A DNA stretch of 64,000 nt from Acetobacter senegalensis. Its GTDB lineage: Bacteria; Pseudomonadota; Alphaproteobacteria; Acetobacterales; Acetobacteraceae. Shown one piece after another: positions 1 to 64,000 of this stretch. A program made the position numbers and the translations under genes. The notes under the pieces were generated by a model. That model was not told the origin of the DNA and did not search any database. It saw only the letters and a program-made list of their open reading frames with translations. Positions within the stretch are counted from its first letter, which is position 1, and each line of letters starts with the position of its first letter. The stretch spans positions 1-64,000 of the forward strand of contig NZ_LHZU01000144.1 of assembly GCF_001580995.1 (NCBI RefSeq), written 5' to 3'.

Positions 1-95
1 ACAACCCGTTTGACAGGTACTACAATCTTCATGGCTTCTTTCGCTTGCAGATGCAGGATCTTTCAGACGCTGCCATACAGTATTTTGACCAAAAA

Positions 96-1733
96 TCACA
101 TACCGGCAGGATAATTAGGTCCGCCACCGCCTTCCGGCACGGCCCAATCTATGTTCTGGGCGGGGTCCTTGATATCGCAGGTTTTGCAATGCACGCAGTT
201 CTGCGCGTTGATTTGCAGACGCGGGTCCGTCGCTTCATCCACCACTTCATACACACCTGCGGGGCAGTAGCGGCTTTCTGGTGCGCGGAACACATCCCAG
301 TTAACCGTTTTCCACAGAGACAGATTCTTCACCCGCAGATGAACGGGCTGGTCTTCTTCATGGTTGGTGGCAGAGAGAAAAACGGACGAGAGCCGATCAA
401 ACGTCAACTGGCCATCCGGCTTGGGGTAGGCAGGTTTTTCACACAGAGACGCCGGTTTGAGCACCTCGTTATCCTGATGCTTGAAATGCAGCGTCCAAGG
501 AGCGCGACCTTTCAGCAACATGGCATCAATACCGGCGTAGATGGCCCCTTTTTTCATGCCGAAACGGGCAAAGGCCGGGCGGATATTCCGCGCCGTGCGT
601 AGTTCTTCCCACAACCAGGAGTCTTTCACCCGCTGCGTGAAGGAAGCAGGTTCGGGCCGGTTGCTTGCCAGCGCTTCCACCACCGCTTCTGCCGCCAGCA
701 TGCCGGACTTCATGGCCGTATGCGTGCCCTTGATTTTAGGCACGTTCAGGAACCCGGCGGAATCCCCGATCAGAGCACCGCCGGGGAAAGTCAGACGGGG
801 GACAGCCTGCAAACCGCCCTCTGAAAGTGCGCGCGCGCCATAGCTGACGCGGCGTCCCCCTTCCAGATGTTTGCGGAATGCTGGATGCAGCTTGAGGCGC
901 TGCATTTCCTCGAACGGGGAAAGCCATGTGTTGGGATAATCCAGCCCGACCACAAAGCCGTAAGACACCAGATTTTCGCCAAAATGGTAGAGCCATGCGC
1001 CACCATAGGTCTGATCATCCAAGGGCCAGCCAAAGCTATGCTGCACCAGACCGGGACGATGCTTCTCGGCCGGAATTTCCCACACTTCCTTGATGCCCAG
1101 ACCATAGGTTTGTGGGTCCACCCCTTTGCGCAGGTCATAATGTGCCATGACCTGTTTGGTCAGAGACCCACGGCATCCCTCGGCAAACAGAGTATAACGG
1201 CCACGCAGTTCCATACCGGGCTGGTAGTTGGGGCCGTGTTCCCCTTCGCGCGTGATGCCCATGTCGCCCGTTGCCACGCCGGCCACACGATTGTTTTCAA
1301 TCAGAACTTCCGCACCTGCAAAACCGGGGTAGATTTCCACACCCAGTTCTTCCGCCTGCGTTGCCAGCCAGCGGCACACTTCACCCAGGCTGACAATGTA
1401 ATTGCCGTGATTGGCCATGTGCGGCATCAGCTTGTCCAGAAAAGGCACGCGCACGCTGCCGGTTTCTGTCAGATACAGCATTTCCTCAGCAGTAACGGCT
1501 GTGTTCAGCGGTGCGCCGCGCTCTTTCCAGTCTGGCAGCAGTTCAGCGAGCGCACGGGGTTCGATCACCGCGCCAGAGACAATATGGGCCCCAATCTCGC
1601 TGCCTTTTTCAATCAGGCAAACGCTGGTTTCAGGCGAGAGCTGACGCAGACGAATGGCCGCAGCCAACCCTGCCGGACCACCGCCAACAATGACGACATC
1701 AAACTCCATCGACTCACGCACTGTTTCGCTCAT
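96..1733 (-). CDS. Electron transfer flavoprotein-ubiquinone oxidoreductase (ETF-QO)
   Basis: This 545-residue protein passes electrons from reduced electron-transfer flavoprotein to ubiquinone at the inner membrane, linking acyl-CoA and amino-acid dehydrogenases to the respiratory chain. The FAD-binding glycine motif VGGGPAG is at residues 16-22. The C-terminus has the ferredoxin-like 4Fe-4S ligands, with Cys at about 490, 513, 516 and 519 (CPAG, then CVHCKTC). Length and domain order match the bacterial and mitochondrial family. No etfA or etfB lies next to it in the window. The 3' end runs to within 95 bases of the window edge, where nothing else is recognisable. The gene stands alone, and its start is about 120 bases from the terminator of the next minus-strand gene. 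The assignment is secure from the fused FAD and Fe-S domains. Confidence 0.95.
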   Translation of the reverse strand: MSETVRESMEFDVVIVGGGPAGLAAAIRLRQLSPETSVCLIEKGSEIGAHIVSGAVIEPRALAELLPDWKERGAPLNTAVTAEEMLYLTETGSVRVPFLDKLMPHMANHGNYIVSLGEVCRWLATQAEELGVEIYPGFAGAEVLIENNRVAGVATGDMGITREGEHGPNYQPGMELRGRYTLFAEGCRGSLTKQVMAHYDLRKGVDPQTYGLGIKEVWEIPAEKHRPGLVQHSFGWPLDDQTYGGAWLYHFGENLVSYGFVVGLDYPNTWLSPFEEMQRLKLHPAFRKHLEGGRRVSYGARALSEGGLQAVPRLTFPGGALIGDSAGFLNVPKIKGTHTAMKSGMLAAEAVVEALASNRPEPASFTQRVKDSWLWEELRTARNIRPAFARFGMKKGAIYAGIDAMLLKGRAPWTLHFKHQDNEVLKPASLCEKPAYPKPDGQLTFDRLSSVFLSATNHEEDQPVHLRVKNLSLWKTVNWDVFRAPESRYCPAGVYEVVDEATDPRLQINAQNCVHCKTCDIKDPAQNIDWAVPEGGGGPNYPAGM

Positions 1734-1795
1734 TCTTGTCCTCTCCCCGGAACGCTTGCGCGGGGCCTCCTAAAGCCGATCTAGGCCGGAATTGC

Positions 1796-1823
1796 AAAAA
1801 ACAGCCCACCAGTCATGGTGGGC
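1796..1823 (-). terminator. Rho-independent terminator after the 2OG oxygenase gene
   Basis: A perfect 7-bp stem (GCCCACC / GGTGGGC, 1804-1810 with 1817-1823) has a 6-base loop. On the minus strand it is followed by two bases and a run of six T. It lies 30 bases beyond the stop of the 2OG-Fe(II) oxygenase gene. Confidence 0.8.
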
Positions 1824-1852
1824 CAGCTTGAAAAAGGGATGACTGTCAAACG

Positions 1853-2530
1853 TCAGACGTGCGCAGCAACCGGGCCAAATGCCAGTTCATGCACCGCACG
1901 CCAACTCTGATCGACAAAATTGACAATAAGGGTGCGGCGGGTGCCACTGATGGGCCGTTTTACAAAGCCGTGCCACGTTTTATCTGACGGAATAAACAAC
2001 ACGCCGGAATTGAACGTACCGGATGCCCGGGCAACGGACTGACCTTCCGGCGTCATGAGGTCCGTGCCCCAGTCCTCCGCATTGTCATCCTGCGAAAGTG
2101 AGATCAGGAGAGTCAGTTTTTTGGCCCCGATATCCGTATGCGGCTCCAGCCAGAACCCATCCGTATCCAGACACAGTTCCAAGCGCAGGGCTGCACCATC
2201 CAGTTGTGCCCCGCAATAATCTGCAAAGGCCTGACGCACTTCCGCGCTGTTCAGCACATGAGCCATACGATCAAGACGCGCATCCTGCGCACGCTTGGCT
2301 TTGTCTACAAATACCCGCGCCTTGTTACGCGTTTCACGACGCCCTCCAACATCCCCAGCACGCGCCTGTGCGCCGGGGTCCCACTCAACAAGCGCATCAC
2401 ATGCCTCTGGCGTCAGGACAGAATCCATCATCCAGTGCGGGTAGGGGTATGGCGCGGGACGGGTTCCCGCCAGCATTTTTACAAACGCGGAAGCGGTGCC
2501 GGCCCCTAAAACCTGGGCGTCAGAATGCAT
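1853..2530 (-). CDS. 2-oxoglutarate/Fe(II)-dependent oxygenase family protein
   Basis: This 225-residue cytosolic protein has the iron-binding facial triad of the 2OG-Fe(II) dioxygenase superfamily. His131 and Asp133 form the HTD motif, His187 is the distal ligand, and an Arg near 198-199 (GTRRT) suits 2-oxoglutarate binding. The spacing resembles prolyl-hydroxylase-like 2OG oxygenases that modify proteins or small molecules, but the substrate cannot be read from sequence. The ATG at 2530 is preceded by AAGGACAGGG, a good ribosome-binding site. The gene is monocistronic, with its own terminator, and sits between ETF-QO and hemN on the same strand. The family call is firm and the substrate is unknown. 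Confidence 0.8.
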   Translation of the reverse strand: MHSDAQVLGAGTASAFVKMLAGTRPAPYPYPHWMMDSVLTPEACDALVEWDPGAQARAGDVGGRRETRNKARVFVDKAKRAQDARLDRMAHVLNSAEVRQAFADYCGAQLDGAALRLELCLDTDGFWLEPHTDIGAKKLTLLISLSQDDNAEDWGTDLMTPEGQSVARASGTFNSGVLFIPSDKTWHGFVKRPISGTRRTLIVNFVDQSWRAVHELAFGPVAAHV

Positions 2531-2670
2531 CTGCCCTGTCCTTCAGTTACGGTACGGGTGCCACTCCCTGATAGCAAATCTGCTTTGCATGTGGGGTGGA
2601 CAGCCTCTTTCCATGCGCCAAAACAGCGACACGATCAACTCATGCTTATACGCAGAGCTGTGAATGAGGT

Positions 2671-4050
2671 TCAGAGCGCGCCCGCAAAACGCGGCTGGGG
2701 TGCCCCGCTGGAAGGCGCCTGAGACAAGGTTTTCCGGTGGGTATCAAACACGGCCGCCACATGACGCAAAAAAGGCCGTCCTTTTTCTGTCACTGTGATT
2801 TTGGGGCCTTCTACCGTTACCAATCCATCCTGAATCAACGGTTCAAGCGCACCTAGCTCCGGCGAGAAGACATCAAGCTGGGCTTCCATCTGTTCCAGAT
2901 CAACGCCCATATCGCACATCAGCCGTTCTATCAGGCTGCCTCGCAGCCGATCATCTGCCGTGCGTTCCACACCCCGCGCGACGGGCAGACCATCATGATC
3001 CGCCATGGCCCGTGCATAAGGCGCGACCGCGGTAATATTCTGCACGTACCCATCGGGCAGCATGGAAATGGCGGAAGCCCCCATGCCCAGCAGAACATCG
3101 CACGAATCGGTCGTATAACCCTGAAAATTACGGCGAAGCGTGCCTGTTGATGCGGCCTGCACCAGCGCATCCTGAGGCAGCGCGTAATGATCCAGACCGA
3201 CCGGCAGATAGCCCTCTGCCCGTAACACGGTATCCATACGGGCCCGCTGGGCAAGACGTTCAGATGGCCTGGGAAGAGACTCTTCAGGGATCAGCCGCTG
3301 ACGTTTCTGTTTCCAAGGCACGTGGGCGTATCCGAACACGGCCAGACGATCCGGGCGCAAAGACGCAATCCTGCGTGCTGTTTCTGCGACACTTTCTTCT
3401 GTCTGGTATGGCAGGCCATAGATCAGATCAATATTGACGCCAGACACCCCTGCATTCCGTACAGCGGTAACGCAGGCTTCTGTCTGTTCAAAAGACTGAT
3501 GGCGGCCACAGGCATCCTGCACCTGAGGGTTGAGATCCTGCACACCGAGGCTGATCCGCGTGAAACCCAGATCACCCAGAAGAGCCGGATAACCTACGGG
3601 CACATGGCGTGGATCAAGCTCCATGGACAGTTCGGCATCCGGCTCAATCTGGAACATGGACCGCACAGACCGCATGATCTGCCGCAAAGCCGATGCCGGG
3701 AGTGTGGAAGGGGTGCCGCCGCCAAATTGCACATGTTTTACACTACGCCGCGTTCCAACCAGCGCAACAACACGGCGTAATTCTTCCCGCAGAAGATCAC
3801 CGTAGGCCAGACGCCCGTCTTCATGCCGCATGACGGATGTGTTGCACCCACAAAAACGGCACAGCTCATCACAGAAAGGAACGTGGAAATAGAGAGAAAC
3901 CGGCTGCTGAGCCGGAAGGGCGCGCAGCCAGCTTTCTGCTTGCGCGGGGCCGACTGCCTCAGAAAAACTGGCGGCAGTCGGGTAGCTGGTATAGCGCGGC
4001 AGGTTCCCGCCGTAACGGTGAACCAGATCTGAAGAAGATGCCGCGCTCAT
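2671..4050 (-). CDS. hemN: Oxygen-independent coproporphyrinogen III oxidase (radical SAM)
   Basis: HemN oxidatively decarboxylates coproporphyrinogen III to protoporphyrinogen IX without O2, using S-adenosylmethionine and a 4Fe-4S cluster. From the ATG at 4050 the protein is 459 residues, the usual length. The radical-SAM motif CxxxCxxC is Cys60, Cys64 and Cys67, followed by Cys69 (the family's CGC). The open frame extends upstream to 4242, but that part reads antisense-like through ompW, and the start at 4050 (MSAASS...) gives the family N-terminus. It begins 4 bases after the ompW stop, so the two genes are probably cotranscribed. The FNR box upstream of ompW would then also control hemN, which fits known FNR control of anaerobic haem synthesis. 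Confidence 0.95.
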   Translation of the reverse strand: MSAASSSDLVHRYGGNLPRYTSYPTAASFSEAVGPAQAESWLRALPAQQPVSLYFHVPFCDELCRFCGCNTSVMRHEDGRLAYGDLLREELRRVVALVGTRRSVKHVQFGGGTPSTLPASALRQIMRSVRSMFQIEPDAELSMELDPRHVPVGYPALLGDLGFTRISLGVQDLNPQVQDACGRHQSFEQTEACVTAVRNAGVSGVNIDLIYGLPYQTEESVAETARRIASLRPDRLAVFGYAHVPWKQKRQRLIPEESLPRPSERLAQRARMDTVLRAEGYLPVGLDHYALPQDALVQAASTGTLRRNFQGYTTDSCDVLLGMGASAISMLPDGYVQNITAVAPYARAMADHDGLPVARGVERTADDRLRGSLIERLMCDMGVDLEQMEAQLDVFSPELGALEPLIQDGLVTVEGPKITVTEKGRPFLRHVAAVFDTHRKTLSQAPSSGAPQPRFAGAL

Positions 4051-4054
4051 GCCA

Positions 4055-4900
4055 TTAGAACCGGTAAGCGATACCAGCGGAAACGACGGTCGGGTCCAGA
4101 GATTCATGGGCACGGACACGCAGCGTTTCTGCCGGGTTCTGAACCCAAGCGTGCATACGGACAAACATCTGTTTGACGTCTGCATTGAAGAACCAGTTGC
4201 CAACCAGCTGATAGTCAAACCCGGCGTTGACAGACGGACCACCAGTGAAGCCTGCGTTCAGCTTGGTCAGACCCAGCGGGCTGCCAGCGTTGCCCTTCAT
4301 GTTGTGGAACCACATGGCCGTGGCACCCACACCCACATACGGGTTGAAGCGCTTGTGCGGACGGAAATGCCAGGCGAAGGTCAGCGTCGGCGGCAGCACC
4401 CAGGCGCTCCCGACATCCAGCTTGCGCGGACCACCCAGAGACGGGACATCGCTACCCAGTGCAGCCACTTCATGACGGGTGCTGGTGGCGATCAGGTCAA
4501 CAGACACGTTGTCCGTCAGGAAGTATTCCAGCGTCAGTTCAGGCATAGCCTGATTGGTGGTGGACAGGTGGGTGTTGCGCAGGGGAATGGTTGCGCCACC
4601 AGCATGCAGACTTACGTTGCTGTCACGATCCTGCGGCAGAACGCCCACGCCGGAAAGGCGGATCATGAAATCGCCCTTGCCCAGGCCGATCTTGGTGCTG
4701 GCGCAGGTTTCAAAAATGCCGCAATGGCCGCTGTAAGGACGCGGTGCTGACGGGATGTGGCTCAGCACCGGAGCGTTGACATAAGCAGCATTGGACGTAG
4801 CGGGGGCCGGAGCCACCTGGGTGGTCTGCGCCTTGGCTGTGCCAGAAAGAGCGGCCACCCCGGCCACCATGGCGGTCAATAAGGAACGAAGCTTCACCAT
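4055..4900 (-). CDS. ompW: OmpW-family outer membrane protein
   Basis: This 281-residue protein has a clear Sec signal peptide (residues 1 to about 24, ending AKA) and a beta-barrel C-terminus finishing in aromatic YRF, the usual outer-membrane insertion signal. The body matches the OmpW/AlkL family, an 8-stranded barrel with a hydrophobic lateral channel for small molecules. It is longer than E. coli OmpW because of an N-terminal region of about 50 residues after the signal. It is the first gene of an ompW-hemN pair. A perfect FNR/FixK-type box lies 69-82 bases upstream of its start. OmpW is oxygen-regulated by FNR in enterobacteria, so the arrangement makes sense. The natural ligand is unknown. 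Confidence 0.88.
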   Translation of the reverse strand: MVKLRSLLTAMVAGVAALSGTAKAQTTQVAPAPATSNAAYVNAPVLSHIPSAPRPYSGHCGIFETCASTKIGLGKGDFMIRLSGVGVLPQDRDSNVSLHAGGATIPLRNTHLSTTNQAMPELTLEYFLTDNVSVDLIATSTRHEVAALGSDVPSLGGPRKLDVGSAWVLPPTLTFAWHFRPHKRFNPYVGVGATAMWFHNMKGNAGSPLGLTKLNAGFTGGPSVNAGFDYQLVGNWFFNADVKQMFVRMHAWVQNPAETLRVRAHESLDPTVVSAGIAYRF

Positions 4901-4968
4901 CGTTTGATACTCTTCTAACTGCGCTGTGATATCTGAAGCGGAGAAATCACGCGCAGCAGTGTGCAGCC

Positions 4969-4982
4969 TTGATTTAGATCAA
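4969..4982. promoter_or_regulatory. FNR/FixK-type box for ompW-hemN
   Basis: The sequence TTGATTTAGATCAA is a perfect TTGAT-N4-ATCAA palindrome. It lies 69-82 bases upstream of the ompW start, in the divergent region shared with the FNR-type regulator gene. Confidence 0.85.
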
Positions 4983-5092
4983 GCATTCAACAGAATGCGG
5001 CAGGGGGTGTGTTCTGAAAACCACAGCATTTTACACAACCCAGATATACAACCGGGGCAGGTGTGAACGAGAGACTCGGTGAATGCTTGTCT

Positions 5093-5106
5093 TTGATTTA
5101 TATCAA
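5093..5106. promoter_or_regulatory. FNR/FixK-type box for the FNR-type regulator gene
   Basis: A second perfect TTGAT-N4-ATCAA palindrome (spacer TTAT), extended by one flanking T/A pair. It lies 124 bases between centres from the first box and upstream of the regulator, suggesting autoregulation. An AT-rich stretch that could hold a -10 element follows at 5115-5140. Confidence 0.82.
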
Positions 5107-5271
5107 AAATCACATAGTATTAATAACATAGCTTTTTTAATGAAGTTTTCCGGTAACTTAGCGTTCTGGAAGGCTGATTCTACCGGATAGTGCGTGATGT
5201 CTTCTGCCCCACAACCTCGGACTTCGCCCGCCTCGATGCGCCGAAGGCTAGTCATTAACGGCGGAGAAGAC

Positions 5272-5970
5272 ATGCACAGATGTCTGGTATGCGAAATTCG
5301 CGATCAGAGCGTCTGCCGGGCGATTGATGATGAAGATCTGGTTGTTCTCGCCAAATCCTCCAAACAGCTTTCTCTCCCCCCCAACACGACGTTGATAGAA
5401 GAAGGCTCTGCTGCCACAGCCTTTTTCAACGTGACGGCTGGCACCGTAAAGCTGTTCAAATCCCTGCCTGATGGGCGGAGACAGATTACAGGCTTTGCCG
5501 ATGTTGGCCATTTTCTGGGGCTGACCAATGCAGGCACCTACTCCTTTGGGGCGGAAACGGTGGACACTGTGCAGGTCTGCCGTTTTATGCGCCCGCAACT
5601 GGAAACATTGCTGGCCGATTACCCCCAGTTTGAACGGCGCCTGCTGGCAGAAGTGACAGACGAGTTGGCCGAAGCGCAGGAGCAGATGCTGCTGCTGGGC
5701 CGCAAGACAGCGCGGGAACGGGTGGCCAGCTTTCTGCTTGCCCGTATGATCCATCGCCCCTGCCAGACAACGGGGGAAGAAAACCGCGTCTCTCTTCCCA
5801 TGACGCGGGTGGATATTGCCGATTATCTGGGCCTGACCATTGAAACGGTCAGCCGCACCATCAGCGCTCTTCGGCGCGATCATATTATTACAGGAACGGA
5901 CCACCACGGAATCCGGGTGTTATCCCCTTCCAGATTACGGGGCCTCGCCTCAGGGCAGGAGAACGCTTAG
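5272..5970 (+). CDS. FNR/FnrN-type oxygen-sensing transcription regulator
   Basis: This CRP-FNR family activator controls genes for low-oxygen life. Starting at ATG 5272 the protein is 232 residues. The N-terminal cysteine motif C-x2-C-x7-C is Cys4, Cys7 and Cys15, and with Cys103 it supplies the four ligands of an O2-labile 4Fe-4S cluster, as in FnrL, FnrN and AadR. The cAMP-type effector domain spans about 20-120, the dimer helix about 125-155, and the winged helix-turn-helix about 175-200. The recognition helix reads ETVSR (Glu191, Ser194, Arg195), the FNR pattern for TTGAT half-sites. ATG 5272 has GGAG five bases before it. Starts at GTG 5194, ATG 5197 or ATG 5236 are possible but have poorer ribosome-binding sites. 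Its last 21 bases overlap the efflux lipoprotein gene on the other strand. Confidence 0.9.
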   Translation: MHRCLVCEIRDQSVCRAIDDEDLVVLAKSSKQLSLPPNTTLIEEGSAATAFFNVTAGTVKLFKSLPDGRRQITGFADVGHFLGLTNAGTYSFGAETVDTVQVCRFMRPQLETLLADYPQFERRLLAEVTDELAEAQEQMLLLGRKTARERVASFLLARMIHRPCQTTGEENRVSLPMTRVDIADYLGLTIETVSRTISALRRDHIITGTDHHGIRVLSPSRLRGLASGQENA

Positions 5971-7488
5971 CCCCTTGTCCGGATGCCAGGAGGGGTGATG
6001 CGGCGCATCTGACTCAGTGCTGTTCCACCATCCACCCCCCAGAGACTGAAACAGCGCCACTGTATCGGAAAGCCGATCTGCCCGCGCCTGAGCCAGCGCC
6101 AGTTCCGTTTGCAGGTGGGCCTGCTGGGTTGTCAGCATAACCACCTGACTGATGGCGCCATACCGATACTGCGCCAAAGCGATACGCAGGCTGTCCCCAG
6201 CCGCCGTTGCGGCTTCCGCATTGTCCGCCAGGGCCGTGGCATCTGTCCGGATAGCGGTGAGCGAATCCGCTACATCCTGCAACGCCGTAATCAATGTGGT
6301 GCGATAGTCAGCCGCAGCCTGATCATACGCCGCACGCGCGGCATGTTCCTGATGCCGAAGCAAACCGCCGTCAAACAAAGGTTGCGTCACCATGGCCATG
6401 ACTTCCCACTGACCATAACCGGGTGCGGCCATCTGCGCGATGGAAGCCGCAGCAAAACCGGGTGTTGCCCCAAGCTGAATGTTGGGCAGCCGATTGGCTA
6501 CCGCCACGCCCACCTGAGCACAGGCGGCATGCCAGTTGGCCTGTGCCGTGCGGATATCGGGCCGCTGCTCCACCAGCCTTGCTGGCAGGCTGACCGGCAG
6601 ATCAGCCGGAAGGGTCAGATCATTGAGCGAAAATTCCGGCTGAGGCGCATCAGGAGGATCACCAACGAGAGAAGCGATCAGATGCTTCTGCTGTTCCAAC
6701 TGCTTTTGCAGGGGGGCCAGAGTCGCTTCATTCTGGGCCAGCGCCGTACGCTGCAACGCCACATCATTCTGCGAGAACTCGCCAGCTTTTTCCTGCTTGC
6801 GGGCCGACTCCAGCAGGTTCCGCTGTAACGCAACAAGGGACTGCGTTGTCTCCAGTTGCGTTTTCAGGGTGGCGTAATCAATGGCCGCCTGCACCACCGA
6901 GGAGGTGAGAGTCAGATACACCGCGCGTAACTGGTCACGCTGGGCATCCCGCAGGGCCTTGGCGGCTTCCACCCCACGCCGCACGCCACCCCACAGATCC
7001 GGCACATAGGAAATGTTCAACTGGGCCGTATGCACCGTGTAGAGCCACTGGTTACTGTTAGGCACTGGTGAATACGTGCGGGATGTCTTGTTGCGGGTCG
7101 GGTTGAAACTGCCAGAAATGGAGGGGTAAAGCGCACTCTGTTGCGCCAGCCTGTTTTCCTGCGCAGCGGCCAGAGCATCCCGTGCGGCCTCCAGCGAGGG
7201 ATTGTTGTCAATCGCCTTGCGCACCAGTTGATCCAGCGCCGGAGAATGGAACAGCGTCCACCATTGGGCCGGAATATCCTGCCCCGGATGAAGCGCCTGT
7301 GCTCCACCTTGCAGGCCAGCCGCCGCCTGCTCCGCCTTGCCGGTAACCGCCTGTGTTCTGTCAGGCTGACCTGCCTGCCCGTAACGGCTGGCAGCAGGGG
7401 CTGCCGGTTTTTTGAAATCCGGCCCCACGGCGCAACCGCCCAGCCCCAAGCCGGTAAGAATGCAGCTTGTCAGAAGTATCCGTTTCAC
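5950..7488 (-). CDS. RND efflux outer-membrane lipoprotein (NodT family)
   Basis: This is the TolC-like outer-membrane channel of a tripartite efflux pump. The GTG start at 7488 overlaps the pump gene's stop codon (GTGA) and gives a protein of 512 residues. It opens with a lipoprotein signal whose lipobox is LGGC, followed by AVGPDF, the usual NodT/OprM opening. The body carries the two outer-membrane efflux protein repeats with long coiled helices. It is the third gene of the adaptor-pump-channel operon. The open frame extends a further 14 codons upstream of 7488, but that would place residues before the signal peptide and overlap the pump more. The 3' end overlaps the FNR-type regulator by 21 bases on the opposite strand. 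Confidence 0.92.
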   Translation of the reverse strand: MKRILLTSCILTGLGLGGCAVGPDFKKPAAPAASRYGQAGQPDRTQAVTGKAEQAAAGLQGGAQALHPGQDIPAQWWTLFHSPALDQLVRKAIDNNPSLEAARDALAAAQENRLAQQSALYPSISGSFNPTRNKTSRTYSPVPNSNQWLYTVHTAQLNISYVPDLWGGVRRGVEAAKALRDAQRDQLRAVYLTLTSSVVQAAIDYATLKTQLETTQSLVALQRNLLESARKQEKAGEFSQNDVALQRTALAQNEATLAPLQKQLEQQKHLIASLVGDPPDAPQPEFSLNDLTLPADLPVSLPARLVEQRPDIRTAQANWHAACAQVGVAVANRLPNIQLGATPGFAAASIAQMAAPGYGQWEVMAMVTQPLFDGGLLRHQEHAARAAYDQAAADYRTTLITALQDVADSLTAIRTDATALADNAEAATAAGDSLRIALAQYRYGAISQVVMLTTQQAHLQTELALAQARADRLSDTVALFQSLGGGWWNSTESDAPHHPSWHPDKGLSVLLP

Positions 7489-10400
7489 GATTCTACCGGT
7501 CCCCGTGCCGCGGCTCGCCGCTCGCACCATGCTTCCATCTCGTAATAGAAGGTTGGCAGGATAAAGAGGGTCAGAATGGTGGCAATGCCAAGCCCCCCGA
7601 CCACCACCGTGGCCAGTCCACGCTGCACGTCCGTGCCAATGCCCGTGGCAAGAGCGGCTGGCAGCATGCCCATGCTGGCGACTGTTGCCGTCATCAACAC
7701 AGGGCGAAAACGCTCCCCTGCACCTTCCAGCACTGCATCCCGCAACGGCACCCCATCTGCCCGGTGCCGATTAATGTTGGAGACCATGATGATGCCGTTC
7801 TGCACCGCCACCCCGAACAAGGCGATAAAACCAACTGCCGTCGCCACATTCAGCGTTTCACCGCGCACCTGTAGCGCAACAAGGCCACCCAGCAGGGCCA
7901 GAGGCACCACCGCCAGCACCAGAACAGCCTGACGGAGTTTACGGAACTCACCAAACAGCAGCACCAGCATAATGGCGAGCATGATGGCCAACGCCACGCT
8001 CAGCCGGGCCTGCGCGCGCTGCTGTTGCTCAAACTCGCCTGCCCATTCCAGCCGATAAAGAGCCGGATTGAAATGGACCTCGCTGGCAATGCGCTTCTGT
8101 GCATCTGCCAGATACTCAGACAACGGGCGTTTGCCGTTATCCACGCGCAGGGTGATCTGGCGCTCCGTCATCTCGTGCGAGATGGTGCCTTCGCCTGTTT
8201 TCAGGCTGATATCCGCCACCATTTCCAGCGGAATCTGCGCCCCGTTGGCAGCGGTAAGCGGAAGGTGACCAAGCTGGCGCAGATTGCTGACGCTGGCAGG
8301 CGGCACACGAATGGTCATGTTATAGGTGCGGTCTGCAATATAGATCTGGCTAATGGGCGCATCCCCCACAGCATTGCCCACCACAGCCATGATATCCGCA
8401 ACGGAGATACCGTAGCGCGCTGCGGCCCGACGATTGGCCACAATATTGAGCTGCGGAATTTCCGGTTCCTGAAAAATGGAGGCTTCGGTTGTGCCGGGCA
8501 CGCTCTTCAGCACAGATACAATCTGACTGCCAATATGCCGCAGTTCCCGCGCATCGTTCCCGTAAACACGCAGCACCAGAGCGGAATGGGCACCACCTAC
8601 CTGATCATTCATACCATCGGCAATGGGCTGACTGATGCCGAAGGTAATGCCAGGAATCTGGTTCAGCCGATTGCGTAACTTGACGATAAACTGCGCCTTG
8701 TTCTCCCCATGCGGCCATGTGTCATAAGGCTTCAGGCCAACGGGCACTTCAATGTGAGAGGGAGTCCATGGGTCTGTGCCGGAATCATTCCGGCCAAGCT
8801 GCGTGACGGCGTAGGATGTTTCCGGGAACGAGCGGATAGCCTTGCGCACTTCATCTGCCATGGCGCCTGCTTTTTCCAGAGAAAGGCCGGAGGGTAACTG
8901 CACCTGAAGCCACAAAGCGCCTTCATCCATATCGGGCAGGAACTCCCGCCCGGTATGGGCGCCGAGCACCAACACCAGAATAAACGCGACAACCGCACCC
9001 AGATAGGCCAGTCGCGGGCGACGCATGGCGTGGTCCAGCCCCTGATGATAGAGCGTGTGGAGCTTTTCAAGCGGCTTGTTATGAAAGATCTTGTGGGGCT
9101 TGCGCATGGCCAGAAACGCCAGAGACGGCGTGAGCACAATGGCGCTGAGCAATGCCCCCAGCAGAGCAAAGCTGACCGTATAGGCCATGGGCCGGAACAG
9201 CCGTCCCTCCGCCCCCACAAAGGCGAACAATGGACTATACGCCACAATGATCACCAGTGTGGAAAACACGATGGCGCGGCCCACGTGCCGGGTCATGCCC
9301 TCCACGTCATCCAGCGTCATGGTATGGTCAGGCCGGGCTTCACGCATACGCAGAATGGATTCCGTCACCACAATCGCGCCATCCACAATCACGCCGAAAT
9401 CAATCGCCCCCAGTGAGAACAGATTGGCCGGCATGCCCAGCAGACTCATGATGACAAACACCGTGGCCAAGGCCAGCGGAATGGTGATGGCCGCCACAAT
9501 GGCGCTTCGCGGGCTGCCCAGAAACAGAATGAGAATGACAAAGACCAGCCCCACACCTTCCATGACGGTATGGGTCACTTTTTCCGTGGTGGCGTGAACC
9601 AGATTATCGCGGTCCAGATAGGGGACAATCCGCACGCCTTGCGGTTCAAGCTGCTTTTGCAGGGCCGCAACACGCGCATGAAGAAGTTGAAGAACGTGGG
9701 AGGCATTCTCGCCTGTCACCATGGTGACAATGCCTTCAATGGTGTCGGGGTTGGAATCCTTGCCCAGAATCCCTTCCCGCACCTGATGCCCCAGTTGCAT
9801 ACGGCCCAGTTCACGCAGGAAAACCGGTACGCCATCATGTTGGGAGACCGGAATATCACCCATATCATCCAGCGTGTGGATCATGCCCACACCGCGCACA
9901 ATATAGGACTGCTCCCCACGCGCCACGCGGCCGCCGCCCGCATTCACGCTACTGTTGCGAATGGCATCCAGAACATCATTCACCCCGATGCCATAACGGT
10001 ACAACGCCGCAGGATCGAGCAAGAGCTGGTATTCCCGCGTAAAGCCGCCAAAATTGTTGATGGCCGCCACACCCTGAACCTTGGTCAGCGCCGGAACCAC
10101 AATCCAGCGCTGAATCTCGGAAAGCTGCATCAGGTTCTGCCGGTCTGATTCCAGCGTGTAGCGGAAAATTTCACCCGATGGACTGCTGACAGGGCCGAGG
10201 CTGGCCGTGACCCCTGGCGGCAGAGTAACCTGCGCCAGTTGCTCCGTCACCCGCTGGCGGGCGGCATACACATTCACCCCATCCCGAAAAATCAGGTTGA
10301 TGAGGGATAATCCGAATGTGCTGCTGGACCGGCTACTGGCAAGCCCCGGTGTGGCAGCCAGTTGGCGTTCAAGGGGGATGGTAATCTGCTGTTCCACCTC

Positions 10401-10577
10401 TTCCGCCGCCAAGCCGGAGCTCTGCGTGGTCACCTGAACCGAGACCGCGCCCAGATCAGGATAAGCCTCTACAGGCAGGTCTTTCCACGCCCAGCCGCCC
10501 CACAGGGCGAGAATGGCCATGGCCACAAAAACAATCCGTCTCTCCCGCAGGCAGGCTGCGATAATCCGCTCAATCAT
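7485..10577 (-). CDS. Heavy-metal-type RND efflux pump (CusA/CzcA family)
   Basis: This 1030-residue inner-membrane proton antiporter exports its substrate through the adaptor and outer-membrane channel. It has the RND layout of 12 membrane segments with two large periplasmic loops. TM4 carries DFGVIVDGAIVVTE, the Asp/Asp/Glu proton-relay pattern of the heavy-metal-efflux subfamily (CzcA, CusA, CnrA), which separates it from the AcrB drug-pump subfamily. Start overlaps the adaptor stop by 8 bases and stop overlaps the channel start by 4 bases, so translation of the three genes is coupled. Which metal it exports cannot be told. There is no CopZ- or CusF-like protein nearby and no obvious His-rich region. 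Some members of this subfamily in acetic acid bacteria may export organic compounds instead. Confidence 0.92.
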   Translation of the reverse strand: MIERIIAACLRERRIVFVAMAILALWGGWAWKDLPVEAYPDLGAVSVQVTTQSSGLAAEEVEQQITIPLERQLAATPGLASSRSSSTFGLSLINLIFRDGVNVYAARQRVTEQLAQVTLPPGVTASLGPVSSPSGEIFRYTLESDRQNLMQLSEIQRWIVVPALTKVQGVAAINNFGGFTREYQLLLDPAALYRYGIGVNDVLDAIRNSSVNAGGGRVARGEQSYIVRGVGMIHTLDDMGDIPVSQHDGVPVFLRELGRMQLGHQVREGILGKDSNPDTIEGIVTMVTGENASHVLQLLHARVAALQKQLEPQGVRIVPYLDRDNLVHATTEKVTHTVMEGVGLVFVILILFLGSPRSAIVAAITIPLALATVFVIMSLLGMPANLFSLGAIDFGVIVDGAIVVTESILRMREARPDHTMTLDDVEGMTRHVGRAIVFSTLVIIVAYSPLFAFVGAEGRLFRPMAYTVSFALLGALLSAIVLTPSLAFLAMRKPHKIFHNKPLEKLHTLYHQGLDHAMRRPRLAYLGAVVAFILVLVLGAHTGREFLPDMDEGALWLQVQLPSGLSLEKAGAMADEVRKAIRSFPETSYAVTQLGRNDSGTDPWTPSHIEVPVGLKPYDTWPHGENKAQFIVKLRNRLNQIPGITFGISQPIADGMNDQVGGAHSALVLRVYGNDARELRHIGSQIVSVLKSVPGTTEASIFQEPEIPQLNIVANRRAAARYGISVADIMAVVGNAVGDAPISQIYIADRTYNMTIRVPPASVSNLRQLGHLPLTAANGAQIPLEMVADISLKTGEGTISHEMTERQITLRVDNGKRPLSEYLADAQKRIASEVHFNPALYRLEWAGEFEQQQRAQARLSVALAIMLAIMLVLLFGEFRKLRQAVLVLAVVPLALLGGLVALQVRGETLNVATAVGFIALFGVAVQNGIIMVSNINRHRADGVPLRDAVLEGAGERFRPVLMTATVASMGMLPAALATGIGTDVQRGLATVVVGGLGIATILTLFILPTFYYEMEAWCERRAAARGPVES

Positions 10578-11700
10578 CGTTCAGCAGGACCCCGCCGCGG
10601 GTCACAATCCGTTCCCCTACCTTCAGGCCGGAGAGCACCTCGGTATCTTCACCTTCATCATAGGAGATCGTCACAACACGCCGCTGAAACGTCCATGGCG
10701 CAACCTCCACAAACACGGTCACCCGGTCATTGTTCATCAGCAGGGCCGATTGCGGCACCATCAGGCCGGGAGGCTGCCTTAACTGAATGGCCACCGTGGC
10801 GAACATATTGGGTTTGAGGTCTTCATCCGGGTTGGGCACCGGGATCATGGCGCGCAGCCGGCGCGTTTCAGGGTGCAGATCCGGCTCCACCGTTGCAATC
10901 TGCCCTGGCAGCACCACGCCTTCCCGCCCCGGAAGCGTGATGGAGACGGATTGGCCCACATGCATGTCATCCACATCCGCCTCGGCAACATCCGCCACTG
11001 CCCAGACTTCAGAGAGATCTTCCACCCGCAGCAGGGGAGCTGTGATATCCGTCACATTCATGCCGGGCGCCACCGTGACAGACGCCACCACACCATCCAT
11101 GGGCGCCCGCATGACCAATTTGCCGTCTGTATCCACCTGATTCGTCAGGGACGCGACTCTTGCCTGCGCGCGGCGTTCTTCGGCTTCCGCTTCCTGCAAG
11201 GCTGCGCGGGCTGCCTCCACATCCTTGGTGGCGGCACCGCCTGCCTGCCGGACCTCCTGCGCACGCGCCAGAGCAGCGCGCGCCTGCACCAGCCCGGCCT
11301 GCGCCTTGGCTTCATCCGTCGTGGCCTGCGCCATATCCCCGGAAAGAAGGGTCAGCAGGTCCTGCCCTTTGCGCACGTGCTGACCGGGCACAACAGAAAC
11401 AGAAACCACATGCCCTGTAACAGGGGCCAACACGGGCAAAACACGGGACGGTTCAGCCACAATGGAACCCGGCACGGAAAGCGTATCGCGCGGGGCAGAC
11501 ATCCGCACCGGGGTCACCTGCAGTTGCTGCCGCAATGGTGACGATTCCGGAACCGTCAGCGTGCCGTCCAGCCCCACAACCACGCTGGTGGTGCCCGTGG
11601 CGTATGCTTCTCCCTGCAGCGTGCAGAGAGCCACGGCCAGAGCGCCCGCCATGAAGGGCCTGTGAAAAGAACGCAGGGAAAAAGGGAAGCTAAACATCAT
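10570..11700 (-). CDS. RND efflux periplasmic adaptor (CusB/CzcB-type membrane fusion protein)
   Basis: This 376-residue adaptor bridges the RND pump and the outer-membrane channel. It has a signal sequence in the first 35 residues or so, then a biotinyl-lipoyl-like domain, an alpha-helical hairpin rich in Ala, Glu and Arg (about residues 110-175), a second lipoyl half and a beta-barrel domain. The ATG at 11700 is chosen because it gives a normal signal peptide. The open frame runs to 11766 without a better start. It is the first gene of the adaptor-pump-channel operon (11700 down to 5950). No regulator gene of the MerR, CopR or ArsR type is adjacent, so control is unclear. Confidence 0.9.
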   Translation of the reverse strand: MMFSFPFSLRSFHRPFMAGALAVALCTLQGEAYATGTTSVVVGLDGTLTVPESSPLRQQLQVTPVRMSAPRDTLSVPGSIVAEPSRVLPVLAPVTGHVVSVSVVPGQHVRKGQDLLTLLSGDMAQATTDEAKAQAGLVQARAALARAQEVRQAGGAATKDVEAARAALQEAEAEERRAQARVASLTNQVDTDGKLVMRAPMDGVVASVTVAPGMNVTDITAPLLRVEDLSEVWAVADVAEADVDDMHVGQSVSITLPGREGVVLPGQIATVEPDLHPETRRLRAMIPVPNPDEDLKPNMFATVAIQLRQPPGLMVPQSALLMNNDRVTVFVEVAPWTFQRRVVTISYDEGEDTEVLSGLKVGERIVTRGGVLLNDD

Positions 11701-12105
11701 GACAACAATCCGTCCCGACGGCAGAAAACCTGAAAAGCACGCATCGGTCCGCACATTTTTACACAAGACGGAAAAGCGCCACTTTGTGGAGACTTAAAAC
11801 TCAGGGGTCTTATTCTGTGTATGGGGTGCGTATGTAAACAACCCGCCAGACCTTTGCCAGAGCTTTGACCGGGACACTGATTTCAACCCGGAAACCTGCC
11901 CCATAGGCACAGGCTGCCGATAAAAAGCAAAACTTAAAAACACGTTCAAAGACATCCTGCTCCATGACACACCGTGCATTAAGCCGAACGTGCAGAAAAA
12001 TTCACCCTGCTCGTGTGTTTTTAATCAAAATTTTACAGTGGATTTCTTTGCTGTTCTTGTACAGAGCCCGTCAAACGATCCAGCTCGCGACAACAGACCC
12101 TCCAT
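11701..12105. other. Intergenic region between efflux operon and degP
   Basis: About 400 bases upstream of the efflux operon and downstream of degP. It must hold the efflux promoter on the minus strand, but no convincing -35/-10 pair or operator stands out. A 61-codon minus-strand frame at 11794-11979 has no ribosome-binding site and no recognisable feature. Confidence 0.5.
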
Positions 12106-12140
12106 AAAAAAAGCGCCAGCCCCGAAAGGCCGACGCTTTT
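12106..12140 (-). terminator. Terminator downstream of degP
   Basis: On the minus strand a stem (AAAAGCG / CGCTTTT outer, with an inner GGC/GCC) is followed by a T run from the A tract at 12106-12112. It begins 26 bases after the degP stop. Confidence 0.7.
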
Positions 12141-12165
12141 CCGGTTTTCTTACCGGCTTGGTTTA

Positions 12166-13743
12166 TTAGTCGTCATCATTCCCGTCATTATCGGACGAAT
12201 CTCCGCCAGAACTTCCATCTGGAGAAATAGCGATGAAGAGGGACTGACCATCACGCAGAACGCGCAGGAGCACCGGCTTTTTGGCTGCCAGAGTCGCCCT
12301 GACCGCCGTAACGGCCGCCCGTGGCGCATCCACCGACTGCCCGCCAACAGACTGAATGATGTCTCCTGGGCGAATACCAGCCTGATCTGCCGGAGAACCG
12401 GGCTGGATATCATTCACCACAACGCCATGCACATCATTGCCCAGACCAAGCTGGCGACGCACATCCGCATTCAGCGGGGCCAGAGAAACGCCCAGATGCG
12501 GGCCGGAAGCCGCGCCGCCACCTACACCACCATCATTGCCAGCCGTGGCCAGATTACCGATCTTGATGGTAACGGTCTGCGGTTTGCCTGCACGAATGTA
12601 GCCCATTTTGGCATCTGTATTCGGTGCAAGAGACGCCACCCGCACCGCCAGATCATGCGGTGATGTCACTTTCTGGCCGTTGAAATCGGTAATGACGTCT
12701 TCCGCTTTCAGGCCGGCTTTTTCTGCCGGACTATCAGGCGTTACACTCGCCACAAGCGCCCCGGCCGGAGCCGAGCCATCGCTGGAAGACGGCAGGTTGA
12801 GCGCCTTGGCCATGGCGGGGGAGATCACCTGCGCGTTTACGCCCAGATAACCGCGCACCACATGGCCGGTTTTACGCAACTGATCCGTGACACTCCGCAC
12901 GGTGTCAGACGGAATGGCAAATCCGATACCAATGGACCCACCGCCTGAAGGGGAGAGAATGGCCGTATTGACCCCAACAACCTTGCCATCCTGCGTGAAC
13001 AGCGGACCGCCGGAGTTACCACGGTTGATGGGCGCATCAATCTGAATGAAGTTGTCGTACGGGCCTTCATTGATGTCACGCCCACGGGCCGAGACGATCC
13101 CCGCAGTAACAGTACCGCCCAGACCATAAGGATTCCCTACGGCCACAACCCATTCACCGGGCTGTACATCGTCCGATTCACCCAGTTCGATAAAGGGTAG
13201 CTTCTGGGAGGATGTCACTTTCAAGAGTGCCAGATCGGTCTTTCCGTCCCGCCCGATAATCTTGGCCGGAAGGGTGGTGCCGTCATCAAGCGTGACAGTA
13301 ACCTTGGTGGCCCCTTTCACTACATGGTTGTTGGTCACCACATAGCCATCAGCAGAAATGACAAAGCCTGACCCGCGCGCTTCTACCAGTTGGCGGGAGT
13401 GCTGAGGGGCCATCTGGAACGGGAAAGGAAAGGGAAAGGGCATGCCGCCCATACCGCCACCCATGCCACCGTTTTCATCTTCCACCGAATCCGCCTTGAG
13501 CATGGACGTGATGGAAACCACAGCAGGTTTGACCTGTTTCACCAGATTGACAAAATCTGGAATTTTCTGGCCCTGACCGCTGGGTTTGATAGCCCCGGCA
13601 TCCTGTGCGTGGGCTGCGTTATAGCCCATAATCGCTAAAGGTCCTGCGCCCACATCCACCATCAGGCTTACCCCGGCCAGCAGGGCCAGCAGTGTCTTGC
13701 GGCGAGACCGCCCGAAAAATTTTGACACAGATTTTTCCGACAT
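12166..13743 (-). CDS. degP: Periplasmic serine protease DegP/HtrA (DO family)
   Basis: This 525-residue envelope protease and chaperone degrades or holds misfolded periplasmic proteins. From ATG 13743 it has an N-terminal signal (about residues 1-46, ending AHAQ). An Arg-Arg pair (GRSRRK) precedes the hydrophobic core, so Tat export is possible but not certain. The catalytic triad is His140 (TNNHV), Asp170 (KTDLALL) and Ser244 (GNSGGPLF). Two PDZ domains follow at about 280-375 and 420-500. The LA-loop region holds a Met/Gly/Pro/Phe-rich stretch near 93-111. The C-terminus is Asp/Ser/Asn rich. The open frame extends to 13995 through the end of tadA, but that extension lacks a signal sequence and looks spurious. 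Confidence 0.93.
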   Translation of the reverse strand: MSEKSVSKFFGRSRRKTLLALLAGVSLMVDVGAGPLAIMGYNAAHAQDAGAIKPSGQGQKIPDFVNLVKQVKPAVVSITSMLKADSVEDENGGMGGGMGGMPFPFPFPFQMAPQHSRQLVEARGSGFVISADGYVVTNNHVVKGATKVTVTLDDGTTLPAKIIGRDGKTDLALLKVTSSQKLPFIELGESDDVQPGEWVVAVGNPYGLGGTVTAGIVSARGRDINEGPYDNFIQIDAPINRGNSGGPLFTQDGKVVGVNTAILSPSGGGSIGIGFAIPSDTVRSVTDQLRKTGHVVRGYLGVNAQVISPAMAKALNLPSSSDGSAPAGALVASVTPDSPAEKAGLKAEDVITDFNGQKVTSPHDLAVRVASLAPNTDAKMGYIRAGKPQTVTIKIGNLATAGNDGGVGGGAASGPHLGVSLAPLNADVRRQLGLGNDVHGVVVNDIQPGSPADQAGIRPGDIIQSVGGQSVDAPRAAVTAVRATLAAKKPVLLRVLRDGQSLFIAISPDGSSGGDSSDNDGNDDD

Positions 13744-13906
13744 CACGTTTCCGACTGTTCCTTGCATTGTCAGGCAGGGCAGTGCCCCACCCGGGCGCGG
13801 CATTGGGCCACCCTGTTCCCGCATCTTAACCGGCCTTTTTTGCCTAGTGCCAGACGCTTGTAAGGATAAGATGGTTCCTTGCCCCCAAAAACAAAAGACC
13901 CTGAGT

Positions 13907-14374
13907 TCAGGAATCCGCTGACAGCGGTGCGCCCCGCAGAGTCTGAAAAAATGTTTTAAGCAGATCAGCGGCTTCGCGCTCCCGCACCCCGCCAATTACG
14001 TCCGGCCTGTGCAGACTTTCCGGGCGATAGGGCACACGGGGCCCGTGCTCCATTCCTCCCCCTTTTGGGTCATACGCACCAAACAACACGCGCCCGACGC
14101 GAAAATGCGTAATGGCTGCGGCACACATGGGGCAGGGCTCAAGCGTGACCACCAGCGTGCAATCCGCCAGCCTCTGCCCCCCCCGTAGCCGCACGGCCTC
14201 GCGCATGACCAACATTTCCGCATGGGCAGAGGGGTCATGCCATTCCTCAACACGGTTGCCATTCTGGGCCAGCACAGCGCCATCAGGCCCAAGCACTACG
14301 GCCCCCACCGGCACTTCGCCCCGGCTGGCCGCCGCCTGCGCCTGCTGGAGAGCAAGCTCCATTCCGTTTTTCAT
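13907..14374 (-). CDS. tadA: tRNA-specific adenosine deaminase
   Basis: TadA converts adenosine-34 to inosine in the wobble position of tRNA-Arg(ACG). The 155-residue protein has the zinc deaminase signature: His51 and Glu53 (HAE) and Cys81 and Cys84 (PCPMC). Asn and Ala residues around the active site agree with TadA more than with cytidine deaminases. The ATG at 14374 is preceded by GGAGGGAG, an excellent ribosome-binding site. It lies upstream of degP on the same strand, 163 bases from the degP start. The guanine-deaminase or riboflavin-deaminase families share the motif, but length and N-terminus favour TadA. Confidence 0.92.
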   Translation of the reverse strand: MKNGMELALQQAQAAASRGEVPVGAVVLGPDGAVLAQNGNRVEEWHDPSAHAEMLVMREAVRLRGGQRLADCTLVVTLEPCPMCAAAITHFRVGRVLFGAYDPKGGGMEHGPRVPYRPESLHRPDVIGGVREREAADLLKTFFQTLRGAPLSADS

Positions 14375-14572
14375 GCACTCCCTCCGCGCTTGCCGCCACG
14401 CACGATAGTGCCGGTATGTAACGTTTCAACAGGGGATGCCGCGCCCCTGCCTCACAAAATGTGTCAATCCTCACACACTGTTCTGACCCAAAGCCTATCT
14501 GGCCCAAATTAAGGCACGGTTTTTTCTTGCATCTCTGCAACCTTTGCTGTCATCATGCCTTATAGATGCCAT

Positions 14573-14592
14573 GATCTGTTCTGTAACAGATC
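14573..14592 (+). repeat. Hairpin 1 in leader of a small ORF
   Basis: A perfect 8-bp inverted repeat (GATCTGTT / AACAGATC) with a CTGT loop. It is followed 18 bases later by a second perfect hairpin, both ahead of the small ORF at 14655. Confidence 0.6.
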
Positions 14593-14610
14593 GCGCGGTA
14601 GGTTGTTTCC

Positions 14611-14632
14611 ATCAGGCCCTCAAAAGCCTGAT
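14611..14632 (+). repeat. Hairpin 2 in leader of a small ORF
   Basis: A perfect 7-bp inverted repeat (ATCAGGC / GCCTGAT) with an 8-base loop. It ends 6 bases before a purine-rich ribosome-binding site (GGGAAAGGA). Confidence 0.6.
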
Positions 14633-14654
14633 CTTGCGGGAAAGGATCAGTACA

Positions 14655-14786
14655 ATGCATAGCCTGTCTCTCATCCTGGCCGCTGCGGCCATCGGCCTTG
14701 GACTCTCTGTTGTGGACCGGACGGTTAATGAACCCTCTCCTACACCGGCGCGTACCATTCATCATACGTCTTTTCTACCGGGCTAA
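14655..14786 (+). CDS. Possible 43-residue membrane or secreted peptide
   Basis: A short frame starting at ATG 14655 encodes 43 residues. A hydrophobic helix lies at about residues 3-19 (rich in Leu, Ile, Ala and Gly), followed by a polar Pro/Thr-rich tail. GGGAAAGGA lies 8-16 bases before the start, and two perfect hairpins precede it. This is what a small membrane protein or exported peptide with a structured leader would look like. No family is recognised. It could be chance, since the frame is short. The region between tadA and the amidotransferase has no other candidate gene. Confidence 0.4.
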   Translation: MHSLSLILAAAAIGLGLSVVDRTVNEPSPTPARTIHHTSFLPG

Positions 14787-14916
14787 CGCCCTCTTTTCTT
14801 TCAACCAAAAAATTAAAGACACTCCGGTAACGGGCAGATAAGCGCGTGCAAAACATCTGCCGCTATGGCAGTGAAGAAACGTTACCTTTGCGCTTTTTAC
14901 TCAAGAACCCGGATAA

Positions 14917-15645
14917 ATGACCGCACGCCGTCCTGTTATTGGCATTACGCTTGATCATGAAGCAGGCGGCACAGACCGTTATTCCAGATTTCCGTGGTAT
15001 GCCCTGCGAGAGAATTACATGTCCGCTGTCTCTACAGCGGGCGGGTTGCCTGTGGCCTTGCCGCTCTTCCCGCAACTGGCGGGGGAGTATCTTCCCCATA
15101 TTGACGGACTGCTGATTACAGGCGGGGCGTTTGACATTGACCCCACCCTGTATGGTGACACCACCTGCCATGAGACCATCACCCTGCGCCCCCGCCGTAC
15201 GCAGGCGGAAACGGCTTATCTGGCAGCAGCACTGCATCAGAACACCCCCGTTCTGGGCATTTGCGGGGGCATGCAGCTTATGGCCGTGGCCCTTGGGGGC
15301 ACGCTGATCCAGCATATCCCAGCCTCCTTCCCGGATGCCCTGCCGCATGAGCAACCCAACCCCCGTGATGAAGCCAGCCATGCCGTAAACATTACGCCCC
15401 ACACGCTGCTGGCGCAGATTGCCACCACCAGCCATATGGCGGTCAATTCCTCCCATCATCAGGCCGTGCGCACGCCCGGCCGGGCCGTTGTGAACGCCAT
15501 GGCAGAAGATGGGCTGATTGAAGGCATAGAAGACCCCACCCAACGATTTTGCCTAGGGGTGCAATGGCACCCCGAATTTGGCATAGACCCGGGCGACCGG
15601 AAGATTTTTAACGCCTTTATTCAGGCGGCAGGAGAAACAGAGTGA
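14917..15645 (+). CDS. Class I glutamine amidotransferase-like hydrolase (gamma-glutamyl-GABA hydrolase family)
   Basis: This 242-residue cytosolic protein belongs to the peptidase C26/PuuD group, which hydrolyses gamma-glutamyl amides such as gamma-glutamyl-GABA. The nucleophile motif GICGGMQ is at about residues 112-118, and the catalytic His-Glu pair is in QWHPEFG near residues 218-224. The oxyanion-side ITGGAFDIDP is also typical of the family. No other putrescine-catabolism gene is adjacent, so the in vivo substrate is open. Its stop overlaps the next start as GTGA, so it is translationally coupled to an rRNA pseudouridine synthase, an unusual partner that suggests simple operon packing. 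Confidence 0.85.
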   Translation: MTARRPVIGITLDHEAGGTDRYSRFPWYALRENYMSAVSTAGGLPVALPLFPQLAGEYLPHIDGLLITGGAFDIDPTLYGDTTCHETITLRPRRTQAETAYLAAALHQNTPVLGICGGMQLMAVALGGTLIQHIPASFPDALPHEQPNPRDEASHAVNITPHTLLAQIATTSHMAVNSSHHQAVRTPGRAVVNAMAEDGLIEGIEDPTQRFCLGVQWHPEFGIDPGDRKIFNAFIQAAGETE

Positions 15646-16421
15646 CGCAGGAACCGCGTGGAGAACGCATTGCCAAATGGCTGGGCCGCACAGGTGTAGC
15701 CAGCAGGCGCGATGCGGAACGGATGATTGAGGAAGGACGGGTGCGCCTGAATGGCCAACCTGTGACCCATCCCGCCACGTTTGTGACCGAGCAGGATCTG
15801 GTGCAGGTGGATGGCAAGGCCGTTTCCTCCCCTGACCGCACCCGGCTATGGCGCTACCACAAGCCCGACGGGCTGGTAACCACACATAAAGACCCGGAAG
15901 GCCGCCCCACGGTTTTTGCCTCTCTGCCGGAAGGAATGCCCCGTGTTATCAGCGTCGGCCGACTGGATCTGAACAGTGAAGGCCTGCTGCTGCTGACCAA
16001 TGATGGTGAACTGGCACGTCGGCTGGAACTACCTTCCAATGGGTGGATTCGCCGCTATCGTGTGCGGGTGTTTGGTGTGGTGGATGAAGCGCGTCTTGCG
16101 GCGTTAGCGGAAGGCAGCGTGTTTGAAGGTGTGCGCTACGGCCCCATTGATGCAGGGCTGGATTCCCGCAAGGGCGACAATGCGTGGCTTACGGTTTCCC
16201 TCCGCGAAGGCAAGAATCGTGAAATCCGTAAAGTGATGGCAGGCCTTAACCTGCATGTCAGCCGCCTGATCCGCACCAGCTACGGCCCCTTCCAGCTTGG
16301 CACACTCAAGCGCGGAGAACTGGAAGAAGTGCCAGGCAAGATTCTGCGTGAACAAATGCCCAAAGGGCCAGAGAAAAGCGGGTCCCGCACCTCCGCCTCC
16401 AAGCCCCGCCCAACGCGCTAG
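15642..16421 (+). CDS. rluB: rRNA pseudouridine synthase of the RsuA/RluB/E/F family
   Basis: This 259-residue enzyme isomerises uridine to pseudouridine in ribosomal RNA. An S4 RNA-binding domain occupies residues 1-60 (RIAKWLGRTGVASRRDAERM). The catalytic domain holds VGRLDLNSEGLL with the conserved Asp near residue 107, and the later KGKNREIRK-like segment reads EGKNREIRKVM. The C-terminus is a basic tail. The GTG start at 15642 overlaps the upstream stop by 4 bases. Within the family, length and the S4 domain favour RluB (23S U2605) or RsuA; the gene symbol is a best guess. rsmD follows 2 bases after the stop, forming an rRNA-modification pair. Confidence 0.85.
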   Translation: MTQEPRGERIAKWLGRTGVASRRDAERMIEEGRVRLNGQPVTHPATFVTEQDLVQVDGKAVSSPDRTRLWRYHKPDGLVTTHKDPEGRPTVFASLPEGMPRVISVGRLDLNSEGLLLLTNDGELARRLELPSNGWIRRYRVRVFGVVDEARLAALAEGSVFEGVRYGPIDAGLDSRKGDNAWLTVSLREGKNREIRKVMAGLNLHVSRLIRTSYGPFQLGTLKRGELEEVPGKILREQMPKGPEKSGSRTSASKPRPTR

Positions 16422-16423
16422 AC

Positions 16424-17038
16424 ATGCGCATTATTGCTGGAGCCCGCAAAGGCCGCGTGCTGGCCGCCCCACAGGGCACAACCACCCGACCCACAGCGGA
16501 CCGCGTGCGGCAGGCATTGTTTGACATGCTGCTCCATGCACCGTGGGGGGGCTCGCGCCTTCTGGACAATGCCCATGTGCTGGATGCGTTTGCAGGCACT
16601 GGGGCGCTGGCACTGGAAGCGCTCTCTCGCGGGGCGGCACAGGCCACTTTTTTTGAAACTGATCGGGCCGCTTTAGCAGCGCTGCGTGCCAATATTGCCG
16701 GGTGCGGCTGGCAGAACCGATGCAAGGTTTTTGCAAAGGATGTCACCTCCCCTCCACGTGCGGCGATACCGTGCTCACTGCTGTTTCTGGACCCTCCTTA
16801 CCGCCAAAACCTCCCAGCCCGCACGCTTGCAGCGCTAAAGGCACAGGGATGGATTGCCCCACACGCCATTGCCGTTATCGAAACCTCCGCACAGGAACCG
16901 TTGCCCCTGCTGGACATTGAACAACAGGGTGTCTCCGTGCCTGAGACGGATGATCCTCTTCCTGTTTTTTCTGGCGCCCTGTTGGCCGAACGCAAGCATG
17001 GCGCAGCGCGGATATCGGTCTGGCGGATAGAGGGATAA
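16424..17038 (+). CDS. rsmD: 16S rRNA (guanine(966)-N2)-methyltransferase
   Basis: RsmD methylates G966 of 16S rRNA in the assembled 30S subunit. The 204-residue protein starts MRIIAGARKGR, the family N-terminus, has the SAM-binding segment VLDAFAGTGALALEALSRG at about 45-63 (cut here to key residues D and GTG), and the catalytic LFLDPPY (NPPY type) near residues 120-126. It is two bases downstream of the pseudouridine synthase gene and probably cotranscribed. Start at ATG 16424. Confidence 0.93.
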   Translation: MRIIAGARKGRVLAAPQGTTTRPTADRVRQALFDMLLHAPWGGSRLLDNAHVLDAFAGTGALALEALSRGAAQATFFETDRAALAALRANIAGCGWQNRCKVFAKDVTSPPRAAIPCSLLFLDPPYRQNLPARTLAALKAQGWIAPHAIAVIETSAQEPLPLLDIEQQGVSVPETDDPLPVFSGALLAERKHGAARISVWRIEG

Positions 17039-17347
17039 GGCTGTCATTCTCCTTACTTTTTCGGTTCTGATCTCCTCTGCGTCGTTTCTTATCGTGCCTG
17101 TCCGCAGGAAACCCGTGTGGGCATCCGAGACGGATTTATAAGGCGCGTGCAGAAAATCTGACGGAGAATACCCGAAACGAAAAAGGGGGATGTAGCAGGG
17201 GGCATACGGTCTTCTGACCGCAAGAAGCTTCTCACATTCATGGGTAGAAAGAGCAGCCAAACAGCTTCACGGACTTTATAGCCGTAGCGGAGTGCGCTAC
17301 ACGGGCGTGACATTCTTTTTAAATGGTACAGCGAAACGGGGTCTCTG
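17039..17347. other. Intergenic region ahead of ssb
   Basis: About 310 bases with no convincing gene on either strand. It contains a 5-bp hairpin CGGTC-TTCT-GACCG (17207-17220) and presumably the ssb promoter. I looked for the alphaproteobacterial LexA pattern GTTC-N7-GTTC and saw none. Confidence 0.5.
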
Positions 17348-17908
17348 ATGGCTGGCAGTGTCAATAAGGTTATTCTGGTCGGCAATCTGGGTAAGGACCC
17401 GGAAGTGCGCACCAGCCAGAGCGGCATGAAAATTGTTTCCCTGACACTGGCCACCAGTGACACGTGGAACGACCGTCAGTCTGGCGAGCGCCGTGAACGC
17501 ACGGAATGGCACCGTGTGGTGATCTTCAATGAACGGCTGGCTGATGTGGCGGAACGCTTTCTGCGCAAAGGCCGCAAGGTTTATCTGGAAGGTGCGTTGC
17601 AAACCCGGAAATGGACAGATCAGTCCGGGCAGGAACGCTACACGACCGAAGTGATTGTGGAACGGTTCCGTGGGGAACTGGTTCTGCTGGATAGCCGTTC
17701 CAGCAATGATAGTGATGATGCCGGTGGCGGCTTTGGCGGCGGCGGTAGCAGCTACGGTGGTGGCAGCAGTGGATATGGCGGCGGTGGTGATTTTGGCGGC
17801 GGCTCTTCCGCTCCGCGCCAGAATACGCCTTCTCGTGGCGGTAGCTCCTCTGGCGGTTGGGATGCCCCCAGCAGCAATAACGATCTGGATGACGAAATTC
17901 CGTTCTAA
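17348..17908 (+). CDS. ssb: Single-stranded DNA-binding protein
   Basis: SSB coats single-stranded DNA and recruits replication and repair enzymes. The 186-residue protein has the OB-fold domain at about residues 1-110, including GNLGKDPE and WHRVVIFN, then a Gly/Ser-rich linker with repeated GGG and SS blocks, and the acidic partner-binding tip DDEIPF at the very C-terminus. All are hallmarks of bacterial SSB. ATG 17348 follows GGGG. The gene stands alone and is not divergent from uvrA as in enterobacteria. Confidence 0.97.
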
Positions 17909-17922
17909 GTCCGGACACCCGG

Positions 17923-17952
17923 AGGCCCGCCCGTATGAGGCGAGCGGGCTTC
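17923..17952 (+). terminator. Weak hairpin after ssb
   Basis: A 6-bp GC stem (GCCCGC / GCGGGC) with a long loop, followed by only a short T stretch, sits between ssb and the next gene. It may be a weak terminator. Confidence 0.4.
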
Positions 17953-17956
17953 TGAT

Positions 17957-19291
17957 GTGACTCGTTTTGACCTGATGGACGCCCCCCTCCCCCGCTGGCA
18001 GACAGTGCTGGCAAAAAGCCTGACACTCACTGGCACGGCCTGCACCCTGCTGCTGCCCCTGCTGATGTTTTACAGTCGGGCGCTCAGCGATATTGCTGCA
18101 ACGCTTATTGGCGTTTTCTTTCTGATTTATTCTGGCCTGATGCGGGACTGGCAATGGCTTCGCAAGCCATGGATCATTCCCGCCTCCCTGTTCTGTGGGC
18201 TGTGCCTGATCTCTTCCGTGCATGTTGGACTCAAGGGAGCCTGGACACAGGCCCTGTGTCTGCCACGCCTGTTTTTGCTGACCGCCGCCACCCAGAACTG
18301 GATTCTCGCCCGCCAGACTCGGCGCATGGCTTTGGGAGGCGTGTTTTTTCTGCTGGCCCTATGGCTTATGAGCCAGTGCTGGGAACAATATCTGACGGGC
18401 ACCAACCTGATGGGAGCCCCCCGATGGGGAGACGGCTCCCTGACCGGCCCGTTTGTTAAACCCCGTGCGGGCTTTACCTTCCTGATGTTGTTCTTCCCCG
18501 GCATCATGCCCGTGGTGCTGCATGCCCTGCACAGTAAAAACCGTGGAGCGTGGGTTGGTGGCTGCGTGCTGCTGCTGTTTTCAGCCCTGACCATGGTGCT
18601 GATTGGCCAGCGCATGAGCAATGTGCTGCTGCTATTTGGCCTGTTTCTGACCGCCTTGCTGGTGCGGCAGTTCCGTTGGCCGTTTGTCGCGTTGCTGGCG
18701 TGCGTTGCTGCGGCCCTTGCCAGCCTGCCGGTGATCTCCCCGCCCACCTATGCCAAACTGGTGCTGAAATTTTCCAATCAGCTCCAGCATTTTGCCACCA
18801 GTGATTATGGGCAGCTCTTTACCAAGGCCAGCATCATGATGCTCAACCACCCATGGCTCGGGCTAGGCGTGGATGGGTTTCGTAATTTCTGTCAGTTGGG
18901 CATGCATAGCGCTGGTATTTCCGCGCTCGGGCTTCCGCCACTTGATAGCCCGGCAGGCACAGGGTGCAATATTCACCCCCACAACTACTATCTTCAGGTT
19001 GCCACAACGGCGGGCCTTCTGGGCCTTGCTGCTTTTGCCACTACGGTTGTGTGCTGGCTGAGGGCTGGCGCACGGCATCTTTCCCCCACCCGCGCCCCCC
19101 AACAGGCCATGCTGTTTGTGATGTGCTGCACCGTCTTGTGGCCCATAGCCTCCACCAGCGCCCTGTTCTCCTTCCCTACTGCGGGGTGGGTCTTTCTGTT
19201 TGCCGGATGGCTGATGGCAGCAGCGCAGAACGCGGCACCCCTGCGCAAAAACGTGACCGTGCCCAATGATCCGCACGTACGGACCAAATAA
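17957..19291 (+). CDS. O-antigen ligase/polymerase-like integral membrane protein (Wzy_C family)
   Basis: This 444-residue inner-membrane protein has about ten hydrophobic segments and a large periplasmic loop near residues 290-350. In the loop, HPWLGLGVDGFRN and the downstream HPHNYYLQ are the conserved features of the O-antigen ligase (WaaL) and Wzy_C family. Such proteins join undecaprenyl-linked polysaccharide to lipid A core or to another acceptor. The GTG start at 17957 is the only reasonable one. It lies between ssb and dksA, about 10 kb from the rfb/pol locus, with no sugar transferases next to it. Whether it acts in LPS, in pellicle polysaccharide or in protein glycosylation cannot be decided from sequence. 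Confidence 0.8.
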   Translation: MTRFDLMDAPLPRWQTVLAKSLTLTGTACTLLLPLLMFYSRALSDIAATLIGVFFLIYSGLMRDWQWLRKPWIIPASLFCGLCLISSVHVGLKGAWTQALCLPRLFLLTAATQNWILARQTRRMALGGVFFLLALWLMSQCWEQYLTGTNLMGAPRWGDGSLTGPFVKPRAGFTFLMLFFPGIMPVVLHALHSKNRGAWVGGCVLLLFSALTMVLIGQRMSNVLLLFGLFLTALLVRQFRWPFVALLACVAAALASLPVISPPTYAKLVLKFSNQLQHFATSDYGQLFTKASIMMLNHPWLGLGVDGFRNFCQLGMHSAGISALGLPPLDSPAGTGCNIHPHNYYLQVATTAGLLGLAAFATTVVCWLRAGARHLSPTRAPQQAMLFVMCCTVLWPIASTSALFSFPTAGWVFLFAGWLMAAAQNAAPLRKNVTVPNDPHVRTK

Positions 19292-19329
19292 TCCGTTCCC
19301 ATAACTGGTAAGCATTGGCCGAATTCTTG

Positions 19330-19346
19330 AACTATGGCGCATAGTT
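19330..19346. promoter_or_regulatory. Operator-like palindrome upstream of dksA
   Basis: A perfect 7-bp inverted repeat, AACTATG-GCG-CATAGTT, lies about 130 bases upstream of the dksA start. The regulator is unknown. Confidence 0.45.
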
Positions 19347-19347
19347 A

Positions 19348-19411
19348 CCGGGCAGCCCTCCGCTTTTCTTGGCTCTTGCCTTCATTATCTTCTTGGCGTT
19401 CCGGGCAGCCC
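19348..19411. repeat. Direct repeat pair CCGGGCAGCCC upstream of dksA
   Basis: Two identical 11-base copies, at 19348-19358 and 19401-19411, are spaced 53 bases apart (five helical turns). The first starts two bases after the palindrome. It could be a regulatory pair or coincidence. Confidence 0.4.
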
Positions 19412-19475
19412 CCGTTATAAGCCGCGTCATTCTTTCAAGGCAGGATTCCTGTCATTGCAAAGGCTGACACTGACT

Positions 19476-19889
19476 ATGATCACTCTACCGCCGGACTACC
19501 GCCCGTCAGACGACGAGGAGTTCATGAACCCTCTTCAGACGGAGTATTTCAGGCAGAAGCTTCTCAAGTGGCGTGCCGAACTCCTCAAAGAGGCAGGAGA
19601 TACTCTTGCCAGCCTTTCCGAAGGCGGGATTCATGAAGCAGACATCACAGACCGCGCCAGCGTGGAAACAGACCGCGCGCTGGAACTGCGCACCCGTGAC
19701 CGTGCCCGCAAGCTGATTGGCAAGATCAACCTTGCTCTGCAGCGTGTTGAAAACGGCAGTTACGGCTACTGTGAAGAAACAGGGGAACCCATTGCCCTGC
19801 GCCGTCTGGAAGCCCGCCCGATTGCGACCCTCTCCATTGAGGCGCAGGAACAGCATGAACGGATGGAAAAAACCCACCGTGATGATTAA
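19476..19889 (+). CDS. dksA: RNA polymerase-binding transcription factor DksA (one-cysteine type)
   Basis: DksA binds the RNA polymerase secondary channel and, with ppGpp, represses rRNA promoters and activates biosynthetic ones. From ATG 19476 the protein is 137 residues. The coiled-coil tip carries Asp56, Asp59 and Ala61 (DITDRA), the residues needed for activity. The globular domain keeps the DksA fold sequence YGYC...IALRRLEARP, but only the first of the four zinc cysteines remains (Cys99). The other three positions are Thr102, Ser120 and Ala123. Cys-poor DksA proteins are known in Alphaproteobacteria, so it should be functional without zinc. A TTG start at 19455 is possible but less likely. 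Confidence 0.92.
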   Translation: MITLPPDYRPSDDEEFMNPLQTEYFRQKLLKWRAELLKEAGDTLASLSEGGIHEADITDRASVETDRALELRTRDRARKLIGKINLALQRVENGSYGYCEETGEPIALRRLEARPIATLSIEAQEQHERMEKTHRDD

Positions 19890-19908
19890 TTCCGCTTTTT
19901 AAGCGGAA
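19890..19908 (+). terminator. Hairpin directly after the dksA stop
   Basis: A perfect 8-bp stem, TTCCGCTT-TTT-AAGCGGAA, starts at the base after the dksA stop codon. No T run follows, so it may be an mRNA 3' stabiliser or processing signal and not an intrinsic terminator. Confidence 0.5.
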
Positions 19909-19916
19909 ACAGACTT

Positions 19917-19948
19917 GCGGCGTTGCGCGTGAAACGCTAGAACGCCGC
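19917..19948 (+). repeat. Nested inverted repeat between dksA and tRNA-Thr
   Basis: An 8-bp stem, GCGGCGTT / AACGCCGC, encloses an inner GCGT-GAA-ACGC stem. It ends 7 bases before the tRNA. It could mark a processing site or a second hairpin in the dksA 3' end. Confidence 0.5.
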
Positions 19949-19955
19949 CAACGTC

Positions 19956-20030
<75 letters not shown>

Positions 20031-20225
20031 GTTCTCTCCACAAAAAACAATCTTTGCGTTCTCTCTGCCCGCGTAAGGCAGAGGCGAATCTCTCCCCCTT
20101 CATTTTTTCTGAAAAGCTGTTTGAAAATTCAGTAGGAAAAAACGGTAGCGAGACACTTTCTGGTTAAAAAATTGGACGGGGAATATCTGCGCGACCATAC
20201 CGCAGCAAATTCATGTCCAGCAGAC
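20031..20225. other. Gap between tRNA-Thr and the Gly-rich lipoprotein terminator
   Basis: There is no gene here. A 7-bp stem CTCTGCC / GGCAGAG (20063-20069 with 20077-20083) lies 32 bases after the tRNA and may be its 3' processing or termination structure, although no T run follows. Confidence 0.4.
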
Positions 20226-20260
20226 AAAAAAAGAGAGAAAGCGTGACGGCTTCCTCTCTT
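20226..20260 (-). terminator. Terminator of the Gly-rich lipoprotein gene
   Basis: On the minus strand a 10-bp stem (GAGAGGAAGC / GCTTTCTCTC, one mismatch) is followed by a run of T from the A tract at 20226-20232. It lies 34 bases beyond the lipoprotein stop. Confidence 0.8.
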
Positions 20261-20293
20261 TTGATTTCTTTAAAAACGGTAAACGGGCCCGTT

Positions 20294-20689
20294 TTAGCGA
20301 GGGCCGCGTGGACCGCCGGAACTATGGCCTCCGCCGCCGCCTCTTGAGGGACCGCGCTGGCCACCGCCGCCACCCGGACCTCCGCCAGGACGCCCACCCG
20401 GACCACCATGAGTTCCGCCTCCCGGGCGACCACCGCCTCCGGGTCTACCTCCGGGCCGTCCGCCACCACCCGGCCTTCCACCAGGGCGAGGCGGCGGCGG
20501 CATGGGCCTTATCCGGCGGGCCGCATAGCCCCACCGTGGGCCGGGACCATAGCCGTAATACCCATCATATTGTGGGCCGTAGCCATAGCCTGAATAGCCA
20601 TATGTTCCGTATCCCACATCCGGGCCCACACAGCCTGAAAGAGAGCAGGTTACAGCCAGACAGACCACGAGTAGAGGAATGCGCTTCAT
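20294..20689 (-). CDS. Small Gly/Tyr/Pro-rich lipoprotein of unknown function
   Basis: This 131-residue protein opens with a classic lipoprotein signal: basic MKR, a hydrophobic core and lipobox LSGC, with lipidated Cys at residue 20. The mature part has two low-complexity zones: a Tyr/Gly zone (about residues 25-55) and a Gly/Pro/Arg zone with repeated GGRPGGG units (about 65-131). It should be anchored in the outer membrane with a disordered, positively charged periplasmic tail. No family function is known to me. It is monocistronic, with its own strong terminator, between tRNA-Thr and tyrS. The reading frame is supported by the signal peptide and terminator more than by conservation. Confidence 0.7.
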   Translation of the reverse strand: MKRIPLLVVCLAVTCSLSGCVGPDVGYGTYGYSGYGYGPQYDGYYGYGPGPRWGYAARRIRPMPPPPRPGGRPGGGGRPGGRPGGGGRPGGGTHGGPGGRPGGGPGGGGGQRGPSRGGGGGHSSGGPRGPR

Positions 20690-20727
20690 TTTTCTCTCCG
20701 CCAGTCATCTCTGACAGGCCAGTCCCT

Positions 20728-21987
20728 TTACCCGGCCTTGATCAGCACATGATGCTTTTTACCTGAAGAAAGCCGAACAGCCCCTTCCACCGCGTCTGCC
20801 TGAGTCACCAGCCTGTTTTCATCAGCAACAGGCTGGTTATTCACGCGTGCTCCCCCACCGCGAATCAAACGCCGGGCTTCACCATTGGTTTTGGCAAGCC
20901 CTGCCTCCACCAGCAGACGGAACACCGGCACCCCTTCCGTCAGCACAGAGAGTGGAACTTCGTGCACTGGCAGGTCTGCTGCGGCCACCTTGCCTTCTTC
21001 AAAAGTCTGGCGGGCCGCTTCTGCCGCAGCCAGAGCGGCTTTGCGCCCATGGCAGAGAGCCGTGGCTTCAGTTGCCAGAACTTTCTTGGCCTCATTGATC
21101 TCCGCGCCTTCAAGCGCTTCAAGACGGGCGCATTCTTCCAAAGGCAGATCTGTAAACAGGCGCAGGAAGCGGCCGACATCGGCATCTTCCGTATTCCGCC
21201 AGAACTGCCAGTAATCAAACACCGGCAGACGAGCTTCGGAAAGCCACACCGCGCCGTTGGCAGTCTTGCCCATCTTGGCGCCTGATGCGGTGGTCAGCAG
21301 CGGCGTGGTCAGCCCCATTACGCTTTTCTGGTCTGTGCGACGCACCAGATCCACACCCGAGACAATATTGCCCCACTGGTCTGATCCACCCAACTGAAGC
21401 GTGACGCCATGCCTGCGGTTCAGTTCACGGAAATCATAGGACTGGAGAATGGAGTAATTGAACTCCAGAAAGGTCAGGCCCTGCTCACGGTCCAGGCGGC
21501 TTTTGACGGAATCAAACGCCAGCATGCGGTTGATGGAAAAATGCACGCCCACATCCCGCAGCAGGTCAATATAGGCCAGCTTGTCCAGCCAGTCCGCATT
21601 GTTGACCAGCTTGGCCTCAGAAGCACCCTCACCAAATGTCAGAAACTGGCGGAGGCAGCCTTCAATACCTGCCAGATTGGTGGTGATGGTCTCTTCCGTC
21701 ATCAACCTGCGGGCTTCCTCGCGGAAAGACGGGTCCCCAATCCGCGCCGTGCCTCCGCCCATAAGGGCTACAGGCCGGTGGCCATGCTTTTGCAGCAGAC
21801 GCAGCATCATGATCTGGATCAGGCTGCCCACATGCAGACTGTCTGCCGTGGGATCAAACCCGATATACGCGGCGACAGACCCCTTCGCCATGGCATCATC
21901 CAGCGCCTGTGCATCCGTGCACTGGAAAATGAAACCGCGGGCGGCGGCTTCCTGCATGAAAGGACTCTGATACCCGTTTTCGACCAT
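20728..21987 (-). CDS. tyrS: Tyrosine-tRNA ligase
   Basis: TyrRS charges tRNA-Tyr. From ATG 21987 the protein is 419 residues, the normal length. The class I signature HIGH appears as HVGS, the second nucleotide-binding motif KMSKS as KMGKT, and the tyrosine pocket keeps GGSDQWGNI. An S4 RNA-binding domain closes the protein (residues about 350-415). AAGGGTAAGAG precedes the start. The frame continues 18 codons upstream without a better site. It stands between the Gly-rich lipoprotein and tldD on the same strand. Confidence 0.96.
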
Positions 21988-22174
21988 TCTCTTACCCTTG
22001 TCTGTCACGCGCCAGCACGCCGCGTGGTCTTTCCGCACCACGCTCTACCACGAGAGGTCAAACAGCAGAAACCTCTCGATTCGCCCACGCATGCTCCTTC
22101 TGCCGCCTTTTTCGGTTCAATAAAATCCGCGCGTCAGCCCGCACACGCTGCCACGCGTATCCCCTTTGTTATGC

Positions 22175-23632
22175 TCAGGCCGTGCCGCCCACGGTCAGGC
22201 CTGCCATTTTCAGGGTGGGCTGCCCCACACCCACAGGCACGCCCTGCCCGGCCTTGCCACAGGTACCAATGCCCGGATCAAGCTCCATATCTTTCCCGAT
22301 CATGGAAACCTGCGTCATGGCTTCCGCACCGCTGCCAATCAGCGTCGCGCCTTTAACGGGAGCTGTAATTTTTCCATCTTCCACCAGATAGGCTTCAGAT
22401 GCTGAGAACACGAACTTGCCGGAGGTAATATCCACCTGACCACCACCAAAATGCACCGCATACAGACCGCGCTTCATGGAGCGGATCATATCTTCCGTTG
22501 ACGCCTGGCCCGGCAGCATGAGGGTGTTGGTCATGCGGGGCAGCGGCACATGCGCATAAGACTGACGCCGACCATTGCCGGTAGGGGCCATGTGCATCAG
22601 CCGGGCATTCAGGCGATCCTGCAAGTAACCCGTTAGAATACCGTCTTCAATCAGCACGGTACGGCCTGTGGGGGTGCCTTCATCATCCACGGTCAGGCTG
22701 CCACGCCGGTCTGGTAAAGACCCATCATCAATCACCGTGACACCGGGAGCCGCCACCCGCTTGCCCATAAGGCCAGCAAAAGCGGATGTGCCCTTGCGGT
22801 TGAAGTCTCCTTCAAGCCCATGCCCAACCGCTTCATGCAGCAGAATACCGGGCCAGCCAGCGCCGAGCACCACTTCCATCTCACCTGCCGGAGCAGGACG
22901 GGCTTCAAGAGCGACCAATGCCTGCCGCAGGGCTTCATCCACTGCGCCCTGCCAGGTCGGTTCTTCAAGCAGGCGGTTGATTTCATAGCGACCGCCCAGC
23001 CCATGGCTGCCGCTTTCCCGTTTGCCACCCTGTTCCACCACCACGGACACATTCAAGCGCACCAGAGGCCGCAGATCGGCCACGCGCACCCCGTCCGCAC
23101 GGATAATCTGCACGGCCTGCCACTCACCAGAAAGAGACGCCATAACCTGCACCACACGGCTGTCCTTGCCCCGGGCATAGGCATCAATGCGGGACAGCAG
23201 CCCGGAGCGGGCGGCAAAATCCGTATCCCCCAGAGGGTTTGCATCCGTATAAAGGCGCGTGTTGGTGGAGCGCGGCGCATCCGCCATGGTGCCGGACCGA
23301 CCATTGCGCACAGCACTGACCGCATCAGCAGCCCGCTTCAGCGCTGAACGGCTCAGATCATCAGAATGGGCAAAGCCGGTTTCCTCACCCAGCACAGACC
23401 GCAAACCAAACCCGCAACTGGTATCAAAAGAGGCGGAGCGGATCACACCATCATCCAGCGCAATGCTCTCGCTTTCCCTGTATTCCAGAAAAAGTTCACC
23501 ATCATCCATGCCTGTCAGCGCATCGCGGGTCAGCCCTTCGGCTTCGTCCCGTTGCAGCAAGGCGTTGGGCCGCTTGAAAAACAGGTCATCCGTAACGGCC
23601 AGAGCCCCGGGGCTTGAAAGAGGGGACGACAT
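22175..23632 (-). CDS. tldD: Metalloprotease TldD
   Basis: TldD forms a heterodimeric Zn protease with TldE (PmbA) that trims leaderless or modified peptides such as microcin B17 precursors and CcdA. The 485-residue protein has the zinc motif HEAVGHGLEGD (HExxxH), the catalytic signature of the TldD subunit that TldE lacks. ATG 23632 follows CAGGAG at an ideal distance. The frame extends to 23683 without a better start. No tldE/pmbA lies nearby. It is divergent from the trehalase gene, with about 200 bases between. Confidence 0.94.
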   Translation of the reverse strand: MSSPLSSPGALAVTDDLFFKRPNALLQRDEAEGLTRDALTGMDDGELFLEYRESESIALDDGVIRSASFDTSCGFGLRSVLGEETGFAHSDDLSRSALKRAADAVSAVRNGRSGTMADAPRSTNTRLYTDANPLGDTDFAARSGLLSRIDAYARGKDSRVVQVMASLSGEWQAVQIIRADGVRVADLRPLVRLNVSVVVEQGGKRESGSHGLGGRYEINRLLEEPTWQGAVDEALRQALVALEARPAPAGEMEVVLGAGWPGILLHEAVGHGLEGDFNRKGTSAFAGLMGKRVAAPGVTVIDDGSLPDRRGSLTVDDEGTPTGRTVLIEDGILTGYLQDRLNARLMHMAPTGNGRRQSYAHVPLPRMTNTLMLPGQASTEDMIRSMKRGLYAVHFGGGQVDITSGKFVFSASEAYLVEDGKITAPVKGATLIGSGAEAMTQVSMIGKDMELDPGIGTCGKAGQGVPVGVGQPTLKMAGLTVGGTA

Positions 23633-23837
23633 GAACAAAACTCCTGACAGGACTAAAGTGCGCGGGCCACAATCGCCCAGCATGGCTGAAAAGCATAGAC
23701 AGTTCCGGTGTTACGCAAAACCCGATCCCGGTTGCACCGTTCTTTACGTACCAGCCGGAGGTTTCCATTCCTCCGCCTTGGCAAGAGAGGCTGACAGGTT
23801 TTGCGTTGGCCAGAAAGACTTCGACCGAAAGAAAGAC

Positions 23838-26300
<2,463 letters not shown>

Positions 26301-26342
26301 GAAGGGATAAAGCCTGATTTCTGCTGCCGATTGCTTAAAAAA

Positions 26343-27038
26343 TCAGATGCCCGGCAGTTCGTTGACGGTTACAACCCGCCATCCCTCTTCCAGCCGTTCC
26401 AGGATGGTGAGAGATAGATTCTGGATGGAAAAATGCAAAGCCGTTTCAGCATGAATACGCAGAGCATGGGCCAAAGCCGCACGAATGGCACCGCCATGGC
26501 TGACAGCAATCATATCCTGCCCGGCATAGGTTTCTGCCAGACGGTCCAGTCCGCGCCCCACACGGGCGCAGACATCAATCATGCTTTCCCCTTTTGGGGG
26601 GCATTCAGAGGCCGCAACGGACCAGAACGGATGTGGCGCAAGATGCAGGTGATCCGGCAATTCCTGATGCGCCATTCCCTGCCATTCCCCCAGATTCTGT
26701 TCAATCAGGGCTGGCTCAACCTTTAGCTCGGCAGGCCCATATCCGGCATCCTGAATGGCTTCCGCCGTGCACCGCGTGCGCGAGAGGGGGCTGATCAGCC
26801 AGCGGGCCTTGCGAGGCAGGCGTGCCGCCAGTGCTTCATACATCGGGCGCTGGGCAATCAGGCTATCTGGGCAAAGGGGCACGTCCAGAGTGCCATACAG
26901 GCTCATTCTGGCATTTTGTTCCACCAGCGCGTGGCGAATAAACCAGAAACGGGTCACACCCGTGGCCAGTTGAGGCGTATCCAGAAAGTTGCCCTGATTG
27001 GATTGTACGATTTGGGGAGAGGTTACAGATGCACTCAT
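26343..27038 (-). CDS. Histidine phosphatase family protein
   Basis: This 231-residue protein belongs to the phosphoglycerate mutase-like branch of the histidine phosphatase superfamily. The catalytic His is in FIRHALVEQN near residue 36, where the usual RHG is RHA. The second His is in VSHGGAIRAAL near residue 176, and SPLSRTRCTAE supplies the phosphate-binding Arg. The family includes cofactor-dependent phosphoglycerate mutases, alpha-ribazole phosphatase (CobC) and general phosphatases; length and motifs do not decide among them. It starts 15 bases after the stop of the 723-residue PLP-fold gene, so the two are probably one operon, and its role may be tied to that enzyme's product. Confidence 0.8.
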   Translation of the reverse strand: MSASVTSPQIVQSNQGNFLDTPQLATGVTRFWFIRHALVEQNARMSLYGTLDVPLCPDSLIAQRPMYEALAARLPRKARWLISPLSRTRCTAEAIQDAGYGPAELKVEPALIEQNLGEWQGMAHQELPDHLHLAPHPFWSVAASECPPKGESMIDVCARVGRGLDRLAETYAGQDMIAVSHGGAIRAALAHALRIHAETALHFSIQNLSLTILERLEEGWRVVTVNELPGI

Positions 27039-27053
27039 GCTGTTGTTGTGCTG

Positions 27054-29225
27054 TCAGGAACGACCCAAGGCAAGAGAAGAAATTGTAACGCTCGTCTGCT
27101 TCTGGCCTGATGCGTAATCGCGGGGCTCTGCCCCCGAAGCCAGAACACCTGCCTGAACCCTGGGGGCATATGAAGCTGGCGGATCTGCCTTGGCGATGGC
27201 GGACCAATGCACCAGAATAAGGCTGATTTTTTCCAGAACCTTGAGGGCGTCTGCGATCTCGCGCGCCATTCTGGCTTTGGTTCCCAGCCCATCATGAGAC
27301 GGTTCACCCGAAATCAGGCGTGCTCCGGCAGAAAGCCGCAAGGCTGCCGCCTTTCCCCCTCGTGCATGAGGATGAGGAAGTGCCACGGGCTGACCGATAT
27401 GGCACAAAAGCGCCCCCAGCTTGCGATCAGCCTGCGGCACGTACTCTGAGACATCCGCATTCAGCCACTGATACACTTTTCGACATCGGTCAAAATCAAG
27501 CGGTGTATCAATATCCGGTGCCTCCGGCGCCCGAACCATGAAAGAGAGAATTGTCTGCCGCCTGTCCCAGTCATCCGTCAAAGCGGGACGTTGCGGCACA
27601 TACGGGGTTAGTAATTGCAGATCAGGCTGAGCAAGAATCGCCTGCGTTACGGCATGAAGAAAACTATGGAGACGCTCGGAGACCACATCAGCCGGAATGG
27701 CGGCAAAAGCTTCCATCTCCGCGCGGGCGGCGGCCCAGCGCAACAACAGGCCATGATTGGCACTGCTTGCAAGCACTTGGCAGGCGGAAGAGGACGGCCA
27801 TTCACACTGGTTGGCGTACGCTGCAAGCCCCACCGGAAGTGTTCCTTTTGCCAGGCGATTCTTCCAGGAAGCCGGTAACAGCAACGCCCCACAGAAGGGC
27901 GGGCCCGTATAGAATTTGGAGCCCGTGACCATCACGGCCCACTCTCTCTCCAGATACGCGCTGATCCGCTGTGGCATAAGGCGGGTCTGACAGGCATCGA
28001 CCACCACATCCAGCCACCCGGGATAAGCGGCACACAAGGCTGCAACAGCCTCCATATCTGGTGCCAGAAGGCCCGTTTTGGACAAATCCAGCACGTGGAG
28101 AAGAACGCGCCGTCCTGCGGCAACCTCTTCAGCCACCATAACCTGACAGGCGCGCACAACGTCTTCTGATACGCACAGACCGCCTTCCACATTCCGCAAG
28201 GGAAGCGTCAGACTCCGCGCATCTGCGGGGAACCCCTCTATCAACGCGCCTTTTTCAACCGAGACACCGCGCGCTGTTTCCTGCGCAAAATGACATCCTT
28301 GCGCAGCCAGGGGGATACCACTTCCTGTTTCGTCCGGTGCGGTCAGCACTGTGGTGACAGGCACCCCACCTGACGCCGACAACGCAAGCACAGCCAGCGC
28401 GCTATCCGTGCCAGATGGAGAAAGAATGACGGCATCGGAGTCGGCCACCCCAAAGAAGCCCGCCAGAAAACGTCGCATATCCCGCGCCTGTTCTCGCAAG
28501 AACGCCAGAGCATCGCCTTGCAGCACAGCGCGCATCAAGGCCAACCGGGCAAGTTCTCCGCCAGTAAATCCCCGTTCAGACAACGATGAAGCAGTAGAGG
28601 ACGCGAAGGTCACAGCCCATGGGCGCGGTCGATGCGAACAGCCATAATGATTCAGCCCCGTGCGCACTCCCACGGTGAGGCGTGCATCGCCCCCTTCAGC
28701 CATAAGAGCTTCTACCGGGCCGATCAGTCCCCATGCTCCCCCCAGCCAACGGAGAATCTCGTCCCATTCCTCAGAAGAAAGCGTGTACTGTTTAGGGCTT
28801 CCAGCTTCTGCCACAAGTGGCAAAAGAGCGGGGTAAACTGCCTTCAATGCAGCCTTTGCAGGGACATCAGCCGCCGTAAAAAGCCGTACCCAGGATTCGG
28901 GTTGAGGATGATCAGCAAAACTGTCCAACAGCCAGAATCGGGCTGTTGTGCGGGTTGCGGCAAAAAGGATTTTAGCGGTTTCGCAGGGCGATTCGGCCGT
29001 GCCTTTCAGCAGAACGGCCAGTTCAAGCGCATGGCGCAGGTGAAACGCCACCACTGTTTCTTCGCCTAAACAGGGGGCTCCAAGGACTATGTTGCCTTGC
29101 CGGTCGACCTGAAACGGGTGCCCGATGGAGGGGTTAAGGGTAATACAACAAAACTGCGCAAGAACTTTCAGTTCAGGCCGTTCCAATACCCTCAACAGCG
29201 CTTCCGTCAGGTTTTCGGCAAACAT
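27054..29225 (-). CDS. Uncharacterised large PLP-dependent (fold type I) protein
   Basis: I do not recognise this 723-residue protein as a named enzyme. Its central third has the layout of fold-type-I PLP enzymes: a phosphate-cup stretch SPSGTDSALAVLAL (269-282), an Asp-x-x-Gln pair VVVDACQ (Asp410, Gln413) as used to hold the pyridine ring in class V aminotransferases, and TGSKFYTGPP (434-443), where Lys437 is the likely Schiff-base lysine. Residues 1-200 and about 520-723 have no recognised domain and no signal or membrane segment. GGGACGAAGAGA precedes the ATG at 29225. It is cotranscribed with a histidine phosphatase and divergent from rfbB. A lyase, decarboxylase or transferase are all possible. 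Confidence 0.65.
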   Translation of the reverse strand: MFAENLTEALLRVLERPELKVLAQFCCITLNPSIGHPFQVDRQGNIVLGAPCLGEETVVAFHLRHALELAVLLKGTAESPCETAKILFAATRTTARFWLLDSFADHPQPESWVRLFTAADVPAKAALKAVYPALLPLVAEAGSPKQYTLSSEEWDEILRWLGGAWGLIGPVEALMAEGGDARLTVGVRTGLNHYGCSHRPRPWAVTFASSTASSLSERGFTGGELARLALMRAVLQGDALAFLREQARDMRRFLAGFFGVADSDAVILSPSGTDSALAVLALSASGGVPVTTVLTAPDETGSGIPLAAQGCHFAQETARGVSVEKGALIEGFPADARSLTLPLRNVEGGLCVSEDVVRACQVMVAEEVAAGRRVLLHVLDLSKTGLLAPDMEAVAALCAAYPGWLDVVVDACQTRLMPQRISAYLEREWAVMVTGSKFYTGPPFCGALLLPASWKNRLAKGTLPVGLAAYANQCEWPSSSACQVLASSANHGLLLRWAAARAEMEAFAAIPADVVSERLHSFLHAVTQAILAQPDLQLLTPYVPQRPALTDDWDRRQTILSFMVRAPEAPDIDTPLDFDRCRKVYQWLNADVSEYVPQADRKLGALLCHIGQPVALPHPHARGGKAAALRLSAGARLISGEPSHDGLGTKARMAREIADALKVLEKISLILVHWSAIAKADPPASYAPRVQAGVLASGAEPRDYASGQKQTSVTISSLALGRS

Positions 29226-29394
29226 TCTCTTCGTCCCTACCAGTCAGTCACGCCGCGTCATTTAGCCCTTTTCATACTGCTGCCCGCCCTAATTGCGCAA
29301 ATTATGCATGATTACTGGCGAACCGGAATTTTCTGCGTTATGCCTGTTATGTAGAAATTTGAACGTCTTCTTTGGTCACAAAAGCGGAAACTCT

Positions 29395-30453
29395 ATGCGT
29401 ATCTTATTAACAGGCGGATGCGGATTTATCGGGTCTGCGGTAATCCGGCATATTATTCGGTCAACCGATCACTCTGTTCTGAATGTTGACTGCATGACTT
29501 ATGCAGCTTCTGAAGAAACAGTGGAAGATGCCCCCTCCAGCGGACGCTACGAGTTTGCACGGGCCAATATTGTCAACGGTAGCGAGATGAGCCGTCTGTT
29601 CGAGACGTTCCGCCCGCACGCCGTGATGCATCTGGCGGCTGAAAGCCACGTGGATCGCTCCATTGATGGCCCCGGTGTCTTTATCCAGACCAATGTGGTC
29701 GGCACCTATTCCCTGCTGGAAGCGGCACGGAAATATTGGCTCACCCTGGACAAGGCAGATCGTGAAGCCTTCCGGTTCCACCACATCTCGACCGACGAAG
29801 TGTTCGGGGCGCTGGAACCCAATGACCCGCCATTTACGGAAACTACGCCTTACGATCCGCGCAGCCCGTATTCCGCCAGCAAGGCCTCTTCTGATCATCT
29901 GGTGCGCGCCTGGTTCCATACCTATGGCCTGCCCACTTTTGTGACCAACACCACCAACAATTACGGTATCTGGCATTTTCCGGAAAAGCTGATTCCGTTG
30001 ATCACCATCAACGCTATTGAAGGCAAGGATCTGCCTGTTTATGGCGATGGCGCCAACGTGCGGGACTGGTTGTTCGTGGAAGACCACGCAGAAGCGCTGG
30101 TCAAGGCCGTGGAAAAAGGCGTGCCGGGCGAAACATATGCCATTGGTGCCCGTCAGCCCCGCAGCAATCTGGAAGTGGTCAAGACCATCTGTAAGGTTCT
30201 GGATGAATTGTCACCGGATGCCGCTGGCCCGCGTGAACGTCTGATCCGCTTTGTATCCGATCGTCCTGGTCACGACTTCCGGTATGAAATTGATCCATCC
30301 CATGCCGAACAGGCATTGGACTGGAAAGCCAAACATGATTTTGAAACCGGAATCCGCCGCACTGTGCAGTGGTATCTGGATAATCGTGACTGGTGGGAAG
30401 CCATCCGCGCCCGCCGCTATACCGGAAACCGTCTGGGAACTGCCGCAGAATGA
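29395..30453 (+). CDS. rfbB: dTDP-glucose 4,6-dehydratase (PolA-like)
   Basis: RfbB performs the second step of dTDP-L-rhamnose synthesis, turning dTDP-glucose into dTDP-4-keto-6-deoxyglucose with NAD+. From ATG 29395 the protein is 352 residues. It has the Rossmann motif TGGCGFIGS (6-14), the catalytic STDEVFG segment and [10 protein letters not shown] (YxxxK) near 160, all diagnostic of the family. The frame extends upstream to 29293, but that extension lacks family sequence. It is the first gene of rfbBACD plus a glycosyltransferase, the order known as polABCDE in Acetobacter. The stop overlaps the rfbA start (ATGA). Confidence 0.96.
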
Positions 30454-31361
30454 CACAGAAACCCCCTGTCGCCACGCCCATGAAGGGCATCCTGCTGGCC
30501 GGTGGTTCCGGCACGCGCCTGTACCCCATGACTCTGGCTGCCAGCAAACAGTTGCTGCCGGTTTATGATAAACCGATGGTCTATTATCCGCTCTCCACGC
30601 TTATGCTGGCGGGCATCAAGGATATCATGATCATCAGCACGCCTGCTGACCTGCCGCAGTTCAAACGCCTTCTGGGAGATGGGTCCCAGTTTGGCGTACG
30701 GTTTGAATACCGGGTCCAGCCGTCTCCGGATGGGATTCCGCAGGCCTTCCTGATCGCGGAAGACTGGTTGGGGAACGCTCCCTGCGCACTGGCGCTTGGT
30801 GACAATCTTATTTTTGCTGATCACCTGAGCGCCGCCCTGCAAACCGCGGCCCTTCGTCCTACGGGCGCTACAGTATTTGCTTATCAGGTACGTGATCCGG
30901 AACGCTACGGTGTGGTCACGTTTGACAGCACCGGTCGCGCGCTGAGCATTGTGGAAAAGCCGACGGAAGCTCCTTCCAACTGGGCAGTTACCGGGCTCTA
31001 TTTCTACGATAACCGAGTGTTGGACTTTGCAAAGCGGGTCAAACCTTCTGCCCGCGGCGAACTGGAGATCACGGATCTCAACCGCTTCTATCTGGAAGAA
31101 GGATCCCTGCATGTTGACCGCCTTGGCCGTGGCTGCGCTTGGCTGGATGCCGGCATTCCCGACAGCCTGATGGAAGCCGGTCAGTTTGTGCATACCATTC
31201 AGGCTCGTCAGGGCATGCTGGTCGGTTCTCCAGCTGAAGTCGCCTATCGCATGGGCTTTATTGATGCAGACCAGTTGCGGGCTCATGCACAACGCATGAT
31301 CAAAACCGAACTGGGCCGCCTGCTGATGCAGGTTGCCGATTCTGCTCCCGTGGGCTGCTGA
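30450..31361 (+). CDS. rfbA: Glucose-1-phosphate thymidylyltransferase (PolB-like)
   Basis: RfbA makes dTDP-glucose from dTTP and glucose-1-phosphate, the first step of dTDP-L-rhamnose synthesis. From ATG 30450 (overlapping the rfbB stop) the protein is 303 residues. The nucleotide-binding [14 protein letters not shown] is at about 15-28, and [19 protein letters not shown] is the expected family segment near 170-190. ATG 30480 would start directly at MKGILLAGG and is also plausible. The stop codon lies inside the loop of a strong terminator (31352-31378), an unusual position within an operon. Confidence 0.95.
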
Positions 31362-31378
31362 TCAGGCAGCCCTTTTTT
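31352..31378 (+). terminator. Intra-cluster rho-independent terminator between rfbA and rfbC
   Basis: A perfect 7-bp stem, GGGCTGC / GCAGCCC, has a 7-base loop and is followed by six T. The loop contains the rfbA stop codon. rfbC starts 51 bases downstream on the same strand. Confidence 0.85.
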
Positions 31379-31429
31379 CTATGCCCGCCTTAATTTTATG
31401 CCAGTCTTAATTTCTGGAGATCTGCCTTC

Positions 31430-31987
31430 ATGAAAGTTGATCGTCTCGCCATTCCGGACGTCATCCTTGTTACGCCGCCGCGCTTTGGAGACAATCGGGG
31501 ATTCTTCTCCGAAACCTACAATATCGACCGCATGCGTGACGCAGGCATTACCCAGCCATTCGTTCAGGATAACCAGAGCCTTTCCCGCCAGAAAGGTGTT
31601 GTTCGTGGCCTGCATTGCCAGCTTGACCCATATGCTCAGGGAAAACTGGTACGCTGCACCAAAGGGGCCATCTGGGATGTCGCAATTGATGCCCGCACTG
31701 GCTCCCCGACCTATGGCAAATGGGTTGCGGCTGAACTGTCAGAAGAAAACTGGTCCCAGCTCTGGATTCCGCCGGGCTTCCTGCACGGTTTCTGCACCCT
31801 GACTGAAAATGCGGAAGTTCAGTACAAATGCACCGGCCTTTACAACAAGGCTTCTGAACGGGCGGTGATCTGGAACAGTGCGGAACTGGCCATTGACTGG
31901 CCTGTCAAACCTGAAGACGCCATTTTGTCAGAAAAAGATTTGGAAGCACCGGAATTTTCTGCCGCCAAAGGCTGGTTTCAATTTTAA
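31430..31987 (+). CDS. rfbC: dTDP-4-dehydrorhamnose 3,5-epimerase (PolC-like)
   Basis: RfbC epimerises dTDP-4-keto-6-deoxyglucose at C3 and C5. The 185-residue protein is a cupin of standard length. It has the family segments FSETYN (about 24-29), FVQDNQSLS, GVVRGLHCQ with the catalytic His near 63, and a Tyr in VQYKCTGLY near 130. ATG 31430 follows TCTGGAGATC. It lies downstream of a strong terminator, so it needs readthrough or its own promoter. rfbD follows after 15 bases. Confidence 0.95.
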   Translation: MKVDRLAIPDVILVTPPRFGDNRGFFSETYNIDRMRDAGITQPFVQDNQSLSRQKGVVRGLHCQLDPYAQGKLVRCTKGAIWDVAIDARTGSPTYGKWVAAELSEENWSQLWIPPGFLHGFCTLTENAEVQYKCTGLYNKASERAVIWNSAELAIDWPVKPEDAILSEKDLEAPEFSAAKGWFQF

Positions 31988-32002
31988 GAACGGGAGCACG
32001 TC

Positions 32003-32914
32003 ATGAGCATTCTGGCATCTGAGGGTGGTCCCATTCTGGTCACCGGTGGCACCGGACAGCTTGCAACATCTCTGGTCACGCTTGGTGGTCCGCGCATTCA
32101 TTGCGTTGGACGTCCCGGTTTTGATTTTGACAAACCTGAAACATTGGCCGCCACGCTGGAAGCCGTCAAACCGGTTGCCGTGGTCAATGCCGCAGCCTGG
32201 ACTGCTGTTGATCTGGCGGAAAAGGAACCTGAAGCAGCCGCCCGCGCCAACACGAGTGGTCCGGCAGAACTGGCCCGTCTGTGCGCCCAGCAGAATATTC
32301 CGCTGATCCATGTTTCCACTGATTACGTCTTTTCCGGAGACAAAGGCACACCGTATGTGGAAACAGATGCAGTCTCCCCTGACACGGTCTATGGCAGCAC
32401 AAAGGCTGAAGGCGAAAAACAGGCACTGGCCGCCAATCCCAAGACCCTGATTTTCCGGACCTCCTGGGTGTATTCGGCTCATGGCAAGAACTTTGTTCGC
32501 ACCATGCTGAACGCAGGTGCCAAAAATCCGGCCCTGAAAGTGGTCGGGGACCAGAAAGGCAATCCCACCAGTTCAGATGATCTGGCGCGCGCCATTCTTT
32601 CCGTTCTCGCCATTCTCGAAAAAGACGGCTGGAAAGATGATTTTGCCGGGATCTACCATGTGTGCGGAACCGGTGAGACCACATGGCACGGTCTGGCGGT
32701 AGAAGCGCTGAAAGATGCAGCAGACCATGGGCAGGCCATGCCCACAGTCACCGCTATCCGCACCGAAGATTGGCCCACCCCGGCCAAACGGCCCGCTGAT
32801 TCACGGATGGACAATTCCAAGCTCACGCGTGTATTTGGCATCACCATGCCGGCGTGGGAAGAAAGCGTAAAGAAGGTTGTAAACCAGATTTTTGCCCAGA
32901 CTCCTTCAGCCTGA
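32003..32914 (+). CDS. rfbD: dTDP-4-dehydrorhamnose reductase (PolD-like)
   Basis: RfbD reduces the 4-keto group with NAD(P)H to give dTDP-L-rhamnose. The 303-residue SDR protein has the nucleotide motif VTGGTGQLATSL near residue 13, the STDYVFSG segment near 108 and the catalytic YGSTKAEGE (YxxxK) near 130, all typical of the family. ATG 32003 follows CGGGAGC. It is followed by a perfect 10-bp hairpin and then the glycosyltransferase. Confidence 0.95.
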   Translation: MSILASEGGPILVTGGTGQLATSLVTLGGPRIHCVGRPGFDFDKPETLAATLEAVKPVAVVNAAAWTAVDLAEKEPEAAARANTSGPAELARLCAQQNIPLIHVSTDYVFSGDKGTPYVETDAVSPDTVYGSTKAEGEKQALAANPKTLIFRTSWVYSAHGKNFVRTMLNAGAKNPALKVVGDQKGNPTSSDDLARAILSVLAILEKDGWKDDFAGIYHVCGTGETTWHGLAVEALKDAADHGQAMPTVTAIRTEDWPTPAKRPADSRMDNSKLTRVFGITMPAWEESVKKVVNQIFAQTPSA

Positions 32915-32927
32915 GCAAAACGCACCT

Positions 32928-32956
32928 GCTGCTTCTGACTGCGTTACAGAAGCAGC
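32928..32956 (+). repeat. Hairpin between rfbD and the glycosyltransferase
   Basis: A perfect 10-bp inverted repeat, GCTGCTTCTG / CAGAAGCAGC, with a 9-base loop. No T run follows. It may stabilise the upstream mRNA or modulate polE expression. Confidence 0.6.
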
Positions 32957-32983
32957 CTTCCACCCCCTGTCAGAGGACACCGA

Positions 32984-33973
32984 GTGCAGGATAACAGTCA
33001 GAGCACCATGCCCGGACGCTTCCCTGCACAATCGGGCCTGTCAGATGCCCCCGTTGCCATTCTGCTTTCGCTCTATAATGGGGGCACCTATCTGAGCGAA
33101 CAGCTTGCCTCCCTTGAAGGCCAAACCCACACCAACTGGGTTCTCTATTGGCGTGATGACGGCTCTACCGACGGCACGCTCTCCCTGATGCAGCATTTCA
33201 GCCAGAAAATGGGCCATCGCTGCATCATGGTCACACCCCGCAATGGCCAGCATCTGGGCGTTACAGCCTCCTATTCCCACCTTCTTGCAGTTGTTCCGCC
33301 TGATATGCCCATTGCATTCTGTGATCAGGATGATGTCTGGCTACCTGATAAACTGGCACGTGGGCTAAAAGCCCTTGCGACTCTTCCCCCCACGCAGCCC
33401 GGCTTGTACTGCGCCCGGCAAACCCTGACAGACAGAAATCTCACACCTGTTGGTCTGTCTCCGCCTCTGCCACAGGCAACGTCTTTTCTGGCGGCTCTCA
33501 CCCAGAATATTGCAACCGGCTGCACCATCATGCTCTCCCCCGCAGCGTGCGCTCTTCTGAAGAAAGCCATGCCAGCATCTTCGCATATCCTGCATGACTG
33601 GTGGGCCTATCTTCTTGTCGCTGGCGCGGGAGGGAATATTCTGACAGATAACCGGCCTGTTCTGCTCTACCGCCAGCACGGACAAAACGCTGTTGGCGCG
33701 CCTGCACGCTTCATGCAACGTGCTCTGGGCGCCTTACGACGCGGCCCCAGCCTTTTCATGGACATCTTCCGTGCCAATACCCTGTACCTGCTCAGCCGCC
33801 GCCAATTGTTGACTCCGCAGAATCAGGAAAGCCTGCGCCTTATTCAACAGGGGCTTGGCCGTGGGTGGCGTGGACTAGCTGCCCGATTCTCCCTGTTGCA
33901 GAAGATGGAACAGCTCCGGCGACATGAAAAACTGGAGCAACTGGTGTTCCGGTTGTGGTTTCTGCTCGGGTAA
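32984..33973 (+). CDS. polE: Family 2 glycosyltransferase (PolE/rhamnosyltransferase-like)
   Basis: This 329-residue GT-A fold enzyme probably transfers a sugar, likely rhamnose, onto a surface polysaccharide precursor. The N-terminal nucleotide-sugar domain has VAILLSLYNGG, WRDDGSTDGT (DxD-like) and AFCDQDDVWLPDK, typical of rhamnosyltransferase-type GT2 proteins. The GTG start at 32984 has AGAGGA seven bases before it; ATG 33008 is the alternative. Its position after rfbBACD matches polE of Acetobacter, which is needed to form the pellicle polysaccharide. The frame here is intact. A run of six C (33386-33391) sits in the first half of the gene. The name is by position and family, not by alignment. 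Confidence 0.8.
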   Translation: MQDNSQSTMPGRFPAQSGLSDAPVAILLSLYNGGTYLSEQLASLEGQTHTNWVLYWRDDGSTDGTLSLMQHFSQKMGHRCIMVTPRNGQHLGVTASYSHLLAVVPPDMPIAFCDQDDVWLPDKLARGLKALATLPPTQPGLYCARQTLTDRNLTPVGLSPPLPQATSFLAALTQNIATGCTIMLSPAACALLKKAMPASSHILHDWWAYLLVAGAGGNILTDNRPVLLYRQHGQNAVGAPARFMQRALGALRRGPSLFMDIFRANTLYLLSRRQLLTPQNQESLRLIQQGLGRGWRGLAARFSLLQKMEQLRRHEKLEQLVFRLWFLLG

Positions 33974-34132
33974 AGCGCAAAAAACGGGCATTTTGCCAAA
34001 ACTCTGCCTTACAAACCTTCTTTACAGCAGAAGTTCACGGTAGGTTGGGCCACCGTTTCCGAACGATGTTTTTGAATTAACTGTCCTGAAAGAAACAGGC
34101 TGCCATTTGGCCTGCATGATCTTCAGGGCCAT

Positions 34133-36748
34133 TTGGAGTCAGGATCCAGACCCTTGGCGCGAGCGAGCCACACACGATCTGCCGACTATGTCCTTCCCAC
34201 TTACAAGAGCGCGCTTCGGCTGCGGCTTGAAGAAGGAGGAGGCCTCCTTCTCTGTGTGCTTGCCTGCGCGCTGCTGGTTGCTCTGGCCACGTACAACCCG
34301 AAAGACCCCTCTTTCAATACGGCAACAGGCCAGCCCCCCACCAACCTGCTTGGCATGGTGGGCGCTGTGCTGTCAGACACGTTGCTGCAAGGTATTGGCA
34401 TGGCGGCCGTGCTGCCTGCCTTTATTCTGATGGCATGGGGCTGGCGCTTCATGAGCCACCGGTTGCTGGGCCACGAATCCCTTGTGGTGTTTGGCTTGCG
34501 GTTTCTGGCTATCCTCTGCCTTCTACCGGTAAGTGGCGCCCTGCTGGCCGCCATCCCCCTTCTGTTTACTGCCCTCCCCCCCATGCATTGGCCCACAGAA
34601 GCTGGTATTGGCGGCGGTATCGGGTTTTCCATCGCCCAGACCTCGCTTTCCGCCGGGACAGCCGCCATTGGTCCGGCTGGTGGCATGCTGGTGTGGATTC
34701 TCGGTCTGCTTCTGTCATGCCTGCTTCTGGCGCTGGGCACCGGGCTGCGCCGTCAGGAATGGGCAACGCTATGGCACGGGGTGATGGTTGTGCTCCGTCT
34801 GCCGGGCCAGCTCGGCATGCGCTTTGTACGCTATTATGCCAGCCGCAAACCGCGTGAGGAGGAAACTCCCATTGGTACGGCAGGCCGTTTTGCCACCGCG
34901 GAGGAAACCTCCTACGCGGCAAGCAGAGCCTCTGCCCACTCCCTTTTTGCGCAGGAAGAAGAGGAAGATGATCTCTCACTTCCTGACCACACTCCCCCTG
35001 GCACCGCTCTGGCCCTGCGGGAAGAAGACGCACCGGCAGTCTCACCCGGTGCAGGTTCTACCGCTCCAGCCCTGCGTGAGCCACCAGCACCAGCCCCCAC
35101 ACCTGCTGTTGCGCCGCAACCTGTAACGGCCGCAACCCCAGCCCCCAAAAGCGGCCTGTTGGGTCGCCTGTTTACAGGTAAGGAAAACGCAACCGGGCCA
35201 AGCACGCCCAAGGCTCCCGCCGTATCTGCCAAAAAAGGCGGCTGGGAACTGCCACCCCTTGATCTGCTGAAACCAGCCCCCGCCCACACGCAATATGGCC
35301 CCTCTGCCGAAGCACTGAACGCCACGGCGCGCCTGCTGGAACAGGTGCTTTCTGATTACGGTGTGCAGGGAACCATTGTGGGCATGAGCGCTGGCCCTGT
35401 GGTCACGCTTTATGAACTGGAGCCCGCCGCCGGTATCCGCTCCGCCCGTGTGATCGGGCTGGCGGATGACGTTGCGCGCTCGCTCTCGGTTCTGAGTGTT
35501 CGTATCGCCACCGTGCCCGGGCGGAATGTGATTGGTATTGAAGTACCAAACCAGACACGCGAGACGGTTTATCTTTCTGAACTGCTCAGCCAGCCGGATT
35601 GGCAGAATGATCCCGCCCACCTCTCCCTTGCTCTGGGGAAAGACATTGCGGGCGAGCCCGTGTTCAGTGATCTGGCCCGCATGCCGCATCTGCTTGTTGC
35701 GGGCACCACGGGTTCAGGGAAATCGGTTGGCGTAAACGCCATGATCCTCTCGCTGCTTTATCGGCTTTCCCCCGATGAATGCCGCCTGATCATGATTGAC
35801 CCCAAGGTGCTGGAACTTTCCATTTACGATGGTATTCCGCACCTGCTCACCCCGGTTGTGACAGAACCCCCAAAAGCCGTGAACGCCCTGAAATGGGTGG
35901 TGCGGGAAATGGACCGCCGTTACCGCACCATGGCGCACATGCAGGTGCGAAACATTGCCGGCTATAACGCCCGCGCCGCCGAAGCCCGTGCTGATGGTGA
36001 AGTAGTGGTACGCCGTGTGCAGACGGGCTTTGACCCTGAAACCGGCAACCCTGTGTTTGAGGAACAGTCCGTCACGCTGGACCCGATGCCCTATATCGTC
36101 GTGATTATTGACGAAATGGCGGATCTGATGATGACCGCCGGCAAGGAAATTGACGCGTGTGTGCAGCGTCTGGCCCAGAAAGCGCGTGCGGCTGGCATCC
36201 ATGTGATCATGGCCACGCAGCGCCCCTCCGTGGATGTGATTACCGGCACCATCAAGGCCAACTTCCCCACCCGTATCTCCTTTCAGGTGATCAGCAAGTT
36301 TGATAGCCGCACCATTCTGGGTGAACAGGGTGCGGAACAATTGCTGGGCCAGGGTGACATGCTGTTCATGCAGGGGGGCGGCCGCATTACCCGCGTGCAC
36401 GGTCCGTTTGTGGCCGATAGCGAAGTGGAGCAGGTTGTCAGCTTCCTGAAAGAACAGGGCGAACCCATTTACGATGATGACGTGCTGGCCGAACCCGTGG
36501 AAGAAGCGCCCGCTGGCGGCGGCAAGTCGGGCGGCGGAGATAGCGGCGAATCAGACATGTATGATGAAGCCGTAGCCATTGTAACGCGGGAAGGGAAAGC
36601 CTCGACCTCCTTCGTGCAGCGGCATCTTTCCATTGGCTACAACCGCGCCGCCAAACTGATTGAACAGATGGAAAAGGAAGGCATTATCAGCCGGGCCGAC
36701 CATGTAGGCCGCCGCAAGGTTCTGGTGGGGTCCGCCCGCGAGGAATGA
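34133..36748 (+). CDS. ftsK: DNA translocase FtsK
   Basis: FtsK couples cell division to chromosome dimer resolution by pumping DNA toward dif at the septum. The 871-residue protein has four N-terminal membrane segments (about 35-210), a Pro/Ala/Glu-rich linker (about 245-385), the motor with Walker A GTTGSGKS (about 524-531) and Walker B VVIIDEMADLM, and a C-terminal gamma winged helix (about 805-871) that reads KOPS sequences. The start is the TTG at 34133, the only start that keeps the N-terminus without losing TM1; no ATG is available nearby in frame. The stop overlaps the next gene (ATGA). Confidence 0.93.
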   Translation: MESGSRPLARASHTRSADYVLPTYKSALRLRLEEGGGLLLCVLACALLVALATYNPKDPSFNTATGQPPTNLLGMVGAVLSDTLLQGIGMAAVLPAFILMAWGWRFMSHRLLGHESLVVFGLRFLAILCLLPVSGALLAAIPLLFTALPPMHWPTEAGIGGGIGFSIAQTSLSAGTAAIGPAGGMLVWILGLLLSCLLLALGTGLRRQEWATLWHGVMVVLRLPGQLGMRFVRYYASRKPREEETPIGTAGRFATAEETSYAASRASAHSLFAQEEEEDDLSLPDHTPPGTALALREEDAPAVSPGAGSTAPALREPPAPAPTPAVAPQPVTAATPAPKSGLLGRLFTGKENATGPSTPKAPAVSAKKGGWELPPLDLLKPAPAHTQYGPSAEALNATARLLEQVLSDYGVQGTIVGMSAGPVVTLYELEPAAGIRSARVIGLADDVARSLSVLSVRIATVPGRNVIGIEVPNQTRETVYLSELLSQPDWQNDPAHLSLALGKDIAGEPVFSDLARMPHLLVAGTTGSGKSVGVNAMILSLLYRLSPDECRLIMIDPKVLELSIYDGIPHLLTPVVTEPPKAVNALKWVVREMDRRYRTMAHMQVRNIAGYNARAAEARADGEVVVRRVQTGFDPETGNPVFEEQSVTLDPMPYIVVIIDEMADLMMTAGKEIDACVQRLAQKARAAGIHVIMATQRPSVDVITGTIKANFPTRISFQVISKFDSRTILGEQGAEQLLGQGDMLFMQGGGRITRVHGPFVADSEVEQVVSFLKEQGEPIYDDDVLAEPVEEAPAGGGKSGGGDSGESDMYDEAVAIVTREGKASTSFVQRHLSIGYNRAAKLIEQMEKEGIISRADHVGRRKVLVGSAREE

Positions 36749-37416
36749 GCACCCTTTCAGCTCCGCCCTTTCCTCTCTCCGTGCTGTATCAGGACCAGCA
36801 TGTGGTGATACTGGACAAACCGGCGGGTATCCCTGTGCATGCGGGGCCGAAAGGTGGCCCCTGTGTGGAGGACTACTTTCCGCTCCTGTCGCGGCGCAAG
36901 GATGGACCATGGCTGGCCCACAGGCTGGATACGGAAACATCCGGCTGCCTGGCCATTGCACTGCGCAAGCAACCTTTGCTGGCTATGCAACAGGCTTTTG
37001 CCAGCAGAACAGCGCAGAAAACCTACTGGGCCGTTGTTCAAGGCGGCCCCAAGAATGATACTGGCGAAATTGATCTGCCCCTTCTCAAACAGACAGATCG
37101 CAGCGGTTGGCGGATGATCACCAGCGAAAAAGGCACTCCTGCCCGAACGTCCTGGCGCGTGTTGGGTCGATCAGACTCACTCTGCTGGCTGGAACTTCAT
37201 CTGCACACGGGCCGGACCCATCAGGCTCGAGTCCATTGCGCCGCCATGGGCTGCCCCATTGTAGGGGATACACTTTACGGGGCGCCCCATCCGGAGGGGC
37301 TTCACCTGCTGGCACGTAGCCTGACGTTGCCTTTTACGCCACCAGTGAAGGCCGTCGCCCCACCTCGCAAGGGTATGCAAGCAGCGTTACAAGCCTGTGG
37401 ATGGAACTGTGGGTAG
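36745..37416 (+). CDS. RluA-family pseudouridine synthase
   Basis: This 223-residue enzyme makes pseudouridine in rRNA or tRNA. The catalytic motif is HRLDTETSG (Asp in RLD) near residues 53-61. The family closing segment GRTHQARVHCAAMGCPIVGDTLYG is present (here key residues are the Arg, His and Gly-Asp). There is no S4 domain, as in RluA, TruC and related short members. The ATG at 36745 overlaps the ftsK stop by 4 bases, so the pair is cotranscribed. Which RNA position it modifies is not clear. Confidence 0.85.
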   Translation: MSTLSAPPFPLSVLYQDQHVVILDKPAGIPVHAGPKGGPCVEDYFPLLSRRKDGPWLAHRLDTETSGCLAIALRKQPLLAMQQAFASRTAQKTYWAVVQGGPKNDTGEIDLPLLKQTDRSGWRMITSEKGTPARTSWRVLGRSDSLCWLELHLHTGRTHQARVHCAAMGCPIVGDTLYGAPHPEGLHLLARSLTLPFTPPVKAVAPPRKGMQAALQACGWNCG

Positions 37417-37501
37417 AATCGGGGCGACTCCTTTGAAACCCCTCTTATCCTGCGAAAAAAGACCTATTTGTCGAGTCTGAGTAAATTTTCAAAATTATCT
37501 T

Positions 37502-38650
37502 TCAGGCGTGGAAGGTGCCTTTCCAGCGCCATTCCCGCACAATGTCCTGATGCAGAAGGCGCCGCTTTTCACGCACGATGGTTGTATCAAACAACCACGC
37601 CCGCTGGCGGGCATCCTGCCCCAAGGTCTGGCGCAGCGGTTCATCCAGCATCAGGCGCTCAATAACCTGAACCAGTTTGGGAAGATCATCCGGGTCTGCA
37701 TACAGGCCTGTGTCGCCCACAACATCGGGCAGGCTGCCTTTGCGTGATGCCACAAGGGCGGCCCCGCATCCCATGGCTTCCAGCGCGGACATGCCAAAAG
37801 GCTCCGGCCAACGGCTGGGCACAACCACAATGGCGTCATGCGCCATGGCGTTCAACACGACCTCATGCGGTTGGTAGCCATGCAACACTACCCCTGCTTC
37901 AATCGCCTTAGGGCGGAGTGCTGCCAGAAAGGGAGTCTCTGGCGAATCCGGGCCAAAACGGTCCGCACCGATCATATCCGCCCGCCAGTCCGGGTACCGG
38001 GGCAGAAGCTGGGCACAGGCCGCAACAAACGCATCGGCCCCTTTGTCCGCCACAACCCGGCCTGCAAACAGCAGGCGTTTTTCCCGCTGGTCCGGTTGGG
38101 CGGGGAGAGAGGCCATCGTCAAACTATTGGGCAAAACCCGTACACAGGCTTTGACATTCTGGCTGACAAAGCGCGAACGCACCCATTCTGACACGGCCAC
38201 AATGGCGACCGCCTGCCCCAGCTTGTCGCGCTCCCCCGATGTTCGCGCGCGCCGCATGCCACAGGGATCATTATGCAGCACCAGTACAACCGGCACGGTA
38301 GGGCACAGTTTGCGCAAGGCAAGCGCCACATCCGGACGATTATGCACTTCCAGCAGATCAGGCTGCACCTGCCGCGCCAGACGCGCCACCCCACCAGCGT
38401 AACGGTGAATACGGCTGAAAGGCCGAAAAACGCGCTGCACGGGCAGAAAAGAAATACCAGCAAAGGGTGCGCTGTCCGGCGGCAACCCCACCACAATTTC
38501 TCCCGGCGCAGCCATGCGCTGTACCAGAAGAGAAATTGCACCAGCCTCCCCCACCGCAAAGCGCTCTCTCGGCGGCAGGACCGTCATCACCTTCAACGGC
38601 ATTGCGTCCTCATCCTGTGGTCTTGAGGCAGAAGCCTGCATCGACATCAT
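37502..38650 (-). CDS. Glycosyltransferase family 4 (group 1)
   Basis: This 382-residue GT-B fold enzyme has an N-terminal acceptor domain with a HNDPCG segment and a C-terminal nucleotide-sugar domain. The latter holds PSRWPEPFGMSALEAMGCG, the E-x7-E retaining signature near residues 280-298. It likely builds a cell-surface glycan, with donor and acceptor unknown. Starts at 38650, 38647 or 38602 are possible; GGGAGG lies upstream of the first. It is the last gene of a minus-strand run that begins with the cysteine desulfurases, 24 bases from the GST gene. Confidence 0.82.
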   Translation of the reverse strand: MMSMQASASRPQDEDAMPLKVMTVLPPRERFAVGEAGAISLLVQRMAAPGEIVVGLPPDSAPFAGISFLPVQRVFRPFSRIHRYAGGVARLARQVQPDLLEVHNRPDVALALRKLCPTVPVVLVLHNDPCGMRRARTSGERDKLGQAVAIVAVSEWVRSRFVSQNVKACVRVLPNSLTMASLPAQPDQREKRLLFAGRVVADKGADAFVAACAQLLPRYPDWRADMIGADRFGPDSPETPFLAALRPKAIEAGVVLHGYQPHEVVLNAMAHDAIVVVPSRWPEPFGMSALEAMGCGAALVASRKGSLPDVVGDTGLYADPDDLPKLVQVIERLMLDEPLRQTLGQDARQRAWLFDTTIVREKRRLLHQDIVREWRWKGTFHA

Positions 38651-38674
38651 AAACCTGATGCCTCCCGTCAGGGA

Positions 38675-39346
38675 TCACGCAATGGATTCGTACATGTCCA
38701 GATGCCACGCTTCCGGCTCACGCGCCGCAGCCTCGTACCATTCCTGCATCAGGGGATGATGACGCACTGCCTGCATATAGGCCAGAGACGTCTCGGAAAG
38801 CCCTGGCACAGAATAGGACAAAAAGCGCGAGACAACTGGCGCGAACATGGCATCCACATTGCCGAACTGCGCCCCGAACAGGAAGGGTCCACCCTGACCA
38901 TAACGCGTACGTGCATCGGTCCAGATGGCATCAATACGCGCAATATCTTTCAGAACATCCGCATCAAGGGGTGTTGCCAGAGGACGAGCGTCCCGCCCCA
39001 GATTCATGGGGAATGTGGAGCGTACGCCACGAAACCCCGAATGCATTTCTGCCGAGAGAGACCGGGCAACAGCGCGCTCGCACCGGTCCGCAGGCCACAG
39101 GGCCGGGGCCTGCTCCGCACAATATTCAGCAATGGAAAGCGAATCCCACACCTGCGCCCCATTGTGTTCCAGATAGGGGACGCACCCGTTGGGAGAAAGG
39201 GTTTTAAGCGCCTTGGTCTGGCCAGCCCCTTCAAGCGGAACAACCTGTGTGGAGACGTTCAGCCCTGCCAGCTTCACCATAAGCCACCCACGCAGAGACC
39301 ATGATGAATAACGCTGCGTGCCGATAACAAGACGACCATCTGCCAT
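38675..39346 (-). CDS. Glutathione S-transferase family protein
   Basis: This 223-residue protein has a thioredoxin-like N-terminal domain with RYSSWSLRGWL (a Ser-rich active-site helix start, residues 12-22), the cis-Pro glutathione site VPYLEHNG near 56 and the D-S-L-SIAEYC segment near 69-76, then an all-alpha C-terminal domain. It is a member of the bacterial GST group near the zeta or YfcF-type proteins. The substrate is unknown; detoxification or thiol maintenance is likely. It begins 12 bases after the mnmA stop, so it is in the same transcript. Confidence 0.82.
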   Translation of the reverse strand: MADGRLVIGTQRYSSWSLRGWLMVKLAGLNVSTQVVPLEGAGQTKALKTLSPNGCVPYLEHNGAQVWDSLSIAEYCAEQAPALWPADRCERAVARSLSAEMHSGFRGVRSTFPMNLGRDARPLATPLDADVLKDIARIDAIWTDARTRYGQGGPFLFGAQFGNVDAMFAPVVSRFLSYSVPGLSETSLAYMQAVRHHPLMQEWYEAAAREPEAWHLDMYESIA

Positions 39347-39358
39347 GCTGTCTCTCCC

Positions 39359-40441
39359 TCAGGCTGCCGACGCGGCTGCTTCCCGGCGGATAAAACCACC
39401 GCCCAGAATACGGCTGCCATCATAAAACACACAGGCCTGACCGGGCGCAGGCATTGCCGGTTCGGTCAGTTGCACCAGCGCCCCGTCTGCCGTGGGAATA
39501 ACCCGGGCCGGACGCGGCACTTCCCGCGCGCGCATCTGCACATGGCAGACAAGGCCCTCCGGCGGCGCATCCACCAACCAGTTGACATCCCGCACGGAAA
39601 GAGAACTGACAAAAGAGTGCTCACGCGGGCCGATAATCACACGGCGGCGGCCCGGTTCCACGCCCACCACCATCTGACGCTCACCATTCAGGCGCGCCGC
39701 ATTGCCCAGCCGTTTGCTCTGCCCCACGGTAAAGCGCATCACGCCCTCATGGTGGCCCACAACCTGCCCGGCACTGTCCACAATTTCGCCAGGCCCGGCC
39801 ATTTCCGGGTGCATGCGCTCAACCAGATCCACATAGGACCCATCGCTGACAAAGCAGAGATCCTGGCTGTCGGGCTTGCCTGCAACAATCAGACCAAATT
39901 TTTCCGCTTCCGCCCTTACGGCACCCTTGTCTGGCATGTCACCTAAGGGGAAGCGCAGAAACGCAAGCTGTTCGCGCGTGGTGGCAAACAGAAACCAAGA
40001 CTGATCCCGCGCGCTGTCCACAGGACGGTGCAGTTCCACGCCATCGGGGCCTTCCACGCGCCGCACGTAATGGCCTGTGGCCATGGCATCCGCGCCGATT
40101 TCCTTGGCCAACCCCAGAAGATCAGTAAATTTCACGCCCTGATTGCAGGCCACGCAGGGCACTGGTGTTTCACCCGCTGCATAGGCATCGGCAAAACGCT
40201 CTATCACGCTGTCCTGAAAGCGGCGCTCGGCATCAATCACATAATGCGGAAAGCCAAGACGATCAGCCACGGCCCGTGCATCACGGATATCCTGCCCCGC
40301 GCAGCAGGCCCCCTTTTTGGCGGCTCCGCGCGAATCATAAAGCTGGAGGGTGGCGCCTATCACCTCGTGCCCCTCTGCCTGAAGGCGGGCGGCAACCACG
40401 GAACTGTCCACCCCCCCGGACATGGCCACAAGAATGCGCAT
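39359..40441 (-). CDS. mnmA: tRNA-specific 2-thiouridylase
   Basis: MnmA inserts sulfur at position 2 of wobble U34 in tRNAs for Lys, Glu and Gln. The 360-residue protein has the ATP-binding SGGVDSS motif (8-14) and the catalytic cysteine pair at Cys99 (PCVACN) and Cys196 (DLCFVSDG), matching Cys102 and Cys199 of E. coli MnmA. Sulfur normally comes from IscS, and two cysteine desulfurase genes lie just upstream in the same run, with a ferredoxin between. Confidence 0.96.
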   Translation of the reverse strand: MRILVAMSGGVDSSVVAARLQAEGHEVIGATLQLYDSRGAAKKGACCAGQDIRDARAVADRLGFPHYVIDAERRFQDSVIERFADAYAAGETPVPCVACNQGVKFTDLLGLAKEIGADAMATGHYVRRVEGPDGVELHRPVDSARDQSWFLFATTREQLAFLRFPLGDMPDKGAVRAEAEKFGLIVAGKPDSQDLCFVSDGSYVDLVERMHPEMAGPGEIVDSAGQVVGHHEGVMRFTVGQSKRLGNAARLNGERQMVVGVEPGRRRVIIGPREHSFVSSLSVRDVNWLVDAPPEGLVCHVQMRAREVPRPARVIPTADGALVQLTEPAMPAPGQACVFYDGSRILGGGFIRREAAASAA

Positions 40442-40475
40442 GGGCGCTCCCTTTCTTACGTTAAACGGTGTGTGT

Positions 40476-40790
40476 TCAGGCCGTGCGCGGCAGACGCACC
40501 ACCAGCCCGTTCAAATCTTCGGTCATCACGATCTGGCACCCAAGGCGAGAAGTTTTTTCAAGCCCGAACGCCAGATCAAGCATATCTTCTTCGTCATCCG
40601 TCGGCGTATTGAGCTTCGGCGCCCAGGACGGATCAACAATCACGTGGCAGGTGGCGCAGGCCAGAGAGCCCTCGCAGGCACCTTCAAGATCAATACCGTG
40701 CTTATGGGCAATTTCCAGCACGGAAAGGCCAAGCGGCGCATCAACCGTACGCTCTGTTCCGTCCTGCTCAACAAACGTCATCTGGGGCAT
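40476..40790 (-). CDS. fdx: 2Fe-2S ferredoxin (adrenodoxin type)
   Basis: This 104-residue electron carrier has the adrenodoxin/Isc-ferredoxin cluster ligands Cys39, Cys45, Cys48 and Cys85 (C-x5-C-x2-C and a distant C). It is of the type that supplies electrons for Fe-S cluster assembly. It sits between a cysteine desulfurase gene (43 bases upstream) and mnmA (34 bases downstream), which supports a role with the desulfurases. No iscU, iscA, hscA or hscB is present in this run. Confidence 0.93.
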
Positions 40791-40833
40791 TCGTCTTTAT
40801 ATCCTGCCAAGGCTGTCTCAACTGCGGTGAGGG

Positions 40834-42030
40834 TCACACGCATGCGGTCTCTTCGGGCATGCGTTGGCCGCGTACCCGCAGGGCGGCCTGCGCCAGCACA
40901 TCCGCCGCACGCTCCGCCTCGGCGGGTGAGGTAAAACGTCCGGGGGAGAGACGCAAGCTTCTTCCCGCTTCTTCCCGCGTTAAACCCATGGCTTCCAGCA
41001 CATAGGACGGTGCCAGTTCAGCCGAGGAACAGGCCGAACCAAGCGAGGCGGCAATGCCGGTTGCGGCCTCCAGCACATCAAGCGCGCGCAGCCCGGCTGG
41101 CAGACGCACACTAAACAGGCCGGGCAAATGGGGCGCATTTTCCGCGTTGATGCCAACACCCGGCAGGCGCTCCGTCAACCGTTGCATGAAGAGACTCCGC
41201 AGAGTCGCCAGATGGGTGGCATCCTTCGCCATCTCTTCACGTGCAATACGGCAGGCCTCCCCAAATCCGGCCAGCAAAAAGCCGGGCAATGTGCCGGAGC
41301 GCAGGCCGCGCTCCTGCCCGCCGCCCGAAAACAGCGGTTCCAACCGCACACGGGGCCGCCGCCGCACATACAACGCCCCGGCACCTTTCGGGCCATACAG
41401 TTTATGGGAAGAGACCGAGGCCAGAGCCAGCCCCATGGCTGAAACATCTACCGGTATCTTGCCTGCGGCCTGTGCCAGATCCGCATGCAGAAGTGCCCCT
41501 GCCTTCTGCACAAGAGGAGCCAGAGTCGTGAAATCCTGTAGCACGCCCGTTTCATTATTGGCCGCCATGAGGGAGACCACTGCCGTCGGAATTTCCAGTG
41601 CGCGCGCCAGCACATCGGGCGCAAGTTGGCCGTCAGGCTGCACCGGCAGAATAACGGGCTCGAATCCCTCTGCGGCGAGGTCACGCACGCTTTCCAGCAC
41701 GCATTTATGCTCGGTCGCCACTGTAATGATGCGTTTGCGCGGGCTGCCCTGTGAGGCAAGATGCCGGGCTGCGCCCTTGATGGCCAGATTATTGGCCTCT
41801 GTCGCTCCAGACGTAAAAATAATCTCACGGCTGTCGGCTGCCAGAAGATCGGCCACCTGCTGCCGCGCTGCCTCCACCAGTGCAGCCGCCCTCCGGCCCG
41901 AGTCGTGTGTCGCGCTGTGGGGGTTGCCGTTTTCCTGCTCAAGGGCCGCCATCATCACAGCCTGTACCCGCGGGTCACAAGGGGTAGTTGCAGCGTGATC
42001 GAAATAGAGTTCTTCCATTTGGTCCCCCAT
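40834..42030 (-). CDS. Cysteine desulfurase, copy 2 of a tandem pair (IscS/NifS-like)
   Basis: This PLP enzyme takes sulfur from cysteine as a persulfide for Fe-S clusters and tRNA thiolation. The 398-residue protein has Lys210 as Schiff-base lysine (SSHKLYGPKG), the TEHKC segment near 107 and the persulfide Cys334 in GSACSSAEL. The short loop before the Cys matches the IscS/NifS class, not SufS. Start at 42030, or ATG 42018 (MEELYFDHAA), which is also plausible. Its upstream neighbour is a paralogue, 45 bases away. Confidence 0.92.
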   Translation of the reverse strand: MGDQMEELYFDHAATTPCDPRVQAVMMAALEQENGNPHSATHDSGRRAAALVEAARQQVADLLAADSREIIFTSGATEANNLAIKGAARHLASQGSPRKRIITVATEHKCVLESVRDLAAEGFEPVILPVQPDGQLAPDVLARALEIPTAVVSLMAANNETGVLQDFTTLAPLVQKAGALLHADLAQAAGKIPVDVSAMGLALASVSSHKLYGPKGAGALYVRRRPRVRLEPLFSGGGQERGLRSGTLPGFLLAGFGEACRIAREEMAKDATHLATLRSLFMQRLTERLPGVGINAENAPHLPGLFSVRLPAGLRALDVLEAATGIAASLGSACSSAELAPSYVLEAMGLTREEAGRSLRLSPGRFTSPAEAERAADVLAQAALRVRGQRMPEETACV

Positions 42031-42075
42031 CAGACGTCTGCGGAAAGACTTTTTGAACAGCCAGCAGCCGGTATC

Positions 42076-43221
42076 TTATAGCCCCAGAACCGGGGAGGCA
42101 CTTTGCGCCATACCAACATAAGCCTGAATAAACCTATCTATGTCCTGTTCCTGCACATTCCAGGGCAGAGACACACGAATCGCCTCTCCAGCCAGAGTAT
42201 CCAACCCCATGGCCTGCAAGACATGGGAAAACGCCACCTTGCCCGAGGAGCACGCGGAGCCTGCCGATACACAGATATTGGCCAGATCAAGCCGCATCAA
42301 CTGCCCTTGGGCCCGCCGCCCGGGCAGCGCCAGTGAGGTTGTGTTGCCCAGACGCGGCGCTTCCGCCCCACACACCACAGCGCCCGCCGCTACTGCCGCC
42401 TGCTCCAGCCGGTTGCGCAAAGGACTGAGGTCACGCGGGGTTTCAACCGCGGCTTTCAAAGCGGCAGCAAGCCCGGCAATGGCTGGCAATGGCTGTGTGC
42501 CGCCCCGCCGCCCCTGTTCCTGCCCACCGCCTTCAAACAAAGGGGCTACCCGTGCCGGAGCGGGGCCAGCCAGCAGCAGGGCCCCCGCGCCTTTTGGGCC
42601 CCCAATCTTGTGGCCGGAAATCGCCACACTCTGCGCACCAATGGTTGCGATGGAAAACGCCATTCGTCCGGCTGCCTGCACGGCATCCACATGCAGGTGC
42701 GCCCCATAACGCTGGCAAAGTGCTGCAACTTCCGCCAACGGGTGCAGCACACCTGTCTCATTATTGGCCAGCATCAGGCACACAAAGGCAGGCGACTCGT
42801 CCGCCGCCAAGGCTGCCTCAAATGCGTCGAGTTCTACCTGCCCATTGTGGGTGACCGGCAACCAGTTAACCAGTGCTCCATCCGGAACACCTTTGCGCAC
42901 GGCATCATGTTCCGTCGCCCCCACCAGAAAACGACGTCCCTCCCCCAGACCATGCATAGCCAACACATTGGCTTCCGTGCCGCCTGAGGTGAAAATACAG
43001 TTCAGCGGTTCAACCTCGAACATCTGGGCCACGGTATCCCGCGCGCTTTCCAGCACGGCCCGCGCCATACGGCCCGCCCTGTGCACGGATGAGGGATTTC
43101 CCGTCATGTCCGCCGCTTCAAGCAGTGCGTCCCTTGCCTGTGGACGCAGAGGTTCTGTGGCGTTGGCATCCAGATACACAACACGGCTCTGGCCATCCCT
43201 GCTGTGTGTATGTGCGGTCAT
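42076..43221 (-). CDS. Cysteine desulfurase, copy 1 of a tandem pair (NifS-like)
   Basis: This 381-residue PLP enzyme is the first gene of the run. It has Lys205 (SGHKIGGPKG), TEHDA near 104, where its neighbour has TEHKC, and the catalytic Cys324 in GSACSSGKVAF. It is clearly a paralogue of the next gene but divergent, so the two may serve different sulfur acceptors. Together with ferredoxin and mnmA they make a sulfur-mobilisation operon. The ATG at 43221 gives an N-terminus about ten residues longer than the typical start near VYLDANAT. Confidence 0.9.
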   Translation of the reverse strand: MTAHTHSRDGQSRVVYLDANATEPLRPQARDALLEAADMTGNPSSVHRAGRMARAVLESARDTVAQMFEVEPLNCIFTSGGTEANVLAMHGLGEGRRFLVGATEHDAVRKGVPDGALVNWLPVTHNGQVELDAFEAALAADESPAFVCLMLANNETGVLHPLAEVAALCQRYGAHLHVDAVQAAGRMAFSIATIGAQSVAISGHKIGGPKGAGALLLAGPAPARVAPLFEGGGQEQGRRGGTQPLPAIAGLAAALKAAVETPRDLSPLRNRLEQAAVAAGAVVCGAEAPRLGNTTSLALPGRRAQGQLMRLDLANICVSAGSACSSGKVAFSHVLQAMGLDTLAGEAIRVSLPWNVQEQDIDRFIQAYVGMAQSASPVLGL

Positions 43222-43685
43222 GATCCCGTTCCTGCCTGTTTCTGGGGTGCAATGGTGTCCTCTGCAAAGGGCACAAAACAGCCATTATAACGATTTATGT
43301 GGAAATTTCGGCTCCGCACCCGTTATAGAGGGGCTTATGGTCGATACCATACAGCGCAGCAAGGCCGTCTTTTGTGGAAACACTGTTTCCATAACAGAAG
43401 GCCGCGAGACAGAACGAGGGGATTATGCCCTCATTTCCGACGCCGTCAATGCCGGAAAAACTGCCTCCCCCTTTTCCTGCGTCTTGCATGATACCATGTC
43501 CATACTGTATGCCCGCCGCCCTCTGCCTTCCCTCCATGGTAGCGGATGAACAGTTCTTGACCTTTTTGCGGGCCTGATAACCCGCCTGTTCCGGCACGGT
43601 GCGCGGCATCGTTCCATGCTGGGACCTTCGCCAAACCTGGATGCGTCATGCCCAAGGGCGCATTCAAAGATTATGCGGAATACAA
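43222..43685. other. Intergenic region between cysteine desulfurase and hydrolase genes
   Basis: About 460 bases of divergent promoter region. Apart from one weak small frame (43337-43549), nothing is recognised. No Rrf2/IscR-type regulator gene is present. A 5-bp hairpin, GCGGG / CCCGC, is at 43568-43585. Confidence 0.5.
43337..43549 (+). CDS. Possible small protein of 70 residues
   Basis: The frame from ATG 43337 has AGAGGGG at a good distance upstream. The 70-residue product has no signal, membrane helix or known motif. It fills part of an otherwise empty divergent region. The frame could be open by chance. Confidence 0.22.
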   Translation: MVDTIQRSKAVFCGNTVSITEGRETERGDYALISDAVNAGKTASPFSCVLHDTMSILYARRPLPSLHGSG

Positions 43686-44351
43686 ATGCCTGAGGTTATG
43701 TTTGCCGGCCCTGACGGTCGCCTTGAAGGGCGTTACCATCACTCAAACGAGCCCAATGCGCCGCTTGCCCTCGTGCTGCACCCCCACCCGCTGCACGGCG
43801 GCACCATGAACAACCGTATTACGTATGCGATGTACCGGTCCTTTGAAAAAATGGGCTTTTCGGTCATGCGCTACAACTCACGCGGCGTCGGCCGGTCTCA
43901 GGGCCGGTATGATGGCGGAATTGGCGAAATTTCAGATGCCGCCGCAGCACTGGACTGGATGCAGATGGTTAACCCCAATGCTTCCGGCCTGTGGATTGCT
44001 GGCTATTCCTTCGGGGCATTTGTGGGCATGCAGCTTCTGATGCGTCGTCCGGAAATTACCGGGTGGATCAGCGTTGCGCCGCCGGCCACCTACTATGATT
44101 TCGGCTTTCTGGCTCCCTGCCCCTGTGGTGGGCTGATGATTGCTGGTGGCAAGGATGACATGGCTCCTGAACCTGCCATCCATAAACTGGTAGACAAACT
44201 GAACACCCAGAAGGGTGTAACGGTTGATTATCGCGTCTTTCCGGAAGCGGACCATATCTTTGCCAAGCAGGCCGACAAGATTACGGCTGCACTGGAAGAC
44301 CATGTGACCACCGCCATGGCTCAGCGCAACATGCCGCTGGCTGCCGACTGA
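43686..44351 (+). CDS. Alpha/beta hydrolase
   Basis: This 221-residue cytosolic hydrolase has the oxyanion-side HPHPLHGGTMNN near residues 30-41 and the nucleophile elbow GYSFGAF near 106. An Asp lies in GGKDDMAPEP near 156, and the final His in EADHIFAKQ near 187 completes a Ser-Asp-His triad. This subgroup (with HPHP and MNN) is widespread in Proteobacteria and of unknown substrate. The ATG 43686 follows GCGGAA. A perfect 13-bp hairpin lies just after the stop. Confidence 0.85.
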   Translation: MPEVMFAGPDGRLEGRYHHSNEPNAPLALVLHPHPLHGGTMNNRITYAMYRSFEKMGFSVMRYNSRGVGRSQGRYDGGIGEISDAAAALDWMQMVNPNASGLWIAGYSFGAFVGMQLLMRRPEITGWISVAPPATYYDFGFLAPCPCGGLMIAGGKDDMAPEPAIHKLVDKLNTQKGVTVDYRVFPEADHIFAKQADKITAALEDHVTTAMAQRNMPLAAD

Positions 44352-44357
44352 GGATTT

Positions 44358-44395
44358 TTTATCTGTCAGGTGTGTCCTCATGCCTGACAGATAAA
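44358..44395 (+). terminator. Perfect 13-bp hairpin after the hydrolase gene
   Basis: The stem TTTATCTGTCAGG / CCTGACAGATAAA has a 12-base loop and begins 6 bases after the stop codon. It ends in AAA with no T run on either strand, so it is an atypical terminator or an mRNA-stabilising structure. Confidence 0.55.
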
Positions 44396-44597
44396 CTCTC
44401 AACAGGGACCATAACCGGCCTCCCTGTTTCTCTCGCAAAAACACGAACTCGGCTTGGACGCTGCCTGAAAAGTCAGCACTTACGGGGCACGAGGGTTTTT
44501 AAGGCTGATAAAGCCGGATCTGAAGGCTCAATGCCGGACAATCTGGACGAAAATCCTGCACACTCAGCCGCCAAAAGAAAACCGGACCGACCTGAGC

Positions 44598-44614
44598 AAC
44601 TGTTTCAAACAGTT
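44598..44614. promoter_or_regulatory. Operator-like palindrome
   Basis: AACTGTTT-C-AAACAGTT is a perfect 8-bp inverted repeat around a single central base, in an otherwise empty region. It looks like a dimeric regulator site, but no promoter or target gene is obvious. Confidence 0.4.
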
Positions 44615-44802
44615 CTCTTTGATTTCCGATGAAGGCCGCAGCCTTCTGCGTAAGAGTGGGTCTGTAACTCACACACCCCGCTCAGGGTAACCGTAACTCC
44701 GCCAAACCGTGTGCCCAAACGGGTCCGTCCTTACCGGTCGCTTTGGGGAGCTCCTTTATTTCAAACCGCCCCCAACAGATCAGAGACAGTTTGAAAAACC
44801 AG

Positions 44803-45576
44803 TCAGACTTTTGCGCGCCTCTTGTTGGCCAGTTCACGCACCACCCCATGCATGGTGCGCAGTTCCTGCTCGGTCACTTCCCCCCGCGTAAAGAAATGAC
44901 GGAGGTTCCGCACCATGCCCGGGCGTTTTTGCTCATTATGCAGAAAACCGCACTCATCCAGTTCCCGCACCAGATGCCCCATGAAATTTTCAAGCTCACC
45001 CTTGGTGGCAACATGGGTTTCATTGGTCATGAGTTCCCGCGGCGGGGTCTGATCCGCAGCAAGCCACCATTCATACGCCATGATCATGACGGCCTGCGCC
45101 AGATTAAGGGACATGAAGGCCGGGTTGAGCGGATAGCGAATCAACCCATCCGCCCGCGCCATATCCTCATTATCCAGACCAGCCCGCTCCGGCCCGAACA
45201 TAAGGCCCACACGCAGCCCCCGGTTGGTTGCAGCACGGAGTTCGGCAGCTCCTCCACGGGCGGTCATGACCTGCTTTACAATGTGGCGCGGGCGCGGACA
45301 GGTGGCGAACACATGGTGTAAGTCCGCCACTGCATCATCCACCGTTTCATGCACCGTTGCAGCATCCAGAATCCGGTCTGCGCCAGAGGCGGCACGCCAT
45401 GCACGCTCCTGCGGCCAGCCATCACGCGGGGCCACAATGCGCATGTGAAACAGGCCGCCGTTAGCCATGGCCCGTGCCGTCGTGCCAATATTTTCAGCAA
45501 GCTGAGGCCGCACCAGAATAACAACCGGCGTATTGCCTATCGGCTCCAGCGGCGCGCCGCCGTCACGCCCGGTCAT
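44803..45576 (-). CDS. trmJ: TrmJ-like tRNA 2'-O-methyltransferase (SpoU/TrmH family)
   Basis: This 257-residue SPOUT methyltransferase has the family's N-terminal motif RPQLAENIGTTARAM (about 23-37), the central FGPERAGL near 125 and MSLNLAQAVMIMAYEW near 152, which form the trefoil-knot SAM site. The set matches TrmJ (tRNA Cm32/Um32). A C-terminal helical segment of about 80 residues is as expected. The start overlaps the cysS stop by 4 bases (translational coupling). The exact target nucleotide is inferred from family only. Confidence 0.85.
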   Translation of the reverse strand: MTGRDGGAPLEPIGNTPVVILVRPQLAENIGTTARAMANGGLFHMRIVAPRDGWPQERAWRAASGADRILDAATVHETVDDAVADLHHVFATCPRPRHIVKQVMTARGGAAELRAATNRGLRVGLMFGPERAGLDNEDMARADGLIRYPLNPAFMSLNLAQAVMIMAYEWWLAADQTPPRELMTNETHVATKGELENFMGHLVRELDECGFLHNEQKRPGMVRNLRHFFTRGEVTEQELRTMHGVVRELANKRRAKV

Positions 45577-46943
45577 GCACGCCTCCAGGTGGTGCCGTCC
45601 TTGCTGTCTTCCAGCACAATCCCCTGCGCCTGAAGCTGATCGCGCAGCGCATCGGCCTTTGCAAAATCCCGTGCTTTCTTTGCTGCCAGACGGTCGGCAA
45701 TCAGGGCTTCAATGGCTGCATCATCTTCTGAAGCATCCCCTTTGAACCATTTTTCCGGGTCTTCCTGCAAAAGCCCCAGCATGCCTGCTCCGGCTTTCAG
45801 AGCCCCCGCCGCTGCACGGTCTCCCGCCAGTGCCAGCCCTGCCAATGCATGCAGTTCGGCAATAGCCATGGGTGTGTTGAGATCATCCGTCAGGGCTTTC
45901 AACACACCTTCCGGCACATCCGCTTCAGGCACAGGGCCTGCGGCCAGCGCGCGGTAGAACCGGTCCAGCGTTTTGCGCGCTTCCTGCAACCCTGCCTGCG
46001 TATAATTCAGCGTGGAACGATAATGCGCCCCCAGCAGCAACAGGCGAAGCGCCTCTGCCGGAGCCTGAGCCAGCACATCACGGACGGTCAGGAAGTTGCC
46101 GAGCGATTTCGACATCTTCTCCCCTTCCACCAGCAGCATGGCATTATGCACCCAGTAGTTGGCGAACTTGCCCTGAGGAAAACAGCACAGACTCTGGGCC
46201 CGTTCATTTTCATGATGCGGGAACAGCAGATCAGACCCACCACCATGAATATCAAAGCTCTCGCCCAGATAGCGGTGCGACATGGCCGAACATTCAATAT
46301 GCCACCCCGGACGCCCACGGCCCCACGGGCTTTCCCATCCTGGCTGGTCTGCATCGGAGGGCTTCCAGAGCACAAAGTCGCCAGAATCTTTTTTGTAGGT
46401 AGCCACTTCCACGCGGGCACCTGCCACCAATTCTTCAGGATCACGCCCGGAAAGCGCACCGTAAGATGGGAAAGAGGCGACAGAAAACAGCACGTGACCA
46501 TCGGCTTCATACGCATGGCCGTTTTCAATCAGGCGGGCGATTAGGGCCTGCATCTCGCCAATATTATGGGTGGCACGGGGTTCAATATCAGGCGGCAGCA
46601 CGTTCATGGCAGCCAGATCGGCATGGAACTCTTCCGTGGTCCGCTGCGTCAGGGAACCAATATCCTCCCCGTTTGCGCGGGCACGGGCGGTGATCTTGTC
46701 ATCCACATCCGTGATGTTTCGCACAAACGTGACACGCGGGAACAGATGCCGCAGAAGCCGCACCAGAACATCCGCCGTCAACATGGCGCGCAGATTACCG
46801 ATATGGGCCAGATCATACACCGTAGGCCCACAGTAATAGACCTTCACATGGCCCGGATCGAGCGGTGTGAAAGGCACTGTTGCGCGGCGTTGGCTGTCGT
46901 GCAGAGAAAGAAGGGGCATTGGTGCAGGCTCTGAGTACGGCAT
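45573..46943 (-). CDS. cysS: Cysteine-tRNA ligase
   Basis: CysRS charges tRNA-Cys. The 456-residue protein has the zinc ligand Cys38 in YYCGPTVYD, the class I HIGH motif as HIGN (47-50), the zinc-site WHIECSAM and GGGSDLLFPHHENE segments, and KMSKS in GEKMSKSLG. The start at 46943 or ATG 46919 (MPLLSLHD) are both possible. It is cotranscribed with the TrmJ-like gene. The upstream neighbour is tRNA-Thr(TGT) on the other strand. Confidence 0.96.
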   Translation of the reverse strand: MPYSEPAPMPLLSLHDSQRRATVPFTPLDPGHVKVYYCGPTVYDLAHIGNLRAMLTADVLVRLLRHLFPRVTFVRNITDVDDKITARARANGEDIGSLTQRTTEEFHADLAAMNVLPPDIEPRATHNIGEMQALIARLIENGHAYEADGHVLFSVASFPSYGALSGRDPEELVAGARVEVATYKKDSGDFVLWKPSDADQPGWESPWGRGRPGWHIECSAMSHRYLGESFDIHGGGSDLLFPHHENERAQSLCCFPQGKFANYWVHNAMLLVEGEKMSKSLGNFLTVRDVLAQAPAEALRLLLLGAHYRSTLNYTQAGLQEARKTLDRFYRALAAGPVPEADVPEGVLKALTDDLNTPMAIAELHALAGLALAGDRAAAGALKAGAGMLGLLQEDPEKWFKGDASEDDAAIEALIADRLAAKKARDFAKADALRDQLQAQGIVLEDSKDGTTWRRA

Positions 46944-47079
46944 GATCGCCTAGATGCGCCAGCGCCTTGCGGGATGCAATATCATAACAGCCAAAAATCT
47001 GTACCAGGAGTGAAAACCAGCCCTTGACGTGCGTCAAAAATTGCCGTTTTAATCCTGCCCCTGCACCAAGTTGTGCTGT

Positions 47080-47154
47080 GCCCTTATAGCTCAGTGGTAG
47101 AGCAACCGCCTTGTAAGCGGTAGGTCGTGGGTTCAAATCCTACTGGGGGCACCA
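47080..47154 (+). tRNA. tRNA-Thr (anticodon TGT)
   Basis: A complete cloverleaf of 75 bases with encoded CCA. The acceptor stem is GCCCTTA / TGGGGGC with two G-T pairs. The D arm is GCTCAGTGGTAGAGC. The anticodon stem ACCGC/GCGGT frames the loop CTTGTAA, with anticodon TGT at 47112-47114. The T arm contains GGTTCAAATCC. It decodes ACA and other ACN codons. Confidence 0.95.
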
Positions 47155-47224
47155 TTTTCTCCCCTTTTTTATTAAAGCCTCTTCCGCTTGGCGGACTGGT
47201 GACGGCTATGTTTGGCAGGCACTT

Positions 47225-48583
47225 TTATGCGCCCGGTTGCCAGCCATCCTGCGTTAACGCCACACCAGCCAGATACAGGCTGCCACAAATCAGCACCCGC
47301 GCCGGTTTTCCTTCAGACTGCGCCTTGAGGCCATCAAGCGCCTGCGCCAGTGTTGGCCCAACCTGCGCCTTCCCGCCGGATGCTGCCACAATGGCCTCTA
47401 CCGGCAATGCCAAATGCTGCTTGGGTTCACTGATAGCCCAGACCGTCGTGGCGTACGGCAGCACAGGATCAAGAAAGCCGGATGCATCCTTGGTCTGCTT
47501 CATGCCCACCAGCAGGTGGAGCGGACGATCATCCCAGTTCTGAAGTTCCTTAGCCAGCGCATGGCCAGCGCCGGGGTTATGGCCGCCATCCAGCCAGATG
47601 TCCCATCCCTCCGGCACACGCGCAGCCAGAGCGCCATGAAGGCGTTGCATGCGGGCTGGCCAGAAAACGTTCCCAATCCCCTGCCACGCCGTGGCGGGAA
47701 CAGACAAACCGGAAACCCGCAAAGCCTCCACGGCCAGACCGGCATTTTCAATCTGCCACGGGCCAGACAATGCCGGAGCAGGCAGATCCAAGGTCCCTTG
47801 CCCATCCGTAAAGATGAGTGCGGAAGACGGTTGTGCGGTCTCGGCAGAACGTTCTGGCGTAATCTGCCACTCGTGCCCACGCCGATGCAAAGGCGCCCCG
47901 ACTTTCTGCGCTTCCACTTCTAAAACCTGCATCACGGCTTCCGGTTGTGCGCCTGTAATAGCCGGAACGCCGGGTTTGAAAATTCCGGCCTTTTCTGCCG
48001 CTATGGCCTGAAGCGTGTTGCCCAGAAAGGCCTCATGATCCATGGAAACAGAAGTAACAATGCATGCGGCCGGGTGTTTGAGCACGTTGGTAGCATCACA
48101 CCGGCCACCCAACCCGACCTCGATAATCGCCAGTTCTGCCGGATGGCGAGCAAACAGCAGAAAACCAGCGGCGGTCAGCACCTCAAAAACCGTAATGGGC
48201 GCGCCTGCGTTCACCCGCTCGATCTCTTCCAGCGTAGAGACCAGTTCAGCCTCGCTGACCAATTTTCCCGCAATACGGAAGCGTTCAGTAACATCCACCA
48301 GATGCGGGGATGTCATTACATGCACACGCCAGCCTGCGGCCTCACCCATGGCGCGCAGCGTGGCACAGGTGCTGCCTTTGCCATTGGTGCCCGCCACATG
48401 GATTACAGGAGGCAGTTTTTCTTCGGGGTTACCCAGTTTGGTCAGCAGGGCTTCAAGCCGCCCCAGCGAGAGATCAATCAGCGCAGGGTACAGATGGTTG
48501 AGGCGCTCCAGCACCTCACCTGTGCGACCAGAAAATTCGGTTGTCGGCGCTGCGCCGGCGGCAGAAGCGGGCACGCTCGCCAA
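47225..48583 (-). CDS. folC: Bifunctional folylpolyglutamate synthase/dihydrofolate synthase
   Basis: FolC joins L-glutamate to dihydropteroate and extends folate with further glutamates. The 452-residue protein has the ATP-binding motif VAGTNGKGST (63-72), the folate-binding segments SPHLVDVTERFRI near 96 and the EVGLGGRCDATN block near 155, all diagnostic. The start is a TTG at 48583, two bases after the accD stop; a GTG nine bases in is the alternative. The order accD-folC is widely conserved in Proteobacteria. Confidence 0.95.
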   Translation of the reverse strand: MASVPASAAGAAPTTEFSGRTGEVLERLNHLYPALIDLSLGRLEALLTKLGNPEEKLPPVIHVAGTNGKGSTCATLRAMGEAAGWRVHVMTSPHLVDVTERFRIAGKLVSEAELVSTLEEIERVNAGAPITVFEVLTAAGFLLFARHPAELAIIEVGLGGRCDATNVLKHPAACIVTSVSMDHEAFLGNTLQAIAAEKAGIFKPGVPAITGAQPEAVMQVLEVEAQKVGAPLHRRGHEWQITPERSAETAQPSSALIFTDGQGTLDLPAPALSGPWQIENAGLAVEALRVSGLSVPATAWQGIGNVFWPARMQRLHGALAARVPEGWDIWLDGGHNPGAGHALAKELQNWDDRPLHLLVGMKQTKDASGFLDPVLPYATTVWAISEPKQHLALPVEAIVAASGGKAQVGPTLAQALDGLKAQSEGKPARVLICGSLYLAGVALTQDGWQPGA

Positions 48584-48585
48584 AC

Positions 48586-49506
48586 TCAGACAGACGGAGC
48601 CGCGGTGGGTGCTTCCTCTACCGGCGCAGGCCGATCAGGTGCTGATTTTTCAGCACCAACCGGAGCACGCGTCAGCAGCCCGATCACGCGGCCCAGCGTG
48701 GCACGCATGTCTTTACGCACCACCACCATGTCCAACATGCCATGATCCAGCAGATATTCGGACCGCTGGAAGCCTTCGGGCAGCTTTTCACGCACGGTAT
48801 CCTGAATAACGCGCGGGCCTGCAAACCCGATCAGGGCATTGGGTTCTGCAATCTGCACATCACCCAGCATAGCGAAGGAGGCCGTAACCCCGCCCGTTGT
48901 CGGGTTGGTCAGCACCACAATGTAAGGCAGACCGGCTTCTTTCAGCATCTGCACGGCAATGGTGGTGCGGGGCATCTGCATCAGGCTGATGGCGCCTTCC
49001 TGCATCCGCGCCCCGCCAGATGCGGTGAAAACAACCAGCGGAGATTTCTGCAAAACAGCCAGACGTGCGGCGGCCACAAAGCGTTCGCCAAAAGCCGCGC
49101 CCATGGTGCCTGCCATAAATTCAAACGCCATGACGGCCACAACGGCAGGATGCCCGCCAATGGTACCGTGCGCCACCACAAGGGATTCATCCACATGGCT
49201 TTTGGCGCGGGCGTCCTTCAGACGGTCCGTATATTTTTTCTGATCCCGAAACCCTAGCGGATCAACGGGAGCGGAGGGCAGTTCAATACGGGTGAACTCG
49301 CCGTTATCAAATGTCCATTCAAGGCGTTCCGTCACAGGAGCCTTCATGTGGTGGCCACAGTGCGGGCACACATTCAGGTTCTTGTGCAGTTCCTTGGTCA
49401 GAATCATCTGACTGCAGGACTCGCAGTTGGTCCACAGATTATCCGGCACTTCACGGCGGAGAAGGCCGCGAATTTTGGGACGGACATATTCGGTGATCCA
49501 GCTCAT
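48586..49506 (-). CDS. accD: Acetyl-CoA carboxylase carboxyltransferase subunit beta
   Basis: AccD pairs with AccA to move the carboxyl group from biotin to acetyl-CoA, starting fatty-acid synthesis. From ATG 49506 (MSWITEYVRP) the protein is 306 residues. The N-terminal zinc ribbon is Cys28, Cys31, Cys47 and Cys50, and the crotonase-like body has GGARMQEG and the TNPTTGGVTAS segment. The frame continues to 49590 without a better start. The C-terminus has a Pro/Ala-rich tail of about 25 residues. folC follows immediately. Confidence 0.95.
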   Translation of the reverse strand: MSWITEYVRPKIRGLLRREVPDNLWTNCESCSQMILTKELHKNLNVCPHCGHHMKAPVTERLEWTFDNGEFTRIELPSAPVDPLGFRDQKKYTDRLKDARAKSHVDESLVVAHGTIGGHPAVVAVMAFEFMAGTMGAAFGERFVAAARLAVLQKSPLVVFTASGGARMQEGAISLMQMPRTTIAVQMLKEAGLPYIVVLTNPTTGGVTASFAMLGDVQIAEPNALIGFAGPRVIQDTVREKLPEGFQRSEYLLDHGMLDMVVVRKDMRATLGRVIGLLTRAPVGAEKSAPDRPAPVEEAPTAAPSV

Positions 49507-49658
49507 TTTGAACCTTGCAACTGCGAGACATGAAAATGGGCATGCAGCCCCAATGAGGCGTGCATTACGCTGCTTGGGCCTTCCTGCCAAGCATTATGCG
49601 CCGGAACGTACCCCGCACACAGCCTGCCAGAAAAGCCCAACCCTGAGTGTTTCAGGCG

Positions 49659-49985
49659 TTACAGAGCGCCTTCAACCCAGGCTTTAAGCTGGCTCTTGGG
49701 CAGAGCGCCTACCTTGGTTTCCACCACCTTGCCATCACGCACCAGCATGAGGGTCGGAATGGAGCGCACGCCATAAGCGGTCGGCGTTGCGGGGTTTTCA
49801 TCAATGTTCACTTTGGCAACCGTGACCTTGCCAGCAAAATCCTTGCCGATTTCTTCCAGTGCCGGGCCGATCATCTTGCACGGGCCACACCATTCCGCCC
49901 AGAAATCCACCAGAACCAGACCGGATGCCTTAAGCACATCGGCTTCAAAGGTGGAATCGCTGACAGCAAGCGTATGTTCACTCAT
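49659..49985 (-). CDS. trxA: Thioredoxin
   Basis: This 108-residue protein is a cytosolic disulfide reductase that serves ribonucleotide reductase, methionine sulfoxide reductase and others. The active site is WCGPCK (Cys33, Cys36), and the cis-Pro loop is SIPTLML near residue 76. AAGGAACAGG precedes the start at 49985. It lies between addA (124 bases upstream) and accD (about 150 bases downstream), the usual place for trxA in Alphaproteobacteria. Confidence 0.96.
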
Positions 49986-50109
49986 TAACCTGTTCCTTTT
50001 TCTGGGCGGGACATTTCAGCCCCTGCCTCCTTGGCTGCCATAAACCGGATGCCGAAAAACGGTTCCGCATCATCTGATAGCCCTACACTTAAGGCGGCAA
50101 CGCAGGCGG

Positions 50110-53100
50110 TCAAGATGCAGGGTTACCCGGAGCATGTGCATCCAATAGCGAATCAGGCAACACGTCCGCCCGCGGGCCTTCCGTCCACACCAGCACACAG
50201 CGCACAGGCTTATCGGGATAAAGGCCCTGCAACAGAGCGCGATAGGCCGCCATCTGCCGCAGATACAGAACCGGCGTACCTGCCACAGTACGGGGCGTGT
50301 GCCGACCAGTTTTGAAATCACACACCACAATGCGGTCTGCCAGAACGCGCATACGGTCCACCTGCCCCACAATCACCTGCCCGCCTGCTACGCCCGCCAA
50401 CCGCTGCTCCGCACGCGCCTCAGGCGTGAACAAGGGCGCAAGATCCGGCAGAGCCAGAACCCCCAGCACCTGATCTGCCAGTACTTTGGCCTCCTGCGGT
50501 TTCAGGCCACTGGCGGGGCGCGCCAGCCATCCGTGCGCAAGATCGACCCACCGCTCAGGCGGGAGCCCTGGCAAATATTGCAACAAGGCATGCACCAGTG
50601 TGCCGCGCCGGAACGCGGCCTCACGCGCTGCGGCAGGAGTCACAGCGGCAACATCCAATGGGGAACGCACAGGTGGCAACGGCCCCAGCATGGCATCATC
50701 CGGTCGGCTGGGGGCCAGAGGCCGGGCCAGTCTGGCATCAGGCACAGGTGGCACAGGCCGCCAGTCTGGGGCTCGCCCCATCCACGTGGGCAGAGAAGAG
50801 ACTGTCGGTTTACCGGTTTCGGGTAGCGCATTCGCATCCGCCTTTGGGGTCTGCTCCTTGACCTCTGCCCGTTCTTCCAGAACCAGTATGGTGTCTGCCC
50901 AATCACCTTCCGTCCACGGTTGGGGCTGGGCGCCCGCAACGTCAAACCCCTGACGACAACGCTCGTACCAGCTTTCAGCAGGTACATGCCGGCCCGGCAT
51001 CCAGCCGCACACAATCAGCCTTTCCGCCGCACGCGTCAGCGCCACGTAGAGCAGGCGATTGTACTCCTCTATGGCGCTGGCCTGCATGGAAGCCCGCAAG
51101 GCCTGCGTCAGCCCTACGGCAAGCGCCCCACGCGGCACATATACCGGCACGTCCAGCCCTGTATGGTTGTCCTTTGCCCAGAACAGCCGATCCTCATACC
51201 GGGGCCTGCTGACCGTGTCTGGCAGAATGACCAACCGGGCCTGCAAACCTTTGGACCCATGGGCTGTCATCACCCGCACGGAATCTCCCCCGGCTTCGGC
51301 CTCACGCTTCACGCTTTCTTCCGAATTACGCAGCCAGTGCAGAAAGCCTTGCAGAGAGGGCGGATGCATATCCTGATACCGGAGAGCCGCCGAGAGAAGT
51401 TCATCTACCGATTCCGCAGCTTCCGGCCCCAGCCGCGCCAGCAGGCGTGCCCGGCCTCCTGCCCGGCCCAGTGCTTCAGACAGCAGTTCATGCGGGGTCA
51501 GATAATCCACCCGGCGGAAGAGACTATCCAGCAGCGCCCATGCCTGCGCCCAGTCCGGCCGCTCTGCATGCCGATCCCTGAGCGCGGACCACAAGGGCTC
51601 GGCAGGTTTGCGTCCGGTAGCCAGCAGCATCAGGCTGTCATCCGACACGCCCCCCAATGGAGAGGTCAGCACGCACGCCAGCGTCAGGTCATCCTGCGGC
51701 AGCAGCAGGGCGGCACACAGCGCCATCAGATCCTGCACGGCGAGTTGGTCTGCCAACCCGGTGCGCACCAATGTGGTCACCGGCACGTTCTCGGTTTTCA
51801 ACGCCCGCACAAGAGCCGTGACAAACTGAGACCGGCGCGGCACCAGAATCAGGACATCGCCCGGCGTGAGGAGTTTTTCACCCGGCGCAGGCGGCGTGGC
51901 AAGCAAACGTGCAATATGGCGCGCCAATGTATCCGCCAGTTTCTGCCGAGGATTCTGCCGCGTGGCATTGGCCAGCGGCGGCTCCCACGGGCTGGCAGGA
52001 TCAGCCTCCTCTTCCGTCGCTTCCGCCAGTGGCCAGAGTTCAACCCGGCCACCCTGCCCCGGTCTGGCCGTTATGTGGTGCATGGGCCGACCATCTTCTT
52101 CCGCCACCCCCTTGGCTGCCTCTGGAAGAGAGAAGACAGAATCAACCAGTTTCAGAACAGGTGCTGTTGAACGAAAGGAAACGGTCAGTTCCGGCTCCCG
52201 CCATGGCAGGCCAGCTGACGTAGCACGATTGTGGAACACACGGCGCCATGTGCGGAAGGCATCCGGGTCTGCGCCCTGAAATCCGTAAATGGATTGTTTA
52301 TAGTCTCCCACAGCAAAAACGGTCCGCGGGCCAGCCTCTGGCGCATGGGTGCCCTCGCCCGCAAAAAACTCCTCGGTCAAATCTCCGGCAATGCGCCACT
52401 GCTCGCCCGATGTATCCTGAACCTCATCAAGCAGCAGATGATCTATTCCGCCATCCAGCTTATATAGAACCCAGGCAGCACCCGGTTCTTTCAAAAGCCC
52501 CAATGTTCGGTGAATAAGATCATCATACTCCACAAGACCGCGCTGTGTTTTACGTGCCTCATAAAGATCAGCTACAGGAGCGGCGTTTTTCAGAAGAGCT
52601 ACCCCCAGGCGCGCCAGTTCACGGGCACGCAAGGATTCCTCTATGCCCTGAATACGCTCAGCCTCCCGCGCAAGGCATTCAGCCTGCTCCGCATATTTCT
52701 CTGTCAGTTTTTTGGTAATCAGACCTGTTTTGCGTAATGTTCCCTCTTTGGTCAGGAAGCCATTACGCCAGATATCCCATTGTGCTGCGCGCTGAGGCGG
52801 CTCACTACTCAACCAGTCCAGCAACGCCAGCGCATTGCGCTTGACCGCTTCTGTTCCTTCATCTGCCAGCAGACGCAGGAAATGACGTAGCGTCTCCTCA
52901 CCAGAAAACGTTTTACAGGCCCGCTGGAGAAACTCCTGATTGCTTCCCTTCAACGCACCCGCTGCAAGCCCCAGAACCCGACAAAAAATTGCTGGCAGAT
53001 CTTCCGGTTTTTTTGATACCCATCCCCGGATACGCTCAGCGCGGGAATCATGCCGCAGCGCCCCTGCAAGACTGACAAAATCGCCCAGACCAATCTGTCC

Positions 53101-53676
53101 GGCCACAGGCGCCAGCACGGCGGAGGAACGGCTTCCCAGCACTGTTTCCACACATCCCTGCAAGGCAAGGGAGGCATCCGTTTCTTCCATGACCGTAAAA
53201 TGCGGGTTCATGGCGGCTTCCAGCGGAAACCGGCGCAACAGGGACTGGCAAAACGCATGAATGGTGCCAATCCGCATACCGCCAGGCAAATCCAGAACAT
53301 CTGCAAACAATGCCCGTGCCTGCCGCCGTGCTTCTGGTGTGCACGGCACGAACAGGGCCTTCAGTTCCTTGTCCAGTTCCGTATCAGATAAGGTAACCCA
53401 CCGCCCCAGCCGGGTTTGCAGACGGATGGCCATTTCTGCCGCTGCGGCCTTGGTAAAAGTCAGACACAGAATACGGGCAGGATGACTGCCCGGTACAGTC
53501 TCACCTTCAGGCGTACGACGCGGCAACATCAGGCGCAGCAGGCGATCAATCAGCAGTTTGGTTTTACCACTGCCCGCCGAGGCCGATACAAACACGGACG
53601 CCAACGGATCTGACGCCAACGCCTGTTGCTGGTTAGCCTGTTCAATCGCATCAGACACCAGAGTACGCTCAGTCAT
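50110..53676 (-). CDS. addA: Double-strand break repair helicase-nuclease subunit AddA
   Basis: AddA is the UvrD-type helicase and nuclease subunit of AddAB, which resects double-strand breaks for RecA loading (the alphaproteobacterial RecBCD equivalent). From ATG 53676 the protein is 1188 residues. Walker A is VSASAGSGKTKLL (30-42), Walker B LLLDEVQDTSGEQW is near 425, and the C-terminal RecB-type nuclease has IVVCDFKTG near 1120. The start overlaps the addB stop as ATGA. The frame extends ten codons upstream without benefit. Confidence 0.95.
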   Translation of the reverse strand: MTERTLVSDAIEQANQQQALASDPLASVFVSASAGSGKTKLLIDRLLRLMLPRRTPEGETVPGSHPARILCLTFTKAAAAEMAIRLQTRLGRWVTLSDTELDKELKALFVPCTPEARRQARALFADVLDLPGGMRIGTIHAFCQSLLRRFPLEAAMNPHFTVMEETDASLALQGCVETVLGSRSSAVLAPVAGQIGLGDFVSLAGALRHDSRAERIRGWVSKKPEDLPAIFCRVLGLAAGALKGSNQEFLQRACKTFSGEETLRHFLRLLADEGTEAVKRNALALLDWLSSEPPQRAAQWDIWRNGFLTKEGTLRKTGLITKKLTEKYAEQAECLAREAERIQGIEESLRARELARLGVALLKNAAPVADLYEARKTQRGLVEYDDLIHRTLGLLKEPGAAWVLYKLDGGIDHLLLDEVQDTSGEQWRIAGDLTEEFFAGEGTHAPEAGPRTVFAVGDYKQSIYGFQGADPDAFRTWRRVFHNRATSAGLPWREPELTVSFRSTAPVLKLVDSVFSLPEAAKGVAEEDGRPMHHITARPGQGGRVELWPLAEATEEEADPASPWEPPLANATRQNPRQKLADTLARHIARLLATPPAPGEKLLTPGDVLILVPRRSQFVTALVRALKTENVPVTTLVRTGLADQLAVQDLMALCAALLLPQDDLTLACVLTSPLGGVSDDSLMLLATGRKPAEPLWSALRDRHAERPDWAQAWALLDSLFRRVDYLTPHELLSEALGRAGGRARLLARLGPEAAESVDELLSAALRYQDMHPPSLQGFLHWLRNSEESVKREAEAGGDSVRVMTAHGSKGLQARLVILPDTVSRPRYEDRLFWAKDNHTGLDVPVYVPRGALAVGLTQALRASMQASAIEEYNRLLYVALTRAAERLIVCGWMPGRHVPAESWYERCRQGFDVAGAQPQPWTEGDWADTILVLEERAEVKEQTPKADANALPETGKPTVSSLPTWMGRAPDWRPVPPVPDARLARPLAPSRPDDAMLGPLPPVRSPLDVAAVTPAAAREAAFRRGTLVHALLQYLPGLPPERWVDLAHGWLARPASGLKPQEAKVLADQVLGVLALPDLAPLFTPEARAEQRLAGVAGGQVIVGQVDRMRVLADRIVVCDFKTGRHTPRTVAGTPVLYLRQMAAYRALLQGLYPDKPVRCVLVWTEGPRADVLPDSLLDAHAPGNPAS

Positions 53677-56600
53677 GCTTCGTCTTCCACTCGGGCAGTA
53701 TTCCATTCCGGCACACGGGCCAGACGCGCATAATCGGCAAAACGCGGTTCCTGTCCCGGATGAGGATGAGACAGGTAGGGCTGGGCCGGATTGTCATACG
53801 CCACCACACGGTCCCGCAAACGTGCCCATGTCTGCTCCGCCAGGTCTGTCAGCGAAATATCCTTCCCGGCGGAGACAGCCACCTCTCCTCCCGGTTCTGC
53901 CCCGCCGGTCAGTCGCCAGTAGATCAGGCCGCCAATCTCTGGCGCCTCTTCTGCATCCATTTTCGGTAATCCTGAGAAACCACCACGCAGAATCATGGCA
54001 GCCTCAAGCGGTAGCTGCGGGCTCCACCCAGATTGCACATCCCGCGCCGTTGGCAAGGTGCCTGTTTTGTAGTCCCGCACAATCACGCGGTTCTGCGCAT
54101 CAAAATCAATACGGTCAGCCCGCCCGACCAGACGGAAGGGACCGCACGGCGCATCTGGTATCTCCACACGCCCGCGCAACTCGGTTTTGATGGCATGAGG
54201 TGTTCCCGCCGTTTCACGCCATGTTTCTTCCGCCTGCACCACCCAGGTGGCAATACGCATCAGGCGCGGTTCCCACCAGGCCCGCAAGGCAGGGCGTAGC
54301 GTTTGGGCATGCAGAACATCCTGAAATATTTTTTGCAGACCTGCTTCGGCATTGGTTGGCCATGTTGTGCCATGCGTACTGAACCAGCGTTCAAGGGCTT
54401 CATGCACAATCATCCCGTAATCGGACGCATCTGCCGGTTCTTCCAGTTCCTGCAAAGGCTGAAGCCGCAACACATGGCGTGCATAAATAGCGTACGGATC
54501 ACGCATCCATGTTTCAATTTCCGTCACACTCAGGCGGCGGGGGCGCAGGGCGACGGGCGGCATGGGGCGCGGCGGCGCAACCGGGCGTACCGGCCCTGCT
54601 GGCCGGTCCACCTGATGCAGCCATTCCATAACCGGATGCATTGGCACAGACAGACCACGCCCAGCCAGAAACGCATCCAGCCGGGATAACCAGCGGGCAG
54701 GCACAACGGGTGCGCCTTCACGTCTTTTGGGGCAGGAGAGCACCACTTCATCCGCCGCCGTCGCACTGGCAAAAAAATCATGCGCGGCCTGCCCCACTCC
54801 CTGCTCTGGTGAAGGCAACCCCACACGCTGGCGCATGGGGCGACTCATCCACGGGCCTGCTTCGGCCACCGGCGGCCAGACACCCTCCGCCAAGCCGCCC
54901 AGAATCACTGTATCCGCTGTTTGCAGGCGTGCTTCAAACAGCCCCCAGATCAGCACGCGCGGATGCAACGCTGCCGGGTCTCCCCCCCGCCTGCTAGCCA
55001 CACGCTCTTCCGCCAGAACGGCGCTGAGCAGACCATCCAGAACGGCAGGAGGCTGAGGCGGCAAAATATCAGATGCCATCATCAGGTCCGTCAGACGATT
55101 GGCCAGAAGATTTCCCTCTTCCCCCCGCCATAAACGATCAGCCGCTTCTTCAGCATCTGTACGAACCAGACGCTCAACTGTCTTGATCAAGGTTTCCAGC
55201 AGTTCCGGCACCGGAGCCCGGTAGGTATCGGCCAAACCTTGAAGATGCTCCGGCACATCTCCCTCTGCGCCCTCATTCTGAGGCCACGCCAGCACCGGCT
55301 CGAAACACACTGCCAGCCGGTCCATGAACATCAGAAGCGGTTCCGGCCCAAAAGGACGATCTGCCTCTGCTCCCGCTTCAACACGTTCCGTTTTTCTCTC
55401 ATCGCGCGTGTGTTCGGCCAACGCACGTTCAACAGCAGCCCGCAACGCCGCAAAGCCGGGGGGCGGTGCAGGCCCCCGCAGCACCACTCGCTCCAGAAGG
55501 CGGGCCGAGGCCCGACACACCCCGGCAGAAAGCCCGCAGGCCACCAAAGGGTGTTTCAGAACAGAAAGAAGAGAAACCGGAGAAAACCGGTTATCCACCA
55601 GTTGCGCCACCAGCCGCAACAACACACCACCTGGCGTACCAATGAGAGAGGCCCCACCACTATCATCCGCCAGAACACCCCAGCGCGAGAGTTCCGTAAC
55701 CACACGGGCTGCCAGACCACGGTCAGGCGTAATCAGCGCCACCCGTTTCTGCGGCTGCTCGATCACATCCCGCATCAGCATTGCGATAACAACGGCTTCT
55801 TCCTGCTGATCCGCCGGGTCCAGGCGGGTTACGTGAGGCAGGGTCACCTGTCCAGCCCGCGCCCAGTCTTCCAACGCAGAGGCCGGTAGCAGGGAACGGC
55901 TGAGCGCCTCCGCGCGCTCCGGGTAGCCCCCTCCCGCCATCCAGACATCAACATCTGCCCGAACGGCATCCAATGATGCAAGCAGATGGCTCAGACCAGC
56001 CTGCGGGTGGCTATCCGGCAGATGGGCAAAGGTTTCTTCCGGCATGGCGGTATCCAGCCCCGGAAGCACCACCAGCCCGCCGGGGCAGGCCATAACGGCC
56101 CGCAGCGCTTCTGCCGTAGCGGGCATAAGATTTGTAAAACCCGCTGCCCATAAGCGGCTTTGATCCCCCTGCTCAGCCTGTTCGTGCCAGAGTTTTGCCT
56201 GCGCCCGCAGCAGAGTCACCTGCCGCGCGACGGGGTTCATCAAACCCTGCCCGCTCAACCATTCCGGCCACGCTTTGGTAACAATATCCAGAAACTGCAA
56301 AATGGTTTGCCAGTGCTTGGCAAAATCATCCTGCACCGCTTCTGGCAGACGCGCTGCAAGATCAACATCCGCCCATTCCGCTTCATCCATAAGATCAGCA
56401 AGCGCCTTGGCCAGAGGCCATGCCTGATCAAGCGTGGGCCGTGTGCCAAACGCACCTTCTGCCTGCAACACCAGACGGGTCAACACGGCAAGACGGGTCA
56501 TGCTGGCAACAGGAGGCGGCAGATCCAGCCCCTCCGTTCCTCCCAGATCAGACGCCAGCCCCAGTTCCGCTTCGTCAAGGGCACTGATTGGCATAATACG

Positions 56601-56789
56601 AGGCAGCAACATGGGCTTACCGTCCATGTGGCGTAAAAAGGCCTCTGTCAGCCCACGCGCAGCCCGACGGCCAGGCAGAACAATAACGCCTTCACCAATT
56701 GCCTCCGGGTCTCCACCCGCCGCTTCAATCCACCGTAACGCCAGATGATCCAGAAAGGGGAGATGCGCTGGAATTGTCGCCAAACTCAT
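53673..56789 (-). CDS. addB: Double-strand break repair protein AddB (alphaproteobacterial type)
   Basis: AddB is the partner of AddA. This 1038-residue protein has a degenerate helicase region. The N-terminus (VIVLPGRRAARGLTEAFL) aligns with the helicase start but has no Walker A lysine motif. A C-terminal nuclease domain has VIVRDYKTGTLP near 935 and the QLPLEAAMI motif. The four cysteines that bind Fe-S in Bacillus AddB are not visible at the C-terminus. These losses are typical of the alphaproteobacterial AddB family. It is translationally coupled to addA. Confidence 0.93.
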   Translation of the reverse strand: MSLATIPAHLPFLDHLALRWIEAAGGDPEAIGEGVIVLPGRRAARGLTEAFLRHMDGKPMLLPRIMPISALDEAELGLASDLGGTEGLDLPPPVASMTRLAVLTRLVLQAEGAFGTRPTLDQAWPLAKALADLMDEAEWADVDLAARLPEAVQDDFAKHWQTILQFLDIVTKAWPEWLSGQGLMNPVARQVTLLRAQAKLWHEQAEQGDQSRLWAAGFTNLMPATAEALRAVMACPGGLVVLPGLDTAMPEETFAHLPDSHPQAGLSHLLASLDAVRADVDVWMAGGGYPERAEALSRSLLPASALEDWARAGQVTLPHVTRLDPADQQEEAVVIAMLMRDVIEQPQKRVALITPDRGLAARVVTELSRWGVLADDSGGASLIGTPGGVLLRLVAQLVDNRFSPVSLLSVLKHPLVACGLSAGVCRASARLLERVVLRGPAPPPGFAALRAAVERALAEHTRDERKTERVEAGAEADRPFGPEPLLMFMDRLAVCFEPVLAWPQNEGAEGDVPEHLQGLADTYRAPVPELLETLIKTVERLVRTDAEEAADRLWRGEEGNLLANRLTDLMMASDILPPQPPAVLDGLLSAVLAEERVASRRGGDPAALHPRVLIWGLFEARLQTADTVILGGLAEGVWPPVAEAGPWMSRPMRQRVGLPSPEQGVGQAAHDFFASATAADEVVLSCPKRREGAPVVPARWLSRLDAFLAGRGLSVPMHPVMEWLHQVDRPAGPVRPVAPPRPMPPVALRPRRLSVTEIETWMRDPYAIYARHVLRLQPLQELEEPADASDYGMIVHEALERWFSTHGTTWPTNAEAGLQKIFQDVLHAQTLRPALRAWWEPRLMRIATWVVQAEETWRETAGTPHAIKTELRGRVEIPDAPCGPFRLVGRADRIDFDAQNRVIVRDYKTGTLPTARDVQSGWSPQLPLEAAMILRGGFSGLPKMDAEEAPEIGGLIYWRLTGGAEPGGEVAVSAGKDISLTDLAEQTWARLRDRVVAYDNPAQPYLSHPHPGQEPRFADYARLARVPEWNTARVEDEA

Positions 56790-56891
56790 AATGTTCTGAC
56801 CCTATCGTCTTCAGGCGTTCTCTGGCGCGGCAAAAAAGCCCTCAGATCGAAGCCGCCAGACTGTTCAAACCGCCTTTTACACCTGTGCCTG

Positions 56892-57350
56892 TCAGCCAAC
56901 AAACAGACCGGCTTCTTTAAGTCGATGGGACCATCCTTCAACGGAAACCTGCCTGCTGCCATCAGGCTGCACGGAAAGAGTCAGATGCAACGCATCTTCC
57001 GGTGTCAGATCTTCAAGCCGTTCTGGCCATTCCACTAGCACAATGCCGTCACGTGCTTCTTCCCATCCCAACTCTTCCAGTTCATCCGGACCACTCAGGC
57101 GCCATAGATCAAAATGAGACACCGCACCCTGTGGTGCGGCGTAGGTCTGAACAAGGGTATAAGTCGGGCTTGGCACTTCCAGACTGGGGTTTTCACACAA
57201 GGCGCGTAAAAAAGCGCGTGCAAACACACTTTTCCCCGCCCCGAGTGGACCGGAGAGCAAAATCGTATCTCCAGAACGCACCATTCCTGCAACCTGCATG
57301 GAAAAATTCTCTGTAGCTTCTTCATCTTTGAGAATCATGCTCGCTCCCAT
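56892..57350 (-). CDS. tsaE: tRNA threonylcarbamoyladenosine biosynthesis ATPase TsaE
   Basis: TsaE is the ATPase needed with TsaB and TsaD to make t6A37 in ANN-decoding tRNAs. From ATG 57350 the protein is 152 residues, with Walker A SGPLGAGKS (about 37-45) and the family segments SPTYTLVQTY near 73 and HFDLWRL near 92. GGGGGAGGGG lies directly before ATG 57350; starts at 57368 and 57338 are also open. addB follows after about 100 bases. In many Alphaproteobacteria a kinase and nucleotidyltransferase pair (amgK/murU) lies between tsaE and addB; here it is absent. Confidence 0.93.
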   Translation of the reverse strand: MGASMILKDEEATENFSMQVAGMVRSGDTILLSGPLGAGKSVFARAFLRALCENPSLEVPSPTYTLVQTYAAPQGAVSHFDLWRLSGPDELEELGWEEARDGIVLVEWPERLEDLTPEDALHLTLSVQPDGSRQVSVEGWSHRLKEAGLFVG

Positions 57351-57804
57351 ACCCCTCCCCCACCTCATGCCTTGCCTGACTGAATATTATCTTCAGGTCT
57401 TTTTATCAGATCCGCACAGTGCAGCACACAGGCAGGGCTTTCTTTAGCTGGCACCACGTACGATCCAAAAATTGATTTGTGATTTTATTTAAGAAAAGAA
57501 TGTTTCAAAAAAATTATTACTATTTGATATTATTTTCTTTACAAATAATGATGGAAAACCATTTGACGATAGTCTTTTCATCTTTGCCTCAATCAAATGT
57601 CTTAAGTGAAAATATTCAATCATAAGTTGTGGTTAACGGTTGCATGATGCGCCATGCGATAAGTGCATACCCTCATCACGATACAACTAATGGTGGTAAA
57701 AAATTCGTTTACGTTATATGAAGCGATATGAATTGATATTATAACACATAAAGCACAACCATAAGGTGTGCTCACACTCTCTTCCGGGAGAAGGGATTAA
57801 CGCC
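57351..57804. other. AT-rich upstream region of the CtrA-like regulator
   Basis: About 450 bases without a gene. It is sharply AT-rich: only 8 of the 60 bases at 57481-57540 are G or C. It is the divergent region of tsaE and the regulator. A candidate CtrA site lies at 57622-57636. Other TTAA copies occur but not in full sites. Confidence 0.6.
57622..57636. promoter_or_regulatory. Candidate CtrA-binding site
   Basis: ATAA-N7-TTAA matches the TTAA-N7-TTAA consensus at seven of eight positions and contains TGGTTAA, the reverse complement of the TTAACCA form. It lies 170-183 bases upstream of the regulator's start and would fit autoregulation. This is a pattern match only. Confidence 0.45.
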
Positions 57805-58563
57805 ATGCGAATCTTGTTGGCCGAAGATAACAACACATCCGCCCAGACGATCCTTCCTGTGCTTGTACACGCGGGTCTTCACGTAGATGTGACTGATACA
57901 GGGCGCGGCGCGATTGAAATGCTGCGCAATTATAATTATGGCTTGGTGATAGTAGAGTTATTTTTGCCAGATATGGATGGTTACGATTTTATTGCGTCTC
58001 TGCGCGCAAGAAAAATCCAGACGCCTATCGTCATTCTTTCAGCGATTGACAAACCTCATTCAAAAATAAAGGCGTTTTCAATCGGGGCTGATGATTATCT
58101 TACAAAGCCATTCGACCCTGAAGAGCTTGTTGCGCGTGTTCAGGCGATTTTAAGGCGCTCAAACGGCTACAGCCAGCCTGTTACAGAAGTGGGCAATATG
58201 GCCCTTGATCTTAATCAGCACACAGTCAGCGTAGCAGGCGTTCCTGTTCATCTGACTGGCAAGGAATTTGCCATTCTGGAACTGCTTGTGTTGAGGAAAG
58301 GTATTTCCTTAACCAAGGAAGCCCTGCTGAATCATCTCTATGGCGGACATGATGAGCCTGACATCAAGATCATTGACGTTTTTGTCTGCAAATTACGCAA
58401 AAAACTTCAGGCGGCAGGGGCCGGCAACCTTATCTCCACCATATGGGGACGCGGTTATGTTCTGAATGACTCCCAACCCAAAAAAACCGTAGCAAACCGT
58501 ATTAGTCCCGCCACGCATTATCAGGAAAACCGGGTTCCCCAGCTTCAGGCTGCCGGGGAGTAG
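57805..58563 (+). CDS. Orphan CtrA-like response regulator with Glu51 in place of the phospho-acceptor Asp
   Basis: This OmpR/CtrA-family protein of 252 residues has a receiver domain (1-118) and a winged-helix DNA-binding domain (about 130-225). The second domain has HLTGKEFAILELL, LNHLYGG and IIDVFVCKLRKKL, the CtrA-type signature. The receiver keeps Glu7/Asp8, Ser79 and Lys101, but the phospho-acceptor position is Glu51 (IVELFLP; Caulobacter CtrA has Asp51). The C-terminus ends AAGE, not in the terminal Ala-Ala recognised by ClpXP. Base composition is lower in GC than its neighbours (85 of 180 bases at 57841-58020). No kinase gene is adjacent. ATG 57805 follows AAGGGA. It is either a second CtrA-like paralogue or the organism's CtrA; I cannot tell which. 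Confidence 0.9.
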   Translation: MRILLAEDNNTSAQTILPVLVHAGLHVDVTDTGRGAIEMLRNYNYGLVIVELFLPDMDGYDFIASLRARKIQTPIVILSAIDKPHSKIKAFSIGADDYLTKPFDPEELVARVQAILRRSNGYSQPVTEVGNMALDLNQHTVSVAGVPVHLTGKEFAILELLVLRKGISLTKEALLNHLYGGHDEPDIKIIDVFVCKLRKKLQAAGAGNLISTIWGRGYVLNDSQPKKTVANRISPATHYQENRVPQLQAAGE

Positions 58564-58592
58564 AAGACTGCCCCAAAAATGAGGCACAAGTC

Positions 58593-58628
58593 ATGAGCCA
58601 AGAGGTTTTTTCAGGCCTCTTGGCTCAT
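58593..58628. terminator. Convergent 13-bp hairpin between the CtrA-like gene and thiD
   Basis: A perfect stem, ATGAGCCAAGAGG / CCTCTTGGCTCAT, with a 10-base loop that carries TTTTTT. It covers the thiD stop codon. No T run follows on either strand, so termination by this hairpin alone is uncertain. Confidence 0.6.
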
Positions 58629-59452
58629 AACTTCACAAAAGAATGTGCATGCCATAGTGGCCCTGCCCCTTGGCCAAACCCGGGTGCTTCAAGAATAGCG
58701 TTCCGCACATACTGGCGGCTTAAATCAATGGCATCCGTCATGGAATGATTTTGGGCAAGCAGCGTTGCCAGCGCACTGGCCAGTGTGCAGCCCGTACCAT
58801 GCGTATGACGGGTTGCAATCCGTTTATCCGCAAATTCCGTAAAGCCCGTATCGTCCAGAAAAACGTCAACCAGATCTTCACCTGATAAATGACCGCCTTT
58901 TAGCAGGACCGCTGCCCCTGTTTCCTCTCGCAATTGTCTGGCCGCCAGCCGCATATCCTGCACAGTCTGCAAAGAACGGCCTGTCAGCCTTTCCGCTTCC
59001 GGCAGATTGGGGGTCAACACAGTCGCAAGCGGAAACAGATGGGTCTTTACCATGCTGATGGCATCCTCAGCCAGTAAGGCAGCGCCACCTTTCGCCACCA
59101 TAACAGGATCAAGCACCAGAAGCGCGTGCGGAGTCTGCTGCCGGTAGGCCGCAATTTCCTCCGCCACAACCTGAATTTCAGCAGGCCCTCCCAGCATGCC
59201 GGTTTTAAAGGCATCTGTGCCCAGATCATCCAGCACACTGCGAATCTGTTGACGCAGAAAATCCGGAGTAACGGGATAAATCCCTTGCACACCCAAGGTA
59301 TTCTGGGCTGTCAGCGCGGTAATGGCCGTCATGGCGTAACCACCCAACGCCGTTATCGCTTTGATGTCGGCCTGAATGCCTGCGCCACCGCCCGAATCAC
59401 TTCCCGCGATGGAAAGCACGCGCGCCGGAGCGCTTTGCCGCCGTCCGTCCAT
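58625..59452 (-). CDS. thiD: Bifunctional hydroxymethylpyrimidine kinase/phosphomethylpyrimidine kinase
   Basis: ThiD phosphorylates HMP twice to give HMP-PP for thiamine synthesis. The 275-residue ribokinase-fold protein has SDSGGGAGIQADIKA near 17-31, the LDPVMVAKGG segment near 113 and the anion-hole TRHTHGTGCTLASA near 220, all diagnostic. It follows glmM by 25 bases on the same strand and may be cotranscribed. No TPP riboswitch sequence is seen upstream. Confidence 0.93.
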   Translation of the reverse strand: MDGRRQSAPARVLSIAGSDSGGGAGIQADIKAITALGGYAMTAITALTAQNTLGVQGIYPVTPDFLRQQIRSVLDDLGTDAFKTGMLGGPAEIQVVAEEIAAYRQQTPHALLVLDPVMVAKGGAALLAEDAISMVKTHLFPLATVLTPNLPEAERLTGRSLQTVQDMRLAARQLREETGAAVLLKGGHLSGEDLVDVFLDDTGFTEFADKRIATRHTHGTGCTLASALATLLAQNHSMTDAIDLSRQYVRNAILEAPGFGQGAGPLWHAHSFVKL

Positions 59453-59477
59453 CAGGTTTTATTCCCCCGTTAGCGCT

Positions 59478-60836
59478 TCAGGCGGGCTCACTCACAGCCT
59501 GGAGCGCATCACACATCTGGGCGACAACTTCATCCACCAAAGCGGCATCTTCGGCTTCCGCCATCACCCGCACCAGAGGCTCCGTGCCACTCTTGCGCAG
59601 AACCAGCCGCCCACGGCCTGAAAGCTTTTTCTCTACTTCTTCCTGCTTGGCCTGCACGCTATCCGCCTCAAGCGGGCTGTCTCCCGTAAAGCGTACGTTC
59701 TGCAATTTCTGCGGGAAAGGCTTGAACATCCGGCAGACTTCGCTGGCAGGACGTCCGTCTTCCACAAGTACGGCCAGAATTTGCAGGGCAGCAATCAGGC
59801 CATCCCCCGTGGTAGCGAAATCTGTCAACACCATATGGCCGGACTGCTCGCCGCCAATATTGGTGCCCAGCTCCCGCATGCGTTCCACCACGTAACGGTC
59901 TCCAACAGCGGTGCGTTCAAGGCTCACGTTCAAAGTGTTCAAAAAACGTTCCAACCCCATGTTGGACATGACCGTGGCCACAACAGCCTCGCCAACCAAC
60001 CGCCCCTCCCGCGCCCAGGACTGGGCAATCAGAGCCAGAATCTGGTCACCATCAATCAGGCAGCCCGTTTCATCTGCAATCAGAACGCGGTCTGCATCAC
60101 CATCCAGTGCAATCCCCAGATGGGCCTTATGCTGCACCACCGCTTTGCACAACGCTTCCGGATGGGTGGAGCCACATGCTTCATTGATGTTCACGCCGTC
60201 AGGCGTACATCCAATCCGGATCACTTCCGCCCCAAGTTCCCACAGGGCCGTAGGCGCCACGCGGTAAGCTGACCCATTGGCGCAATCAATCACGATCTTC
60301 ATGCCATCCAGCCGCAGCTTGCGCGGGAAGGAGGCTTTCGCACTTTCCACATACCGCCCGGCAGCATCATTCAGGCGGGATGCGCGACCAATTTTTTCCG
60401 GCGTTGCCAGCCGCCCGGTCAGATCGGCAGCCATCAGGTCTTCAATATCCGTTTCATCCTGATCGGACAGTTTGAAGCCATCGGGCCCGAACAGCTTGAT
60501 ACCGTTATCCCCAAACGGGTTATGCGAGGCGGAGATCATGACCCCCAGATCGGCACGCAGAGAGCGCGTCAGCATGGCAATGGCCGGTGTGGGTAAAGGC
60601 CCCACCAAAGTAACGTCCATGCCAGCAGACAGAAAGCCGGCCACCAGCGCGCTTTCAATCATGTAGCCGGACAGGCGGGTGTCCTTGCCAAGCAGAACGC
60701 TATGACGGTGATCACCGCGCGTAAAACGCAGCCCTGCGGCCTGCCCCAGCTTTTGAGCAGTTTCCACGGTCATGGGAGCAATGTTCGCGGTCCCCCGGAT
60801 GCCATCTGTCCCGAAAAGACGTCTTGTCCTGCTCAT
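59478..60836 (-). CDS. glmM: Phosphoglucosamine mutase
   Basis: GlmM converts glucosamine-6-phosphate to glucosamine-1-phosphate for UDP-GlcNAc, peptidoglycan and LPS. From ATG 60836 ([12 protein letters not shown]) the protein is 452 residues. The phosphoserine motif [11 protein letters not shown] has Ser104 as the phosphorylated residue. The metal loop DGDADRVL is near 244, and GEQSGH is near 330. GGAGAGA precedes ATG 60836, better than the ATG at 60851. It follows folP, continuing the conserved ftsH-folP-glmM order. Confidence 0.96.
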
Positions 60837-60971
60837 GTCATCTCTCTCCATGCCGTCTGGCCGTTTTGCAGACGATGTGACGCCCGAAAATGGCTTTTTT
60901 CTTTCTTCCCTTCTCCCTAAAACGATTCAGGGTGTGAAGAAACCGTGAAGACCCCTAACAGCCGTCTTTTT

Positions 60972-62006
60972 TCAGGTTGCGTGTACGGCCCGCCACAACT
61001 TTACTGCCTGCACCATTCCTTCCACCGCATGCACGCGCAAAAGACTGTTCCCCAAAGGTAGAGCCTCCAATGTGGCGGCCTGAGTGGCCGGGTCCCTCAG
61101 CGCGGGGTCTGATACTCCTGTCAACGCTCCGATCATACGTTTGCGGGACACCCCCAGCAGCACGCGGCAACCCAGATTGGCCAGCAAAGGTAAACGGGAC
61201 AGCATTTCAAGGTTCTGTTCTGTGGTTTTGGCAAAACCCAAACCGGGATCAATCACCAGCCGCTCACGTGCAATGCCACCTTCCACCGCAGCACACACTC
61301 TCTGGCCCAGTTCCCTCACCACCTCACATGCCACATCCTGATACACGGCATGCTGCGCCATGGTTTCCGGAACGCCCCGCATATGCATCAACACCACGCC
61401 GCATTCACGCTCCGCCAGAAGCGGCAAAGCATCCGGATCATGCACCAGGGCTGAAACATCATTGATCACATCAGCGCCGGCAGCCAGAGCCTGTTCCATC
61501 ACAAGACTATTACGGGTATCCACGGAAAGAACCGTGCCTTTGGCCTGCGCCCTCAGGGCGATGAGGGCTGGCCCTATCCGATCCCACTCCTGCTCGGGTG
61601 TGACGGGCAGGGCACCGGGCCGAGTGCTTTCCCCACCCAGATCAAGTACACCCGCACCGGCCTGAACCATCGCCAGCCCGCCTGTGACCGCATTAGCAGT
61701 TTCCAGATGATGGCCTCCATCACTAAAACTGTCTGGCGTGAGGTTGAGAATACCCATAACCAAGGGGGTCTCGGGCAACATCCCGCTGACCGGGCTTCTT
61801 GCAACACGCGCCAGCTCCGGCTGCCAACTGGCAGGGATAGAGGCTACGGGAACAAACCCGCTCCGTGCATCATCCTCTATCAAATCGGCACAGGTAAAAG
61901 CCGCAGGCCCCCCTGCCAGCGGCAAGGCATTTCCACGTTGCACTGCCTGCCGGGCCGCTACGCCATACAGCAGCCCTGCGGGTTCCACCAACCGTCTGAA
62001 GTCCAT
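60972..62006 (-). CDS. folP: Dihydropteroate synthase
   Basis: FolP condenses p-aminobenzoate with hydroxymethyldihydropterin diphosphate and is the sulfonamide target. The 344-residue protein has the two signatures: LNLTPDSFSDGGHH near 87-100 and LGGESTRPGA near 122. RLVIDPGLGFAKT near 240 and the final TIM-barrel Arg/His motif are also present. The N-terminal 75 residues or so are an extension compared with E. coli FolP, as in other Alphaproteobacteria. It lies about 70 bases downstream of ftsH. Confidence 0.94.
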   Translation of the reverse strand: MDFRRLVEPAGLLYGVAARQAVQRGNALPLAGGPAAFTCADLIEDDARSGFVPVASIPASWQPELARVARSPVSGMLPETPLVMGILNLTPDSFSDGGHHLETANAVTGGLAMVQAGAGVLDLGGESTRPGALPVTPEQEWDRIGPALIALRAQAKGTVLSVDTRNSLVMEQALAAGADVINDVSALVHDPDALPLLAERECGVVLMHMRGVPETMAQHAVYQDVACEVVRELGQRVCAAVEGGIARERLVIDPGLGFAKTTEQNLEMLSRLPLLANLGCRVLLGVSRKRMIGALTGVSDPALRDPATQAATLEALPLGNSLLRVHAVEGMVQAVKLWRAVHAT

Positions 62007-62075
62007 TACCTTCCCCCAAAACGCAAAGAAGGCGGCATTGCTGCCGCCTTCCCTTAACCTTAGCTGATCCTGCTC

Positions 62076-64000
62076 TTAGCCCGGCTGAGGCACGGGTGTC
62101 ATGCCACCCTCATCCCCTTCCGGCTTGGAACCGGGCGGTGTGATGTCCGGCCCGGAAACCTGAGGCACGGAAGACCGACGGTTCACGGGAGCAGAGTCAT
62201 CAATCTCCACCCGTTCAATCGGCTGTCCACGCATGATCTGGCGAATTTCCTCGCCTGTCAGCGTTTCAAACTCCAGCAGGGCTTCGGCCAGACGGTGCAG
62301 TTCATCCACGTGATCGTGCATGTAATTGCGGGCCTGATCATAAGCCTCGTCAATCAGGCGCTTGATTTCAGCATCAATTTCCTTGGCCGTATGTTCAGAG
62401 AAGTTCTTGGCAGCCCCACCAAAGAAGCCCATGCCACCGCCCTGATCATCATTGGCAAAGGCGATCATGCCAACCTTTTCGCTCATGCCCCATTCGGTCA
62501 CCATGCTGCGGGCAACACGGGTCGCCATCTGGATATCACCCATCGCGCCGTTGCAGATGTTGTCCTTGCCGTAAACAACTTCCTCTGCCACGCGGCCACC
62601 CATGGCCACCACCAGATGAGCAATACAGTTCTTTTTGCTCATGGACAGGCGATCACCTTCAGGCAGACGCATCACCATACCCAGTGCCCGCCCACGCGGA
62701 ATAATGGTCGCCTTGTGAATGGGTTCACTTTCCGGCACCAGCACAGCCGTAATGGCATGGCCAGCTTCATGATACGCCGTGCGCTTCTTTTCCTCATCAC
62801 TCATGACAAGGGAACGACGCTCAGCACCCATCAGCACCTTGTCCTTGGCGTCTTCAAACTCACGCATGGCAACCGTGCGCTTGCCCAGACGGGCAGCAGC
62901 CAAAGCGGCCTCGTTCACCAGATTGGCAAGATCAGCCCCTGAGAAACCGGGCGTGCCGCGGGCGATAATGCGTGGGTCTACGTCAGATGCCAGCGGAACC
63001 TTGCGCATGTGAACACGCAGGATTTTTTCACGGCCAGACACATCCGGGTTCGGCACCACAACCTGACGGTCAAACCGGCCGGGACGCAGCAGAGCCGGGT
63101 CCAGCACGTCAGGACGGTTGGTGGCCGCAATCAGAATAACGCCTTCGTTGCTTTCAAAGCCGTCCATTTCAACCAGCATCTGGTTGAGTGTCTGTTCGCG
63201 TTCATCGTTACCGCCGCCCATGCCTGCCCCACGGTGGCGGCCTACGGCGTCAATTTCGTCAATGAAGATAATGCACGGTGCGGCTTTCTTACCCTGTTCG
63301 AACATGTCACGCACGCGGGAGGCGCCCACACCTACGAACATTTCCACAAAGTCAGAGCCGGAAATGGTGAAGAACGGCACATTGGCTTCACCCGCAATGG
63401 CGCGCGCCAGCAGGGTTTTACCCGTGCCCGGAGGACCACACAGCAGAACCCCTTTAGGGATTTTACCGCCCAGACGGGTGAATTTCTGCGGGTCTTTAAG
63501 GAAATCGACAATTTCCTGCAACTCGCTCTTGGCTTCATCAATGCCAGCCACATCCTCAAACGTGACGCGACCATGCTTTTCCGTCAGCATCTTGGCGCGG
63601 GATTTGCCAAAGCCCATGGCCCGACCGCCGCCGCCCTGCATCTGGCGCATCATGAACAGCCATGCCCCTACCAGCAGGATAATGGGCAGAGAGTTCAGGA
63701 AGTAGCGCAGCAGCGGGCTGCCTTCCTGATCCAGCGGCTTGGCCACAACCTCAACTCCCTTGCCGACCATACGGGTGACAAGTGAAGGATCCTGCGGCGC
63801 AAACGTCTCAAAGGCGGTCCCGTCGGTCAGAGTGCCGGAGATATTGTGATTCTGCATCACAACGGAGCGGACATGGCCTGAATCCACGTCTGCCACGAAA
63901 TCTGAATAGGCAAGCTGCTGGGCCGCATGCTGTGTGCTCCCCGGCTGGAAAACATCCACCAGCAAAAGCAGCAGCACGATGATGCTGACCCAGAGAGCCA
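62076..64000 (-). CDS. ftsH: ATP-dependent zinc metalloprotease FtsH (5' end cut by the window)
   Basis: FtsH is the membrane-anchored AAA+ protease that degrades misfolded membrane proteins and regulators such as LpxC. The visible part covers the end of TM1, the periplasmic domain, TM2 (near [18 protein letters not shown]), the AAA+ domain with [11 protein letters not shown] and IDEIDAVGR, and the zinc site HEAGHAI. The frame runs past the window end with in-frame codons for ALWVSIIV before the apparent first codon, so the true start lies outside. The C-terminal tail is Pro/Gly-rich. Confidence 0.95.

Follow-up and report, generated by a model that had tools for sequence, protein, structure and literature searches.

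A CtrA orthologue with glutamate at residue 51 in an Acetobacter genome without the CckA–ChpT relay

CtrA is a textbook cell-cycle regulator that is controlled by both phosphorylation and proteolysis. In Caulobacter CtrA, the engineered D51E change mimics phosphorylation, and blocking of the C-terminal Ala-Ala prevents degradation by ClpXP. In the stretch of Acetobacter senegalensis DNA analysed here (64,000 nucleotides, hereafter the window), an ORF encodes a CtrA-like protein that has glutamate at residue 51 and ends in AAGE. This raises the question of whether, as a preliminary description of this DNA had proposed, the gene encodes a natural always-on CtrA, freed from both the CckA–ChpT phosphorelay and regulated proteolysis and controlled through its transcription. 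The features of the locus are the following:

57369–57804, no strand: intergenic region upstream of ctrA
57805–58563, plus strand: ctrA-like gene, an ORF of 252 aa plus stop
57805–58155, plus strand: receiver domain, residues 1–117 (Pfam PF00072 at residues 3–113; complete (beta-alpha)5 fold predicted in the AlphaFold2 model)
57823–57828, plus strand: codons of Glu7 and Asp8, the acidic metal-binding pair (translation, alignment)
57955–57957, plus strand: codon 51, GAG, encoding Glu in the place of the phospho-Asp (translation, alignments)
58039–58041, plus strand: codon of Ser79, which is gone along with residues 80–90 in A. tropicalis
58105–58107, plus strand: codon of Lys101 (translation, alignment)
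58180–58467, plus strand: winged-helix DNA-binding domain, residues 126–221 (Pfam PF00486 at residues 147–220; retention of 0.94–0.98 at positions conserved in ChpT-positive sequences)
58468–58560, plus strand: fast-evolving C-terminal tail, ending in AAGE and not in AA

In the window protein, Pfam recognized a receiver with 88.9 bits and, with 74.2 bits, a DNA-binding domain of the OmpR type, and the top NCBIfam model was 'response regulator transcription factor CtrA' (RespRegCtrARhodob), with 315 bits, which is below its cut-off of 350, the next family being at 168. An in-frame GTG at 57766 is a possible earlier start, which would add 13 aa. Among the products of the flanking genes, Pfam recognized TsaE and a PD-(D/E)XK nuclease to one side of ctrA; those to the other side matched phosphomethylpyrimidine kinase, phosphoglucomutase/phosphomannomutase, a pterin-binding enzyme and FtsH. 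Judged by its sequence, the window gene is the CtrA orthologue of an Acetobacter. The residues reported in the preliminary description were borne out by the translation: Glu51 is encoded by GAG, the remaining receiver residues Glu7, Asp8, Ser79 and Lys101 are all present, and the protein finishes with QAAGE. A search of the own genome for a canonical CtrA with Asp51 found no second CtrA, the next-best regulator being 36% identical, and the candidate explanation by a second copy was thus rejected. The predicted receiver model was complete, with helix alpha-4 at residues 84–92; on its sequence and model, the protein may be described as a pseudo-receiver, in which at least one of the five active-site residues is gone and the fold is retained.

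The nearest relative was found in A. tropicalis LMG 19825 (L064; L038 yields the same protein), and its CtrA, 90% identical to that of the window, shares both Glu51 and the AAGE end, which rules out a sequencing error or a strain-specific mutation. In this one genome, an in-frame loss of 12 residues (79–90) has removed Ser79 and helix alpha-4 from the protein; AlphaFold2 predicts no such helix for it, and the confidence of the model is low in that region. OmpR-type regulators form the active dimer through the alpha4-beta5-alpha5 face, so that A. tropicalis CtrA looks incapable of the usual phospho-switch. Between the window and A. tropicalis, dN was 0.032 and dS 1.42 in the receiver; in the DNA-binding domain, dN was 0.033 and dS was saturated. 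Twelve species pairs were tested, and wherever dS was unsaturated, dN/dS came to about 0.01–0.12 in both domains. The C-terminal tail evolves fast, and the recognition helix is conserved across 66 aligned proteins of the family. Purifying selection on window ctrA is strong, and the DNA-binding half of its product is conserved.

The presence of the relay was assessed across the family. The Pfam ChpT model (PF10090) matched 157 of 249 family genomes, 150 of them above the cut-off, and none of the 49 Acetobacter genomes; among 14 named control genomes, only Caulobacter matched. Profiles trained on the family (23 sequences for ChpT and 19 for CckA) were then applied to a panel of 80 genomes spanning both states, namely, 22 of Acetobacter, 37 from elsewhere in which ChpT was absent or doubtful, and 21 that were positive for Pfam ChpT. 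The ChpT profile scored 106–240 bits in the 21 positive genomes and at most 39 bits in the other 59, and among the low matches listed nearly all lay inside large kinase-sized ORFs. The CckA profile scored 425–793 bits in the same 21 genomes and in G074 and G087 (87% and 84% complete, respectively), where CckA was found alone without ChpT, and no more than 393 bits in the remaining 57. Consequently, 57 of the 80 genomes have neither protein. It should be noted that the gap of the CckA profile is narrow at its foot (lowest counted score 425.6 bits in G010; 406.8 bits for the second kinase of the relay-positive G014; 393.2 bits in G025), and that part of the high scores of the 21 positives is by construction, because four of them gave training sequences for ChpT and ten for CckA, while the low scores of the other genomes are informative. 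With weak Pfam ChpT matches, G001 and G009 were scored as negative, the trained profile having matched only kinase-sized ORFs, and G017 and G099 as positive on the Pfam matches alone.

No CckA-grade kinase was detected with the trained profile in the 22 Acetobacter genomes tested. In the own genome, the best CckA match had an E-value of 3.8e-88, whereas each of the 21 relay-positive genomes reached 2.6e-127 or better. The window genome has neither CckA nor ChpT. The proposed release of this CtrA from the CckA–ChpT phosphorelay is therefore well supported, because the genome has no other CtrA with Asp51, no ChpT by either Pfam or the family-trained profile, and no CckA-grade kinase. A chpT gene lying just past the window end was also considered and rejected: in a comparison of 17 kb of this contig with the chpT-che-ctrA-fliI locus of G003, the only match was at ctrA. 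In G003, a relay-positive relative (L195, 3532–12099), chpT lies upstream of a cheA-like gene, and ctrA and a fliI-like gene are about 6 kb away, a layout that fits an old link between CtrA and motility.

Within Acetobacter, 46 of 49 genomes gave a CtrA match with an E-value of 1e-40 or lower. The three genomes without such a match were G117, G210 and G283, two of which are small (1.5–1.7 Mb); one further copy of ctrA, in G270, has two stops. Residue 51 in the 46 Acetobacter sequences was Glu in 20, Asp in 8, Thr in 8, His in 5, Ser in 4 and Asn in 1. Lys101 was retained in 25 of the 46, and the full active-site quintet, defined as acids at positions 7 and 8, Asp51, Ser or Thr at 79, and Lys101, in seven of 44 (four duplicate loci and two broken or partial loci were excluded from the quintet counts). 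Glu51 and the AAGE end are thus shared with A. tropicalis, but Glu51 is not conserved within the genus.

In a quick tree of 120 sequences, constructed without the last ten ChpT-positive genera, the Acetobacter sequences formed two CtrA clades, of 15 and 29 sequences. In the clade of 15, which takes in A. musti, A. fallax and A. oeni, all sequences have Glu51 and keep E7, D8 and S79, K101 is present in 14, and the proteins end in AA; a fliI-like gene adjoins ctrA in all four loci tested (L065, L066, L067 and L197). Together with 17 other genera, which from their place beside Acetobacter are presumably acetic acid bacteria, these 15 sequences make up a wider clade (branch support 88) with Glu51 in 29 of 32 sequences. 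The clade of 29, which holds the window gene, has a long stem (0.57) and has often lost K101; its residue 51 is Asp in eight, Thr in eight, His in five, Glu in four, Ser in three and Asn in one. No fliI-like neighbour of ctrA was found in the stretch examined in three species of this clade (L193; L196/L160; L064/L161). One Acetobacter clade (L040–L045 and L009) has Asp51 and the full active-site set though ChpT is missing, and it may be asked whether phosphorylation from another source was kept or regained there; phosphate from another donor is possible both in this clade of seven sequences and in G013, a genome outside Acetobacter with the full quintet and no ChpT.

The census beyond Acetobacter covered CtrA matches in 89 other genera, one genome each, all of which were read. 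Asp51 was present in 56 of 57 ChpT-positive sequences, and the remaining one, from G062, is split in the assembly and has Asp51 when read in pieces. In the 32 ChpT-negative sequences, residue 51 was Glu in 16, Asp in 10, Ala in two, Arg in two and unreadable in two. The full quintet was found in 55 of 56 ChpT-positive genera, the only exception being G017, versus one of 24 ChpT-negative genera, or four of 28 if incomplete assemblies are kept. These counts leave out G062, G032 and G086 as fragmented in the assembly or truncated at the end of a contig, G068 and G096 as doubtful orthologues (35–39% identical, Arg51), and G039, G041, G087 and G093 as incomplete assemblies in which no ChpT was found. 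All four of the latter have Asp51 and three have the full quintet; among them, G039 and G041 (87% and 90% complete) have Asp51 and the quintet, yet neither CckA nor ChpT was found in them. In G032, which has Ala51 and no ChpT, the ctrA match lies in two frames (L204).

Among the 24 ChpT-negative sequences, 8% have retained D8, 25% D51 and 58% K101. Asp51 is kept in six of them, five of which have no acid at position 8, and three of these five have Arg at 101; of the 16 ChpT-negative sequences with Glu51, 14 have no acid at position 8. Over the 34 receiver positions conserved in ChpT-positive sequences, retention in ChpT-negative sequences was 0.50 at the five chemical positions versus 0.88 at the other receiver positions (permutation over positions, p = 0.003). 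Before the ten ChpT-positive genera were added, the same test gave 0.83 for the other positions and p = 0.012, and the DNA-binding positions, computed at that stage, were retained at 0.94. The association of residue 51 with ChpT had a Fisher p-value of 8e-12 (47 ChpT-positive sequences with Asp versus 21 non-Asp and 10 Asp ChpT-negative sequences), which does not amount to replicated evidence because the sequences are not independent: the tree holds one or two independent pairs on supported branches and three to six on all branches, too few to test. On the best tree, at least six changes of ChpT and at least ten losses of Asp51 were counted, many of them on weakly supported or long branches. 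The losses of relay and residues reflect few independent events.

Transcription and stability of the window CtrA were considered next. The suggestion that control lies in transcription gained nothing from the upstream region, in which the last 350 bases contain neither GANTC nor TTAA-N7-TTAA, which we take to be the CtrA binding motif. The regions preceding ctrA in 21 Acetobacter loci had no site in common; GANTC was present in eight and TTAA-N7-TTAA in three. Canonical CtrA sites were not enriched genome-wide (6 versus 12 in the reversed control). Two of the six sites, with the sequence TTAAC-N6-TTAAC (L332 and L335, site 1501 in each), precede long ORFs by about 100 bases; these ORFs are cut by the locus ends, and one of them carries a Hint domain; from the sequence, both sites are possible CtrA targets, while the total site count is not above the control. 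With respect to proteolysis, a C-terminal AA was found in 38 of 57 ChpT-positive sequences, and the acidic tail of the window protein probably makes it a poor ClpXP substrate. This tail is not peculiar to the window strain, because the last residue is acidic in 22 of 31 Acetobacter sequences outside the clade of 15 that ends in AA. RcdA, presumably represented by PF07323, was found in none of the 80 genomes, with Caulobacter as a positive control; since relay-positive genomes are also without it, its absence does not single out the window CtrA. Consequently, an escape from proteolysis is suggested by the tail, and the absence of RcdA does not bear on it.

Taken together, these data are best explained by loss of the relay, conversion of the CtrA receiver into a pseudo-receiver and function of the protein without phosphorylation, an explanation that we consider probable as a whole. 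The kinase CckA and the phosphotransferase ChpT would have disappeared in one lineage of the family, Acetobacter being among its members; the receiver would have become a pseudo-receiver, with Asp51 replaced by Glu and Asp8 changed in most of the genera concerned. In the subclade of the window, the constraint on the active site would have loosened further, with the fold and the DNA-binding half still under purifying selection. Since CtrA was retained by selection after the relay was lost, it probably works without a phosphorylation switch, and binding and regulation of targets by the window protein most likely require no phosphorylation. This explanation draws on the residues, the absence of CckA and ChpT from the genome, the conservation pattern, selection and the tail, all computed here, and we infer from them DNA binding without phosphate, constant activity and stability. 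Glu51 may help to hold the active state in this protein, and the lineage would not depend on it. Several results count against this explanation: the small number of independent events on the tree, the sequences with a full quintet but no ChpT (the Acetobacter clade of seven, G013, G039 and G041), the near-constancy of Glu51 in the wider clade, the narrow gap of the CckA profile, the lack of enrichment of CtrA sites, the three Acetobacter genomes without a CtrA match and the NCBIfam score below the cut-off. We also put forward tentatively, as somewhat short of an even chance, that Glu51 served as a phosphomimetic bridge: when kinase and phosphotransferase were lost at the root of the acetic acid bacteria, a D51E change would have allowed CtrA to persist. 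The remaining active-site residues would later have become dispensable, followed by Glu51 itself and, in A. tropicalis, even by helix alpha-4. If so, living species show the steps from a switched response regulator to an unswitched transcription factor.

In another reading, Glu51 is a natural phosphomimetic by which the receiver is held in its active dimer, as by the engineered D51E in Caulobacter, and is kept by selection for that effect. The near-constancy of Glu51 in the wider clade, the retention of E7, D8 and S79 throughout its Acetobacter members with K101 in all but one, and the presence of Ser79 and Lys101, the would-be contacts of Glu51, in the window protein speak for it, and a phosphomimetic role is plausible, on sequence grounds, where Glu51 is retained in that clade. 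However, the window's own subclade accepts E, D, T, H, S and N at this site, its closest relative A. tropicalis is without Ser79 and helix alpha-4, and most Glu51 sequences outside Acetobacter (14 of 16) have no acidic residue at position 8. According to the available text of a review of pseudo-receivers (2025, PMC12632262), Glu is a common replacement and has been proposed as the source of constant activity, but this role is a hypothesis that was disproved in some proteins. In Rhodobacter, CtrA overexpression with D51E slightly lowered gene transfer and with D51A doubled it, as given in the part available of PMC6363796; therefore, D51E is not always 'on'. This reading thus appears less likely than not, and there is only partial support for the claim that Glu51 keeps the window CtrA always on: the residue is present and is kept in the wider clade, but it is replaceable in the window's subclade.

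The seven Acetobacter sequences with Asp51 and the full quintet, together with the other histidine kinases of the own genome (13 HisKA matches, 11 above the cut-off), would accord with a receiver that is still phosphorylated by another kinase or a small phosphodonor where Asp51 was kept or regained, the Glu51 of the window being a recent local change. Glu51 cannot, however, accept phosphate as Asp does, and it is common to A. tropicalis and 16 of the family genera read, so we regard this as unlikely. Decay of a functionless ctrA would be in line with the drift of active-site residues across Acetobacter, the three genomes of 49 without a match at E 1e-40 and the two stops in the G270 copy, but it was rejected as very improbable on the purifying selection in both domains (dN/dS about 0.01–0.12 in the 12 pairs), with the DNA-binding positions kept at 0.94 and a CtrA match in 46 of 49 genomes. 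The loss of the relay followed by phosphorylation-independent function thus remains the preferred explanation.

A literature search on CtrA in acetic acid bacteria found no study of the protein, and a naturally occurring CtrA with Glu51 was not described in the available portions of the literature on the CtrA phosphorelay and its evolution, D51E, pseudo-receivers and Rhodospirillales. As far as their available text goes, Brilli 2010 (PMC2877005) and Tomasch 2021 (PMC8116508) describe chpT and cckA as missing or rarely found in Rhodospirillales and do not mention residue 51 of CtrA. For a CtrA without ChpT, the former gives a substitute phosphotransferase as one possibility and the latter homologues that are hard to find as another. 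In the same part of Brilli 2010, cckA is present in some genomes, whereas no CckA-grade kinase was found here in 22 Acetobacter genomes. Our data suggest that in the Acetobacter lineage the CtrA receiver is mostly unable to use a substitute phosphotransferase, which may answer the puzzle that Brilli 2010 raised.

The window protein resembles the canonical relay-controlled CtrA in its orthologous sequence and two-domain layout, and its predicted receiver model superposes on the receiver chain of PDB 4qpj ('Cell cycle response regulator CtrA') with an rmsd of 1.1 over 118 columns and 43% identity. It differs from the canonical protein in having no phospho-Asp, no CckA or ChpT in its genome, and an acidic C-terminus in place of Ala-Ala. 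Compared with the engineered Caulobacter D51E protein with a blocked C-terminus, it has Glu51 and a non-Ala-Ala end by nature; here, however, the partner enzymes are gone, and relatives carry Thr, His, Ser or Asn at this position. A lineage with CtrA but without the kinase, the phosphotransferase and, usually, the receiver chemistry offers a natural experiment on the purpose of phosphorylation, and on whether pseudo-receivers are made active by a Glu in place of the phospho-Asp, a question left open in the available text of the recent review (PMC12632262). Like the pseudo-receivers and atypical response regulators described there, the window protein has lost an active-site residue, commonly replaced by Glu in that class, and keeps the fold; what sets the present case apart from those in that text is that a single family holds together relay-dependent relatives, a stage in which only residue 51 is changed, and more advanced stages.
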